Part shown: positions 1 through 41,911 of the stretch, in pieces | How the letters are laid out: each line of letters opens with the position of its first letter | Numbering within the stretch: the stretch's first letter is position 1 | Assembly: GCF_014697545.1 (NCBI RefSeq) | Contig: NZ_JACJSA010000033.1 | Span: 1-41,911, forward strand | From: Oscillatoria sp. FACHB-1407 | GTDB taxonomy: Bacteria; Cyanobacteriota; Cyanobacteriia; Elainellales; Elainellaceae | Reading direction: 5' to 3' | Length of the DNA: 41,911 nt | Notes under the pieces: model-generated | Told to the model about the DNA's origin: nothing | The model's database searches: none | What the model saw: only the letters and a program-made list of their open reading frames with translations | Translations under genes and position numbers: made by a program

Positions 1-160
1 GGCCGCTTTGATGCTCGATCGCAGACCACAACCAACGCTGTCGTTTCTTAGACCCGACAAAGCGACCCATTTCAGCCTCCTCCACTCGAACAATCATCAT
101 GGCTGATCTATTCTCTAACTGCTCCAACAACAGTCGATTGACCGCTTCAATCGCGTGTTC
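1..160 (-). CDS. insB: IS1 family transposase, InsB portion, partial
   Basis: After a -1 shift at the A8 run the minus strand reads on without a stop to the window edge for 53 codons. It contains EMGRFVGSKKRQRWLWSAI, the IS1 InsB catalytic-core start (family form DEMWSFVGxKKxQRWLWYAI). It is not expected to be translated alone but as the C-terminal part of the InsA-InsB fusion. Most of the DDE domain lies beyond the window, so intactness is unknown. The local EMGR in place of the common DEMW may mean a divergent or decaying copy. Confidence 0.7.
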
Positions 161-425
161 TTTTTTTTAATTCTTCAATTACGGTGGTTGGGCTAATGTG
201 GAGAACTCGTGCGGTATCCCGAATACCACTGCCGTTGACTGCCATATCGCTAATCTTCTGCTTAACGTCTGGCAAACATCCTTGATAAGTGTATTGCAAG
301 AGGGAAGTAGAACGGGGGCAATCGGTATTGCCGCACTTGTATCGTTGTTTTCCCGCTGGTGACTTTCCGTGTTTAACGATGTTAGTGCAATTACAGCTAG
401 GACAGTGGATGGGTTCTCGAACCAT
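147..425 (-). CDS. insA: IS1 family transposase, InsA-type N-terminal protein
   Basis: This 92-residue protein begins with a zinc-finger-like part (CPSC, then CNCTNIVKHGKSPAGKQRYKC and a CP pair within residues 8-37) and continues into a helix-turn-helix (IRDTARVLHISPTTVIEELKK). That is the InsA layout of IS1 elements, where InsA binds the terminal repeats and represses transposition. The frame ends at TGA ten codons into a region also read by insB. An A8 run at 161-168 (minus strand) after GAAGAATT is the expected -1 frameshift site that makes the InsAB' transposase. Confidence 0.85.
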   Translation of the reverse strand: MVREPIHCPSCNCTNIVKHGKSPAGKQRYKCGNTDCPRSTSLLQYTYQGCLPDVKQKISDMAVNGSGIRDTARVLHISPTTVIEELKKRTRD

Positions 426-610
426 TGGCAGACTTAAGGTAATTAGGTTACCTTCAATTGTGCCTTAAATCCACAGGTCTGGAACACCACCAACAAAATG
501 ATACCGGGACAACCATTTGCAAGTTGACTATCTAGGGCACTTTGCAGGATGGACTCCACTAAATTCATGGATCGCATTATCGTTGTCCTTCCTGATAGTG
601 TTTGAAATAG

Positions 611-898
611 TCACAGGTTGTAGCGGTAGGAATAGCGGGATTCTAACCAGGCGCGGACTTCTGCAACGGAGTAACAGGTTGTGGATTGTCCGGTGTATGG
701 GTCGTGGATCGTCCAAACAACTTGACCGTTGGCGCAGATACGTTGAGAAACGATGGGTTCGCGGTCTTGAGTGAAATAGGCGATCGCCCTTTTTCCAAAA
801 TTTACGAGCGAGCGTTTGAGCAACTGCCAGCTTGATGAGGCGATCGATGGACGAACGGAAGCGGACGGCTTTTGAGCCGAATAGGAGGGGTAAGTCAT
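611..898 (-). CDS. small conserved cyanobacterial-type protein of unknown function
   Basis: This 95-residue protein starts MTYPSYSAQKPS and has a good Shine-Dalgarno (AAGGAAAA) just before the ATG at 898. The middle and C-terminus are compact (ICANGQVVWTIHDPYTGQ, then VAEVRAWLESRYSYRY), suggesting a small folded domain. There is no signal peptide or membrane segment. It lies downstream of the di-iron protein gene on the same strand, separated by an inverted repeat at 946-982, so it may be its own unit. I do not recognise a function. The longer overlapping frame 528-944 was rejected because this one has the ribosome site and a protein-like composition. Confidence 0.6.
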   Translation of the reverse strand: MTYPSYSAQKPSASVRPSIASSSWQLLKRSLVNFGKRAIAYFTQDREPIVSQRICANGQVVWTIHDPYTGQSTTCYSVAEVRAWLESRYSYRYNL

Positions 899-945
899 GA
901 TGTTTTCCTTGTGGGATTGCTTTGCTGAATAGGATGCGGTTCAAG

Positions 946-982
946 GTCAGAGCAAGGCTACAATTTACTGACTTGCTCTGAC
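946..982. repeat. perfect 11-bp inverted repeat between two minus-strand genes
   Basis: GTCAGAGCAAG at 946-956 is matched by CTTGCTCTGAC at 972-982, leaving a 15-nt loop. On the plus strand a T-run (about 995-1001) follows 13 bases later; on the minus strand no T-run follows. It may be a transcript-end hairpin for the di-iron gene or an operator dyad for the 95-residue gene. Neither can be decided from sequence. Confidence 0.5.
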
Positions 983-1004
983 GATCGCAGCTGAGTTTTT
1001 TTAA

Positions 1005-1937
1005 TTAGCTGTACTTTTTAGCAACCTCAGCCAATCGGCTTTGGGAAGCCGGGCTCACGTGTGCGAAGGTTTGTACAAACTTAGCGTGGCTAATTCCAGA
1101 CCCAATAAATGTCCACCGATAAGAGCGTTTTTGAATGGTTTGGATTTCTTGTTGTTCCGCCTCAGTGAAAGTGCGTCCTGTTGCGGCGGATAGAGCAGCC
1201 AAATCGAGTTGCACCTGCATCATTAAGCCACCGTCGAGAAACTCAATGAGCTTAAAGAAATCTTCTACTCCGGCTTCTACTTCAGCAGGTTCCAATTCAC
1301 TCACTAACTGATTCACCATTAACGTATCCAGCGTGGTGTGTTGGGCTTCCTCCAGCCAGTGATGTTTTAATAGACTACAAAACTGTGGATCAAGGTTTTC
1401 GCCGACATTATCGCGGACACTAGCGAGATAGTGATACTGAGTCATCCATTCGATGTAAAGGATGATTAACGCGACTCCTAGGGGACGATGTTGTAAAACT
1501 GCGTTGGCGATTTCTTGAACAGGTCCAATTCCATCACAACGACCACCAAAGCCGATTTCAAACTCTTCAGCAAAACGGCGAAATAGCCGAATATGCTTGC
1601 TTTCTTCCTCCGCAAAATGGAGTAATGCTTGAGTGGCAGTAATATCAGCCAGCCCAGTGCTGTTGACGTGGTTGATGACGGTGGGTACGATGAACTCTTC
1701 TACCAGGCCAAACAGGTGTAAATAGCTGTTGCCTCGAATCTGATTGAGAAGTTGTTTTTCTTCAGTGTTAAGACAAGAAATTTCATTCACTTGCGCCAAT
1801 GCGTCTGGTAGAAACCGTGTTGTGAAGTCCAGTTTTTTGTCTCCACCAATGATGTCTTCAACCCTCCAATTGACCTGAGTTGCGCGTTGAAGAGATTGTG
1901 CATAACCTTGGTTAGGGTTAGTTGCGATCGCAGTCAT
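1005..1937 (-). CDS. ferritin-like di-iron protein, AurF-type oxygenase candidate
   Basis: The 310-residue protein shows two ExxH signatures of a ferritin-like four-helix di-iron centre: E112-SK-H115 (in FAEEESKHIRLFRRF) and a second in HHWLEEAQHTTLD. Further acidic residues stand in LVEEFIVP (E80/E81) and in YIEWMTQYHYL. The arrangement fits the AurF/p-aminobenzoate N-oxygenase family of non-haem di-iron enzymes, which use O2 to oxidise amines or related substrates. The substrate is unknown. The start is set by GGAG six bases before the ATG at 1937. No export signal is seen, so it is probably cytoplasmic. A 374-bp non-coding stretch precedes it. Confidence 0.75.
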   Translation of the reverse strand: MTAIATNPNQGYAQSLQRATQVNWRVEDIIGGDKKLDFTTRFLPDALAQVNEISCLNTEEKQLLNQIRGNSYLHLFGLVEEFIVPTVINHVNSTGLADITATQALLHFAEEESKHIRLFRRFAEEFEIGFGGRCDGIGPVQEIANAVLQHRPLGVALIILYIEWMTQYHYLASVRDNVGENLDPQFCSLLKHHWLEEAQHTTLDTLMVNQLVSELEPAEVEAGVEDFFKLIEFLDGGLMMQVQLDLAALSAATGRTFTEAEQQEIQTIQKRSYRWTFIGSGISHAKFVQTFAHVSPASQSRLAEVAKKYS

Positions 1938-2311
1938 TGTTGTTCTCCAAAATAAATCAGTGATGAGTATTTGATGAAATAGTCTTGAGGAATCAAGAAA
2001 ACCATCTCTTTTGTTGTTCTGTTCTCAGGTTATTCAGTCTCCTGTCCTGGAACCGTCCAAGAATCGTCCGAACTTCATTCCGAGGGACTTTGGGCACAAA
2101 AAAGCCTCTATAGCAAAGTGGGGAACCTTGCCAATCGATTCACTTGATGCACCTTGAAAACAAGCTGAAAACTTGAGACTGCAAGGATTTTAGGCGTTGA
2201 GTTAAACTCCCTTCCCTGGCATAGCTCTATCTTGGGCGATCGCTCTTTAAAAGTCGTGAGAGCAGAGTCTCAATCTGTTGCTGTAGTTCTGTCAGAAATC
2301 ACCCGATCGGG
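1938..2311. other. 374-bp intergenic region, no gene seen
   Basis: It separates two minus-strand genes. It must hold the promoter of the di-iron gene and the transcript end of the LuxR-type gene, but no clear -10/-35 pair or strong hairpin stands out. No long open frame or dispersed repeat of the kinds found elsewhere in the window was recognised. Confidence 0.4.
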
Positions 2312-3466
2312 CTAGGACTCAAGTCCCATACCTGTGCCAAACCCTGCATTTCTCGCTTTGACGATCGCCTCTGCACGGGTCTTGACCTGCATTTTGCTGA
2401 AGATATGAGTGATGTGATTTTTAACCGTTTTGGGACTGAGTACCAACTGTTCGCTGATTTGAGTGTTACTTAACCCCTGAGCAATCAGTTCAAGAATTTC
2501 TTGTTCGCGATCTGTAAGAACTTGGGTCAGTTCAAGACGCATTGAATCGGGTTGAACATCAGTAGTTGGGAATACGACAGCAGTTTCATCAGGCTTGATC
2601 GACGCAGGATTGAGTGAAGCCACACGATCGGGTTGAATAAATTGTTGTACTTCCTTTAGAAACCTCTGCCACGCTGGTTCATGGTTGAGCAGGATGTGAT
2701 TTTTGCTATCTAGTGGCACAAACTGAGCATTGGGAATCAGAGCTGCCAGCAATCGCCCTTGATCAAAGGTTATTTCCACTTCATGTTGAGCATGGAGAAC
2801 AAGCGTGGGTACTGTGACCTGAGTTGCCAGGTCACACACATCAGTACTGTTGAAGAGATGGATAAACTTCGCTGCATTATCAGGAGACGTGGAAATTTTC
2901 TGAAGTTCATTAAAGGCGTTGAGTTGCTCTAAGGTGCCTTCGGGAATGAAGAGTGAGGTAAACAATTGGCGAAATGCTGGATTATCACGCCCCCACCCCA
3001 GTTGAACGAGTTTGGCGCGAATTTCGGCTTCTTCAACCTGTTCACGTGTGGCATTGCGTTTGAGGCGACCCTGGGCATAGCCTCCATAGAGGATGAGGTG
3101 GCTAACTTTTTCTGGGTGCTTGACCGCATAGGCGATCGCCACCCCTGCTCCTTGAGAAATTCCCAGTAATGCAAAGCGTTCGAGTTTCACTGTATTGATG
3201 ACCGTCTCCAAATCCTGCACCCAGGCATCGAAGGAAAAGTTAGGCACATTCCAATCTGATAAACCGCACCCTCGCTCATCGTAGCGAACCACGGTAAACC
3301 GCTTTGATAGCTCCTCCCACCAATGTCTCCAAACGGGACTCTGCCAGTCAAACTCTAAATGGCTAAGCCAGTTCGCCGCTTTCACCAGCGGATAACCTTG
3401 CCCGGTCATAGCATAGGCAAGATTGACATGATCTGGGGTTAGACAAAAGTGAATGCTTTGCTCCAT
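2312..3466 (-). CDS. alpha/beta hydrolase-LuxR fusion transcriptional regulator
   Basis: The 384-residue protein joins an alpha/beta hydrolase domain (about residues 10-275) to a LuxR/NarL helix-turn-helix at the C-terminus (LTDREQEILELIAQGLSN through TVKNHITHIFSKMQV). The nucleophile elbow GISQGAG, the RYDERGCGLSDW segment and a terminal His in KNHILLNHEP give a plausible Ser-His-Asp triad. Such fusions are thought to sense or hydrolyse a small molecule and control transcription directly; the ligand is unknown. The ATG at 3466 (MEQSIHFCL) is preferred over an upstream TTG because family members start there. It sits just downstream of the 3506-3904 gene on the same strand, so the two may be co-transcribed. 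Confidence 0.85.
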   Translation of the reverse strand: MEQSIHFCLTPDHVNLAYAMTGQGYPLVKAANWLSHLEFDWQSPVWRHWWEELSKRFTVVRYDERGCGLSDWNVPNFSFDAWVQDLETVINTVKLERFALLGISQGAGVAIAYAVKHPEKVSHLILYGGYAQGRLKRNATREQVEEAEIRAKLVQLGWGRDNPAFRQLFTSLFIPEGTLEQLNAFNELQKISTSPDNAAKFIHLFNSTDVCDLATQVTVPTLVLHAQHEVEITFDQGRLLAALIPNAQFVPLDSKNHILLNHEPAWQRFLKEVQQFIQPDRVASLNPASIKPDETAVVFPTTDVQPDSMRLELTQVLTDREQEILELIAQGLSNTQISEQLVLSPKTVKNHITHIFSKMQVKTRAEAIVKARNAGFGTGMGLES

Positions 3467-3505
3467 TGGTTGAACTCGAAAGAACAATTGACGCAACAGA
3501 GATAC

Positions 3506-3904
3506 TCAATCTGGTTTAACCAGAGTGGACTTCCAAACTTGTTGGAAGGGTTGTCCAATTTTACGATAGAGCGATCGCACATCCTCAGCAACCACAGCCG
3601 TAAACACACAAATGGAATAGGAGCCATTGAGCATGACCGCAGAAAGGAGAGGCTGAACATTTAACTCCTGAAAACACTCCTTTTCTTGAAGCTTGGCAGA
3701 CTCATATATGGCTTTAGTAATCGGAGGGTCATACCGAACTTCTGCAACAATCAAAGCGGAACCCTGGGGTAATGTTGTTGGATCACGATCTTGCCAGAGA
3801 TCGGCCTGCCACACACGCTCAAAGGGCATTCGAGCCTCTCGGCAGGCTTCTCGCATCAAATTGGAGTAGGAAAGCTGAAATAGGCAAATGGAGCGATCGC
3901 CCAC
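3506..3904 (-). CDS. hypothetical protein with internal repeat
   Basis: This is a 132-residue frame with protein-like composition. Two related stretches, MPFERVWQADLWQ near the start and QPFQQVWKSTLV near the end, suggest an internal duplication or symmetric ends. The central part (SALIVAEVRYDPP, LLSAVMLNGSYSICVFTAVV) looks like beta strands. No family is recognised. The ATG at 3904 has no clear ribosome site and a later ATG at 3856 is possible. It ends 40 bases before the hydrolase-LuxR start and may form an operon with it. A competing plus-strand frame over 3772-4260 looks like a shadow. Confidence 0.5.
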   Translation of the reverse strand: MGDRSICLFQLSYSNLMREACREARMPFERVWQADLWQDRDPTTLPQGSALIVAEVRYDPPITKAIYESAKLQEKECFQELNVQPLLSAVMLNGSYSICVFTAVVAEDVRSLYRKIGQPFQQVWKSTLVKPD

Positions 3905-4216
3905 TCAGAAGATGTGGCTGGACGGCAGCGATTTTCGAGTGGCTACAAACTGCCCTGTCTCCGGTCTCGATTGTCGAACTCAGTTGTAGTTTGGAGATGC
4001 CCTCAGTAGAGATATGCTTGGGTGTATTGTTCGGCGGTTCTCAGTTAGAGCAGCGACGAGGTTTTGAGGTCGCCTGGAACTTTATCTTCCTTCACCACAA
4101 AAATGTAGTCATTGGAAGACCTTCAGAAAATTCACCCAGAAGCTTTATTTTCTGGAGTTTGGCAAGCGATATACTTTGGGAGACCGATGACAGCCCTTCG
4201 TCGGGGGAAGAGTTCA
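3905..4216. other. divergent intergenic region ahead of the giant kinase
   Basis: This 312-bp gap lies between the minus-strand small gene and the kinase. A TATACT hexamer at 4170-4175 could be a -10 box for the kinase with a leader of about 35 bases, though the matching -35 is weak. A frame open from 4112 would extend the kinase by 35 residues, but that extension looks unlike the family. No other gene is supported here. Confidence 0.35.
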
Positions 4217-7200
4217 ATGATTACTCTGCCTGGAATTATTATCCACAGCAAAATTTATGAGAGCTCAGCTTCTTTGGTGTATCGGGGCATCAGAGAGCAA
4301 GATCACTGTGCAGTGATTGCCAAAGTTCTCAAGCAGGATTATCCCTCTCCTCAAGAATTAACTCGCTATCGGCAGGAGTATGAAATTACTCGTTTTCTCA
4401 ACATTGAAGGCGTAGTCAAGGCATACAGTCAGCAAGACTACCAGCGCACGCTGGTTCTTCTTTTGGAAGACTTTGGTGGAGAGTCTTTAGAATGCTGGAT
4501 GCGGCAACAATTAGACTTTTCTCCCATGCCGCTGTCGGTTTTTTTGAATATGGCGATCGCCATTACGGATACTCTAGGCAAAATCCATGCGGCTCATGTC
4601 ATCCACAAAGATATTAATCCTGACAACATTGTCTTTAATCCGAAGACTGGCGTTATCAAAATCATTGATTTTGGCATTGCCACTCGCTTCAGTCGCACCA
4701 AGCCCACATTCAAAAGTCTCCATCTTCTAGAAGGAACCCCCGCATACCTGTCGCCAGAGCAAACCGGGCGAATGAACCGGATGCTCGACTATCGCACTGA
4801 TTTCTACTCACTGGGCGTAACCTTCTACCAACTGTTGACGGGACAATTGCCGTTTCCTACCAGTGATCTCCTGGAACTAGTCCACTGCCACATTGCTAGA
4901 CCGCCGACTCCTCCACACGAAGTTAGGGGTATGGGGTGTGGGGTGTGGGGCGTGGGGACAGATGATGCATTACACCCTACACCCTACACCCCACACCCGA
5001 TCCACACAATTCCTAAAGCAGTTTCCGACATTGTGATGAAACTGATGGCGAAGAATGCGGAGGATCGCTATCAAAGTGCCTGGGGCATTAAAGCAGATTT
5101 AGAACGCTGCGCTCAACAACTAGCAGAAATGGGTCAGATTAACACCCTATCGTTGGGACTGCAAGATATTTCCGAGCAGTTCCATATTCCTCAAAAACTG
5201 TATGGGCGAGAAGCGGAGATCGAAGCATTATTGGCTGCGTTTGAGCAAGTGGCAGGAGGTAAAGGGCTAGAGGAGTGGAAGAGTAGAGGAGTAGAAAGCA
5301 ATCCCACACCCCACACCCCACCACCCCACCACCCTACACCCTCATGCAGCCAAATGATGCTGGTCTCCGGTTATGCTGGCATCGGCAAAACAGCATTGGT
5401 ACAGGAACTCTTTAAACCGATCACCGCAAAGAATGGCTACTTTATCTGGGGTAAATTTGACCAATTCCGGCGCAATATTCCCTACAGCGCGATCGTCGAT
5501 GCCCTGCAAAAATTGGTGCAGCAACTATTGGGTGAACCTAATGAACAGGTGGAAGTGTGGCGATCGCTTCTGCTCACAGCTCTGGGAAGCAACGGACAAA
5601 TTATCATAGATGTCATTCCCGAAGTTGAGTTAATTATTGGCAAGCAGCCCCCTGTGCCTGAAGTTGGAGCAACAGAAGCACAGAATCGCTTCAATCTCAC
5701 GTTTCAAAAATTCGTGCGGGCATTTTGTGCAAAAGAGCATCCCCTGGTCATTTTCTTAGACGATCTACAGTGGATCGATTCTGCGACGTTGAAGTTAATC
5801 GAACTCATCTTACTTGACGAGCAAACTCAATCTCTGTTTTTGATCGGAGCCTACCGAGATAACGAACTGACTCCAATGCATCCGTTGGTCTTAACGCTAG
5901 AGAGCCTGCGAAACCAGGGAGCAGTATTTCAGGAAATCATCCTGACCCCCTTAACGCTGGAACCGTTGACTCAACTGGTGGCTGAGACATTACATCGCAA
6001 TCCTGATGCAGTTCGTTCCCTAGCCCAAGCTGTGTCACGTAAAACCGAGGGCAACCCTTTCTTTGTTGGTGAATTTTTGAAGCTGCTGCATAGCGAAAAT
6101 CTGTTGACCTTTGATGCCCCTCAATCCCCCCTTACCAAGGGGGGAAGTAAAGGGGGGTGGCAGTGGAACCTGGCAGAGATTGAAGCTCAAGATATCACCG
6201 ATAATGTGGTGGAGTTGCTGCTGCGTCAGTTGCAGAAATTGCCGGAAGCAACACAGCAAGTTCTCTCCATCGCGGCTTGTGTTGGGGCTGAGTTTGATTT
6301 AGAAACGTTGGCCATCATTTGCGAAAAATCACCGAAAGCAATTTTCCAGGATCTACTAGCAGCAATACAAGCGGGATTAATTCAACCGCTGTCTGAATTG
6401 GACGAAGACTTGTTGGTTCAAGAGTATAAGTTTCTGCACGATCGCGTTCAGCAAGCGGCTTATGCTTTGATTGATGAATCGCAGAAACAAGTGGTTCATC
6501 TTCAAATCGGTCGCAATTTGCTCGAAAAAACTTCACCAGAACAACGATCTGATCGGTTGTTTGAAATCATCGATCATCTCAATCAAGGACTTGAGCTAGT
6601 CACTGCTCGGTCAGAACGAACTGAAATTGCCAGATTGAACTTAATGGCAGGTCAGAAAGCAAAGGCAGCAACGGCTTATGAAGCAGCACTTCAGTATTTC
6701 AATACAGGGCTTAAACTGCTTGATGGGGAAAGTTGGCAGCGTGAGTATGACCTAACTTTGGTGTTGCATTCAGAGGCCGCAGAGGCCGCCTACCTCAGCG
6801 GTCACTTTGACGAAATGGAGCGGCTTGCAGAAGCAGTGCTTAACTGTGCGAAGACGACGCTCGATACCGTGAAAGTTTACGATAGCAGGATTCAAGCATG
6901 GCTGTCGCGGGGAGAACCTAAAGAAGCCCTGAAAACTGGCTTGGAAGTGCTGCAACGATTGGGAATTCGTTTAGTGCAAGCTCCAAGTCAGTTAGATGTT
7001 CAAGCAGGATTAGAGGAAACCGCTTCACGATTGTCTGGGCGGGAAATCGAAGATTTGATTGATTTGCCAGAGATGACTGAACCTGTGCCACTGGCAGCAG
7101 TCTACATTTTAGCAGGCATATATACTCCGGCTTTTATTTCGACACCCGCTCTGATGGTGCTGATTATATGCAAGATAGTGAATTTATCGATCGCCCATGG

Positions 7201-10200
7201 AAACGCGATCTGGTCGCTGCTTGGTTATGTTGGCTATGGCATGATCCTCTGTGGCGTTGAACAAGACTTTGAACTGGGCTATCGATTTGGCAAATTATCC
7301 TTAAATTTAGCGAAACAATCAAATAACAAGAGAGGTAATTGCAAAGCATTGATGATGGTGAGTTTCCATATCATTCTCTGGAAAGATCACCTTAAAGAAA
7401 CATTCCCTGGCTTTGCTGAAGCCTGGCAAAGCGGTATAGAAAGTGGAGAGTTTGAATTTGCGGGTTATTCTGCAATTGGCCTATGTTATTACCCCTTTTA
7501 TGCAGGACAAGAACTGACAGAACTGGAACAACAAACCGCGATTTATCGGAAAGCCACCCATCAAATTAGACGAGAGACTCCTGCCACCTGGCTGGCAATG
7601 TTGCAACAAACGATCCTGAACCTGCGAGGTCAATCTGAAACCCCAAGTCGCTTAGTGGGTGGTCTCTACGACGAAGAGCAAGCACTGTCATGGACGATCG
7701 CGGCAAAGGATGGAACTGGCCTTCACTTCTTTTACTTAAATAAGCTGATTTTATGCTACCTGTTCGGAGAGTATGAGCAAGCTGCAAAAACGGCTACTTT
7801 GGCAGAACCGTATTTAAACACAGCCACAGGATTAATGTCTGTTGCTGTATTTCGTTTCTATGACTCCCTAATCGTTCTGAGCGTGTTGGCAAATGCTGCA
7901 AACTCTGAAAAAGCATCCTGGTTGAATCGCGTTAATGCCAATCAAGAGAAGATGCAGAAATGGGCATACCACGCCCCCATGAATTTTTTGCATAAATACC
8001 ATTTAATCGAGGCAGAGAAAGCGCGAGTCTTAGGGCAATTTCTTGAGGCTGAAGAGTTTTATGAACGGGCGATTGCAGGTGCTGCTGAACATGAGTATAT
8101 CCAGGAAGAAGCATTAGCCTATGAATTAGCGGCTAAACATTATCTGGCGCGAGGTCGAGAGAAAATTGCTCAGACCTACATGAAAGAGGCGCACTATTGC
8201 TACGATCGCTGGGGCGCAACCGCTAAAGTTGAAGACTTAGAAAACCGCTATCCACAGTTCTTTTCTCAATCATCTAGAGTCGCTTCCACATCAATTCCTA
8301 TTACTGCTGAAACTATCACTCATCCCTTCCATACGGCTTTCGATTTAGCAGCCGTGATGAAAGCTTCGCAGGCGATTTCTCGTGAAATTGAACTGAAGCA
8401 ATTGCTGAGATTACTGATGCAAATTTTAATTGAGAATGCTGGTGCACAAACCGGATATCTGATTTTAGAAAACTCAGGAGAATGGTCGATTGAAGCGGCT
8501 TGTGAACTCAATGGTGATGAGAATACTTGTGCAACTCAGGTGTTACAGTCTATTCCAATTGCCAATCAATTACCAGAATCAATCATTCAATACGTGATTC
8601 GGACTCTGAAGCCTGTCACCTTAAATGATGCGACTCGTGAAGGTGCTTTTATTAATGAGTCATACATTCAACAGAACCAGCCTCAATCTATTTTCTGTTT
8701 GCCACTGCTAAATCAAGCCAAGCTGGTCGGTGTATTGTATTTAGAAAATCGGTTAGCAACTGGAGTGTTTACACCAGAGCGATCGCAGGTCTTGCAGCTA
8801 TTATCGACTCAAGCCGCGATCGCCATCGAAAATGCCAACCTTTACTCAGAGCTACAGGCTAAGGAAAGCAAGATCACTCAGTTCCTTGAAGCGATTCCGG
8901 TGGGAATTGCGATCGTAGATGCGACGGGTTGTCCTTACTATGCCAACCAATGCGGCAATCAACTCCTGGGCAAAGAAACTGATACTTCCATAGCACCGGA
9001 GCAGATCTCAGAGGCTTATCAGCTTTATGTAGCGGGAACGGATCAAATCTATCCAGCGGAGAGGTTGCCTACAGTGCAGGCATTAAGGGGCGAACGCATC
9101 AGGACTGAAGATATAGAAATTCGTCGGGATCATGTCTCAATTCTAATTGAGGCACGGGGAACACCCGTTTTTGATCAACAGGGCAACATCACTTATGCGA
9201 TCGCTACCTTTCAGGACATTACAGAGCGCAAACAAGCCGAGAAACTCCTGGCTGACTACAACTGCACTTTAGAGCAACAGGTCGCAGAACGAACTGCTGC
9301 GTTACGACAAAGTGAAGCCAAGTTCCGAGCTATCTTTGAAAACTCGCAGGTCGGCATCGTCCGAGTCTGCATCTCGGATGGATTAATTCTCAATGCCAAT
9401 CAACGCTTTGCCAATCTGTTTGGCTTTGACTCACCAGAGGAGATGATTGGACTTGAAAGCACCACAAGCTATTATGTCAATCCCAGCGATCGCCAACAAG
9501 CCGTTGAGTTGCTGAAACAGGATGGGGAAGTGCGAAGCTATGAAGTACAACTGCGAAAACGAGATGGGACAGTGTTCTGGGGACTTTTCTCTTCCTATCT
9601 GAATGCAGCCGATGGATATATCGATGGCGTGCTTGCGGATATTAGCGATCGCAAACAGGCAGAAGTTGCTCTACGAATAAGTGAAGAACGACTACGCTTG
9701 GCATTAACCGCGTCAAATCAAGGACTCTACGATCTCAATATCAAAACTGAAGAAGTCGTGGTTAACCCAGAATACGCTTTAATGCTGGGCTACGATCCAG
9801 CAACATTTCATGTGACCAAATCTAGTTGGATTGAGAGTTTGCATCCTGACGATAGAGAATCAGTGCTTGCAGTTTACCATGCTTGTATTACTGGAGAAGT
9901 CCCCACCTATCAAGCAGAGTATCGCCATCGTACCCAGGATGGTCAGTGGAAATGGATTCTTGCTGTCGGCAAAATTGTTACCTGGAATGAATTTGGTGAA
10001 CCCATCCGAGCGTTGGGAGTTGTTACGGATATCGACGATCGCAAACAGGCAGAAGCCGCTTCAATTGTAGAAGAACGCAACCGCATGGCACGCGAAATTC
10101 ACGACACACTCGCTCAAGCGTTTACAGGCATTCTGGCTCAGGTAGGTGCGGCAAACCAGGTGCTAACAGATGATTTAGAAGCAACTGGGGCACATCTAGA

Positions 10201-10672
10201 CCTGATCAAAGAATTGGCGCGAACTGGACTGATTGAAGCACGGCGATCGGTCGTTGCACTTCGTCCTCAGCTTCTAGAGGAGGGCAGTTTACAGAGTGCT
10301 CTCCATCGTCTCATCGCTCAAATCAGAACTGCTGCAATGGATACCACTTTATACTATGAGATCGAGGGGACAGTGTATGCTCTCCCCACTGAAGTCGAGA
10401 ATAACCTACTCCGGATTGGGCAGGAAGCCTTAACTAATGCGATTAAACATGCCAATGCTGACGAAATTCGAGTTGAGTTAGCCTACGATCGCGACCAGGT
10501 TTGCTTGCGCGTGAAAGACAATGGACAGGGTTTTGGAGTTGGAAGTATTCCATCCTCTAAGGGATTTGGCTTACTCGGCATGAGCGAACGGGCAGAGCGC
10601 ATCGGCGCACAACTCACGATTCGGAGTCAACCTGGGCAGGGAACGGAGATTGTGGTAGTGGTTGGGGTGTGA
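4217..10672 (+). CDS. hybrid Ser/Thr protein kinase-ATPase-GAF-PAS sensor histidine kinase
   Basis: About 2151 residues. Order: Ser/Thr kinase (KVLK lysine, HKDINPDN catalytic loop, IDFGIA, GTPAYLSPEQ); ATPase with Walker A GYAGIGKT at residue 385 and Walker B VIFLDDLQW near 515; a long helical, probably TPR-like region; GAF (about 1390-1545); three PAS domains, each ending near a DITERKQAE-like signature; then a NarL-type histidine kinase with phospho-accepting H1962 in REIHDTLAQ, an N box (GQEALTNAIKHA) and DNGQGF. Start 4217 is preferred over 4112: a GGGGGAAG ribosome site precedes it and MITLPG is the usual family start. Three in-frame repeat insertions interrupt it (about 4925-5003, 5264-5345, 6120-6163). 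The NarL-type regulator at 11117 is the likely partner. Confidence 0.93.
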   Translation: MITLPGIIIHSKIYESSASLVYRGIREQDHCAVIAKVLKQDYPSPQELTRYRQEYEITRFLNIEGVVKAYSQQDYQRTLVLLLEDFGGESLECWMRQQLDFSPMPLSVFLNMAIAITDTLGKIHAAHVIHKDINPDNIVFNPKTGVIKIIDFGIATRFSRTKPTFKSLHLLEGTPAYLSPEQTGRMNRMLDYRTDFYSLGVTFYQLLTGQLPFPTSDLLELVHCHIARPPTPPHEVRGMGCGVWGVGTDDALHPTPYTPHPIHTIPKAVSDIVMKLMAKNAEDRYQSAWGIKADLERCAQQLAEMGQINTLSLGLQDISEQFHIPQKLYGREAEIEALLAAFEQVAGGKGLEEWKSRGVESNPTPHTPPPHHPTPSCSQMMLVSGYAGIGKTALVQELFKPITAKNGYFIWGKFDQFRRNIPYSAIVDALQKLVQQLLGEPNEQVEVWRSLLLTALGSNGQIIIDVIPEVELIIGKQPPVPEVGATEAQNRFNLTFQKFVRAFCAKEHPLVIFLDDLQWIDSATLKLIELILLDEQTQSLFLIGAYRDNELTPMHPLVLTLESLRNQGAVFQEIILTPLTLEPLTQLVAETLHRNPDAVRSLAQAVSRKTEGNPFFVGEFLKLLHSENLLTFDAPQSPLTKGGSKGGWQWNLAEIEAQDITDNVVELLLRQLQKLPEATQQVLSIAACVGAEFDLETLAIICEKSPKAIFQDLLAAIQAGLIQPLSELDEDLLVQEYKFLHDRVQQAAYALIDESQKQVVHLQIGRNLLEKTSPEQRSDRLFEIIDHLNQGLELVTARSERTEIARLNLMAGQKAKAATAYEAALQYFNTGLKLLDGESWQREYDLTLVLHSEAAEAAYLSGHFDEMERLAEAVLNCAKTTLDTVKVYDSRIQAWLSRGEPKEALKTGLEVLQRLGIRLVQAPSQLDVQAGLEETASRLSGREIEDLIDLPEMTEPVPLAAVYILAGIYTPAFISTPALMVLIICKIVNLSIAHGNAIWSLLGYVGYGMILCGVEQDFELGYRFGKLSLNLAKQSNNKRGNCKALMMVSFHIILWKDHLKETFPGFAEAWQSGIESGEFEFAGYSAIGLCYYPFYAGQELTELEQQTAIYRKATHQIRRETPATWLAMLQQTILNLRGQSETPSRLVGGLYDEEQALSWTIAAKDGTGLHFFYLNKLILCYLFGEYEQAAKTATLAEPYLNTATGLMSVAVFRFYDSLIVLSVLANAANSEKASWLNRVNANQEKMQKWAYHAPMNFLHKYHLIEAEKARVLGQFLEAEEFYERAIAGAAEHEYIQEEALAYELAAKHYLARGREKIAQTYMKEAHYCYDRWGATAKVEDLENRYPQFFSQSSRVASTSIPITAETITHPFHTAFDLAAVMKASQAISREIELKQLLRLLMQILIENAGAQTGYLILENSGEWSIEAACELNGDENTCATQVLQSIPIANQLPESIIQYVIRTLKPVTLNDATREGAFINESYIQQNQPQSIFCLPLLNQAKLVGVLYLENRLATGVFTPERSQVLQLLSTQAAIAIENANLYSELQAKESKITQFLEAIPVGIAIVDATGCPYYANQCGNQLLGKETDTSIAPEQISEAYQLYVAGTDQIYPAERLPTVQALRGERIRTEDIEIRRDHVSILIEARGTPVFDQQGNITYAIATFQDITERKQAEKLLADYNCTLEQQVAERTAALRQSEAKFRAIFENSQVGIVRVCISDGLILNANQRFANLFGFDSPEEMIGLESTTSYYVNPSDRQQAVELLKQDGEVRSYEVQLRKRDGTVFWGLFSSYLNAADGYIDGVLADISDRKQAEVALRISEERLRLALTASNQGLYDLNIKTEEVVVNPEYALMLGYDPATFHVTKSSWIESLHPDDRESVLAVYHACITGEVPTYQAEYRHRTQDGQWKWILAVGKIVTWNEFGEPIRALGVVTDIDDRKQAEAASIVEERNRMAREIHDTLAQAFTGILAQVGAANQVLTDDLEATGAHLDLIKELARTGLIEARRSVVALRPQLLEEGSLQSALHRLIAQIRTAAMDTTLYYEIEGTVYALPTEVENNLLRIGQEALTNAIKHANADEIRVELAYDRDQVCLRVKDNGQGFGVGSIPSSKGFGLLGMSERAERIGAQLTIRSQPGQGTEIVVVVGV
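4925..5003. repeat. G/C-rich heptamer repeat inserted in frame in the kinase domain
   Basis: A run of GGGGTGT units (about 4929-4956) is followed, after a short spacer, by the inverse type ACACCCT/ACACCCC (about 4973-4998). The insert adds about 25-30 residues (GMGCGVWGVG, then PTPYTPHP) between the kinase C-lobe segment PPTPPHEV and IPKAVSDIVMKLMAK, which would normally be nearly adjacent. The reading frame is kept. Confidence 0.75.
5264..5345. repeat. second in-frame C-rich repeat insertion, before Walker A
   Basis: C-rich CCCCACACC-type units at about 5305-5341 encode a Pro/His/Thr-rich linker (NPTPHTPPPHHPTPS) between FEQVAGGK and MMLVSGYAGIGKT. Family members usually have only a few residues here. 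The same unit type occurs at 4925-5003, at the end of this gene and at the start of the response regulator. Confidence 0.7.
6120..6163. repeat. short palindromic CCCCCC/GGGGGG element inserted in frame
   Basis: ATCCCCCCTTACCAAGGGG and the following G-runs (AAGTAAAGGGGGG) form a compact palindrome read in frame as PLTKGGSKGGW. It is a shorter relative of the C/G-run palindromes at 22118-22190, 35427-35499 and 39389-39457. Confidence 0.65.
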
Positions 10673-10702
10673 GGGTGTGAGGGTGTGGGGTGTAGAGGGT
10701 TA
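10655..10702. repeat. G-rich heptamer repeat at the kinase 3' end
   Basis: GGGGTGTGAGGGTGTGAGGG and further GTGGGGTGTAG units run through the kinase stop codon (TGA at 10670-10672) to the 3' end of the opposite-strand gene. They form one side of an inverted pair with the C-rich run at 11094-11152. Confidence 0.65.
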
Positions 10703-11071
10703 ATGACTATCCATAACCCTTTGAAGGCTTTGGCGGAGTCGAGTAAGTAAGCGTCCTGCACTTTCACACAAACTCATCAGTTTGGTGATGTCATTCAGGT
10801 AATTCAAATCATGGGCGAGGAGAAGCAACGTTTCTAATTCTTTAAGACTTCCATTGGCAACACCAAGGAACTGAACGTATTCCTTACGATGATTCCGTCC
10901 GTAGCCCTCAGCAATATTTGCAGGCACAGAGACGCTGGCTCTGCGAATCTGAGATGTTAATCCATAGATTTCATGCTTTGGCATACCTTCTGTTATTTGA
11001 TATACCTCACGCGCCAGTTGCATTGATATCTTCCAGACCTCCAAATCACGGTAACTTTCCAGCTTACCCAT
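10700..11071 (-). CDS. four-helix bundle protein (23S rRNA intervening-sequence type)
   Basis: About 123 residues with the family hallmark VSVPANIAEGYGR, preceded by LTSQIRRAS and followed by EYVQFLGVANGSLKELETLL. These small helical proteins are found alone or encoded by intervening sequences in 23S rRNA genes; their biochemical role is not settled. The start at 11071 (MGKLESYRDLEVW) matches the usual family start and has GAGGGA nine bases upstream; an ATG three codons earlier is possible. The gene lies antisense between the sensor kinase and its response regulator and is bordered by G-rich and C-rich repeats in inverted orientation, which suggests a later insertion. Confidence 0.88.
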   Translation of the reverse strand: MGKLESYRDLEVWKISMQLAREVYQITEGMPKHEIYGLTSQIRRASVSVPANIAEGYGRNHRKEYVQFLGVANGSLKELETLLLLAHDLNYLNDITKLMSLCESAGRLLTRLRQSLQRVMDSH

Positions 11072-11093
11072 ATCCCACATCCCTCATCTCTTC

Positions 11094-11152
11094 TACCCCA
11101 CCCACCCTAACACCCCATGCTTCCCACACCCCACACCCCACACCCCACACCC
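11094..11152. repeat. C-rich heptamer repeat providing the response regulator start
   Basis: Repeated CCCCACA units (CCACACCCCACACCCCACA within about 11125-11149) form the mirror side of the G-rich run at 10655-10702. They encode the N-terminal LPTPHTPHPTPP of the response regulator, and its ATG at 11117 lies inside the repeat array. Confidence 0.7.
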
Positions 11153-11767
11153 CCAATTCGGGTTCTAATTGCAGACGACCACGCCATTTTTCGGCAAGGA
11201 TTAGCCACAATTATTAACCGTGACCCAGAGATGCAGGTAATTGCCCAAGCCGAAAATGGGGAACAGGCGATCGCGCTATTTGAGGAACATCAACCGGATG
11301 TCACGCTCATGGATCTCCGCATGCCTGAATTAGAGGGAGTTGCTGCCATCGGTGCAATTTGTGCTGCTGCTAAATCGGCTCGGATTATTGTACTGACCAC
11401 CTATGATAGTGACGAAGATATCTATCGGGGATTGCAGGCAGGCGCAAAAGGATACCTGTTGAAAGAAACTGAACCAGACGAGCTTCTAAACGCCATTCGC
11501 ACCGTTCATCGGGGGCAGCAATATATTCCACCTGATGTGGGCGCAAAGTTAGCGCAGCATCTCAGTAATCCAGAACTGAGTGAACGAGAACTAGAAGTCC
11601 TCCGCTCACTGGCGCAAGGAATGAGTAATGCTGAGATTGCGGCGGCTTTGAGTATTGGTGAAGGCACGGTTAAATCTCACGTTAATCGGATTTTGAATAA
11701 GTTAGATGTGGGCGATCGCACCCAAGCTGTGATTGTTGCCGTTAAACGCGGCATTGTCAGTTTGTAG
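11117..11767 (+). CDS. NarL/FixJ-family response regulator
   Basis: 216 residues: receiver domain with acidic pair D20-D21, phospho-acceptor D66 in LMDLRMP, TT switch residues and K in GYLLKE, then a LuxR-type HTH (LSERELEVLRSLAQGMSN through TVKSHVNRILNKL). It is the natural partner of the NarL-type histidine kinase ending at 10672. The first 13 residues are encoded by CCCCACA repeat DNA and precede the normal start of the fold (IRVLIADDH). There is no obvious Shine-Dalgarno before this ATG, so the true start may lie elsewhere in the repeat. It was probably once directly downstream of the kinase, before the four-helix-bundle gene came between. Confidence 0.92.
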   Translation: MLPTPHTPHPTPPIRVLIADDHAIFRQGLATIINRDPEMQVIAQAENGEQAIALFEEHQPDVTLMDLRMPELEGVAAIGAICAAAKSARIIVLTTYDSDEDIYRGLQAGAKGYLLKETEPDELLNAIRTVHRGQQYIPPDVGAKLAQHLSNPELSERELEVLRSLAQGMSNAEIAAALSIGEGTVKSHVNRILNKLDVGDRTQAVIVAVKRGIVSL

Positions 11768-11984
11768 GGTGTACTTTCGATCGAATTCGGATTCTAACTT
11801 AAGTTAGAGCCAGCCTTATACGTTGCGATCGCATCGTTACTCTATCAATTTGTACCGTAAAAGAGTTAACTCACTGTAGACGACGGCTTGAAAGCGATCT
11901 CCTATATTGAATTTATGCAAACAAAGATGCAGTCAATGGATTGAGCAAGTAATTGCAAGATTCCCTTGATGCAGACGTAGAAAA
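11768..11984. promoter_or_regulatory. intergenic region with a 16-bp perfect palindrome
   Basis: TCTAACTTAAGTTAGA at 11793-11808 is a perfect 16-bp palindrome 26 bases after the response regulator stop. A second, shorter dyad, GAGTTAACTC, lies near 11870. They could bind a dimeric regulator of the downstream thioredoxin-fold gene. No T-run follows, so a terminator is less likely. Confidence 0.4.
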
Positions 11985-12542
11985 ATGAACGAAGATCGTA
12001 ACCACAGTTCCTTACTTGTACCACCTTCAACTCAAGATCATATTCAAGGTGTGCTGAGTGCCAAGGTAGTGCTGGTGATGTATGGAGACTATCAATGCTT
12101 TAGAAGTGCAGACGTTTACAAGCTGATTCAAGGGATCAGACGAGAACTGAGTGCTGCTTTGGGAGAGGATGATTTATGTTTGATCTTCCGTCACTTTCCG
12201 CAAACACAGATTCATCCTCATGCTCAACGGGCAGCCCAAGCTGCCGAAGCCGTCGCTGCCCAAGGACAGTTTTGGTCGATGCACGATACTTTACTTGCCC
12301 ATCAACAAAATCTGGAGAATGGTTATCTTGTTGAGTACGCTAATGATTTAGGGCTTGATATTCCTCAGTTTCTCAAAGACTTGCCCAAACAAGTGCATAT
12401 CGGTCGGATCAATGAAGATATCGAAGGCGGAATAGAGAGTGGAGTAACGACTACCCCAGCCCTGTTTATCAATGGAATTCGGTATACCGGACGCTGGAAC
12501 ACGACGGAGTTGATGACAGCCATTGTTGCTGCAAGTCATTAA
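11985..12542 (+). CDS. DsbA/thioredoxin-like oxidoreductase with CxxS active site
   Basis: 185 residues. The fold markers of the Thioredoxin_4/DsbA group are present: VVLVMYGDYQC, FRHFPQTQIHPHAQRAAQAAEA, FWSMHDTLL, and the cis-proline segment GVTTTPALFINGIRY. The expected CxxC is CFRS (C38, S41), so only one redox cysteine remains. There is no signal peptide, so it should act in the cytoplasm. Monothiol CxxS proteins in this superfamily usually act in disulfide isomerisation or glutathione-linked exchange rather than net oxidation; which applies here is unknown. It is the first gene of the accessory region and is transcribed in the same direction as the genes that follow. Confidence 0.8.
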   Translation: MNEDRNHSSLLVPPSTQDHIQGVLSAKVVLVMYGDYQCFRSADVYKLIQGIRRELSAALGEDDLCLIFRHFPQTQIHPHAQRAAQAAEAVAAQGQFWSMHDTLLAHQQNLENGYLVEYANDLGLDIPQFLKDLPKQVHIGRINEDIEGGIESGVTTTPALFINGIRYTGRWNTTELMTAIVAASH

Positions 12543-12584
12543 GTTCCCCGATCTTTGCTCTCAATTCATATCTGACTTGTCTGT

Positions 12585-12704
12585 GTTATCGCCTTCGGTG
12601 CTACTGGAGCAAAAGTCGTGTTCTCCGGTAGACGCGACGCAGAAGGTGAAAAAAACGCCCAACTGATTCGTGAAACAGACGCTGAATGCTTATACGTCCA
12701 TTGA
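12585..12704 (+). pseudogene. relic of a short-chain dehydrogenase
   Basis: A 39-codon stretch reads AFGATGAKVVFSGRRDAEGE, then KNAQLIRETDAECLYVH and a stop. This matches the second strand and helix of an SDR Rossmann fold (compare AYAQQQAKVVVVGRRMDEGE in the intact gene at 13414). The upstream TGxxxGIG part and everything downstream are missing. It marks a third SDR copy that was deleted. Confidence 0.65.
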
Positions 12705-12727
12705 AACAAGTTCACTAACATCACAAG

Positions 12728-12755
12728 AATCTGGAAGCAGTCAAGCATTGGAACT
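12728..12755 (+). promoter_or_regulatory. 28-nt conserved motif, copy 1 (candidate AraC-type operator)
   Basis: It begins AATCTG and ends TTGGAACT with 14 bases between. The same spacing and most intervening bases recur at 14616-14643 and 22275-22302. TTGGAA also makes a possible -35, with TAGATA 16 bases downstream. It lies 40 bases before the NTF2-like gene at 12795. Confidence 0.55.
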
Positions 12756-12794
12756 CAAGACACTTTAGATAGATAAAACCAGGAGTATTTAATC

Positions 12795-13379
12795 ATGGTC
12801 AAAGAGCAAACTGTAGACGGACAAGCAAATTTACAAGCAACTACCAACTTGACAGCCCAGGAGTCTTTGCAAGCACTTTGGGAAGAGCATTTACAGTACG
12901 AGTTTGGCACTCACAGTACTGAAGATGCCCTCGCTACGATGGTTGAAGATGCTTACGTTAACCACATCCCTGTAATGACTGGGGGAGTTGGGAAACCAGC
13001 ACTGCGCGAGTTTTATTCCAAATACCTCATTCCACAGATGCCGCCAGATATGGAGTTGACCCTAATCTCGCGCACGATCGGAACCGATCAACTCGTGGAT
13101 GAAATGGTGGCTAAGTTTACTCATACTGTTTGGATGGAATGGATATTACCCGGCGTTGCTCCCACTGGAAAACGGGTGGAAGTGCCAGTAGTAGCGATCG
13201 TCCAGTTCCGTGACGGCAAAATAGCCCACGAACACATTTACTGGGATCAGGCAAGTGTATTGGTTCAAGTCGGCTTGCTCGATCCGGGTACACTTCCCGT
13301 CGTGGGCGTTGACAGTGCGCGTAAGGTAATCGATCCCAACTTACCTTCAAACACACTAATCGATCGCGTTTTGACGTAA
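12795..13379 (+). CDS. NTF2/SnoaL-like protein, copy 1
   Basis: 194 residues with an NTF2-like cone fold pattern: helical start (SLQALWEEHLQYEFG), VNHIPVMTGG, LREFYSKYLIPQMP, and strand-rich TLISRTIGTDQLVDEMVAKF and VPVVAIVQFRDGKIAHEHIYWD. The family includes small polyketide cyclases, isomerases and many proteins without known reaction. A strong ribosome site (CCAGGAG) lies upstream. A near-identical copy is at 19586-20167. The SDR follows after 34 bases, so the two form an operon-like pair. The last codons (VLT) and stop run into a segment conserved before both SDR copies. Confidence 0.85.
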   Translation: MVKEQTVDGQANLQATTNLTAQESLQALWEEHLQYEFGTHSTEDALATMVEDAYVNHIPVMTGGVGKPALREFYSKYLIPQMPPDMELTLISRTIGTDQLVDEMVAKFTHTVWMEWILPGVAPTGKRVEVPVVAIVQFRDGKIAHEHIYWDQASVLVQVGLLDPGTLPVVGVDSARKVIDPNLPSNTLIDRVLT

Positions 13380-13413
13380 GTAACATAACCATTCACAACA
13401 AGAGGTCACTATC

Positions 13414-14160
13414 ATGATGCTTAAAGACAAGGTTGCTTTAGTCACTGGTGGTACATCGGGCATTGGTCGTGCAACCGCGATCGCTTATGCCCAACAACAA
13501 GCCAAGGTGGTGGTGGTGGGTCGCCGAATGGATGAAGGTGAAGAAACGGTTCGATTAATCAAGGAAGCTGACGGAGAGGCGATTTTTGTGCAAGCCGATG
13601 TCACGAAAGAAGCCGATGTCAAAGCAATGGTTGATAAAACGGTTAACGTTTTTGGTCGGTTGGATATTGCCTTTAATAATGCAGGAATGGGCAGCGAAAA
13701 TCCCTCATTGATTGAGCAAACAGAAGCGGAATACGATCGCACGATGAACGTCAATGTCAAGGGCGTTTGGTTGTCGATGAAATATGAAATCGCTCAGATG
13801 TTGAAACAGGGAAATGGTGCAATCGTCAATATGGCATCTGTGGTTGGAGTCGTTGCACTGCCTAACATACTCCTCTACACCGCGAGTAAACATGCGGTGG
13901 TAGGCTTAACCAAAGCGGCTGCACTCCAATATGCCAAAGCGGGGATTCGCATCAATGTCGTTGCACCAGGGGCAATCCAAACAGATATGTTTGAAGCAGT
14001 TACAGATGAAGCCAAAGCTTACTTGACAGGACTTCACCCGATCGGACGAGTTGGAACACCGCTTGAAGTTGCAAATGCAGTTCTGTTTTTATCATCTGAC
14101 CTGGCATCGTTCACAACAGGTGAAACGTTGATGGTAGATGGCGGTTATGTAGCACAGTAG
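13414..14160 (+). CDS. short-chain dehydrogenase/reductase (SDR), copy 1
   Basis: 248-residue classical SDR: TGGTSGIG at 11-18 (cofactor binding), NNAG at 88-91, and catalytic S142, Y155 and K159 in YTASK, ending GETLMVDGGY. R37-R38 after strand two favour NADP(H). The substrate is unknown; neighbours suggest carbonyl or quinone detoxification. GAGGT lies upstream of the start. The second copy at 21277 is about 86% identical over the first 160 residues by hand count. The HTH-only AraC gene follows. Confidence 0.93.
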   Translation: MMLKDKVALVTGGTSGIGRATAIAYAQQQAKVVVVGRRMDEGEETVRLIKEADGEAIFVQADVTKEADVKAMVDKTVNVFGRLDIAFNNAGMGSENPSLIEQTEAEYDRTMNVNVKGVWLSMKYEIAQMLKQGNGAIVNMASVVGVVALPNILLYTASKHAVVGLTKAAALQYAKAGIRINVVAPGAIQTDMFEAVTDEAKAYLTGLHPIGRVGTPLEVANAVLFLSSDLASFTTGETLMVDGGYVAQ

Positions 14161-14249
14161 CCGAGCGGCAATGCAAAATATTGCAGTGCTCGAATGTGCG
14201 ATGGCTAGCTTTTGCCTGTTTTGTTAAGCAAATTGCCAATCTTTGAACC

Positions 14250-14606
14250 ATGCTAACAATTACAACGCCAACCCTTGAAGCCAAGTGCAAAGGCTTAACG
14301 CACACCCAATTGCAGCAAGTACTCAACTACATTTGTACTCACCTTGATCGAGATTTATCACTGACTGAGCTTGCAGAAGTGATCAATATTAGCCCGACTT
14401 ACTTTGCGAGTTTGTTTAAGCAAACAATGGGAATTTCTCCCCGTCAGTATGTGATTCAACAGCGCGTGGAACAAGCAAAGTTGATGCTATCAAAAACAGA
14501 TTTGGCGATCGCAGACATTGCTCTACAAGTAGGCTTCTCCAGTCAAAGCCATTTGACGCAGCACATCAAGCGATTCACAGGAAAGACCCCCAAGCAGATT
14601 CGCTAG
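14250..14606 (+). CDS. AraC-family regulator consisting only of the DNA-binding domain
   Basis: 118 residues covering both helix-turn-helix subdomains: LSLTELAEVINISPTYFASLFKQTMGIS and IADIALQVGFSSQSHLTQHIKRFTGKTPKQIR. Full-size AraC regulators have an additional N-terminal sensing domain that is absent here. It is either a MarA/SoxS-like single-domain activator or a truncated gene; no ribosome site is obvious before the ATG. It lies between the SDR and the pirin gene, and a conserved 28-nt motif follows its stop by 10 bases. AraC 3' ends persist as relics at 17118 and 22039, so this regulator type once accompanied several cassettes. Confidence 0.85.
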   Translation: MLTITTPTLEAKCKGLTHTQLQQVLNYICTHLDRDLSLTELAEVINISPTYFASLFKQTMGISPRQYVIQQRVEQAKLMLSKTDLAIADIALQVGFSSQSHLTQHIKRFTGKTPKQIR

Positions 14607-14615
14607 CACCATAAG

Positions 14616-14643
14616 AATCTGAAAGAAATCGAGTCTTGGAACT
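14616..14643 (+). promoter_or_regulatory. 28-nt conserved motif, copy 2
   Basis: It begins AATCTG and ends TTGGAACT with exactly 14 bases between, as in the other two copies. It lies 9 bases after the AraC stop codon and about 100 bases before the pirin gene, placing it as a possible operator or promoter for that gene. Confidence 0.55.
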
Positions 14644-14740
14644 CATTACATTGAAGTTAAGTTAGGCAAGAGTCTGAAGCAGCAACACAATTAAGATTGT
14701 ATCTTCGTCCACAACGTCAACTAAAAATGGATTGTAAAAA

Positions 14741-15640
14741 ATGAGTATTCAGCAATTAATTACGCCTGAAAAGCACGACTTAGGTGGGTTTAGCGTACAG
14801 CGCATCTTACCAAGTGAAACCCTAAAAATGGTTGGACCTTTCATCTTCTTTGATCACTTAGGCCCAGCTGGTTTCCCGGCTGGAAAAGGCGTTGATGTTA
14901 GACCCCATCCACACATCAATTTAGCGACGGTTACCTATTTGTTTGAAGGAAGCCTGTTGCATAGAGATAGTCTAGGTACAGTACAAGAGATTTTTCCGGG
15001 CGATGTGAACTGGATGACCGCGGGCAAAGGTATTGTTCATTCTGAGCGATCGCCCAAGAGCTTTAGAGAGAAAGAATCTACTCTTCACGGCATTCAGACC
15101 TGGATTGCTCTCCCCGAAACCGCTGAAGAAGTTGAACCCAGCTTTTCACATTATCCGGCGACTGATTTACCGAGGTGGACTCAAACAGGCACCAGCGCGA
15201 CCTTGATCGCCGGTAGCTATCAGTCTCACCAATCACCCGTTAAAACCTACTCTGCTACTCTTTACCTATCGCTCATTTTCACGGAGGGTAGTCAATTTCA
15301 GCTAGTGCCAATAGAAGGTTTAGAAAGGGCCGTTTATAGCGTCACATCCGGCCTATTCTTAAATGGAAAGCCCTTAGAGCCATATCGTCTAGCCGTTTTA
15401 ACGCCGGATGAATCAGTAAATATCAGTGCGGGGGCTGAGGCAAAAGCAATGATTATCGGCGGGGCACCAGTGGGCGATCGCACCAAGTACTGGAACTTTG
15501 TGTCGAGCCGCTCAGCGCGTATTGAGCAGGCAAAACGAGATTGGCAAGACCTCCGCTTCCCGGCGGTTCCCGGTGAAACTGAGTTCATTCCACTCCCTGA
15601 TCATTCAGATCACGGTAGTAGCCCAATCCCTCTGAGTTGA
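14741..15640 (+). CDS. pirin family protein (bicupin), copy A
   Basis: 299 residues. The N-terminal cupin carries the pirin metal site: H56 and H58 in RPHPHINLATVTYLFEG, then H100 and E102 in WMTAGKGIVHSER. Pirins bind Fe or another metal; several bacterial members oxidise flavonols such as quercetin, others are regulators, so the activity here is open. The C-terminal pirin domain follows (GGAPVGDRTKYWNFVSS). It is transcribed after the AraC gene and the 28-nt motif. It is only distantly like the second pirin at 24342. Confidence 0.9.
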   Translation: MSIQQLITPEKHDLGGFSVQRILPSETLKMVGPFIFFDHLGPAGFPAGKGVDVRPHPHINLATVTYLFEGSLLHRDSLGTVQEIFPGDVNWMTAGKGIVHSERSPKSFREKESTLHGIQTWIALPETAEEVEPSFSHYPATDLPRWTQTGTSATLIAGSYQSHQSPVKTYSATLYLSLIFTEGSQFQLVPIEGLERAVYSVTSGLFLNGKPLEPYRLAVLTPDESVNISAGAEAKAMIIGGAPVGDRTKYWNFVSSRSARIEQAKRDWQDLRFPAVPGETEFIPLPDHSDHGSSPIPLS

Positions 15641-15718
15641 AGATAGTTAAGCGTTTTTGCTGAGTGAGAGAACAGCCGCTTAACTCGTACAGCAAGACTT
15701 TCTACTGTTTTGGATTAA

Positions 15719-15846
15719 GCCCTGTAGGTTGGGTTGAGGTCACGAAACCCAACGCCGACAATAGCCCTGTAGGTTGGGTTGAGGTCACGAAACCCAACGC
15801 CGACAATAGTTTTGTTGGGTTACGCTATCGCTAACCCAACCTACGG
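15719..15846. repeat. 45-bp tandem duplication within a GTAGGTTGGGTT-type dispersed repeat
   Basis: A 45-bp unit starting GCCCTGTAGGTTGGGTTGAG occurs twice in perfect tandem (15719-15763 and 15764-15808). A related inverted part follows, with GTTGGGTT near 15815 paired with AACCCAAC near 15834. The whole can fold into alternative hairpins. It resembles the GTTGGGTT-family repeats common between cyanobacterial genes. It fills the gap between the pirin and the luciferase-like gene. Confidence 0.8.
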
Positions 15847-15927
15847 CAGAATCAAGGTTTCGAGAGTTTTGTCAGTCAAGCAGTTTGGATTAAGTCTATT
15901 TCATTCGCAAAACGCTTGGGAAATAAT

Positions 15928-16950
15928 ATGGAAGTTGGAATTGACAGTTTTGCCTCGGTTGGAACGAGTGAAAACGGTGAAACGGCGGATGCCACGCAGT
16001 CTGTCGCCGAACTGCTGGAGAGAATAGAGCAGGCGGATCGTTCCGGCTTGGATATCTTCGGTATTGGCGAGCATCATCGGCATGAATTTTTAGATTCGGC
16101 AAACGCGGTTATTCTCGCCGCTGCCGCCGCACGCACCGAGCGCATTCGTCTGACCAGCGCAGTTACGGTGCTGAGCGCGGCTGACCCGGTGCGTGTGTTT
16201 CAACAATTCGCCACGCTCGATTTGATTTCAAAAGGTCGTGCCGAAATGGTTGTCGGGCGCGGCTCGTTCACCGAAGCCTTTCCGCTATTTGGATTTAGTC
16301 TCGGCGATTACGACGAGATTTTCGCTGAAAAGCTCGAACTCTTGCTCAAAATTCGGGACAATGAAACCGTCAATTGGTCGGGCAAATTTCGCCCCGCACT
16401 GGAAAACCAGGCGATTTATCCGCGTCCGCTGCAAAAGCCGTTTCCCATCTGGATCGGGGTCGGTGGTACGCCGCAATCTTTCCTCCGCGCCGGAATGCTT
16501 GGACTGCCGCTCGTGGTCGCCATTATCGGCGGCGAAACGCATCGCTTTCGCTCGCTCGTAGATTTATACCGCGATGCCGGAGCGCGCGCCGGACATGCGC
16601 CCGAAGCATTGAAAGTTTCATTGCATTCAATCGGTTATGTCGCCGACACGACCGAACAAGCCGTTGAAGAGTTCTTTCCGGGCTACGCCGAAACCTTCAC
16701 TAAAATCGGCAGAGAGAGAGGCTGGCCGCCCGTGACGCGTGCCGCTTTTGACGCGCAGCGCGGCGCAACCGGCGCATTACTGGTCGGCAGTCCCGAAGAA
16801 GTGGCGGAGAAAATCCGCCGTCACAGTGAATCGCTCGGCGGCATTTCGAGAGTAACGTTCCAAATGGACAACGCGCAGATGAACCACGCCCAACTGATGC
16901 GCTCCATTGAATTGATTGGAAAGCGAATGTCGCCTCTCTTGAACGATTAA
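15928..16950 (+). CDS. LLM-class flavin-dependent oxidoreductase
   Basis: 340 residues with the luciferase-like monooxygenase pattern: VGIDSFA start, LDIFGIGEHHRHEF, RIRLTSAVTVLSAADPVRVFQQFATLDLIS, GRAEMVVGRGSF and PIWIGVGGTPQSF. These enzymes use reduced flavin, often FMNH2 or F420, to oxidise small organics. The ATG at 15928 is used rather than an upstream TTG, because MEVGIDSF starts the first strand. Base composition is clearly more GC-rich than the flanks and lacks HIP1 sites, which suggests transfer from another phylum. Confidence 0.9.
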   Translation: MEVGIDSFASVGTSENGETADATQSVAELLERIEQADRSGLDIFGIGEHHRHEFLDSANAVILAAAAARTERIRLTSAVTVLSAADPVRVFQQFATLDLISKGRAEMVVGRGSFTEAFPLFGFSLGDYDEIFAEKLELLLKIRDNETVNWSGKFRPALENQAIYPRPLQKPFPIWIGVGGTPQSFLRAGMLGLPLVVAIIGGETHRFRSLVDLYRDAGARAGHAPEALKVSLHSIGYVADTTEQAVEEFFPGYAETFTKIGRERGWPPVTRAAFDAQRGATGALLVGSPEEVAEKIRRHSESLGGISRVTFQMDNAQMNHAQLMRSIELIGKRMSPLLND

Positions 16951-17117
16951 ACCGTGCGGGCAGGGTTCAACTCAAGCTTCGACAGGATAACACTAGCTCC
17001 ATACGCCTGTTAGCGACATTAGAACAGACGTGAGACTGACGCCGCTTTTCAGCATAGGCATCACTACGGCGATCGCCATTTAACTCAGCGTTAGGAACAT
17101 CACGCCAATCGCATCCG

Positions 17118-17213
17118 GTAGGTTCAGCAGCAGCCGTTGGTTTCTCCAATCAAAGCCACTTAATCCAACCGTTTAAGTGCCTGACTGGAATGACCCCAAA
17201 ACAGATTCGCTAA
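17118..17213 (+). pseudogene. relic of an AraC regulator C-terminus
   Basis: The frame reads AVGFSNQSHLIQPFKCLTGM followed by TPKQIR and a stop. It aligns with the second helix-turn-helix end of the intact AraC gene (VGFSSQSHLTQHIKRFTGKT, then PKQIR). Upstream sequence has no open frame back to a start. The CPBP gene begins 30 bases later, so the relic is the last part of a deleted regulator. Confidence 0.75.
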
Positions 17214-17243
17214 TTCGATCACGCACGAGTCAAGGAGACAACG

Positions 17244-18212
17244 ATGAAGTTTAAAGCAATCAAAGGACGTCAGGGAAGCAGCATGGAAGCGAAAGACGCG
17301 ACTTACGTGGAGGCTGCCGGGTGGGGTAAGTATCGGTGGTGGCGGTATCTTCTAGGATTAGTCGTCATCTTCTTTGTGGGGCTGGTGGTCGGCGGCATCG
17401 CCATCCCCCACATCGCGTTCCTGTTCGGCGGTCAGGAGTGGCTTGCGGCGGTCAATCGGCTGGATTACGCCGCGCTCGGCCCCGTGGGGGGCTTCGTTGC
17501 GGTCACGGCAATTTTTTCGTTCTTCCTCGCGGGAATCTTGATCGCCGTCACCCTCGTTCACCGTCGTCATCCCCGGACGCTGGTCACAGCACGGGAGCGG
17601 ATAAGTTGGCGGCGTGTCGGTCACGGATTTGTGGCGTGGTTCGTGCCATTCTGGCTGATCGCTGGGTTGGGACAGTACTTCTTCTATCCCGACACCTTCT
17701 CTTTTAACGTTGACTTTGACTTTGCAACATTCGCGCTCTTCGTCCCGATCGCACTGATTTTCACTGCGATCCAGACCACCACCGAGGAGCTTTTCTTTCG
17801 CGGATACATTGTGCAGGGCGCGAGTATTGTTTGGTCTAACCGCGTCTTTCTGGCACTGGTGCCAGCCACGATCTTCGCCCTGGCGCACCTCTTCAACCCG
17901 GAGGCGAGCGCGGGCGGCTGGCTTACGGTCTTCTTCAACTACTTCCTCGTTCCAGGTCTGCTGTGGACCGTGGTTTCGTTGATTGACGGAACCACCGAAC
18001 TCGCCATTGGCGTACACTTCGCGCACAACATCGGCGGCAATCTCTTGATAGGCGTAGCCGGAAACGCCGTGAACGCACCGACTCTGTTCACAATCAGCAA
18101 ATTCCACGCGACCTACACGGCTCTATCAATGCTGGTTGTCGTACCCGTGTTTCTGGCGATCGCCTACAAGGTGTTCAAACGCGACGAGGTATCCAAACCC
18201 GTTGATTCCTGA
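17244..18212 (+). CDS. CPBP family intramembrane metalloprotease (CAAX-protease like)
   Basis: 322 residues, strongly hydrophobic, with about seven or eight membrane spans. The Abi/CPBP motif is present: EE at 181-182 with R186 in TTEELFFRGY, followed by ALAHLFNPEA and VHFAHNIGGN, giving the expected Glu/His metal ligands. Family members cleave within the membrane or process prenylated or small peptides; the substrate is unknown. AAGGAG lies before the ATG. The gene is GC-rich except near its 3' end, which has a HIP1 site. A degraded duplicate of its 3' end is at 26282. It is followed by an orphan MSKVSSN leader. Confidence 0.88.
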   Translation: MKFKAIKGRQGSSMEAKDATYVEAAGWGKYRWWRYLLGLVVIFFVGLVVGGIAIPHIAFLFGGQEWLAAVNRLDYAALGPVGGFVAVTAIFSFFLAGILIAVTLVHRRHPRTLVTARERISWRRVGHGFVAWFVPFWLIAGLGQYFFYPDTFSFNVDFDFATFALFVPIALIFTAIQTTTEELFFRGYIVQGASIVWSNRVFLALVPATIFALAHLFNPEASAGGWLTVFFNYFLVPGLLWTVVSLIDGTTELAIGVHFAHNIGGNLLIGVAGNAVNAPTLFTISKFHATYTALSMLVVVPVFLAIAYKVFKRDEVSKPVDS

Positions 18213-18313
18213 ACCCATCAGTAACTCGATCAAAGGAGTTCATCGCTATGTCTAAAGTGTCTTCTAACCGCCCACAGAAGTCCCCTGCCGCGATTTGCTT
18301 ACAATTCCGGTGA
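18213..18313 (+). pseudogene. orphan MSKVSSN leader after CPBP (relic of a CocE-type gene start)
   Basis: CAAAGGAGTTCATC precedes an ATG at 18248 that reads MSKVSSNRPQKSP and stops after 21 codons. The CocE hydrolase at 26556 has the matching ribosome site and start MSQVSSNHPRD, also just after a CPBP 3' end. The body of the gene is missing here. Confidence 0.65.
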
Positions 18314-18456
18314 TGGTAGCTGCTGGCATGAGGGGATAGAACAGTTCGGAGTTTGATTCTATGCCGAAGGTCAATCTTGATTGAAACAAGAAAAGGATGT
18401 GTTGGTTGAGAGACTGCTCTGTTAAAGCATCCACTTGGAATAAAGGAGAGATTTAA

Positions 18457-19491
18457 ATGTCTGAGAAAAATAAAGCAGTTTTATTAGAGGGAAATGCGGC
18501 GATCGCTGAAGGCAATGAGGCTGATATGGAGTACATGCAAGCTGCGGTACTGACTGCTTTTGGTAGTGCTGAGGTGTTTGAATTTCAAACCATACCGAAG
18601 CCAGTTCCAAAAGCGACCCAAGTTCTGGTAAGAGTATATGCAACCTCGCTCAATCCCCTTGATTATCAAACCCGTCGAGGTGACTACAAAGATTTAGTGC
18701 GTCTCCCTGCAATTATCGGAGTTGACGTTTCGGGTGTGATTGAAGCGATTGGAGAGGCAGTCACTCATTTCCAAGTTGGAGATGAAGTTTACTACTCACC
18801 CCAGATTTTTGGCGAGTTTGGTAGTTATGCTCAATACCACGTTGCAGAGGAAAGCATCGTTGCAGTTAAGCCGACTAATTTGACCCATGTTGAGGCAGCT
18901 TGCTTGCCGTTGGCAGGAGGAACTGCCTGGGATTGCCTTGTAACCAGAGGGAATTTACAAGTCGGTGAAACAGTTCTAATTCATGCTGGAGCGGGTGGAG
19001 TCGGTTCGATCGCAATTCAACTGGCGAAAGCAATGGGTGCTTATGTATATACAACATGCAGTGCAGAAAACTTTGACTTTGTTAAGAAGCTGGGTGCAGA
19101 TTATCCCATCGACTACAAGCAAGAAAATTATATTGAAGTGATTGGCCGAGAAACGAATGGTCGGGGTGTTGATTTGGTTTTAGACACGGTTGGAGGAGAC
19201 ACGATTGGACGTAGCTCAGAGGTGATTCGTCCATTTGGAAAACTGGTCACAATTGTCGATACTGCAACCCCTCAAACACTGCTTGATGCCTGGGGTAAGA
19301 ATTTGACGATTCACTTCGTTTTCAGCCCTCAGTATAGAGACAAATTGGACGCACTGAGAAACCTGATTGAACGCGACCAGATTCGACCCGTCATTGATTC
19401 AGTTCTGCCTTGGAGCGACATCGTTCAAGCTCATCAACGTTTAGAACAGGGAAGAATGCGAGGCAAGATTGTTCTGCAATTGACTGAGTGA
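18457..19491 (+). CDS. NADPH:quinone oxidoreductase-like MDR protein with grafted N-terminus
   Basis: 344 residues of the zinc-free medium-chain reductase (zeta-crystallin/QOR) type: VRVYATSLNPLDYQTRRG, PAIIGVDVSGVIEAIG, VGDEVYY, the NADP-binding IHAGAGGVGSIAIQLAKAMG and DLVLDTVGGD. Probable reaction: NADPH-dependent reduction of quinones or enones. The first 20 residues, MSEKNKAVLLEGNAAIAEGN, do not belong to this family; they match the start of the SnoaL-like gene at 30349, including its AAAGGAGA ribosome site. The native MDR start would be near M24 or M27 (18526/18535). The grafted ATG has the good ribosome site and is probably used. Confidence 0.9.
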   Translation: MSEKNKAVLLEGNAAIAEGNEADMEYMQAAVLTAFGSAEVFEFQTIPKPVPKATQVLVRVYATSLNPLDYQTRRGDYKDLVRLPAIIGVDVSGVIEAIGEAVTHFQVGDEVYYSPQIFGEFGSYAQYHVAEESIVAVKPTNLTHVEAACLPLAGGTAWDCLVTRGNLQVGETVLIHAGAGGVGSIAIQLAKAMGAYVYTTCSAENFDFVKKLGADYPIDYKQENYIEVIGRETNGRGVDLVLDTVGGDTIGRSSEVIRPFGKLVTIVDTATPQTLLDAWGKNLTIHFVFSPQYRDKLDALRNLIERDQIRPVIDSVLPWSDIVQAHQRLEQGRMRGKIVLQLTE

Positions 19492-19585
19492 TAAAAACGC
19501 GCTGCTATTTTTCTCTGTTCTGATGCTACGAGCTACATCACAGGTTACTCAACACTTTAGATAGATAAACCAGGAGTATTTAATC

Positions 19586-20167
19586 ATGGTCAAAGAGCAA
19601 ACTGTAGACGGACAAGCAAGTTTACAAGCAACTACCCATCTGACACCAGCCCAGGAGTCTTTGCAAGCACTTTGGGAAGAGCATTTACAGTACGAATTTG
19701 GCACTCGCAGTACTGAAGATGCCCTCGCTACGATGGTTGAAGAGGCTTACGTTAACCACATCCCGGTAATGATTGGGGGAGTTGGGAAACCAGCACTGCA
19801 CGAGTTTTATTCCAAATACCTCATTCCACAGATGCCGCCAGATATGGAGTTGACCCTAATCTCGCGCACGATCGGAACCGATCAACTCGTGGATGAAATG
19901 GTGGCTAAGTTTACTCATACTGTTTGGATGGAATGGATATTACCCGGTGTTGCTCCCACTGGAAAACGGGTTGAATTGCCAGTAGTTGCGATTATTCGGT
20001 TTCGTGACGGCAAAATAGCCCACGAACACATTTACTGGGATCAGGCAAGTGTATTGGTTCAAGTCGGCTTGCTCGATCCGGGTACACTTCCCGTCGTGGG
20101 CGTTGATAGTGCGCGTAAGGCGATCAATCCCAACTTACCTTCAAACACACTAATCGATCGCGACTAA
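19586..20167 (+). CDS. NTF2/SnoaL-like protein, copy 2
   Basis: 193 residues, nearly the same as the gene at 12795, with long identical DNA blocks (for example about 19850-19940). The upstream ACACTTTAGATAGATAAA and CCAGGAG stretch is also shared. Differences are a few substitutions and one inserted residue (HLTPAQES against NLTAQES). Its end differs: the copy-1 codons before the stop are replaced after CGATCGCG by ACTAA. The lost tail sequence (TTTTGACGCAAGTAAC) reappears at about 21233 before SDR copy 2. A 1.07-kb segment therefore separates the parts. Confidence 0.85.
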   Translation: MVKEQTVDGQASLQATTHLTPAQESLQALWEEHLQYEFGTRSTEDALATMVEEAYVNHIPVMIGGVGKPALHEFYSKYLIPQMPPDMELTLISRTIGTDQLVDEMVAKFTHTVWMEWILPGVAPTGKRVELPVVAIIRFRDGKIAHEHIYWDQASVLVQVGLLDPGTLPVVGVDSARKAINPNLPSNTLIDRD

Positions 20168-20202
20168 GTACTGTGATTCACAGATAGGGTTTGGAGATAA
20201 AA

Positions 20203-20275
20203 CCAGGGGGGTGTGGGGGCTGCGCCCCCAGCCAGGGGTTCCACCCCTGCACCCCAAATTCCCACCCTTATTTAT
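20203..20275. repeat. G/C hairpin repeat (GGGGGCTGCGCCCCC type), copy 1
   Basis: GGGGGCTGCGCCCCC at about 20215-20230 is a perfect short hairpin, followed by AGGGGTTCCACCCCT, a second one. Together they form a dispersed element also seen in inverse orientation at 30190-30243. It follows the NTF2 copy 2 stop and could also end its transcript. Confidence 0.7.
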
Positions 20276-20310
20276 GACGAGTTGTACTAAGTGTAGGAGT
20301 CAGCAAATAT

Positions 20311-20424
20311 CAATGCCTAAACCCGCCATTTTGCAACCAGGATCGCAACTCGCCTGACCCAGCTACGTTCTATACCCGTGGTGAAAAAGGCTATCTGGAT
20401 TATTCAGCCCTAGCAAAAGTTTAG
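20311..20424 (+). pseudogene. possible relic of an unidentified gene 3' end
   Basis: A frame reads SPDPATFYTRGEKGYLDYSA then LAKV and a stop, which looks like a protein C-terminus without a start. It lies 26 bases before the flavodoxin-fold gene. The family is not recognised, and chance cannot be excluded. Confidence 0.3.
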
Positions 20425-20449
20425 AAACTTAGAAAACGAGATAACTCAC

Positions 20450-21118
20450 ATGAAAGTTTTGATTGTTCTTGCACACCCAGAGCCGAAAAGTTTTAACGGA
20501 GCAATGTTTCAGACAGCAATTGACACGTTCAAAGACTCTGGGCATGAGGTTCAATATTCAGATCTCCACACCATGGGATTTGACCCTGCATCCGATCGCC
20601 GCAACTTTACGTCTGTCAAAGATCCTGACTACTTTAAGCAGCAACTTGAAGAGATGTATGCCATTGAAGTTGGAGGATTCATTCCAGAAATTGAAGCTGA
20701 GCTCCAAAAACTGGAATGGTGCGATCTGATGATTTGGCAATTCCCTTTGTGGTGGTTCAGTGTCCCTGCAATTTTGAAGGGGTGGGTCGATCGCGTCTTT
20801 GTTATGGAGCGTGTTTACGGTAGTGGACATATGTATGAAACGGGCAGATTTCGAGGTAAGCAAGCAATGCTCTCGTTGACCACAGGTAGCACAGAAGAGG
20901 AGTATCTTGCAGGCGGTTTTAACGGTGATATCCATGCTATTCTGCGCCCAATTCAGCGAGGGATGCTGCAATTCGTTGGCTTTGACGTTCTTGCTCCGCA
21001 GATTGTCTATGCCCCCGTTCGCCAAACAGATGCAGTTCGTCAACGTATCTTGAATGATTTTTCGCAACGATTGCGAACCATTGAACGTGAGTTGCCGATC
21101 GCCGTAGGTCAGTATTGA
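20450..21118 (+). CDS. NAD(P)H:quinone oxidoreductase, flavodoxin-like fold
   Basis: 222 residues. MKVLIVLAHPEPKSFNGAM is the FMN/FAD phosphate-binding start of the NQO1/MdaB/KefF group, and WCDLMIWQFPLWWFSVPAILKGWVDRVF is its substrate-pocket and dimer segment, with LSLTTGS for the flavin ring. The probable reaction is two-electron reduction of quinones, which avoids semiquinone radicals. It sits inside a segment that interrupts the NTF2-SDR pair of copy 2, so it was probably inserted with its own upstream DNA. Confidence 0.92.
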   Translation: MKVLIVLAHPEPKSFNGAMFQTAIDTFKDSGHEVQYSDLHTMGFDPASDRRNFTSVKDPDYFKQQLEEMYAIEVGGFIPEIEAELQKLEWCDLMIWQFPLWWFSVPAILKGWVDRVFVMERVYGSGHMYETGRFRGKQAMLSLTTGSTEEEYLAGGFNGDIHAILRPIQRGMLQFVGFDVLAPQIVYAPVRQTDAVRQRILNDFSQRLRTIERELPIAVGQY

Positions 21119-21228
21119 TCGGCATGGAACTGGCGGGACTGGATTTATGGGGCACGCAGCCAGGATCGTACTCATCCCGGTTGTAGAAGGCGTTTCTTAT
21201 TGCTGGCTCCTACAGGTATTGCTCATTG

Positions 21229-21276
21229 AGTTTTTGACGCAAGTAACATAACCATTCACAACAAGAGGTCACTATC
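21229..21276 (+). repeat. duplicated upstream segment of SDR copy 2
   Basis: From TTTTGACGCAAGTAAC through AACAAGAGGTCACTATCATG this matches 13370-13416 before SDR copy 1 almost base for base. In copy 1 the first bases are the last codons of the NTF2 gene, so here they are a leftover of that gene end. Confidence 0.8.
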
Positions 21277-22032
21277 ATGATGTTTAAAGACAAGGTTGCT
21301 TTAGTGACGGGAGGGACATCGGGAATTGGTAGAGCAACCGCGATCGCCTATGCCCAACAACAAGCAAAGGTAGTGGTGGTGGGTCGTCGAATTGACGAAG
21401 GTAAAGAAACAGTTCGATTGATTCAAGAAGCTGGTGGAGAGACGATTTTTGTGCAAGCCGATGTCACGAAAGAAGCCGATGTTGAAGCAATGGTTGATAA
21501 AGCGGTTAGCGTTTTTGGTCGGTTAGATATTGCTTCTAACAATGCAGGAACGATCGGCGAAAATCCCTCTTTGATTGAGCAAACAGAAGCGGAATACGAT
21601 CGCACGATGAACGTCAATGTTAAAGGCATTTGGTTGTCGATGAAGTATGAAATTGCTCAGATGTTGAAACAGGGAAGTGGTGCGATCGTCAATACGGCAT
21701 CTGCGAATGGAGTCGTTGCATTTCCTGCCTTCCCCCTCTACACTGCGAGTAAAAGTGCAGTCATAGGCTTAACAAAAGCGGCTGCGCTTCAATATGCCAA
21801 AGCGGGGATTCGCATCAATGTCGTGGCACCAGCGGTAATCGAAACAGAGATGTTTGAAGCAGCGACAGGTGGGCAGGATGAGGTCAAAGCTTATATAACA
21901 GGACTCCACCCGATCGGGCGAATTGGCACGCCGCTTGAAGCTGCAAATGCAATCCTGTTTTTATCATCTGACCTGGCATCGTTCACAACAGGTGAAACAT
22001 TGATGGTAGATGGTGGGTATGTAACGCAATAG
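21277..22032 (+). CDS. short-chain dehydrogenase/reductase (SDR), copy 2
   Basis: 251-residue classical SDR with TGGTSGIG (11-18), NNAG (88-91), S142, Y155, K159 and terminal GETLMVDGGY. It is paralogous to the gene at 13414; changes cluster around the substrate side (ASANGVVAFPAFPLYTASK against ASVVGVVALPNILLYTASK) and a three-residue insertion (ATGGQDEVKAY) in the lid loop. The substrate range may thus differ from copy 1. GAGGT ribosome site. An AraC relic follows its stop, mirroring the SDR-AraC order of copy 1. Confidence 0.93.
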   Translation: MMFKDKVALVTGGTSGIGRATAIAYAQQQAKVVVVGRRIDEGKETVRLIQEAGGETIFVQADVTKEADVEAMVDKAVSVFGRLDIASNNAGTIGENPSLIEQTEAEYDRTMNVNVKGIWLSMKYEIAQMLKQGSGAIVNTASANGVVAFPAFPLYTASKSAVIGLTKAAALQYAKAGIRINVVAPAVIETEMFEAATGGQDEVKAYITGLHPIGRIGTPLEAANAILFLSSDLASFTTGETLMVDGGYVTQ

Positions 22033-22038
22033 TCGATT

Positions 22039-22103
22039 GGCAGTGCGAAATGTTTGATACAGCACTTCAAGCGACTCACTAAGAGAATGCCTGAGAAGTA
22101 TCT
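22039..22103 (+). pseudogene. relic of an AraC regulator C-terminus after SDR copy 2
   Basis: The frame reads GSAKCLIQHFKRLTKRMPEK, matching the AraC ending SHLTQHIKRFTGKTPKQ. Only about 20 residues survive, and a palindromic repeat begins at 22118. Its position right after the SDR equals that of the intact AraC gene at 14250. Confidence 0.55.
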
Positions 22104-22117
22104 ACAGTTCTGCATTT

Positions 22118-22190
22118 GGCCCCCTAAATCCCCCAAGTTTGGGGGACTTTGAGGCAGATTTCCCCCCAAATTTGGGGGGCTAGGGGGGCG
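22118..22190. repeat. C/G-run palindromic element (CCCCCTAAATCCCCC type), copy 1
   Basis: It starts GGCCCCCTAAATCCCCCAAG, has an internal TTTGGGGGACTT, then TTCCCCCCAAATTTGGGG, and ends CTAGGGGGGC. The outer CCCCCTA/TAGGGGG ends are inverted. Related copies lie at 35427-35499 (inverse, inside a gene) and 39389-39457. Confidence 0.85.
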
Positions 22191-22274
22191 GTTCAGGCAA
22201 CATTAAACGCTTTTCAGGCATCCTCTAAAGCAACACTGAAATTGGTTCGCTAACTCCATCAGAAACTCCATAGG

Positions 22275-22302
22275 AATCTGCAAGAAATTGAGTGTTGGAA
22301 CT
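22275..22302 (+). promoter_or_regulatory. 28-nt conserved motif, copy 3
   Basis: AATCTG, 14 bases, TTGGAACT, as at 12728 and 14616. The following CTACACTCAAGT also resembles the bases after copy 2 (TTACATTGAAGT). It lies 47 bases before the orphan MSKVSSN start at 22349. Confidence 0.55.
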
Positions 22303-22335
22303 GACTACACTCAAGTGAACTAAGACAAAGAGAAC

Positions 22336-22387
22336 TTAGGAGTTGATGATGTCCAAAGTGTCTTCTAACTCACCACCACAAAACTAA
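22336..22387 (+). pseudogene. orphan MSKVSSN leader, second relic
   Basis: TAGGAGTTGATG precedes an ATG at 22349 reading MSKVSSNSPPQN then stop. It shares GTGTCTTCTAAC with the leader at 18248 and start residues with the CocE gene at 26556. The next gene starts 18 bases on, so the 13-codon frame might be a translated leader, but a deletion relic is more likely. Confidence 0.55.
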
Positions 22388-22404
22388 AGAAAGGAATCAT
22401 TACC

Positions 22405-22875
22405 ATGAGTACCCAACCGACCGAAGTGATCAAAGAGTTTCTGGCGAATACGGCAATCGAAAAGGTCGAGGCGGCTGCCCGACGGCTCGTTGCGGAGGAT
22501 GCAACATACATTTCCCTGAATTTCGACAACCCTGAACTGAAGCAAATCTTGCCTTGGACGGGAACCTCTAAAGGTCCCCAAGCGTTCATCGATACGTTCT
22601 CCGGGGTTGCGAAATGGTGGACGCATGAGGACTTCACCGTTACCGCCCTCTTCGGTGAAGGCGAGAACGTTGCGGTGTTCGGCAGGTTCACGTACCGCTC
22701 GGTCTCGCTGAGCAAGGCGGCGACCTCACCGTTCTCGATCCACGCCAAGGTACGCAACGGGAAGATCGTGTACTTTCAGTTCATGGAGGATACTTTCGCG
22801 ACCGCTCGCACGTTCAGCCAGAAGGGGACTTGGGCCATCAAAATCGCTCCGAACCAGCCGGAGTTTGAGGTGTAA
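22405..22875 (+). CDS. NTF2/SnoaL-like protein (ketosteroid isomerase fold)
   Basis: 156 residues: N-terminal helices (VIKEFLANTAIEKVEAAARR, LVAEDATYISLNFD), then WTGTSKGPQAFIDTFSGVAKWW and antiparallel strands (VTALFGEGENVAVFGRFTY, HAKVRNGKIVYFQFMEDTFATA). That is an NTF2-like fold of unknown reaction, unrelated in detail to the 194-residue pair. AAGAAAGGA lies upstream of the ATG. It is GC-rich and without HIP1, unlike its flanks, and begins just after the orphan leader, so it looks like foreign DNA joined to a resident leader. Confidence 0.85.
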   Translation: MSTQPTEVIKEFLANTAIEKVEAAARRLVAEDATYISLNFDNPELKQILPWTGTSKGPQAFIDTFSGVAKWWTHEDFTVTALFGEGENVAVFGRFTYRSVSLSKAATSPFSIHAKVRNGKIVYFQFMEDTFATARTFSQKGTWAIKIAPNQPEFEV

Positions 22876-22976
22876 TAGCAGCCTACGACGCCTACCATGC
22901 GCTGCACCGGAACGCTATCTTCTTGCAGCCTATTTGTCCCTTGAGATGCCGAGCACTTTATTACCGATAAGGTCTA

Positions 22977-23327
22977 ATGAAAAGAGAGTTAGCGATAAAT
23001 TTTCTGTTCTCGTTTGTGGGCGGCGCAATGGTCTGGGCCTTGTCACCCTTTTTATCCGGGCAGGTCGAACCGTGGGATGCGAAAGGTTTTTATTATGCCG
23101 CAGCACTTCTTATTGTTGGCCTTGTCGTTGGACTTGCTCGACCTAAACATGTTTGGTCGCACTATGCCGGTATTATTCTTGGTCAACTGACGTATATGCT
23201 TTGTTTTCTGTCCGGCGGTCCGTTAATTCCTGTTGGAGTCGCTATTTTAGCGGCTTACTCCACAATCGCTTTAGCAGGAGCAGCAAGTGGGATCTGGTTT
23301 CGTCGCGTCAGCCGGGGTGCGCGGTGA
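22977..23327 (+). CDS. small four-helix membrane protein
   Basis: 116 residues with about four hydrophobic segments: LAINFLFSFVGGAMVWALSP, FYYAAALLIVGLVVGLA, YAGIILGQLTYMLCFL and LIPVGVAILAAYSTIALAGAA, ending in basic RRVSRGAR (inside by the positive-inside rule). No family is recognised. The ribosome site is weak. It lies between an NTF2-like gene and an alpha/beta hydrolase, 101 bases after the former. Confidence 0.65.
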   Translation: MKRELAINFLFSFVGGAMVWALSPFLSGQVEPWDAKGFYYAAALLIVGLVVGLARPKHVWSHYAGIILGQLTYMLCFLSGGPLIPVGVAILAAYSTIALAGAASGIWFRRVSRGAR

Positions 23328-23399
23328 TTTTGCTGCCTAACATAGCCTCTGATGCAACAGACAAAAACACATCATCAATTTACAACGGAGAAACCTCTC

Positions 23400-24236
23400 A
23401 TGCCTTACATTACTGTTGGTCAAGAAAACTCTGCAACCATCGATCTCTACTACGAAGATCTGGGGACAGGACAACCGATTGTACTGATTCATGGATTTCC
23501 ATTGAACGGACATTCCTGGGAGAAGCAGGTTTTAGTTTTACTGAATGCAGGATATCGAGTGATTACCTACGATCGCCGAGGATTTGGTGCTTCCAGCCAA
23601 CCCTCGTTTGGTTATGACTACGATACCTTCGCCGCCGATTTGAATACACTCATGACCAAGCTTGACTTGCAAAATACCGTGCTGGTCGGCTTCTCAATGG
23701 GAACCGGTGAAGTCACACGTTATCTTGGCAAATACGGCTCAGAGCGGGTGCAGAAAGCCGTGCTAATGGCTCCCGTTCCACCGTTTCTGTTAAAGACAGA
23801 CGACAATCCAGAGGGCGTTGACCAAAGCGTTTTCGATGGCATTATGAAAGCGATCGTTGCAGATCGTCCAGCTTACTTTTCTGAATTTTTCAAAGCGTTC
23901 TTCAATGTGGATGTGTTGTTGGGTGACCGTATCAGCAATGAAGCGATTCAAGCCAGTTGGAATGTAGCAGCAGGGGCTTCTGCCAAAGGGACTTTGGACT
24001 GTGTACCTTCCTGGCTCACCGATTTCCGCGATGATCTGCCCCGCATTGATGTACCGACTCTGATTATTCATGGAGATAGCGATCGCATTTTGCCGCTTGA
24101 GTCTACCGCAGCAAGACTGCCAAAGCTGATCAAAAACAGTCAACTGGTTGTCATTCCGGGTGGGCCGCACGCCATCAATTGGACTCACGCCGATCAGATC
24201 AATCCCCTGTTGCTGGACTTTCTTCAACAGAAATAA
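23400..24236 (+). CDS. alpha/beta hydrolase, non-haem chloroperoxidase type
   Basis: 278 residues with HGFPLNGHSW (oxyanion region), YDRRGFGASS, nucleophile S99 in GFSMGTGE, HGDSDRILP (acid) and GGPHAINWTHAD (His). This is the layout of cofactor-free haloperoxidase/esterase enzymes. These act mainly as esterases or perhydrolases; halogenation is a side reaction. ATG 23400 is chosen because ACGGAG lies ten bases upstream and the fold starts there; an ATG at 23352 is in frame. HIP1-rich DNA suggests long residence. Confidence 0.9.
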   Translation: MPYITVGQENSATIDLYYEDLGTGQPIVLIHGFPLNGHSWEKQVLVLLNAGYRVITYDRRGFGASSQPSFGYDYDTFAADLNTLMTKLDLQNTVLVGFSMGTGEVTRYLGKYGSERVQKAVLMAPVPPFLLKTDDNPEGVDQSVFDGIMKAIVADRPAYFSEFFKAFFNVDVLLGDRISNEAIQASWNVAAGASAKGTLDCVPSWLTDFRDDLPRIDVPTLIIHGDSDRILPLESTAARLPKLIKNSQLVVIPGGPHAINWTHADQINPLLLDFLQQK

Positions 24237-24341
24237 TCAGTGACTTGCCGGATTCCTGTCCTGTGAAACAACGCTGTGATTCACCCCGCTGAGTCAAGCT
24301 CAAATGATACACAATTTGTCTAGTTCTAAAGAGGCAATCCT

Positions 24342-25235
24342 ATGACTGTCCCCACTCAAACGTCTCGAACCGTTGCCGGAGTCATCAACAGCGTTGAAAC
24401 ACTGGAAGGGGCCGGATTTCTTGTCCGTCGGCCCTTTCCCAAAAGTAGCTTCTCTGAATTTGACCCGTTTCTTCTCCTCGACGAGTTGGGTCCGATTAAT
24501 CTAAAGCCGGGTCAGGCAAAAGGTGCACCCGATCATCCGCACCGGGGCTTTGAAACCGTCAGCTATGTCTTGGATGGACGGTTAGAACACAAAGACTCTG
24601 CGGGGCACGCCGGGCTACTAAATCCGGGTGATGTCCAGTGGATGACAGCAGGTGCGGGGGTCGTGCATTCCGAGATGCCGGAGTCAATGTTTACCCAAAC
24701 GGGTGGACGGCTCCACGGCATTCAACTATGGGTCAATCTGCCACAACGAGACAAAATGATGCCGCCCCGCTATCAGGAAATTCCAGCGGCTCAGATTCCG
24801 GTCGCTCAAACCGAAGATGGGTCTGTGACGGTGCAGGTGATTGCGGGAGAAGCGTTAGGGGCAAAAGCCGTAATTCAGACGCGCACGCCGATAACTTACC
24901 TCCACTTCACCCTGCAACCAGGGGCAACGATGATTCAGCCCGTACCAAAAGAGTACAACGCCTTTGTCTATGTACTGGAGGGGTCTGGGTTATTTGGGAC
25001 AGAGCCAGCACCTGGTGATGATGGGCAGATGGTGCTCTTTTCTCAAGATGGAGAAGATGTGGCGATCGCCAACCCTGCTGATGCTCAGCGTCCTCTAGAT
25101 CTTCTGCTGATTGCAGGTGTACCCCTTAACGAACCAGTCGTACGCTACGGTCCATTTGTCATGAACACTGAAGCTGAAATTACTCAGGCAATCAACGACT
25201 ACCAGGCAGGAAGGATGGGACGAATTGATGCTTAA
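24342..25235 (+). CDS. pirin family protein (bicupin), copy B
   Basis: 297 residues with the pirin metal ligands H65 and H67 (APDHPHRGFETVSYVLDG) and H109, E111 (WMTAGAGVVHSEMPE), then the C-terminal pirin domain ending GVPLNEPVVRYGPFVMNT. It is closer to typical bacterial pirins and quercetinases than the gene at 14741. AGAGGC lies before the ATG. The stop overlaps the start of the next gene by 8 bases, so the three genes 24342-26209 are probably one translationally coupled unit. Confidence 0.93.
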   Translation: MTVPTQTSRTVAGVINSVETLEGAGFLVRRPFPKSSFSEFDPFLLLDELGPINLKPGQAKGAPDHPHRGFETVSYVLDGRLEHKDSAGHAGLLNPGDVQWMTAGAGVVHSEMPESMFTQTGGRLHGIQLWVNLPQRDKMMPPRYQEIPAAQIPVAQTEDGSVTVQVIAGEALGAKAVIQTRTPITYLHFTLQPGATMIQPVPKEYNAFVYVLEGSGLFGTEPAPGDDGQMVLFSQDGEDVAIANPADAQRPLDLLLIAGVPLNEPVVRYGPFVMNTEAEITQAINDYQAGRMGRIDA

Positions 25236-25641
25236 CACATCTCAATATCAGATTAGTCAACATCAACGCTTGAGTGAGTTGCGAATCAAACTACTGCATC
25301 TGCACAAGCTTTTACTAGAGACTGAGCGTCTTACCTATGAGCAAGTTCGAGGGCATGTTTCTGGAGGTGAATTGCTACAACTGGTGATTAGTCATGAGCA
25401 GTTTGCCTGGTTGCATCGACTCTCAGAATTGGTTGTCCAAATCGATGAGTTGCTTCATGCCGATGAACCTGTTACATCAGAGGCAATTGAAGCGATCGAC
25501 AGTGACATTCGGACACTGCTCAGCCCCGATGAATCGGGCGATGAGTTTGCGATGAAATACAACATGGCGTTACAACGCCACCCCGATGTCGTGTTAGCTC
25601 ATGCAGATGTCATGTTGTTGCTGGCCTCTGAAAATGGTTAA
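25228..25641 (+). CDS. conserved helical protein of unknown function
   Basis: 137 residues, almost all helical: LSELRIKLLHLHKLLLETER, GGELLQLVISHEQFAWLHRL, SELVVQIDELLHADEPVTSE, LLSPDESGDEFAMKYNMALQ, then RHPDVVLAHADVMLLL. I recognise the general pattern (GELLQLVxxxxxFAWLRPLSELVVxxDE) from uncharacterised proteins in many bacteria but know no function. ATG 25228 is used; it overlaps the pirin stop. Its own end overlaps the TMEM175 gene start by 8 bases. Confidence 0.82.
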   Translation: MLNTSQYQISQHQRLSELRIKLLHLHKLLLETERLTYEQVRGHVSGGELLQLVISHEQFAWLHRLSELVVQIDELLHADEPVTSEAIEAIDSDIRTLLSPDESGDEFAMKYNMALQRHPDVVLAHADVMLLLASENG

Positions 25642-26209
25642 AGGTAGGTTAGAAGCCTTCAGTGATGGGGTAATCGCTATTATTATCACCATTATGGTGC
25701 TGGAGTTAAAAATACCTCATGAGTCAGATTTAGCTGCACTACGTCCGTTGATTCCAACCTTTCTAAGCTATGTGTTGAGTTTCGTGCATGTTGGTATCTA
25801 CTGGAACAATCACCATCATCTGTTTCAGGCAGTCCGACAAGTGAATGGTTCAACGTTGTGGGCAAACCTACATTTGTTGTTCTGGCTATCATTATTTCCC
25901 TTTGTCACCGCATGGATGGGTGAAAATCACTTTGCTGCGTTGCCTGTTGCGCTTTATGGTGTGGTTCTATTGTTGGCTGCGATCGCCTACTTCGCTCTGA
26001 CCCGCACACTTGTTTTTTACCACGGTCAAGATTCCACACTTGCAACCGCTCTTGGTCGGAATTTTAAAGGCAAGTTATCAGTATTGACTTATGCAGTTAC
26101 AATTCTACTTGCTTTTGCAATCCCTTGGCTTGCATGTGGATTATACGTTCTGGTTGCAGTTCTGTGGCTCATTCCCGATCGCCGTATCGAAAAGGCATTG
26201 AACTCATAA
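25634..26209 (+). CDS. TMEM175/DUF1211 family membrane protein
   Basis: 191 residues with the family signature RLEAFSDGVIAIIITIMVLE right after the start and six hydrophobic segments. TMEM175 relatives form potassium-permeable channels in which the FSDGV helix lines the pore; a bacterial role in K+ or proton flux is likely but not shown. The ATG at 25634 is chosen because residues before it (MQMSCCCWPLK) belong to the overlapping gene frame. Overlap of ATGGTTAA with the previous stop suggests coupling to the pirin operon. Confidence 0.9.
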   Translation: MVKGRLEAFSDGVIAIIITIMVLELKIPHESDLAALRPLIPTFLSYVLSFVHVGIYWNNHHHLFQAVRQVNGSTLWANLHLLFWLSLFPFVTAWMGENHFAALPVALYGVVLLLAAIAYFALTRTLVFYHGQDSTLATALGRNFKGKLSVLTYAVTILLAFAIPWLACGLYVLVAVLWLIPDRRIEKALNS

Positions 26210-26281
26210 AGTTCCATTTTTGATGCAACAAAAACCAGCTAATAAACCCTCTGCACCAGCACGAATATAGGCTGTTGGTCA

Positions 26282-26503
26282 CAGACAAACGCAAACAACA
26301 TCATTGGCATACTCGTGATCAACAGAGATGGAAGCGCCTTGACTACACCGACTCTGTTCAAAATCAGTGAGTTCCACGCGACCTATGTGGCGCTATCGGT
26401 GCTGGTTGCAATACCTATATTCCTGGCGATCGCCTACAAGGTGTTCAAACCCGACGAGGCATCCGAACCCGTTTTCCAGAGCGATCGGAGGGGTTGTCGG
26501 TGA
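26282..26503 (+). pseudogene. relic of a second CPBP protease gene (3' end)
   Basis: The frame reads TNANNIIGILVINRDGSALT, then TPTLFKISEFHATYVALSVL and FLAIAYKVFKPDEASEP. It aligns with the last 65 residues of the CPBP protein at 17244 (HNIGGNLLIGVAGNAVNAPT onward). The catalytic EE motif and most membrane spans are absent. A GTG at 26315 could start a 62-residue peptide, but truncation is the simpler reading. Confidence 0.8.
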
Positions 26504-26555
26504 TCTCGTCCATTCGTAAAACCATCAGCAGATGTATCAAAGGACTTCATCAACT

Positions 26556-28457
26556 ATGTCTCAAGTTTCTTCTAATCACCCACGAGATCTTGACCGACCC
26601 ACGCACGACATAGGGGCAACGGTTTCTGCTAAGGAGAGATCCTTGCTCACCCGCAAAACCTACGTCCGCAACTTGCTAATGACTGGGGCAATGGGGCTTA
26701 CCCTCAGTGTCTGCGGCCAGTTCGCAGCCGCGCAGCAGCCCGCACCGGAGAGCGTTCCGGTGGAGGCGCAGCAGCCTACAGCCACGCAGCCACACACGCC
26801 AGAGGCGACCGTGACTGCTGCGGTTGCCTCTGCCGACAAAGCGGTCACGCACGTCGAGAACGACCGCGTTCCCCAAGGCGCGGCCTGGACGCAGCACTAC
26901 TTTCCGTCCTCGGACGGCTCCGACGTCGAGCTGCATGCCGATGTGCTCCTGCCTGAAGGACTGGCCGCAGGTCAGAAGGTGCCGGTGATTCTGGTGGTCG
27001 GGCCGTACTTGGGGCACTCCGGCCAAATGGCACTGGAAAACCACGCGCACACCGGCCCATCCCTTCGCTTCCACGACTTCATCACCGGCACCAACCTGTT
27101 CGAGCGCGGCTACGCCTTCGTCATGGTGGACCTGCGCGGCTTCGGCGGCTCCACCGGATGCATGGACTTTGCGGGACCGGGTGCTCAGGCCGATGTCAGG
27201 GCCGCAATCGACTGGGCCGCGACGCAGCCCTGGTCGACGGGTGCTGTCGGGATGTACGGCAAGTCCGCCGACGCCATCACCGGACTGATCGGCAACAACC
27301 TCAATCACGACGCGCTTAAGGCGGTCGTCGCGCAGGAACCCATCTGGGACGTGTACCGCAACTTCCGCTCGAACGGTGTTCCCCGCTCGACGATTGTCAG
27401 CATCCCCAGCGTCTATAACACCATTGCCATGCTGCCCCAGATGCCGGACGACGACGAGCGTTACCGGACAAATGCCGAGTACGAGAAGACGAACCCAGGC
27501 TTATTTTGCCAATTTGACAACCTGGTCAAATACCAGATCGCCGATTCCGAGTCCGATCACTGGACGACCCGTGACCTGGCGGAGCAGGCCAAGGGCACCG
27601 ACACGCCACTGTTTTTCACGCAGGGCTTCCTCGAGTGGAGTACTGAAGCCGAGGCGATGGAGGAGTTTCTCGCGAACCACCAGGGGCCACAGCGCGGCTG
27701 GCTCGGCCCGTGGGCGCACGTGCGGGGCAACGACCGCTTTGTTGTGGACGGGCGGCTGGAGATGGGCCGCGAGGGCTGGTTCGACGAGGTGATCTCCTTC
27801 TACGACCAGCACCTCAAGGGCGTCGAACCGACCGTGGCCTACCCAGCCTACGTTGTGCAGGACAGTACCGGTGCCTGGCGTGCCCAGGACACCTGGCCGG
27901 TTGTGGAGTACTCCGCCACCATCCCGCTTGGCGGCGGGTCGTATCTGGACGACGGCCTGCTCGCCGACCCCGCAGCCGAGGCTCCCAACCGCTTCTTCGT
28001 CTGGTCTGCGCCGCTTGAGCACCCAGTTCGCATTACCGGCACGCCACGGATATCGCTTGAGATCGAGGGTTCCGGCAACGTCATGGTCGATCTCTACGAC
28101 GTTGCCCCCGATGGCAGCGCCGTCATGTTCAATCAGCAGGTGGCGGTGGTGAAACCCGGCACGACAAGCTTCGAGCTGCGGTCAACGGACTGGACGCTGC
28201 CCGTCGGCCATGCGCTAGCCGTCGAGGTCGGCACCATCCAGCCAGGGTTTGCGCTCGCAAACGACTGGATCGACACGCCGTCCTACGAGACGATCATCGT
28301 CCGCGACGCGTGGCTTGAACTCGCCCTGGACGATCCGGCCAATGACACACCAACGCCCGGCGACCCGGCACCGTGGCTGGAGCTCTACCGGCAGGAGTTC
28401 ACGGAAAAGCTATCCCCCGGCACCCCGAGCTTCACCCTGCCAACGGGAGACCGCTGA
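26556..28457 (+). CDS. CocE/NonD (X-Pro dipeptidyl-peptidase S15) family hydrolase, exported
   Basis: 633 residues. A 30-residue leader is followed by a signal peptide (LTRKTYVRNLLMTGAMGLTL to AAAQQ, about 32-60), then a peptidase S15 alpha/beta hydrolase: VPVILVVGPYLGHSG, VDLRGFGGSTGC, nucleophile S237 in GMYGKSADA, H388 in GPWAHVRGND, and a C-terminal beta-sandwich (RITGTPRISLEIEG). A Glu in QGFLEWST may act as the acid. Probable substrates are esters, amides or peptides outside the cell or in the periplasm. ATG 26556 is preferred (AAAGGA upstream). The body is very GC-rich without HIP1, while the start and ribosome site match orphan leaders elsewhere in the region, so it appears acquired and attached to a resident leader. 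Confidence 0.88.
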   Translation: MSQVSSNHPRDLDRPTHDIGATVSAKERSLLTRKTYVRNLLMTGAMGLTLSVCGQFAAAQQPAPESVPVEAQQPTATQPHTPEATVTAAVASADKAVTHVENDRVPQGAAWTQHYFPSSDGSDVELHADVLLPEGLAAGQKVPVILVVGPYLGHSGQMALENHAHTGPSLRFHDFITGTNLFERGYAFVMVDLRGFGGSTGCMDFAGPGAQADVRAAIDWAATQPWSTGAVGMYGKSADAITGLIGNNLNHDALKAVVAQEPIWDVYRNFRSNGVPRSTIVSIPSVYNTIAMLPQMPDDDERYRTNAEYEKTNPGLFCQFDNLVKYQIADSESDHWTTRDLAEQAKGTDTPLFFTQGFLEWSTEAEAMEEFLANHQGPQRGWLGPWAHVRGNDRFVVDGRLEMGREGWFDEVISFYDQHLKGVEPTVAYPAYVVQDSTGAWRAQDTWPVVEYSATIPLGGGSYLDDGLLADPAAEAPNRFFVWSAPLEHPVRITGTPRISLEIEGSGNVMVDLYDVAPDGSAVMFNQQVAVVKPGTTSFELRSTDWTLPVGHALAVEVGTIQPGFALANDWIDTPSYETIIVRDAWLELALDDPANDTPTPGDPAPWLELYRQEFTEKLSPGTPSFTLPTGDR

Positions 28458-28544
28458 CCCACATCCTATGCTGTGCTGTACGCACGACTCAGCGCCAATA
28501 GGTTCACGAGTAGGAACACCATGTTCGCTACTCTGCAATTTTAG

Positions 28545-28844
28545 ATGGTGAATCAAATGATTAAGTACAAAGATTTTGCGCCTCGGATTACTGAACGGGG
28601 ACCTTTCGGCGGACCTGCCGAGTATGAATCCTTCTCTGAGGTTGTGAGTGAGGTCAATCAGTGGATTGCAAGTACAACAATACAGGTGATCAATGTTGAA
28701 ACTGTTGTTTTACCCGATCGCATTGAAGGCACAAGTGATGATGTCTACGGAGTGACGACCAGTAATGCTTTCTACCCAGTGATGATCAGTCAGGGTCTTG
28801 CAATCAATTGCTTTCAATGTGTACGTATCTGGTACAGAGAATAA
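28545..28844 (+). CDS. hypothetical protein of the VINVETVVLP type
   Basis: 99 residues: start FAPRITERGPFGG, then FSEVVSEVNQWIASTTIQVI, NVETVVLPDRIEGTSDD and a C-terminal CVRIWYRE. It resembles small uncharacterised bacterial proteins with the same VETVVLP and VRVWY ends, perhaps a compact alpha/beta domain; no function is known. The start is uncertain (28545 or ATG 28560), and no good ribosome site is seen. It precedes the RidA-like gene by 40 bases and could be co-transcribed. Confidence 0.65.
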   Translation: MVNQMIKYKDFAPRITERGPFGGPAEYESFSEVVSEVNQWIASTTIQVINVETVVLPDRIEGTSDDVYGVTTSNAFYPVMISQGLAINCFQCVRIWYRE

Positions 28845-28884
28845 GCTCCTGAACATTAGTGTCTAAATCAGAACAAGGAACACC

Positions 28885-29286
28885 ATGAATAAGCCCAAGT
28901 TTTTTGTTACCCCCGGTTATGGGGAATACATGCTGAATAACTTGCATTACTCGCAAGCCGTAAAAATTGGCGATCGCGTGGAGACATCTGGTCAAGGCGG
29001 CTGGGATGACAATCTGCAAATTCCCGAATTGCTTGCGGACGAGATTGCCCAGGCGTTTCGGAACGTAGAGCGAACCCTGGCAACTGCCGGGGCAGGCTGG
29101 GAGCATGTTGTTCATGTCAATTCTTACCATGCTGGTGGGTTGCCCCCAGAAGTTAATGAGGTGATGGTCAGGCTATATCGCCATTACATGCCCAACCATG
29201 CCCCCATTTGGACGCAGGTAGGAGTCGCGGCACTTGGGCTGCCAACGATGCGGGTTGAAATCCGCGTTACTGCAATTGTTTCGTGA
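28885..29286 (+). CDS. RidA/YjgF family protein
   Basis: 133 residues: YSQAVKIGDRVETSGQGGWD, EIAQAFRNVERTLATAGAGW, VVHVNSYHAG and a C-terminal WTQVGVAALGLPTMRVEIRVTAIV. This is the YjgF/UK114 trimeric fold. The conserved Arg of true RidA imine deaminases is represented by R121 in MRVEIRVTA. RidA proteins hydrolyse reactive enamine/imine intermediates; other members act in aromatic or pyrimidine breakdown. AAGGAACACC lies before the ATG. Confidence 0.9.
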   Translation: MNKPKFFVTPGYGEYMLNNLHYSQAVKIGDRVETSGQGGWDDNLQIPELLADEIAQAFRNVERTLATAGAGWEHVVHVNSYHAGGLPPEVNEVMVRLYRHYMPNHAPIWTQVGVAALGLPTMRVEIRVTAIVS

Positions 29287-29396
29287 GTTTTGCATCAGCG
29301 ACAACACTGCTCTACACCGATCAGAGCAAGCAGATGGAGTCATAACTGCGACACAAAATTGATGCTAACTAGAACTGATCCATCAGGAGGACAATC

Positions 29397-29843
29397 ATGA
29401 AACTTCAACTCATTTTCGGAGTACTAACGATCGCGACAGGGTTGCTCGGAGGTTCATTCACTCATCCCGCGATCGCGAAGCACTGCTACGAAGCGCAGAT
29501 CGCACACAGCATTTCTTCACAGCAAACCTCCCCCATTCTGATCGCCACTGCCTACACTGATTTAACCTTACCCACCTTGCGCCAGGGCGATCGCGGTAGA
29601 AACGTGGAACTGTTGCAGCATATCCTTCAAGACAATGGCTTTTTAGGAGCCGCAGGCGTGAGATTAGGCAATCCAAGAGGGGCGATCGTTGATGGCATCT
29701 TTGGTGAGATTACAGCTTCTGCGATACGAGATTTACAGCAACGGTACGAAATTCCAGTCACAGGGCAAGTCAATCCTACAACTTGGGGAGTCCTGGATAT
29801 GCACGAAAACCCCTATCGATCGCCGCTTCCCTGGAAACAATAG
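29397..29843 (+). CDS. exported peptidoglycan-binding domain protein
   Basis: 148 residues: signal peptide (MKLQLIFGVLTIATGLLGG to AIA), then a PG_binding_1 domain: LRQGDRGRNVELLQHILQDN, GAIVDGIFGEITASAIRDLQ, VTGQVNPTTWGVL. It probably binds cell wall glycan in the periplasm; there is no catalytic domain. CAGGAGG ribosome site. The insertion NGFLGAAGVRLGNPRGAIVDG is longer than in standard repeats. A small secreted protein follows 32 bases later. Confidence 0.9.
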   Translation: MKLQLIFGVLTIATGLLGGSFTHPAIAKHCYEAQIAHSISSQQTSPILIATAYTDLTLPTLRQGDRGRNVELLQHILQDNGFLGAAGVRLGNPRGAIVDGIFGEITASAIRDLQQRYEIPVTGQVNPTTWGVLDMHENPYRSPLPWKQ

Positions 29844-29875
29844 AACATTACACAACCATAAGCCAGAGATTTCTC

Positions 29876-30169
29876 ATGAACCGAAAGATTCTTTCAACCA
29901 AAATCACACCTACAACCACAATCGCGATCCCAATTCTGTTTGGCGCACTCCTACTGTGCAAGTTTCCATCCCTGGCTCAAGTCAGTTCACAAGTAATTCC
30001 CAGAATCGAAGTGATCGAAAGTGCTGAAGGGATTCCACCCAGCTATCGTTTAGTCATTAGCCGATCTCAGGACAATGTTTATATCTTCTGTCCGACTGGC
30101 TTCGAGCCACAGTTTAACTATCTGCAAAATGTGAAGGCGATTCAATGTAAGCCGTTTACCAGTCCCTAG
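29876..30169 (+). CDS. small exported protein of unknown function
   Basis: 97 residues. Start MNRKILSTKITPTTTIAIPI and a hydrophobic stretch to FPSLAQ make a signal peptide; the mature part (about 60 residues) has strands VIPRIEVIESAEGIPPSYRL and two cysteines (IFCPTG and IQCKPF) that could pair. ATG 29876 is preferred because the 31 residues added by an earlier start run through the end of the previous gene. No family is recognised. A hairpin repeat follows its stop by about 20 bases. Confidence 0.7.
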   Translation: MNRKILSTKITPTTTIAIPILFGALLLCKFPSLAQVSSQVIPRIEVIESAEGIPPSYRLVISRSQDNVYIFCPTGFEPQFNYLQNVKAIQCKPFTSP

Positions 30170-30189
30170 TACAGCAAAAAATAAGTTTT

Positions 30190-30243
30190 GAAAGGGGTGA
30201 AGGGGTTCCACCCCTTCTTGGGGGCGAAGCCCCCGAACCTCCT
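30190..30243. repeat. G/C hairpin repeat, copy 2, inverse of 20203-20275
   Basis: AAGGGGTTCCACCCCTT near 30198-30216 and GGGGGCGAAGCCCCC near 30220-30234 are two hairpins in the opposite order to the copy at 20203. It may also end transcription of the exported-protein genes. Confidence 0.7.
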
Positions 30244-30348
30244 ACATTGCAGAACTTTGTGTTCGCAACACTAGAAGTGAACCAGTGAGGGGCAACAGCA
30301 TAACAACAACTCACACCACTTTTTGATTTGCACAAAGGAGAAATTCAG

Positions 30349-30726
30349 ATGTCAGAAAACAATAAAGCCACTTTAAAAGCGGCAAATGCGGCGAACGCTG
30401 CGGGCAACTATGAAGGATTCTTGTCATTCTGCACTGACGACACGAAATGGACGTTCATAGGGGACAAGACCCTTAACGGAAAAGAAGCTGTTCGCCAATA
30501 TATGGCAGAGACATACATAGAGCCGCCAAAGTTTACGGTCGCCAACTTAATTGCTGAGGGTGATTTCGTCACGGCAGTTGGCGACATTACACTGAAGGAC
30601 GCAGACGGGAGGGCGGATCATTACTCGTACTGCGATGTCTGGCGTTTTCGCGGCGACAAGATGGTCGAATTAAGGGCTTTCGTCATTAAAACCGAAGTCA
30701 AGGATGAAACTAGCAGCGTACCGTAA
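30349..30726 (+). CDS. SnoaL/NTF2-like protein
   Basis: 125 residues: MSENNKATLKAANAANAAGN, FLSFCTDDTKWTFIGDKTLN, GKEAVRQYMAETYIEPP, strands FTVANLIAEGDFVTAVGDIT and YSYCDVWRFRGDKMVELRAF. NTF2-like fold of the SnoaL group, reaction unknown. ATG 30349 follows AAAGGAG at the right distance. The leader and first ~20 codons match those grafted onto the quinone reductase at 18457, so a sister gene once stood there. Confidence 0.88.
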   Translation: MSENNKATLKAANAANAAGNYEGFLSFCTDDTKWTFIGDKTLNGKEAVRQYMAETYIEPPKFTVANLIAEGDFVTAVGDITLKDADGRADHYSYCDVWRFRGDKMVELRAFVIKTEVKDETSSVP

Positions 30727-30755
30727 TTAGAAGCTCATAGATTCGTCTTTTGAAT

Positions 30756-31181
30756 CTACCGCAAGCTAGAGGGTATAACTTTAATCTTGTCCGTGGTGTG
30801 ATCGCTGAGGTAGGGTAAATCGCTGCCGCGATCGCCGCTCCAGTCACCCTGCCCCTGCTGTTTCAACACCTGCAAGATTTCCTCAAACACAGAGAAAACG
30901 TGCTCAGGGGCCACGGGATCGAGCAAGTCCCGGATTTGGTTGTCGCTTGGAATCTGATGGACACCAAACAGGCTTTGGGCATTACTGTTGCCCTTGCGGC
31001 CCTCCATCATGCGCAGATAGGCCAGAAATGAAGGGGTTTGGGTGAAGAACACGCTAAACGCGCTCAAGGCTGCATTTTCCATCCCATAGCGGGTGTTCTT
31101 GCCACTGCGTTTGTCCTCGCTACCGGACAAACGCTGGTGAAAAGAACCGACTATTGTGTTAAACAACCCCCGTTCGCTCAA
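30756..31181 (-). pseudogene. transposase fragment (N-terminal part)
   Basis: The 141-codon frame contains GMENAALSAFSVFFTQTPSF, LAYLRMMEGRKGNSNAQSLF and HQIPSDNQIRDLLDPVAPEH, the N-terminal region of a DDE transposase group common in cyanobacteria. The catalytic part is cut; the frame ends after DHTTDKIKVIPSSLR. The start is only a TTG. Terminal repeats were not found. I could not fix the IS family. Confidence 0.75.
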
Positions 31182-31195
31182 CGGTTCTGGCTCTC

Positions 31196-31396
31196 TTGGC
31201 TCTCTCAGATGTCCTTACAATATTGGACCAGGAGTTTATGTTGAAGCAAGCCAAGGCGATCGTGGCGGTAAAGTTACACAATTCCAGGGTGCTGCTGCAA
31301 CGACTGAATCGGCAACGTACAACAGAGCAGGCAACTCAGGCGATCGCAGAGTTAGCCCAATTGATTCAGCAGGTAGCCAAGCCTTGGCCGTCTTGA
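31196..31396 (+). pseudogene. possible cas1 gene fragment
   Basis: The frame holds FMLKQAKAIVAVKLHNSRVL, LQRLNRQRTTEQATQAIAEL, then AQLIQQVAKP. This resembles the Cas1 helix where AKAIVxAKxHNQRxLLQR is followed by a charged helix. Cas1 catalytic Glu/His segments are absent and the frame breaks after KPWPS. No CRISPR repeats are nearby. It adjoins the transposase fragment. Chance similarity to another helical protein is possible. Confidence 0.35.
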
Positions 31397-31521
31397 GTCT
31401 GGGGTTGAGCGATCGCATTTGACTGTGGAATTGCTCGCCCTCCATCTGGCATTACCTGTTTTTTCCCACAGTGAACGATCGCTAAGACCTTTGGGACAAT
31501 AGCATTAGCTAGGCAGTATGG

Positions 31522-32034
31522 GTGAAAATCAATAAAACCTTAATGGAATCCTTTCGAGTAATGACTGCAATTCAACCAAAACCAATGTTACTGAGTGCCA
31601 CTCTGCAATCTACTGCGATTGAAAATCGCCCTGCTCAGGTCGCTTGGACAATTGCACGAGTGGCGGTGGGCTTACTAATGATCCACAACGGATTTAGCAA
31701 ACTGGCAGATGTGCAGGGGTTTGCAGACGGAGTTGTAAGTTTTATTGGCTTGCCTTACCCGGTTTTCTTCACCTATTGTGCTGCCTACGCTGAAATTGTG
31801 AGTTCGATTCTGCTGGTAGTTGGATTATTCTCTCGGCTCAACGCCTTAATCTTGCTATTTACCATGCTGATTGCAATATTCTTTCATCTCAAAAAAGATG
31901 GCTTGCACATTCCCCCATTGGAAACGGCTTCCCTGTATGCCCTGTGGTTTAGCTTCTTCTTGACCAATGGTGGCGGGTTATTCTCCCTCGATACGGCGAT
32001 CGCAAATTGGTTGGGGAGATCCACGTCTCCGTAA
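31522..32034 (+). CDS. DoxX family membrane protein
   Basis: 170 residues, four membrane spans: ARVAVGLLMIHNGFSKLADV, PVFFTYCAAYAEIVSSILLV, SRLNALILLFTMLIAIFFHL and SLYALWFSFFLTNGGGLFSL. The HNGFSKL and Glu in YAEI fit DoxX, whose members work with quinone- or thiol-linked redox reactions at the membrane. The start is uncertain: GTG 31522, or ATG at 31543 or 31561; none has a strong ribosome site. It is the last gene of the accessory region, compatible with the quinone theme. Confidence 0.85.
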   Translation: MKINKTLMESFRVMTAIQPKPMLLSATLQSTAIENRPAQVAWTIARVAVGLLMIHNGFSKLADVQGFADGVVSFIGLPYPVFFTYCAAYAEIVSSILLVVGLFSRLNALILLFTMLIAIFFHLKKDGLHIPPLETASLYALWFSFFLTNGGGLFSLDTAIANWLGRSTSP

Positions 32035-32098
32035 GGTAGTGAGTGGGAATTAGTATCGGTTAGGATTCGAGTACCCAAATCTGACAGTTTTGAATGAA

Positions 32099-35000
32099 TT
32101 AGTGCTGCTGCAAGGATATTTCTCGTGGTTCTATACGCAGTTCGATCGCCCCTAACGCTTTGAGTGCGAACTTTTGAGCATTGGTGAGTCCTTTGATATC
32201 CAAAATGTTCATTCCTTCACAAGGACGGGGCGATCGCAGGCTTTGCAAGCAATCTCCGGTAGACGGATTCCAGATGCGAATGGTTTCGTCTTCACTGCCG
32301 CTAATCAACACACTATTGAGATCGCTCCTGCCATCAGGAGGCACACTAAAAACGACCGCCCAAATCCGATTATGGTGACTTTGGAGAACTTGCAATCGCT
32401 CGCCAGTGACCGTGTCCCATAATTGAATTGTCTGGTCATTGCTACCACTGGCGATACAGGTTCCATCCGGGCTAAAAGCGATCGCCTGAATCCAGTTCTC
32501 GTGTCCATGAAGGGTTTTCAAGCATTCCCCTGTCTGCACATCCCAAATCTTGACAACGCGATCGTCTCCGCCGCTGCCGATCAGAGAACCATCGGGGCTA
32601 AAGGCAACGGCCCAAATACCGCTGGTGTGCCCCGCTAAAACCCGCAGACACTCTCCAGAATGGCTGTCCCACAGGCGAATCGTTTGGTCATCACTACTGC
32701 TAGCAATGATCGTTTGAGAGGGTTGGGGTGAAAAGGCAACACACCTGACCCAACTGTCATGCCCATCTAAGCGATGTAAACATTCCCCCGTTTGCACGTC
32801 CCATAAACGAATGGTGTGGTCAGTACTACCGCTGACCAACAGTTTTCCATCTCGATTGAACCTGACTGATCGCACCCAGCTATCGTGTCCTTGCAGGATT
32901 TTGAGACACTCCCCCGTCACACTGTCCCACAGGCGAATGGTATGGTCGCTGCTGCCACTGGCAATCATGTGATTTTGCGGGCTAAAAGCAACCGATCGCA
33001 CCCAACTGGTATGTCCATTCAGGGTTTTAATGCACTGTCCTAGTTTCAGATCCCACAGGCGAACGGTGCGATCGCTGCCCCCGGTTACCAGGTAGCGTCC
33101 GTCAGCACTGCTGTCAAGCGATAGGATGCCGCTGATATGTCCCCGTAACGTTTTGAGGCATTGTCCAGTCTGCACATCCCACATTTGTACGGTCTGGTCA
33201 CTCCCTCCCAAAATCAGAGCTTTACCATCTGGACTGAATGCCACCGACCAAATATCTTGAATTGGGCTTTGAAAGGTTCGCAGGCAGGTATGCGTTGTCA
33301 GATCCCACAGTTTGGCGGTCTGGTCATTACTGGCACTCGCCAGGAGGGTTCCCGTTCCATCAAAGGTGACTGACTGTACCCAGTTGGTGTGCCCTTGCAG
33401 GGTGACAGCACAAGCTCCCGTCTGCACATCCCACAGTTTGATGGTCTGGTCACGGCTCCCACTGGCCAGCAGAGAAGTGATTGGACTAAAAGCAACCGAT
33501 TGTACCCAGTCTGTATGCCCTAACAATGTCCTAACACACTCACCTGTCTGCACATCCCAAATCTTGATCGTTTTATCGTTACTGCCACTGGCAAGCAACG
33601 TTTGATCTGGGCTGAATGCCACTGACCAGACCCAATTTTGATGCCCTTCGAGCACTCTCAAGCAAACTCCGGTTTGGACATCCCATAAGCGCACGGTTTG
33701 ATCATTACTGCTACTGGCTAACCATCGTCCATCGGCACTAAACGCCACTGCCCAGACCCAGTTCTGATGCCCTTTCAACGTCTTCAGGCATTGTCCGGTT
33801 TGCATATCCCATAAACGGATTGTTTCATCTTCACTACCAGTGGCAATGATGGAATCGGTTGGACTGAAAGCCACGGAGTGAACCCAACCGCGATGCCCCT
33901 GGTAGACTCGCACTTTTTTGCCATCTTTGGTTTGCCAGAGACAGATATCGTTATCCGTTGTCGCTGTCGCAAAATAGTGACCATCTGGACTGAAGGCAAC
34001 TGAAAGCGTACTGGCAAAGGTTTCTGTCAAAACGGAACGAGAGAGGTCTGAATAGGCAAAGTTGACGTAGTTTAGATTTGCACCCTCCAAATAGGCTTGC
34101 CAAATGGTGAGATGGGAACAGTCATAACCGCTGAGATCCGTTCCCAGTTGTAATAAAAGATTGAGGATGTTACCTGCCAGATATCCCGGTTCGAGGGGAA
34201 AGTTGTTTCGTTGCCAATTCAGGATACTTTCCAGGTGTTTTTCTAAGTTTTGTTTTACTTTAAAGTGTTTCAACAACTGCTCTAATAATGGTGTTAGAAT
34301 CAGTCGATTTTGTATCTCTCGAATATAATCTTTTGCTTCTGCTTTGAGTAGGATGTGTTGATTGAGAAGCTCAAAGCTTTCTCGATTTTGAATGATTTCA
34401 TGAGCGATCGCAGTGATTAGGCGATCGCCGACATACTCCATCACCACAGGTTGTAAACTAAACAATCCGTCGTGTTTTTCAATTAAGGAGCGTTGCCCTA
34501 GCGATTTGAGTGCATCCAAAATTTGGTGGCGAGGGGGAGGTGCGATCCAATCACTACAGAGGGTGGTCAGCGAGAGAGGTTCACGAGCAACGGCTAACCC
34601 ATACAAAGCCGTTTTCTCAATGGCTGAAAGACGAGCAAAATGTTGATCCAGCAGTTCATTAATTTCTGAGGTGACTGCTGTATTTTCTTGAAGAAATTGA
34701 GAAACATCTCCATCAAACAACTCTTGAATCGTTGTCGTGACAATCTTTAGGGCTAACGGATTTCCCCCATAGCGGTAGACTAACTCGTTACTAACCGTTT
34801 CAGATCCGATCTGAATTCCTTTTGCATCGATAATCTGTTGTGCATCCTCAGGAGAGAGTCCCTTTAAGTGCAGCGATCGCACGGGTAAGGTCTCTCCTTC
34901 CATTACCCCAAATTCTTTCGGTTTCTCTCGGCTCGTCAGTAATAGACAGCTTAAGTGGTTTGTTTCCCCCATTCTCTTAAAAAACTGTCCATAATCTTCA

Positions 35001-35800
35001 TATCCTTCACGGTACTGTCCGCTGCATTCTCCTCCTTTAAGCAGCGTTTCTGCATTGTCCAGAACGAGTAAACAGCGCATGGATCGCAAGTGTTCTAGTA
35101 GAAGTGTTAGTCGAACTTCGGTTGCATCCGGTAAGGTGAGTTGGGGCGATCGCGTGATCGTTTGCAGCAAGTCTGCCAGTAGTTCCGTTAAGGGTGGAGC
35201 GTTACGGAGCGATCGCCAGATAACACAATCAAAATCCGTCACCTGCTGAGCCAGCTTAATAGACAGATGAGTTTTACCAATTCCCCCAACCCCGAATACG
35301 CCAATCAACCGACAACGAGCCGCTATCCATTTTAGAAGAAGATCCAACTCGGTCTGGCGTCCGTAAAACACCTCTACATCAGAGGCTTCACCCCAATCGT
35401 AATAGGGGGCGATCGGCGGTGGGTTTGCCCCCCTAGCCCCCCAAATTTGGGGGAAACTTGAATTTGTAAAGTCCCCCAAGCTTGGGGGATTTAGGGGGCG
35501 CGGTGACAACGCCATCTGTCGCTCAATTACGATTCGGCAATTGATTTTAGTGACCTTCTCGCCCAACACATTCGACAGCATTTGCCAGAGATCAGGTCCG
35601 ACGTGCTTCCGCAAATAATGGGCTGAATAGCCACAAGCGTCTGCAATCTGGTCATAGTTCCGTCGCTCACCTAACCAGGATGCACTTAACAGTGCCCGTT
35701 GGGCTTCCCCCAAATGGCTTCCCGTCTTGGCAAACACCAGAGCGTCTATGAATGCCAGGAAGGAGAATTCGGTGCCATCTTGCGGAGAGTTGCTCACCAT
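32099..35800 (-). CDS. STAND NTPase: N-terminal HTH-like domain, NB-ARC and 14 WD40 repeats
   Basis: 1233 residues. Residues 1-95 are the HTH-like N-terminal domain found in vWA-MoxR-associated and NB-ARC proteins of cyanobacteria (GEAQRALLSASWLGERRNYD, QIADACGYSAHYLRKHVG). NB-ARC: Walker A GVGGIGKT at 170-177, Walker B CLLVLDNAETLL. A helical linker leads to 14 WD40 repeats (from TLSVAFSPDGHYFATATTD), enough for two seven-blade propellers. Such STAND proteins assemble when the propeller binds a trigger; roles include signalling and, in some relatives, phage sensing. A palindromic repeat at 35427-35499 encodes about 25 residues of the linker between HTH and NB-ARC. Confidence 0.93.
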   Translation of the reverse strand: MVSNSPQDGTEFSFLAFIDALVFAKTGSHLGEAQRALLSASWLGERRNYDQIADACGYSAHYLRKHVGPDLWQMLSNVLGEKVTKINCRIVIERQMALSPRPLNPPSLGDFTNSSFPQIWGARGANPPPIAPYYDWGEASDVEVFYGRQTELDLLLKWIAARCRLIGVFGVGGIGKTHLSIKLAQQVTDFDCVIWRSLRNAPPLTELLADLLQTITRSPQLTLPDATEVRLTLLLEHLRSMRCLLVLDNAETLLKGGECSGQYREGYEDYGQFFKRMGETNHLSCLLLTSREKPKEFGVMEGETLPVRSLHLKGLSPEDAQQIIDAKGIQIGSETVSNELVYRYGGNPLALKIVTTTIQELFDGDVSQFLQENTAVTSEINELLDQHFARLSAIEKTALYGLAVAREPLSLTTLCSDWIAPPPRHQILDALKSLGQRSLIEKHDGLFSLQPVVMEYVGDRLITAIAHEIIQNRESFELLNQHILLKAEAKDYIREIQNRLILTPLLEQLLKHFKVKQNLEKHLESILNWQRNNFPLEPGYLAGNILNLLLQLGTDLSGYDCSHLTIWQAYLEGANLNYVNFAYSDLSRSVLTETFASTLSVAFSPDGHYFATATTDNDICLWQTKDGKKVRVYQGHRGWVHSVAFSPTDSIIATGSEDETIRLWDMQTGQCLKTLKGHQNWVWAVAFSADGRWLASSSNDQTVRLWDVQTGVCLRVLEGHQNWVWSVAFSPDQTLLASGSNDKTIKIWDVQTGECVRTLLGHTDWVQSVAFSPITSLLASGSRDQTIKLWDVQTGACAVTLQGHTNWVQSVTFDGTGTLLASASNDQTAKLWDLTTHTCLRTFQSPIQDIWSVAFSPDGKALILGGSDQTVQMWDVQTGQCLKTLRGHISGILSLDSSADGRYLVTGGSDRTVRLWDLKLGQCIKTLNGHTSWVRSVAFSPQNHMIASGSSDHTIRLWDSVTGECLKILQGHDSWVRSVRFNRDGKLLVSGSTDHTIRLWDVQTGECLHRLDGHDSWVRCVAFSPQPSQTIIASSSDDQTIRLWDSHSGECLRVLAGHTSGIWAVAFSPDGSLIGSGGDDRVVKIWDVQTGECLKTLHGHENWIQAIAFSPDGTCIASGSNDQTIQLWDTVTGERLQVLQSHHNRIWAVVFSVPPDGRSDLNSVLISGSEDETIRIWNPSTGDCLQSLRSPRPCEGMNILDIKGLTNAQKFALKALGAIELRIEPREISLQQH
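35427..35499. repeat. C/G-run palindromic element, copy 2, inside the STAND gene
   Basis: GCCCCCCTAGCCCCCCAAAT and, at the other end, GGGGGATTTAGGGGGC match the reverse complement of 22118-22190. The element is read in frame on the minus strand as SPRPLNPPSLGDFTNSSF and following residues (about 99-126). The host frame stays open through it. Confidence 0.85.
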
Positions 35801-36053
35801 TCAATCATTAAAATTGCAACGCTGCTTGTCATTCATCTTTGGAGAAACTGAGAGGACTTGAGGTATTGCATCATACATTTTTCAGTTCCAGCCATTTGCA
35901 GCACCTGGAACAAACCTGGAACTTTGATCCAAAACGTTACAAAAACAGGTTGAACTTTTGGTATCGACATCCCTTCAACCCAATCTGATAATGCGGTCAC
36001 TTGCACTTTGTAAGCACTTCGTCAGCCATGATTGTTGCTAAGAGGATTCGCCC
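35801..36053. promoter_or_regulatory. divergent promoter region with an 11-bp direct repeat
   Basis: The region separates the STAND gene from the BMP operon. ACCTGGAAC occurs at 35903-35911 and again at 35914-35922, one helical turn apart, a possible regulator site. AAGAGGA precedes the BMP start. No clear -10/-35 pair is asserted. Confidence 0.4.
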
Positions 36054-37247
36054 ATGACTCAACATCGTTTTCCATTTACCCGTCGTCAGGTCATTCGAGG
36101 ACTGCTGGCAACTGGAGCCTTTGGTGCAACCTCCCACCTGTGGACGGGTTGTTCATCTACTCCAACGGCTAGTACTGGAGAAACGACAACATCTCCTGGT
36201 AGTGCGGCAGAACCCCTGGTGATGGGATTCATTTATGTGGGTCCCAAAGACGACTATGGTTGGAACCAGGCACACGCCGAAGGAGCCTCTGGAGTGGCGA
36301 AGGTTTCTGGAGTCAAAGTCGTGGAAGAAGCCAGTGTGCCTGAGACGACTGCGGTTGCTGAAACCATGCGAGGCATGATCGTTCAAGATGGCGCGAAAGT
36401 TTTATTTCCCACCTCATTTGGTTACTTCGATCCGCATATTTTGGAGTTAGCGAAGGAATTTCCAGAGGTGCAGTTTTTCCACTGTGGCACGCTGTACGAG
36501 GAAGGCAAACATCCCGCCAACGTGGGCAGCTATTTTGGATTTATTGATCAGGCATACTACATTGCTGGAACGGTTGCCGCGCATACGTCTAAAACAGGCA
36601 AGCTGGGCTTTGTTATGGCAAAACCGATTCCTCGAATTGTGCGTACACTCAATAGCTGGATGCTAGGGGCGAAATCGGTTAATCCCAGTGCCACCACTCA
36701 ACTCATCATCACAGGTGCATGGACTGACCCGGTCAAAGAAGCGGAAGCCGTGAACAGCATGGCAGATCAGGGAGTCGATGTCGTCACCTGCAACGTAGAC
36801 AATGCCAAAGTCGTGATGGAGACCGCAGAAAAACGCAGCATCTTTTGCAGCGGCAATGCGGTAAACCAGTCTGCCGTAGCTCCCAAAGGGTATCTCACAG
36901 GGGCTGAATGGGATTGGACGGGGGTTTACTCTAGCTACGCCAAGATGATTCAGGAGGGCAAAACACTGATGAATGGCGGTATTCCCCACACATATTTGGG
37001 CGGCTTAAAGGATAATTTCGTCAAGCTGTCACCCTATGGAGCAGCCGTCAGTGAGACAGCCAAACAAGATGCCGAAACCGCCAAAACTGGATTGTTAGAT
37101 GGCTCCCTGGTGGTCTACAAGGGAGAATTGAAAGACAATACGGGTAAAGTTGTGATCCCCACTGGAACGGAATACAAGCCGGGTGATCCTGAACTTGAAA
37201 AAATGGATTGGCTGGTTGAAGGGGTAATCGGACAAATCACCGCTTAA
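36054..37247 (+). CDS. BMP family ABC transporter substrate-binding lipoprotein
   Basis: 397 residues. A twin-arginine leader (TRRQVIRGLLATGAFG) runs into a lipobox ending at C33 (HLWTGC), so the protein is a Tat-exported lipoprotein. Mature part: VMGFIYVGPKDDYGWNQAHA, VLFPTSFGYFD, FGFIDQAYYIAGTVAAHTSK, GVDVVTCNVDNAKVVMETAE and AEWDWTGVYSSYAKM, the BMP/PnrA purine-nucleoside-binding fold. Ligands of this family are nucleosides, xanthine-type bases or related heterocycles. Two permeases follow directly. Confidence 0.93.
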   Translation: MTQHRFPFTRRQVIRGLLATGAFGATSHLWTGCSSTPTASTGETTTSPGSAAEPLVMGFIYVGPKDDYGWNQAHAEGASGVAKVSGVKVVEEASVPETTAVAETMRGMIVQDGAKVLFPTSFGYFDPHILELAKEFPEVQFFHCGTLYEEGKHPANVGSYFGFIDQAYYIAGTVAAHTSKTGKLGFVMAKPIPRIVRTLNSWMLGAKSVNPSATTQLIITGAWTDPVKEAEAVNSMADQGVDVVTCNVDNAKVVMETAEKRSIFCSGNAVNQSAVAPKGYLTGAEWDWTGVYSSYAKMIQEGKTLMNGGIPHTYLGGLKDNFVKLSPYGAAVSETAKQDAETAKTGLLDGSLVVYKGELKDNTGKVVIPTGTEYKPGDPELEKMDWLVEGVIGQITA

Positions 37248-37262
37248 CGGAAATTGTTCACC

Positions 37263-38411
37263 ATGTTGCGTCGTTGGCGTTCCGTTTTAGAGTCCATTTG
37301 CATCCCAGTCGGGGCGATCGCCCTTGCCCTTCTCCTATTTGGTTTGTTCTGTGCCATTCAGGGATACAACCCCTTGGCGATCTATGCTTCCATTTACAAG
37401 GCAGCCTTTGCCTCCTGGTTTTCTTGGCAAAATACCTTAATTCGTTCAGCCCCTTTAATGCTGAGTGCCCTCTGTACCGTCCTCCCGGCTCGGTTGGGAT
37501 TAATCGTGATTGGCAACGAAGGTGCGTTGGTCTTAGGCGGGTTAATGGCAGCCGTGACCGGATTGGGAATGGCAAAGGCACCGCCTCTGATCGCACTGCT
37601 GGCGATGGCGATCGCAGGCATCACAGTAGGTGGACTGTGGATCATGCTGGTTGGGGCATTGCGTCACTACCGAGGGGTGAATGAGACCATCAGTAGTTTG
37701 CTGTTGAACTATGTGGCGATCGCCTTCCTCAACCATATGGTTGAGGGCCCCTGGCGAGATCCCAGTTCGCTCAACCAACCCTCCACCTATCCATTAGCAG
37801 AGGCTTTGCAACTGGGGGACTTTCCCGGTTCTCGGATTCATTACGGGCTGCTGTACGGGTTGGTGGTGTGTGCGATCGCCTATGTCCTGATTCAACGCAC
37901 CACCTTCGGTTTTGCGATTCGCACCGTTGGCGGCAATATTCGCGCCGCCCGAATTGCTGGACTCGCGGTTGGCAAACTGACCTTAGCCATTTGCTTTCTG
38001 GCAGGCTCCTGTGCCGGATTGGCAGGCATGGTGGAAGTGGCAGCCGTACATGGACGGGCAAATGGCGCGCTCCATTCAAACTATGGCTATACCGGAATTT
38101 TGGTTGCTTTTGTGGCGAAACAGAATCCCTTAGCCGTTGTTCTAGTCTCTACTTTGTTAGGCGGTATCTTAGCCAGCGGCAGCATTTTGCAACGCGCTCA
38201 TGGAATGCCCGATGCGACGGTTCTAGTCTTTCAAGGCTTGATCTTCCTGGTGATTCTGTATAGTGAGTCGCTTTACGGTCAGCTTCCCTGGTTTCAAGAA
38301 CCCGCCATCATCGATGATGACGCGGTTGCTTCGCAGTTCCCCGAAGGGGTAATCGCCCCTGCTCAACCCCTTGATCCGCTTTCGTCTACCGTGCAAGGAG
38401 TTCATCAATGA
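37263..38411 (+). CDS. ABC transporter permease (nucleoside/BMP type), subunit 1
   Basis: 382 residues, about nine or ten membrane spans. Family features: FWSWQ-like ASWFSWQNTLIRSAPLML, VLPARLGLIVIGNEGALVLG, YRGVNETISSLLLNYVAIAF, GFAIRTVGGNIRAARIAGLA and GANGALHSNYGYTGILVAF-like end. It is the YufP/RbsC-like permease of nucleoside importers. ATG 37263 follows GGAA; a TTG at 37254 is in frame. It overlaps subunit 2 by 4 bases (ATGA), indicating translational coupling. Confidence 0.92.
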   Translation: MLRRWRSVLESICIPVGAIALALLLFGLFCAIQGYNPLAIYASIYKAAFASWFSWQNTLIRSAPLMLSALCTVLPARLGLIVIGNEGALVLGGLMAAVTGLGMAKAPPLIALLAMAIAGITVGGLWIMLVGALRHYRGVNETISSLLLNYVAIAFLNHMVEGPWRDPSSLNQPSTYPLAEALQLGDFPGSRIHYGLLYGLVVCAIAYVLIQRTTFGFAIRTVGGNIRAARIAGLAVGKLTLAICFLAGSCAGLAGMVEVAAVHGRANGALHSNYGYTGILVAFVAKQNPLAVVLVSTLLGGILASGSILQRAHGMPDATVLVFQGLIFLVILYSESLYGQLPWFQEPAIIDDDAVASQFPEGVIAPAQPLDPLSSTVQGVHQ

Positions 38412-39337
38412 CCCCTGAATCTCTCGGTTGGTGGGGTGTGCCCCTGGCAATTCTAGGTGGCTTACTGCGGGGCAGTGTTCCCTTTTTGTTTGTCAGTTTA
38501 GGAGAATGTTTGACGGAAAAAAGCGGCAAGATCAATCTGGGTTTAGAAGGAACTTTGCTGATGGGTGCGATGAGTGCCTACGCCGTTTCCTATCACACCG
38601 GATCACCCTGGCTAGGGGTTGTTTGTGCCGGAGTTGCCGGAATGGGGTTAGGTGCCATTCATACCTGGCTCGTGCAACAGCGCAGAGTCAACGATATTTC
38701 TGTGGGCATTGCCATGATGCTCTTTGGAGGTGGGTTAGCCTTTTACATTGGTAAGCCTTACATTCAACCGATCGCCCCCCAGTTGCTTGCCATTCGTTTT
38801 GGAGAGTGGAGCCATTTACCGCAAGTCAAATCTGCGTTAATGATCAGTCCATTGCTTTTGTTAGGACTGGCGATCGCCCCTCTGATGCAGTGGTTCTTCA
38901 CCTCTACGCGATGGGGCTTGATGGTGCGAGCGGTGGGAGAAAGTCCAGCCGCAGCCAGGGCGATGGGAATTCCTGTTCGTCGGGTACAGGCACTGTGCAT
39001 TGTCTTTGGCAGCTTTTTAGCGGGAGTGGCAGGATCTTACCTGTCCCTCTACTTTCCGGGGAGCTGGAACGAAAATATTTCCAGTGGACAGGGGCTGATT
39101 GCAGTCGCGCTAGTGATTTTTGCTCGTTGGAATCCGATGCAGTGTCTCTACGCCGCACTTCTATTTGGTGGAACTCAGGGATTAGGTCCCGCTTTGCAAT
39201 CGGTGGGGGTGGACTCCTATTACTACGTGTTTAATTCCATACCCTATGTGCTGACGCTGGCGGTCATGGTGTTGACGTGTTCTCCCACAAGAGCTTCCGT
39301 TGGTGCACCAGAGTCATTAGGGAAACCCAGTGAATAG
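38408..39337 (+). CDS. ABC transporter permease (nucleoside/BMP type), subunit 2
   Basis: 309 residues, about eight membrane spans: GSVPFLFVSLGECLTEKSGK, INLGLEGTLLMGAMSAYAVS, RRVNDISVGIAMMLFGGGLA, RWGLMVRAVGESPAAARAMG and GQGLIAVALVIFARWNPMQC. It is the YufQ-like partner of subunit 1, and together they form the channel for the BMP lipoprotein. AAGGAG lies at 38395-38400, just before the ATG. After its stop comes a palindromic repeat and then the amidohydrolase, not the expected ATPase. Confidence 0.92.
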   Translation: MTPESLGWWGVPLAILGGLLRGSVPFLFVSLGECLTEKSGKINLGLEGTLLMGAMSAYAVSYHTGSPWLGVVCAGVAGMGLGAIHTWLVQQRRVNDISVGIAMMLFGGGLAFYIGKPYIQPIAPQLLAIRFGEWSHLPQVKSALMISPLLLLGLAIAPLMQWFFTSTRWGLMVRAVGESPAAARAMGIPVRRVQALCIVFGSFLAGVAGSYLSLYFPGSWNENISSGQGLIAVALVIFARWNPMQCLYAALLFGGTQGLGPALQSVGVDSYYYVFNSIPYVLTLAVMVLTCSPTRASVGAPESLGKPSE

Positions 39338-39388
39338 CAAACGACTGTGTACACATAAGCCCAGACTGACTTCGTTTAAGCCTTTTTT

Positions 39389-39457
39389 GCCCCCTAAATC
39401 CCCCAATTCCGGGGGACTTCCGGAGAGGTTCCCCCCAGAATTGGGAGGCTAGGGGGC
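39389..39457. repeat. C/G-run palindromic element, copy 3
   Basis: GCCCCCTAAATCCCCCAATT, GGGGGACTTCC, then GGTTCCCCCCAGAATTGGGA and CTAGGGGGC. Same layout as 22118-22190 with small changes in the loops. It lies between the permease and the amidohydrolase and could attenuate read-through. Confidence 0.85.
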
Positions 39458-39497
39458 AGTTCGACGGATATGAGTAGTTAAAAGTAGATAAGTAGAC

Positions 39498-40715
39498 ATG
39501 GGACTGGATACCTTCGACCTGTTGATCCAGCAAGCTAAGTTGCCGGATGGATCATTGGCTCAAGTTGCGGTTAAAAGTGGACGCATTCATGCGATCGCGC
39601 CTCCTGATCAAAATCTTGGCACAGCTAAGGAAAAGCTGGATATACAAGGCAACTTGCTTTGTCCCGGTTTGGTTGATGGACATATTCATCTGGACAAAAC
39701 TTTCTGGGGCACGTCCTGGCAATCGCATATTCCAGGGAACACCGTGCGGCAGCGGGTTGAAATCGAAAAACAGATGCTTCGAGAAATCAAAGTTCCGGTT
39801 GAGGAACGGGCTTCCCGTTTAACAGAACTGGCAATTCAACAAGGGACGACGCTAATTCGCACGCACGTAGACATTTATCCTGAAGTTGGCTTACGCAATT
39901 TAGAAGGGGTGCTTACAGTCCGCGATCGCTATCGAGATTTTGTTGATATTCAGATCGTTGCTTTTCCCCAAAGCGGCTTACTCTCTTGCCCGGGAACCCT
40001 GGAACTATTAGACGCTGCTCTATCTGAAGGGGCTGATTTAATCGGTGGACTTGACCCCGCAGGCATTGATCAAGATGTGAGCGGACATCTTCATGAGATT
40101 TTTCGTCTGGCAGACAAGCACGGCGTTAGCATTGACATCCACCTACACGACCCCGGTCATTTAGGCATTTACGAACTTGAGCAGATTGCCCAACGGACGA
40201 TCGCAACCGGAATGCAAGGGCGCGTTGCCGTCAGCCATGCCTACTGTTTAGGGATGGTGCCCTCGGATCTGGCAGATGTAACCGCAGAAAAATTAGCCAA
40301 CGCTGCGATCGCTATCATGACCAATGCACCAGGACATCATCCCTTTCCTTCGATTGCTCGTTTGCGGCAAGCAGGGATTACGGTCTTTTCAGGATCTGAT
40401 GATGTCCGCAATGCCTGGTGTCCTTTCAGTAACGCCGACATGTTAGAACGAGCCATGCTGATTGCCTACCGTTCTAACTTTTTAACGGACGCTGATCTCA
40501 TGACTGCCTTTGACATGATTACCATTGGCGGCGCAACGGTTTTAGGAATAGAAAAGTACGGCTTACAAAAAGGGGCGATCGCTGATTTTGTTGTCCTGGC
40601 GGCTGGCTCAATACCAGAGGCGATCGCCACACGCGCATCTCGCAAATATGTTATTAAACGTGGACACATTACCGCGAAAGAAGACAAACTGCTTGCGTCA
40701 ATCACATGCGTTTGA
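39498..40715 (+). CDS. cytosine deaminase-like amidohydrolase
   Basis: 405 residues of the metal-dependent amidohydrolase superfamily: LLCPGLVDGHIHLDKTFWG (H62, H64), RTHVDIYPEVG, SIDIHLHDPG, VSHAYCLG and SGSDDVRNAWCPF (catalytic Asp). The order and motifs fit cytosine/N-isopropylammelide/isoxanthopterin-type deaminases acting on pyrimidine, purine or triazine-like rings. Placement after a nucleoside-type importer suggests deamination of the imported base as a nitrogen source. The ATG at 39498 has no strong ribosome site. Confidence 0.9.
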   Translation: MGLDTFDLLIQQAKLPDGSLAQVAVKSGRIHAIAPPDQNLGTAKEKLDIQGNLLCPGLVDGHIHLDKTFWGTSWQSHIPGNTVRQRVEIEKQMLREIKVPVEERASRLTELAIQQGTTLIRTHVDIYPEVGLRNLEGVLTVRDRYRDFVDIQIVAFPQSGLLSCPGTLELLDAALSEGADLIGGLDPAGIDQDVSGHLHEIFRLADKHGVSIDIHLHDPGHLGIYELEQIAQRTIATGMQGRVAVSHAYCLGMVPSDLADVTAEKLANAAIAIMTNAPGHHPFPSIARLRQAGITVFSGSDDVRNAWCPFSNADMLERAMLIAYRSNFLTDADLMTAFDMITIGGATVLGIEKYGLQKGAIADFVVLAAGSIPEAIATRASRKYVIKRGHITAKEDKLLASITCV

Positions 40716-40765
40716 AGTACCTCACTCAAATTGCCAAACAGGAGGGCTTCGCTCGCCAGCCATAG
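40714..40765 (+). pseudogene. 52-bp gene-end relic, copy 1
   Basis: The frame reads KYLTQIAKQEGFARQP then TAG. It matches 41729-41780 at 45 of 52 bases; the seven differences give two silent codon changes and three mild replacements (T/S, K/R, A/T), the pattern of once-coding sequence. It lies across the end of the amidohydrolase in another frame. Confidence 0.6.
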
Positions 40766-40794
40766 CTGTCATTTAACACGCTTTTTGACCACTC

Positions 40795-41592
40795 TTAACA
40801 CTTAAATTTTTTCCACTGATTGGGCGGTGGGGTGAGAAACTCGTATGCTCCTGCAACATCTCCTGTGGCTGTCAATACAATGTCAAACGACAGAGACAGA
40901 CGTAACTCCTGAGTTTCGTTCATGCTAACGGCATGACGTTGCTTTGCTGGAAAGATTAGCAACCGCCCTTCGACAGGCGGGTAAGCCACATAAAGCTGAT
41001 TGAGATCGTTCTCTGCATCGACGATGTCTGTGTTTTCACTGCCCAATCCCGGACACACCTCATTCACCCGTGCATCATTGAAAAAAAGCAGGCTCCCTGG
41101 GTCGCTCACCTCATCCGTGGGCACTTGAATGTAGTAAACCGCGCTGACGTGAGCCGTGTTATGGCAATGCGCCCCAACTTCCTGCCCGGTGCGAGAGACA
41201 ATGGGCCATGCTCTTTGAATGTATAAATCGACTTTGCTGAGATCTACACCGATGTTTTCAAGATACGTCGTTGTGTGCTGCTCAACCTGTTCCACAATCC
41301 AGCTAAAAGCTGGATGAGTATGAATTTGATTGACACCGTGAATATCTCCCGTCCACGCCATCTCATTATAATTCTGAGGTTCGATCCCTTCCTGCTCTAA
41401 ATCCAGGACTGCTTCAATCAAAGGCTGTCGATGTTCCGAAGCATCTGGCAAATCCTCATAATAAATCGCTAGCGGAAACCAGGTTTCAATGGGCATCTTG
41501 ATTGATGTAACGACTGTCTCCAGTTTTGCACTAGATTGCCACCTTTGTTGGGTGTTGTTGCATGAAAGAGGGGGTACGGATGGGAAAGACAT
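40795..41592 (-). CDS. 2OG-Fe(II) oxygenase-like protein (TIGR02466 type)
   Basis: 265 residues. From residue 33 it reads MPIETWFPLAIYYEDLP, usual for the family start, then GVNQIHTHPAFSWIVEQV, GAHCHNTAHVSAVYYIQVP, PGSLLFFNDAR, LLIFPAKQRHAV and RLSLSFDIVL. The first His pair, the late His and the Arg are consistent with a jelly-roll 2OG-Fe(II) site; the substrate is unknown. The true start may be ATG 41496 instead of 41592, where GGGAG is only three bases from the ATG. It is flanked by two copies of a 52-bp relic in the opposite orientation, suggesting insertion as a unit. Confidence 0.8.
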   Translation of the reverse strand: MSFPSVPPLSCNNTQQRWQSSAKLETVVTSIKMPIETWFPLAIYYEDLPDASEHRQPLIEAVLDLEQEGIEPQNYNEMAWTGDIHGVNQIHTHPAFSWIVEQVEQHTTTYLENIGVDLSKVDLYIQRAWPIVSRTGQEVGAHCHNTAHVSAVYYIQVPTDEVSDPGSLLFFNDARVNEVCPGLGSENTDIVDAENDLNQLYVAYPPVEGRLLIFPAKQRHAVSMNETQELRLSLSFDIVLTATGDVAGAYEFLTPPPNQWKKFKC

Positions 41593-41728
41593 CTTCTCCC
41601 AAGCGTACCAAGTTACCCGTTGAATACCTTGAAATTTGCCAAGTTTTTCAAACGTGCTGAGGACGATGGATTAAAGAGAGGTCATAAATTCCCCATGCTC
41701 TGGACTCCGATTCCTTGTCCAAGAACAC

Positions 41729-41780
41729 GAAGTACCTTTCCCAAATTGCCAGACAAGAGGGCTTCACCCGCCAGCCATAG
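41729..41780 (+). pseudogene. 52-bp gene-end relic, copy 2
   Basis: The frame reads KYLSQIARQEGFTRQP then TAG, preceded by DSLSKNT in the same frame. It is the partner of 40714-40765. The original gene is not recognised. Confidence 0.6.
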
Positions 41781-41911
41781 TCCTGGGAATTGCCGACTGC
41801 AAAAAATGCCTTCCGGGTGCGCCGCTTTCAAGGGGCGGAATTTTGGCTAACCGTTCTGCGGTCATGGCAGGAGATCAGGCGAGTCAGGTGGTTGCTTTTC
41901 ATGCTAGCAGT
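41781..41911. other. window end, no gene supported
   Basis: Nothing beyond the relic at 41729-41780 is recognised. A 76-codon plus-strand frame over 41620-41850 crosses the relic in the wrong frame and is rejected. Confidence 0.3.

Follow-up and report, generated by a model that had tools for sequence, protein, structure and literature searches.

Background

Two described systems come closest to the locus reported here. Uma2/DUF820 proteins (PF05685, putative restriction endonucleases) form the first; the family is high in copy number, or expanded, in some Thermosynechococcus strains according to the accessible text of one report (PMC9403480), and another paper mentions DUF820 once (PMC2246100). 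The genome studied here likewise has many matches to the family, 43 in all, among which the remnants described below are not counted. Telomeric transposons are the second system, and their likeness concerns one short segment. They are said to carry end repeats, a telomere resolvase and transposase genes, and to be bounded by an end and a telomere.

We analysed a window of 41,911 nucleotides that makes up an entire contig (C33; NZ_JACJSA010000033.1) of Oscillatoria sp. FACHB-1407 and that ends inside the right-hand repeat unit. Near this end, apparent remnants of Uma2 genes lie on both sides of a 2OG-Fe(II) oxygenase gene. They align to the N- and C-terminal parts of intact Uma2 members and, in contrast to these, have neither the nuclease domain nor an intact reading frame. 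In the accessible part of the literature, our search found nothing published that ties Uma2 scraps to such an oxygenase locus. The features of the locus are as follows.

39498..40715, plus strand: amidohydrolase gene (PF07969, E 4.8e-39), last of a BMP-type binding protein/permease/permease/amidohydrolase run
40714..40766, minus strand: left Uma2 scrap, LWLASEALLFGNLSEVL, truncated at both ends and covering about 17 codons of the C-terminal tail
40767..40801, plus strand: 35-bp putative scar starting TGTCATTTAACACGC, directly after the left Uma2 scrap, matching G017:C249:9035-9069
40795..41592, minus strand: 2OG-Fe(II) oxygenase gene, as listed (PF13759, E 8.4e-21)
41595..41911, minus strand: right Uma2 pseudogene unit, 317 bp to the contig end, 98% to C46:1-317 of the same genome
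41821..41865, minus strand: Uma2 residues 1-15, MTAERLAKIPPLESG (tblastn 100%, E 2.1e-6)
41709..41822, minus strand: Uma2 residues 172-209, in another frame, holding the repeat 41729-41780 (tblastn 84%, E 3.9e-18)
41674..41706, minus strand: Uma2 residues 211-221, the C-terminal end (tblastn 82%, E 0.004)

Results

Two direct repeats and their extent

The preliminary description of this DNA had reported two direct 52-bp copies, 45 of 52 bases alike, and the pair was found exactly so, at 40714-40765 and 41729-41780. It is the longest among five direct-repeat families listed for positions 36000-41911. Self-BLAST of the window gives the pair an E value of 2.5e-10 (other repeat pairs exist elsewhere, some of them stronger) and a simple binomial gives 8e-20 per pair, with about 1.8e9 ordered pairs; the similarity is therefore not due to chance. 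A repeat search for inverted repeats of at least 20 nt found none touching either copy, and an inverted-repeat element was rejected on this ground. Elsewhere in the window, 12753-14182 and 19547-22054 hold a duplicated gene pair, by appearance a SnoaL-like and a short-chain dehydrogenase gene, with 95% and 87% DNA identity.

In its own genome the 52-bp sequence has three good places, namely the two window copies and contig C46. The last 322 bases of the window have matches in 6 of 146 genomes, its own included. Among the five others, G010, G050 and G026 have a match that takes in the 52 bp and falls within or across a Uma2 gene; in G021 it overlaps the end of the 52 bp only, again in a Uma2 gene, and G128 yielded a 29-base match only. 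Given these few places and the position of the relatives' matches in Uma2 genes, the sequence is not a widespread non-coding repeat.

The coding strand

Translated from the minus strand, the two copies read LWLA[S/G]EALL[F/S]GNL[S/G][E/K]VL, which is the C-terminal tail of Uma2 proteins. In G010 and G050 the repeat DNA sits in an intact 221-residue gene, antisense to the plus strand of the window and with a PF05685 match of E ~1e-32 (1.1e-32 for the G010 protein), and it falls within the C-terminal tail of that gene. When the G010 protein was compared by tblastn with positions 40600-41911 only (the last 1,312 bases), the minus strand matched residues 1-15, 172-209 and 211-221 in the right copy, spread over two frames, and residues 186-203 in the left copy; five further matches, with E values from 0.017 to 5.8, were weaker and put down to chance. 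Homology to Uma2 is thus present in the right pieces as well as in the left scrap. The nuclease domain, for which the Pfam match corresponds to residues 25-189 of the intact protein, is absent as such, since the right copy is without residues 16-171 and the left copy keeps only about 186-202. No intact Uma2 frame is left either, the right pieces lying in two frames and the left one amounting to 17 codons. Judged by these alignments, both repeats are remnants of the Uma2 C-terminal tail, coding on the minus strand.

The repeats had previously been viewed as ends of a plus-strand gene, KYLxQIAxQEGFxRQP, that was duplicated locally and then lost around an inserted oxygenase gene. That they once were coding holds; the strand and the peptide do not, the real frame being the minus-strand Uma2 tail. 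Both copies do close the plus-strand frame with TAG and differ at few of its residues, and in G010 no stop interrupts this frame until far upstream. Against it, the same DNA runs antisense within intact Uma2 genes, and in the G050 homologue the motif is broken by a stop (KYLP*IARQ). A plus-strand gene end was rejected, and the account as a whole, its local duplication included (see below), is very improbable.

The left scrap and the amidohydrolase gene

The TGA stop of the amidohydrolase gene arises where the Uma2 scrap starts, with T at 40713 and GA at 40714-40715. Alignments with the relatives in G037, G092 and G055 reach residues 392, 399 and 401 of 405, and the C-termini differ in two of these three. 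Close relatives of the amidohydrolase (E up to 1e-60) occur in three other genomes of the 146 searched; there the window DNA beyond the gene fails to align, and neither an empty site nor an intermediate was seen. The BMP-type binding protein, two permease and amidohydrolase genes are consecutive in 36054-40715, with no ABC ATPase gene between them.

Over its 53 bp the left scrap is identical to the intact Uma2 genes at 50/53 positions in G010 and 49/53 in G050, and to the right copy at 45/53; its tblastn match to the G010 protein has an E value of 3.8e-6. Five sites separate the right copy and C46 from G010 and G050. At four of them the left copy agrees with G010 and G050, at none with the right copy and C46, and at the remaining one it matches neither group. 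The left copy is nearer to genes of other genera than to its neighbour. A local duplication, as proposed earlier, therefore probably does not relate the two copies, a moderate inference drawn from 53 bp and few sites. Since both copies hold the same Uma2 segment, they do not represent the two parts of a single gene divided by the oxygenase gene.

The right unit and the contig ends

The right copy keeps approximately residues 1-15 and 172-221 of Uma2, the middle being absent. The same internal deletion, at 98% identity, is carried by C46:1-317, and contig C46 begins with that copy. In G010 and G050 the match to the end of the window is interrupted by about 480 bp without a counterpart in the window. 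By this comparison the right copy is a pseudogene with a frameshift and an internal deletion, the latter common to the second copy in the genome.

Contigs C33 and C46 terminate at the same base of the unit, and C57 and C62 share another end base, about 120 bp further along the unit of G010. The simplest reading of these ends is one collapsed repeat omitted from the assembly. A palindrome at the ends of C33 and C46 was considered and dropped, as the two pairs end about 120 bp apart in the way a collapsed repeat would. On C62 the unit match runs for 148 bp and the next one, of about 210 bp, follows some 3.3 kb on, so this copy is broken up. The two C62 pieces are in direct orientation with other genes between them, a second case of scraps around foreign genes.

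Could the right unit be a non-autonomous derivative of a mobile unit carrying Uma2, one that lost its middle yet went on being copied? The two copies in the genome have the deletion in common and begin at one and the same left limit; G010 and G050, which belong to different families, have 1,389 bp in common at 89%, non-coding DNA included; and C57, with 91% identity to G050, carries the unit on for 828 bp. However, the picture would be no different after a segmental duplication or simple horizontal transfer, the pieces on C62 favour decay over a clean mobile unit, and the assembly does not contain the middle of the unit. We regard this derivation as unlikely. A source in the plasmid collection was rejected, as it held no match for 41590-41911 and none for 40767-41600. 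A gene that we call DoxX-like by appearance lies near the intact Uma2 gene of G010 (L014 147-659); the same gene is present in the window at 31522-32034, about 9 kb from the left scrap.

The oxygenase gene

A minus-strand PF13759 gene was found between the repeats, in agreement with the reversed oxygenase gene reported there before. Its start is likely the ATG at 41496, as used in relatives. Relatives at E up to 1e-15 occur in 24 of 146 genomes, its own included, and the proteins from G003, G006, G017 and G023 are 91-95% identical to it. The DNA common to the window and these four begins at 40801, the point at which the window diverges, and reaches 41531-41573. In the flanks none of the four aligns with the window on either side, and among themselves they share at most about 20 bp beyond the gene block. 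Given such identity in unlike surroundings in five genomes, the oxygenase gene has moved in this family. The C-terminus in the window has been replaced, reading KFKC* in place of the KFKSDH* or KFKTDH* of three relatives; in G017 the end is altered as well.

The same evidence of movement might be taken to mean that the repeats act as the functional borders of an oxygenase cassette that moves, be they direct repeats, recombination sites or attachment sites. Yet none of 19 oxygenase loci from other genomes (flanks of up to 1.5 kb) matches the repeats or the Uma2 unit, so we rejected the idea that the repeats accompany the oxygenase gene in general. Moreover, 7 of the 52 bases are not the same in the two copies, and an unrelated 35-bp scar stands between the left copy and the oxygenase gene. 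A cassette of this kind is hardly credible.

The 35-bp scar

The scar sequence, searched as a pattern with one R, is found without mismatch at G017:C249:9035-9069 and has one copy in its own genome. At up to three mismatches it occurs in 2 of 142 genomes, its own and G017, the latter with two more places at three mismatches. Alignment of the scar region to G017 spans 37 bp at 97%, and about 35-41 bp match in all.

In G017 this sequence starts with TGT just upstream of the oxygenase gene and opens a repeat-rich stretch, in which TTAACACATTAAATGTCC-like repeats in both orientations (9063, 9145 and, on the minus strand, 9204) are followed by a telomere-resolvase gene (PF16684, C249 10057-12078). 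The terminal sequence of the scar is thus common to a stretch with end repeats and a telomere resolvase. Genes for TniQ, TniB and a Mu-type transposase lie at 907-3946, on the opposite side of the oxygenase gene, and no hairpin was found at the contig end. In G003 a sequence starting TGTCGCTTAACG occupies the same upstream stretch and is followed by TTAACA-type repeats, a PF16684 gene and the contig end. At that end (C45:16277-16299), about 1.1 kb past the telomere-resolvase gene, there is a 23-bp hairpin-like palindrome with 11-bp arms. G006 has a sequence starting TGTACAGTGAC in this stretch, about 340 bp before the contig end, which may resemble known transposon ends; a PF16684 match is absent from G006. 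Placed in register with the oxygenase gene, the end-like starts of G003, G006 and G017 are at most 22 bp apart. Upstream of the gene in G023 no end-like sequence was seen. When 144 bp upstream were inspected in 8 of 25 oxygenase loci, the two corresponding to G003 and G017 were end-like, and the other six showed no end-like sequence by eye, three of them being checked by motif too.

Telomeric transposons (Hsieh et al. 2025, as cited in the accessible text of PMC12669027) resemble this locus in the scar only. The likeness lies in the TGT start and the repeats ahead of the resolvase gene in G017, and in the similar order in G003 with its palindrome-bearing contig end. In contrast to such elements, the window keeps only about 35 bp; no resolvase, transposase or telomere was seen in it, and the element itself is absent. 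A mobile element associated with linear replicons may have left the scar. From the three close relatives with end-like starts, in two of which (G003, G017) these precede telomere-resolvase genes, one might go further and regard the stretch upstream of the oxygenase gene as a recurrent landing site for telomere-forming elements, the window being a healed scar where a former replicon end was rejoined with 35 bp left behind; we consider this a long shot.

Contig C52 of the same genome starts with a perfect 36-bp palindrome (1-36), followed by a telomere-resolvase gene (454-2433, PF16684); this arrangement makes a linear replicon with hairpin ends probable for the strain. Contig C34 has a second resolvase gene, about 0.7 kb from its end, and no such palindrome is present at that end. 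In the family of the strain, 18 of 36 genomes, its own included, have PF16684 matches, several within about 1 kb of a contig start.

Discussion

Very probably, both repeats are decayed pieces of two different Uma2 genes, functionless and left behind by the turnover of mobile or horizontally moved genes; most likely they have no function of their own. The preliminary description was right in that genes were lost around an insertion, as Uma2 remnants flank an incoming oxygenase gene. The comparison with relatives that it proposed shows oxygenase flanks that differ and repeats that lie in intact Uma2 genes in G010 and G050.

Sequence comparison lets us propose the following course of events. A Uma2 gene ending toward the amidohydrolase gene would have been interrupted at 40766/40767 by a mobile element, of which the first 35 bp remain. 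In a later rearrangement, a short TTAAAT common to both may have served to join the element end to the 3' end of the incoming oxygenase gene, a fusion that would have replaced the last codons of that gene. Separately, the deleted Uma2 unit would have come to lie on the opposite flank of the oxygenase gene. A target-site duplication was not identified at the locus. Ordinary turnover of mobile, horizontally moved genes is the likely driver of these steps, and their order, like the steps, is put forward on the same comparison.

The locus is ordinary genome debris, scraps of a large known family beside a mobile oxygenase gene, and the scar is its only curious part. As found, it carries little weight beyond correcting an error of strand and showing that short, coding-looking repeats in cyanobacteria can be Uma2 scraps. 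If the reading of the scar as a rejoined replicon end is true, the locus would be a small model for the healing of replicon ends made by telomere-linked elements.
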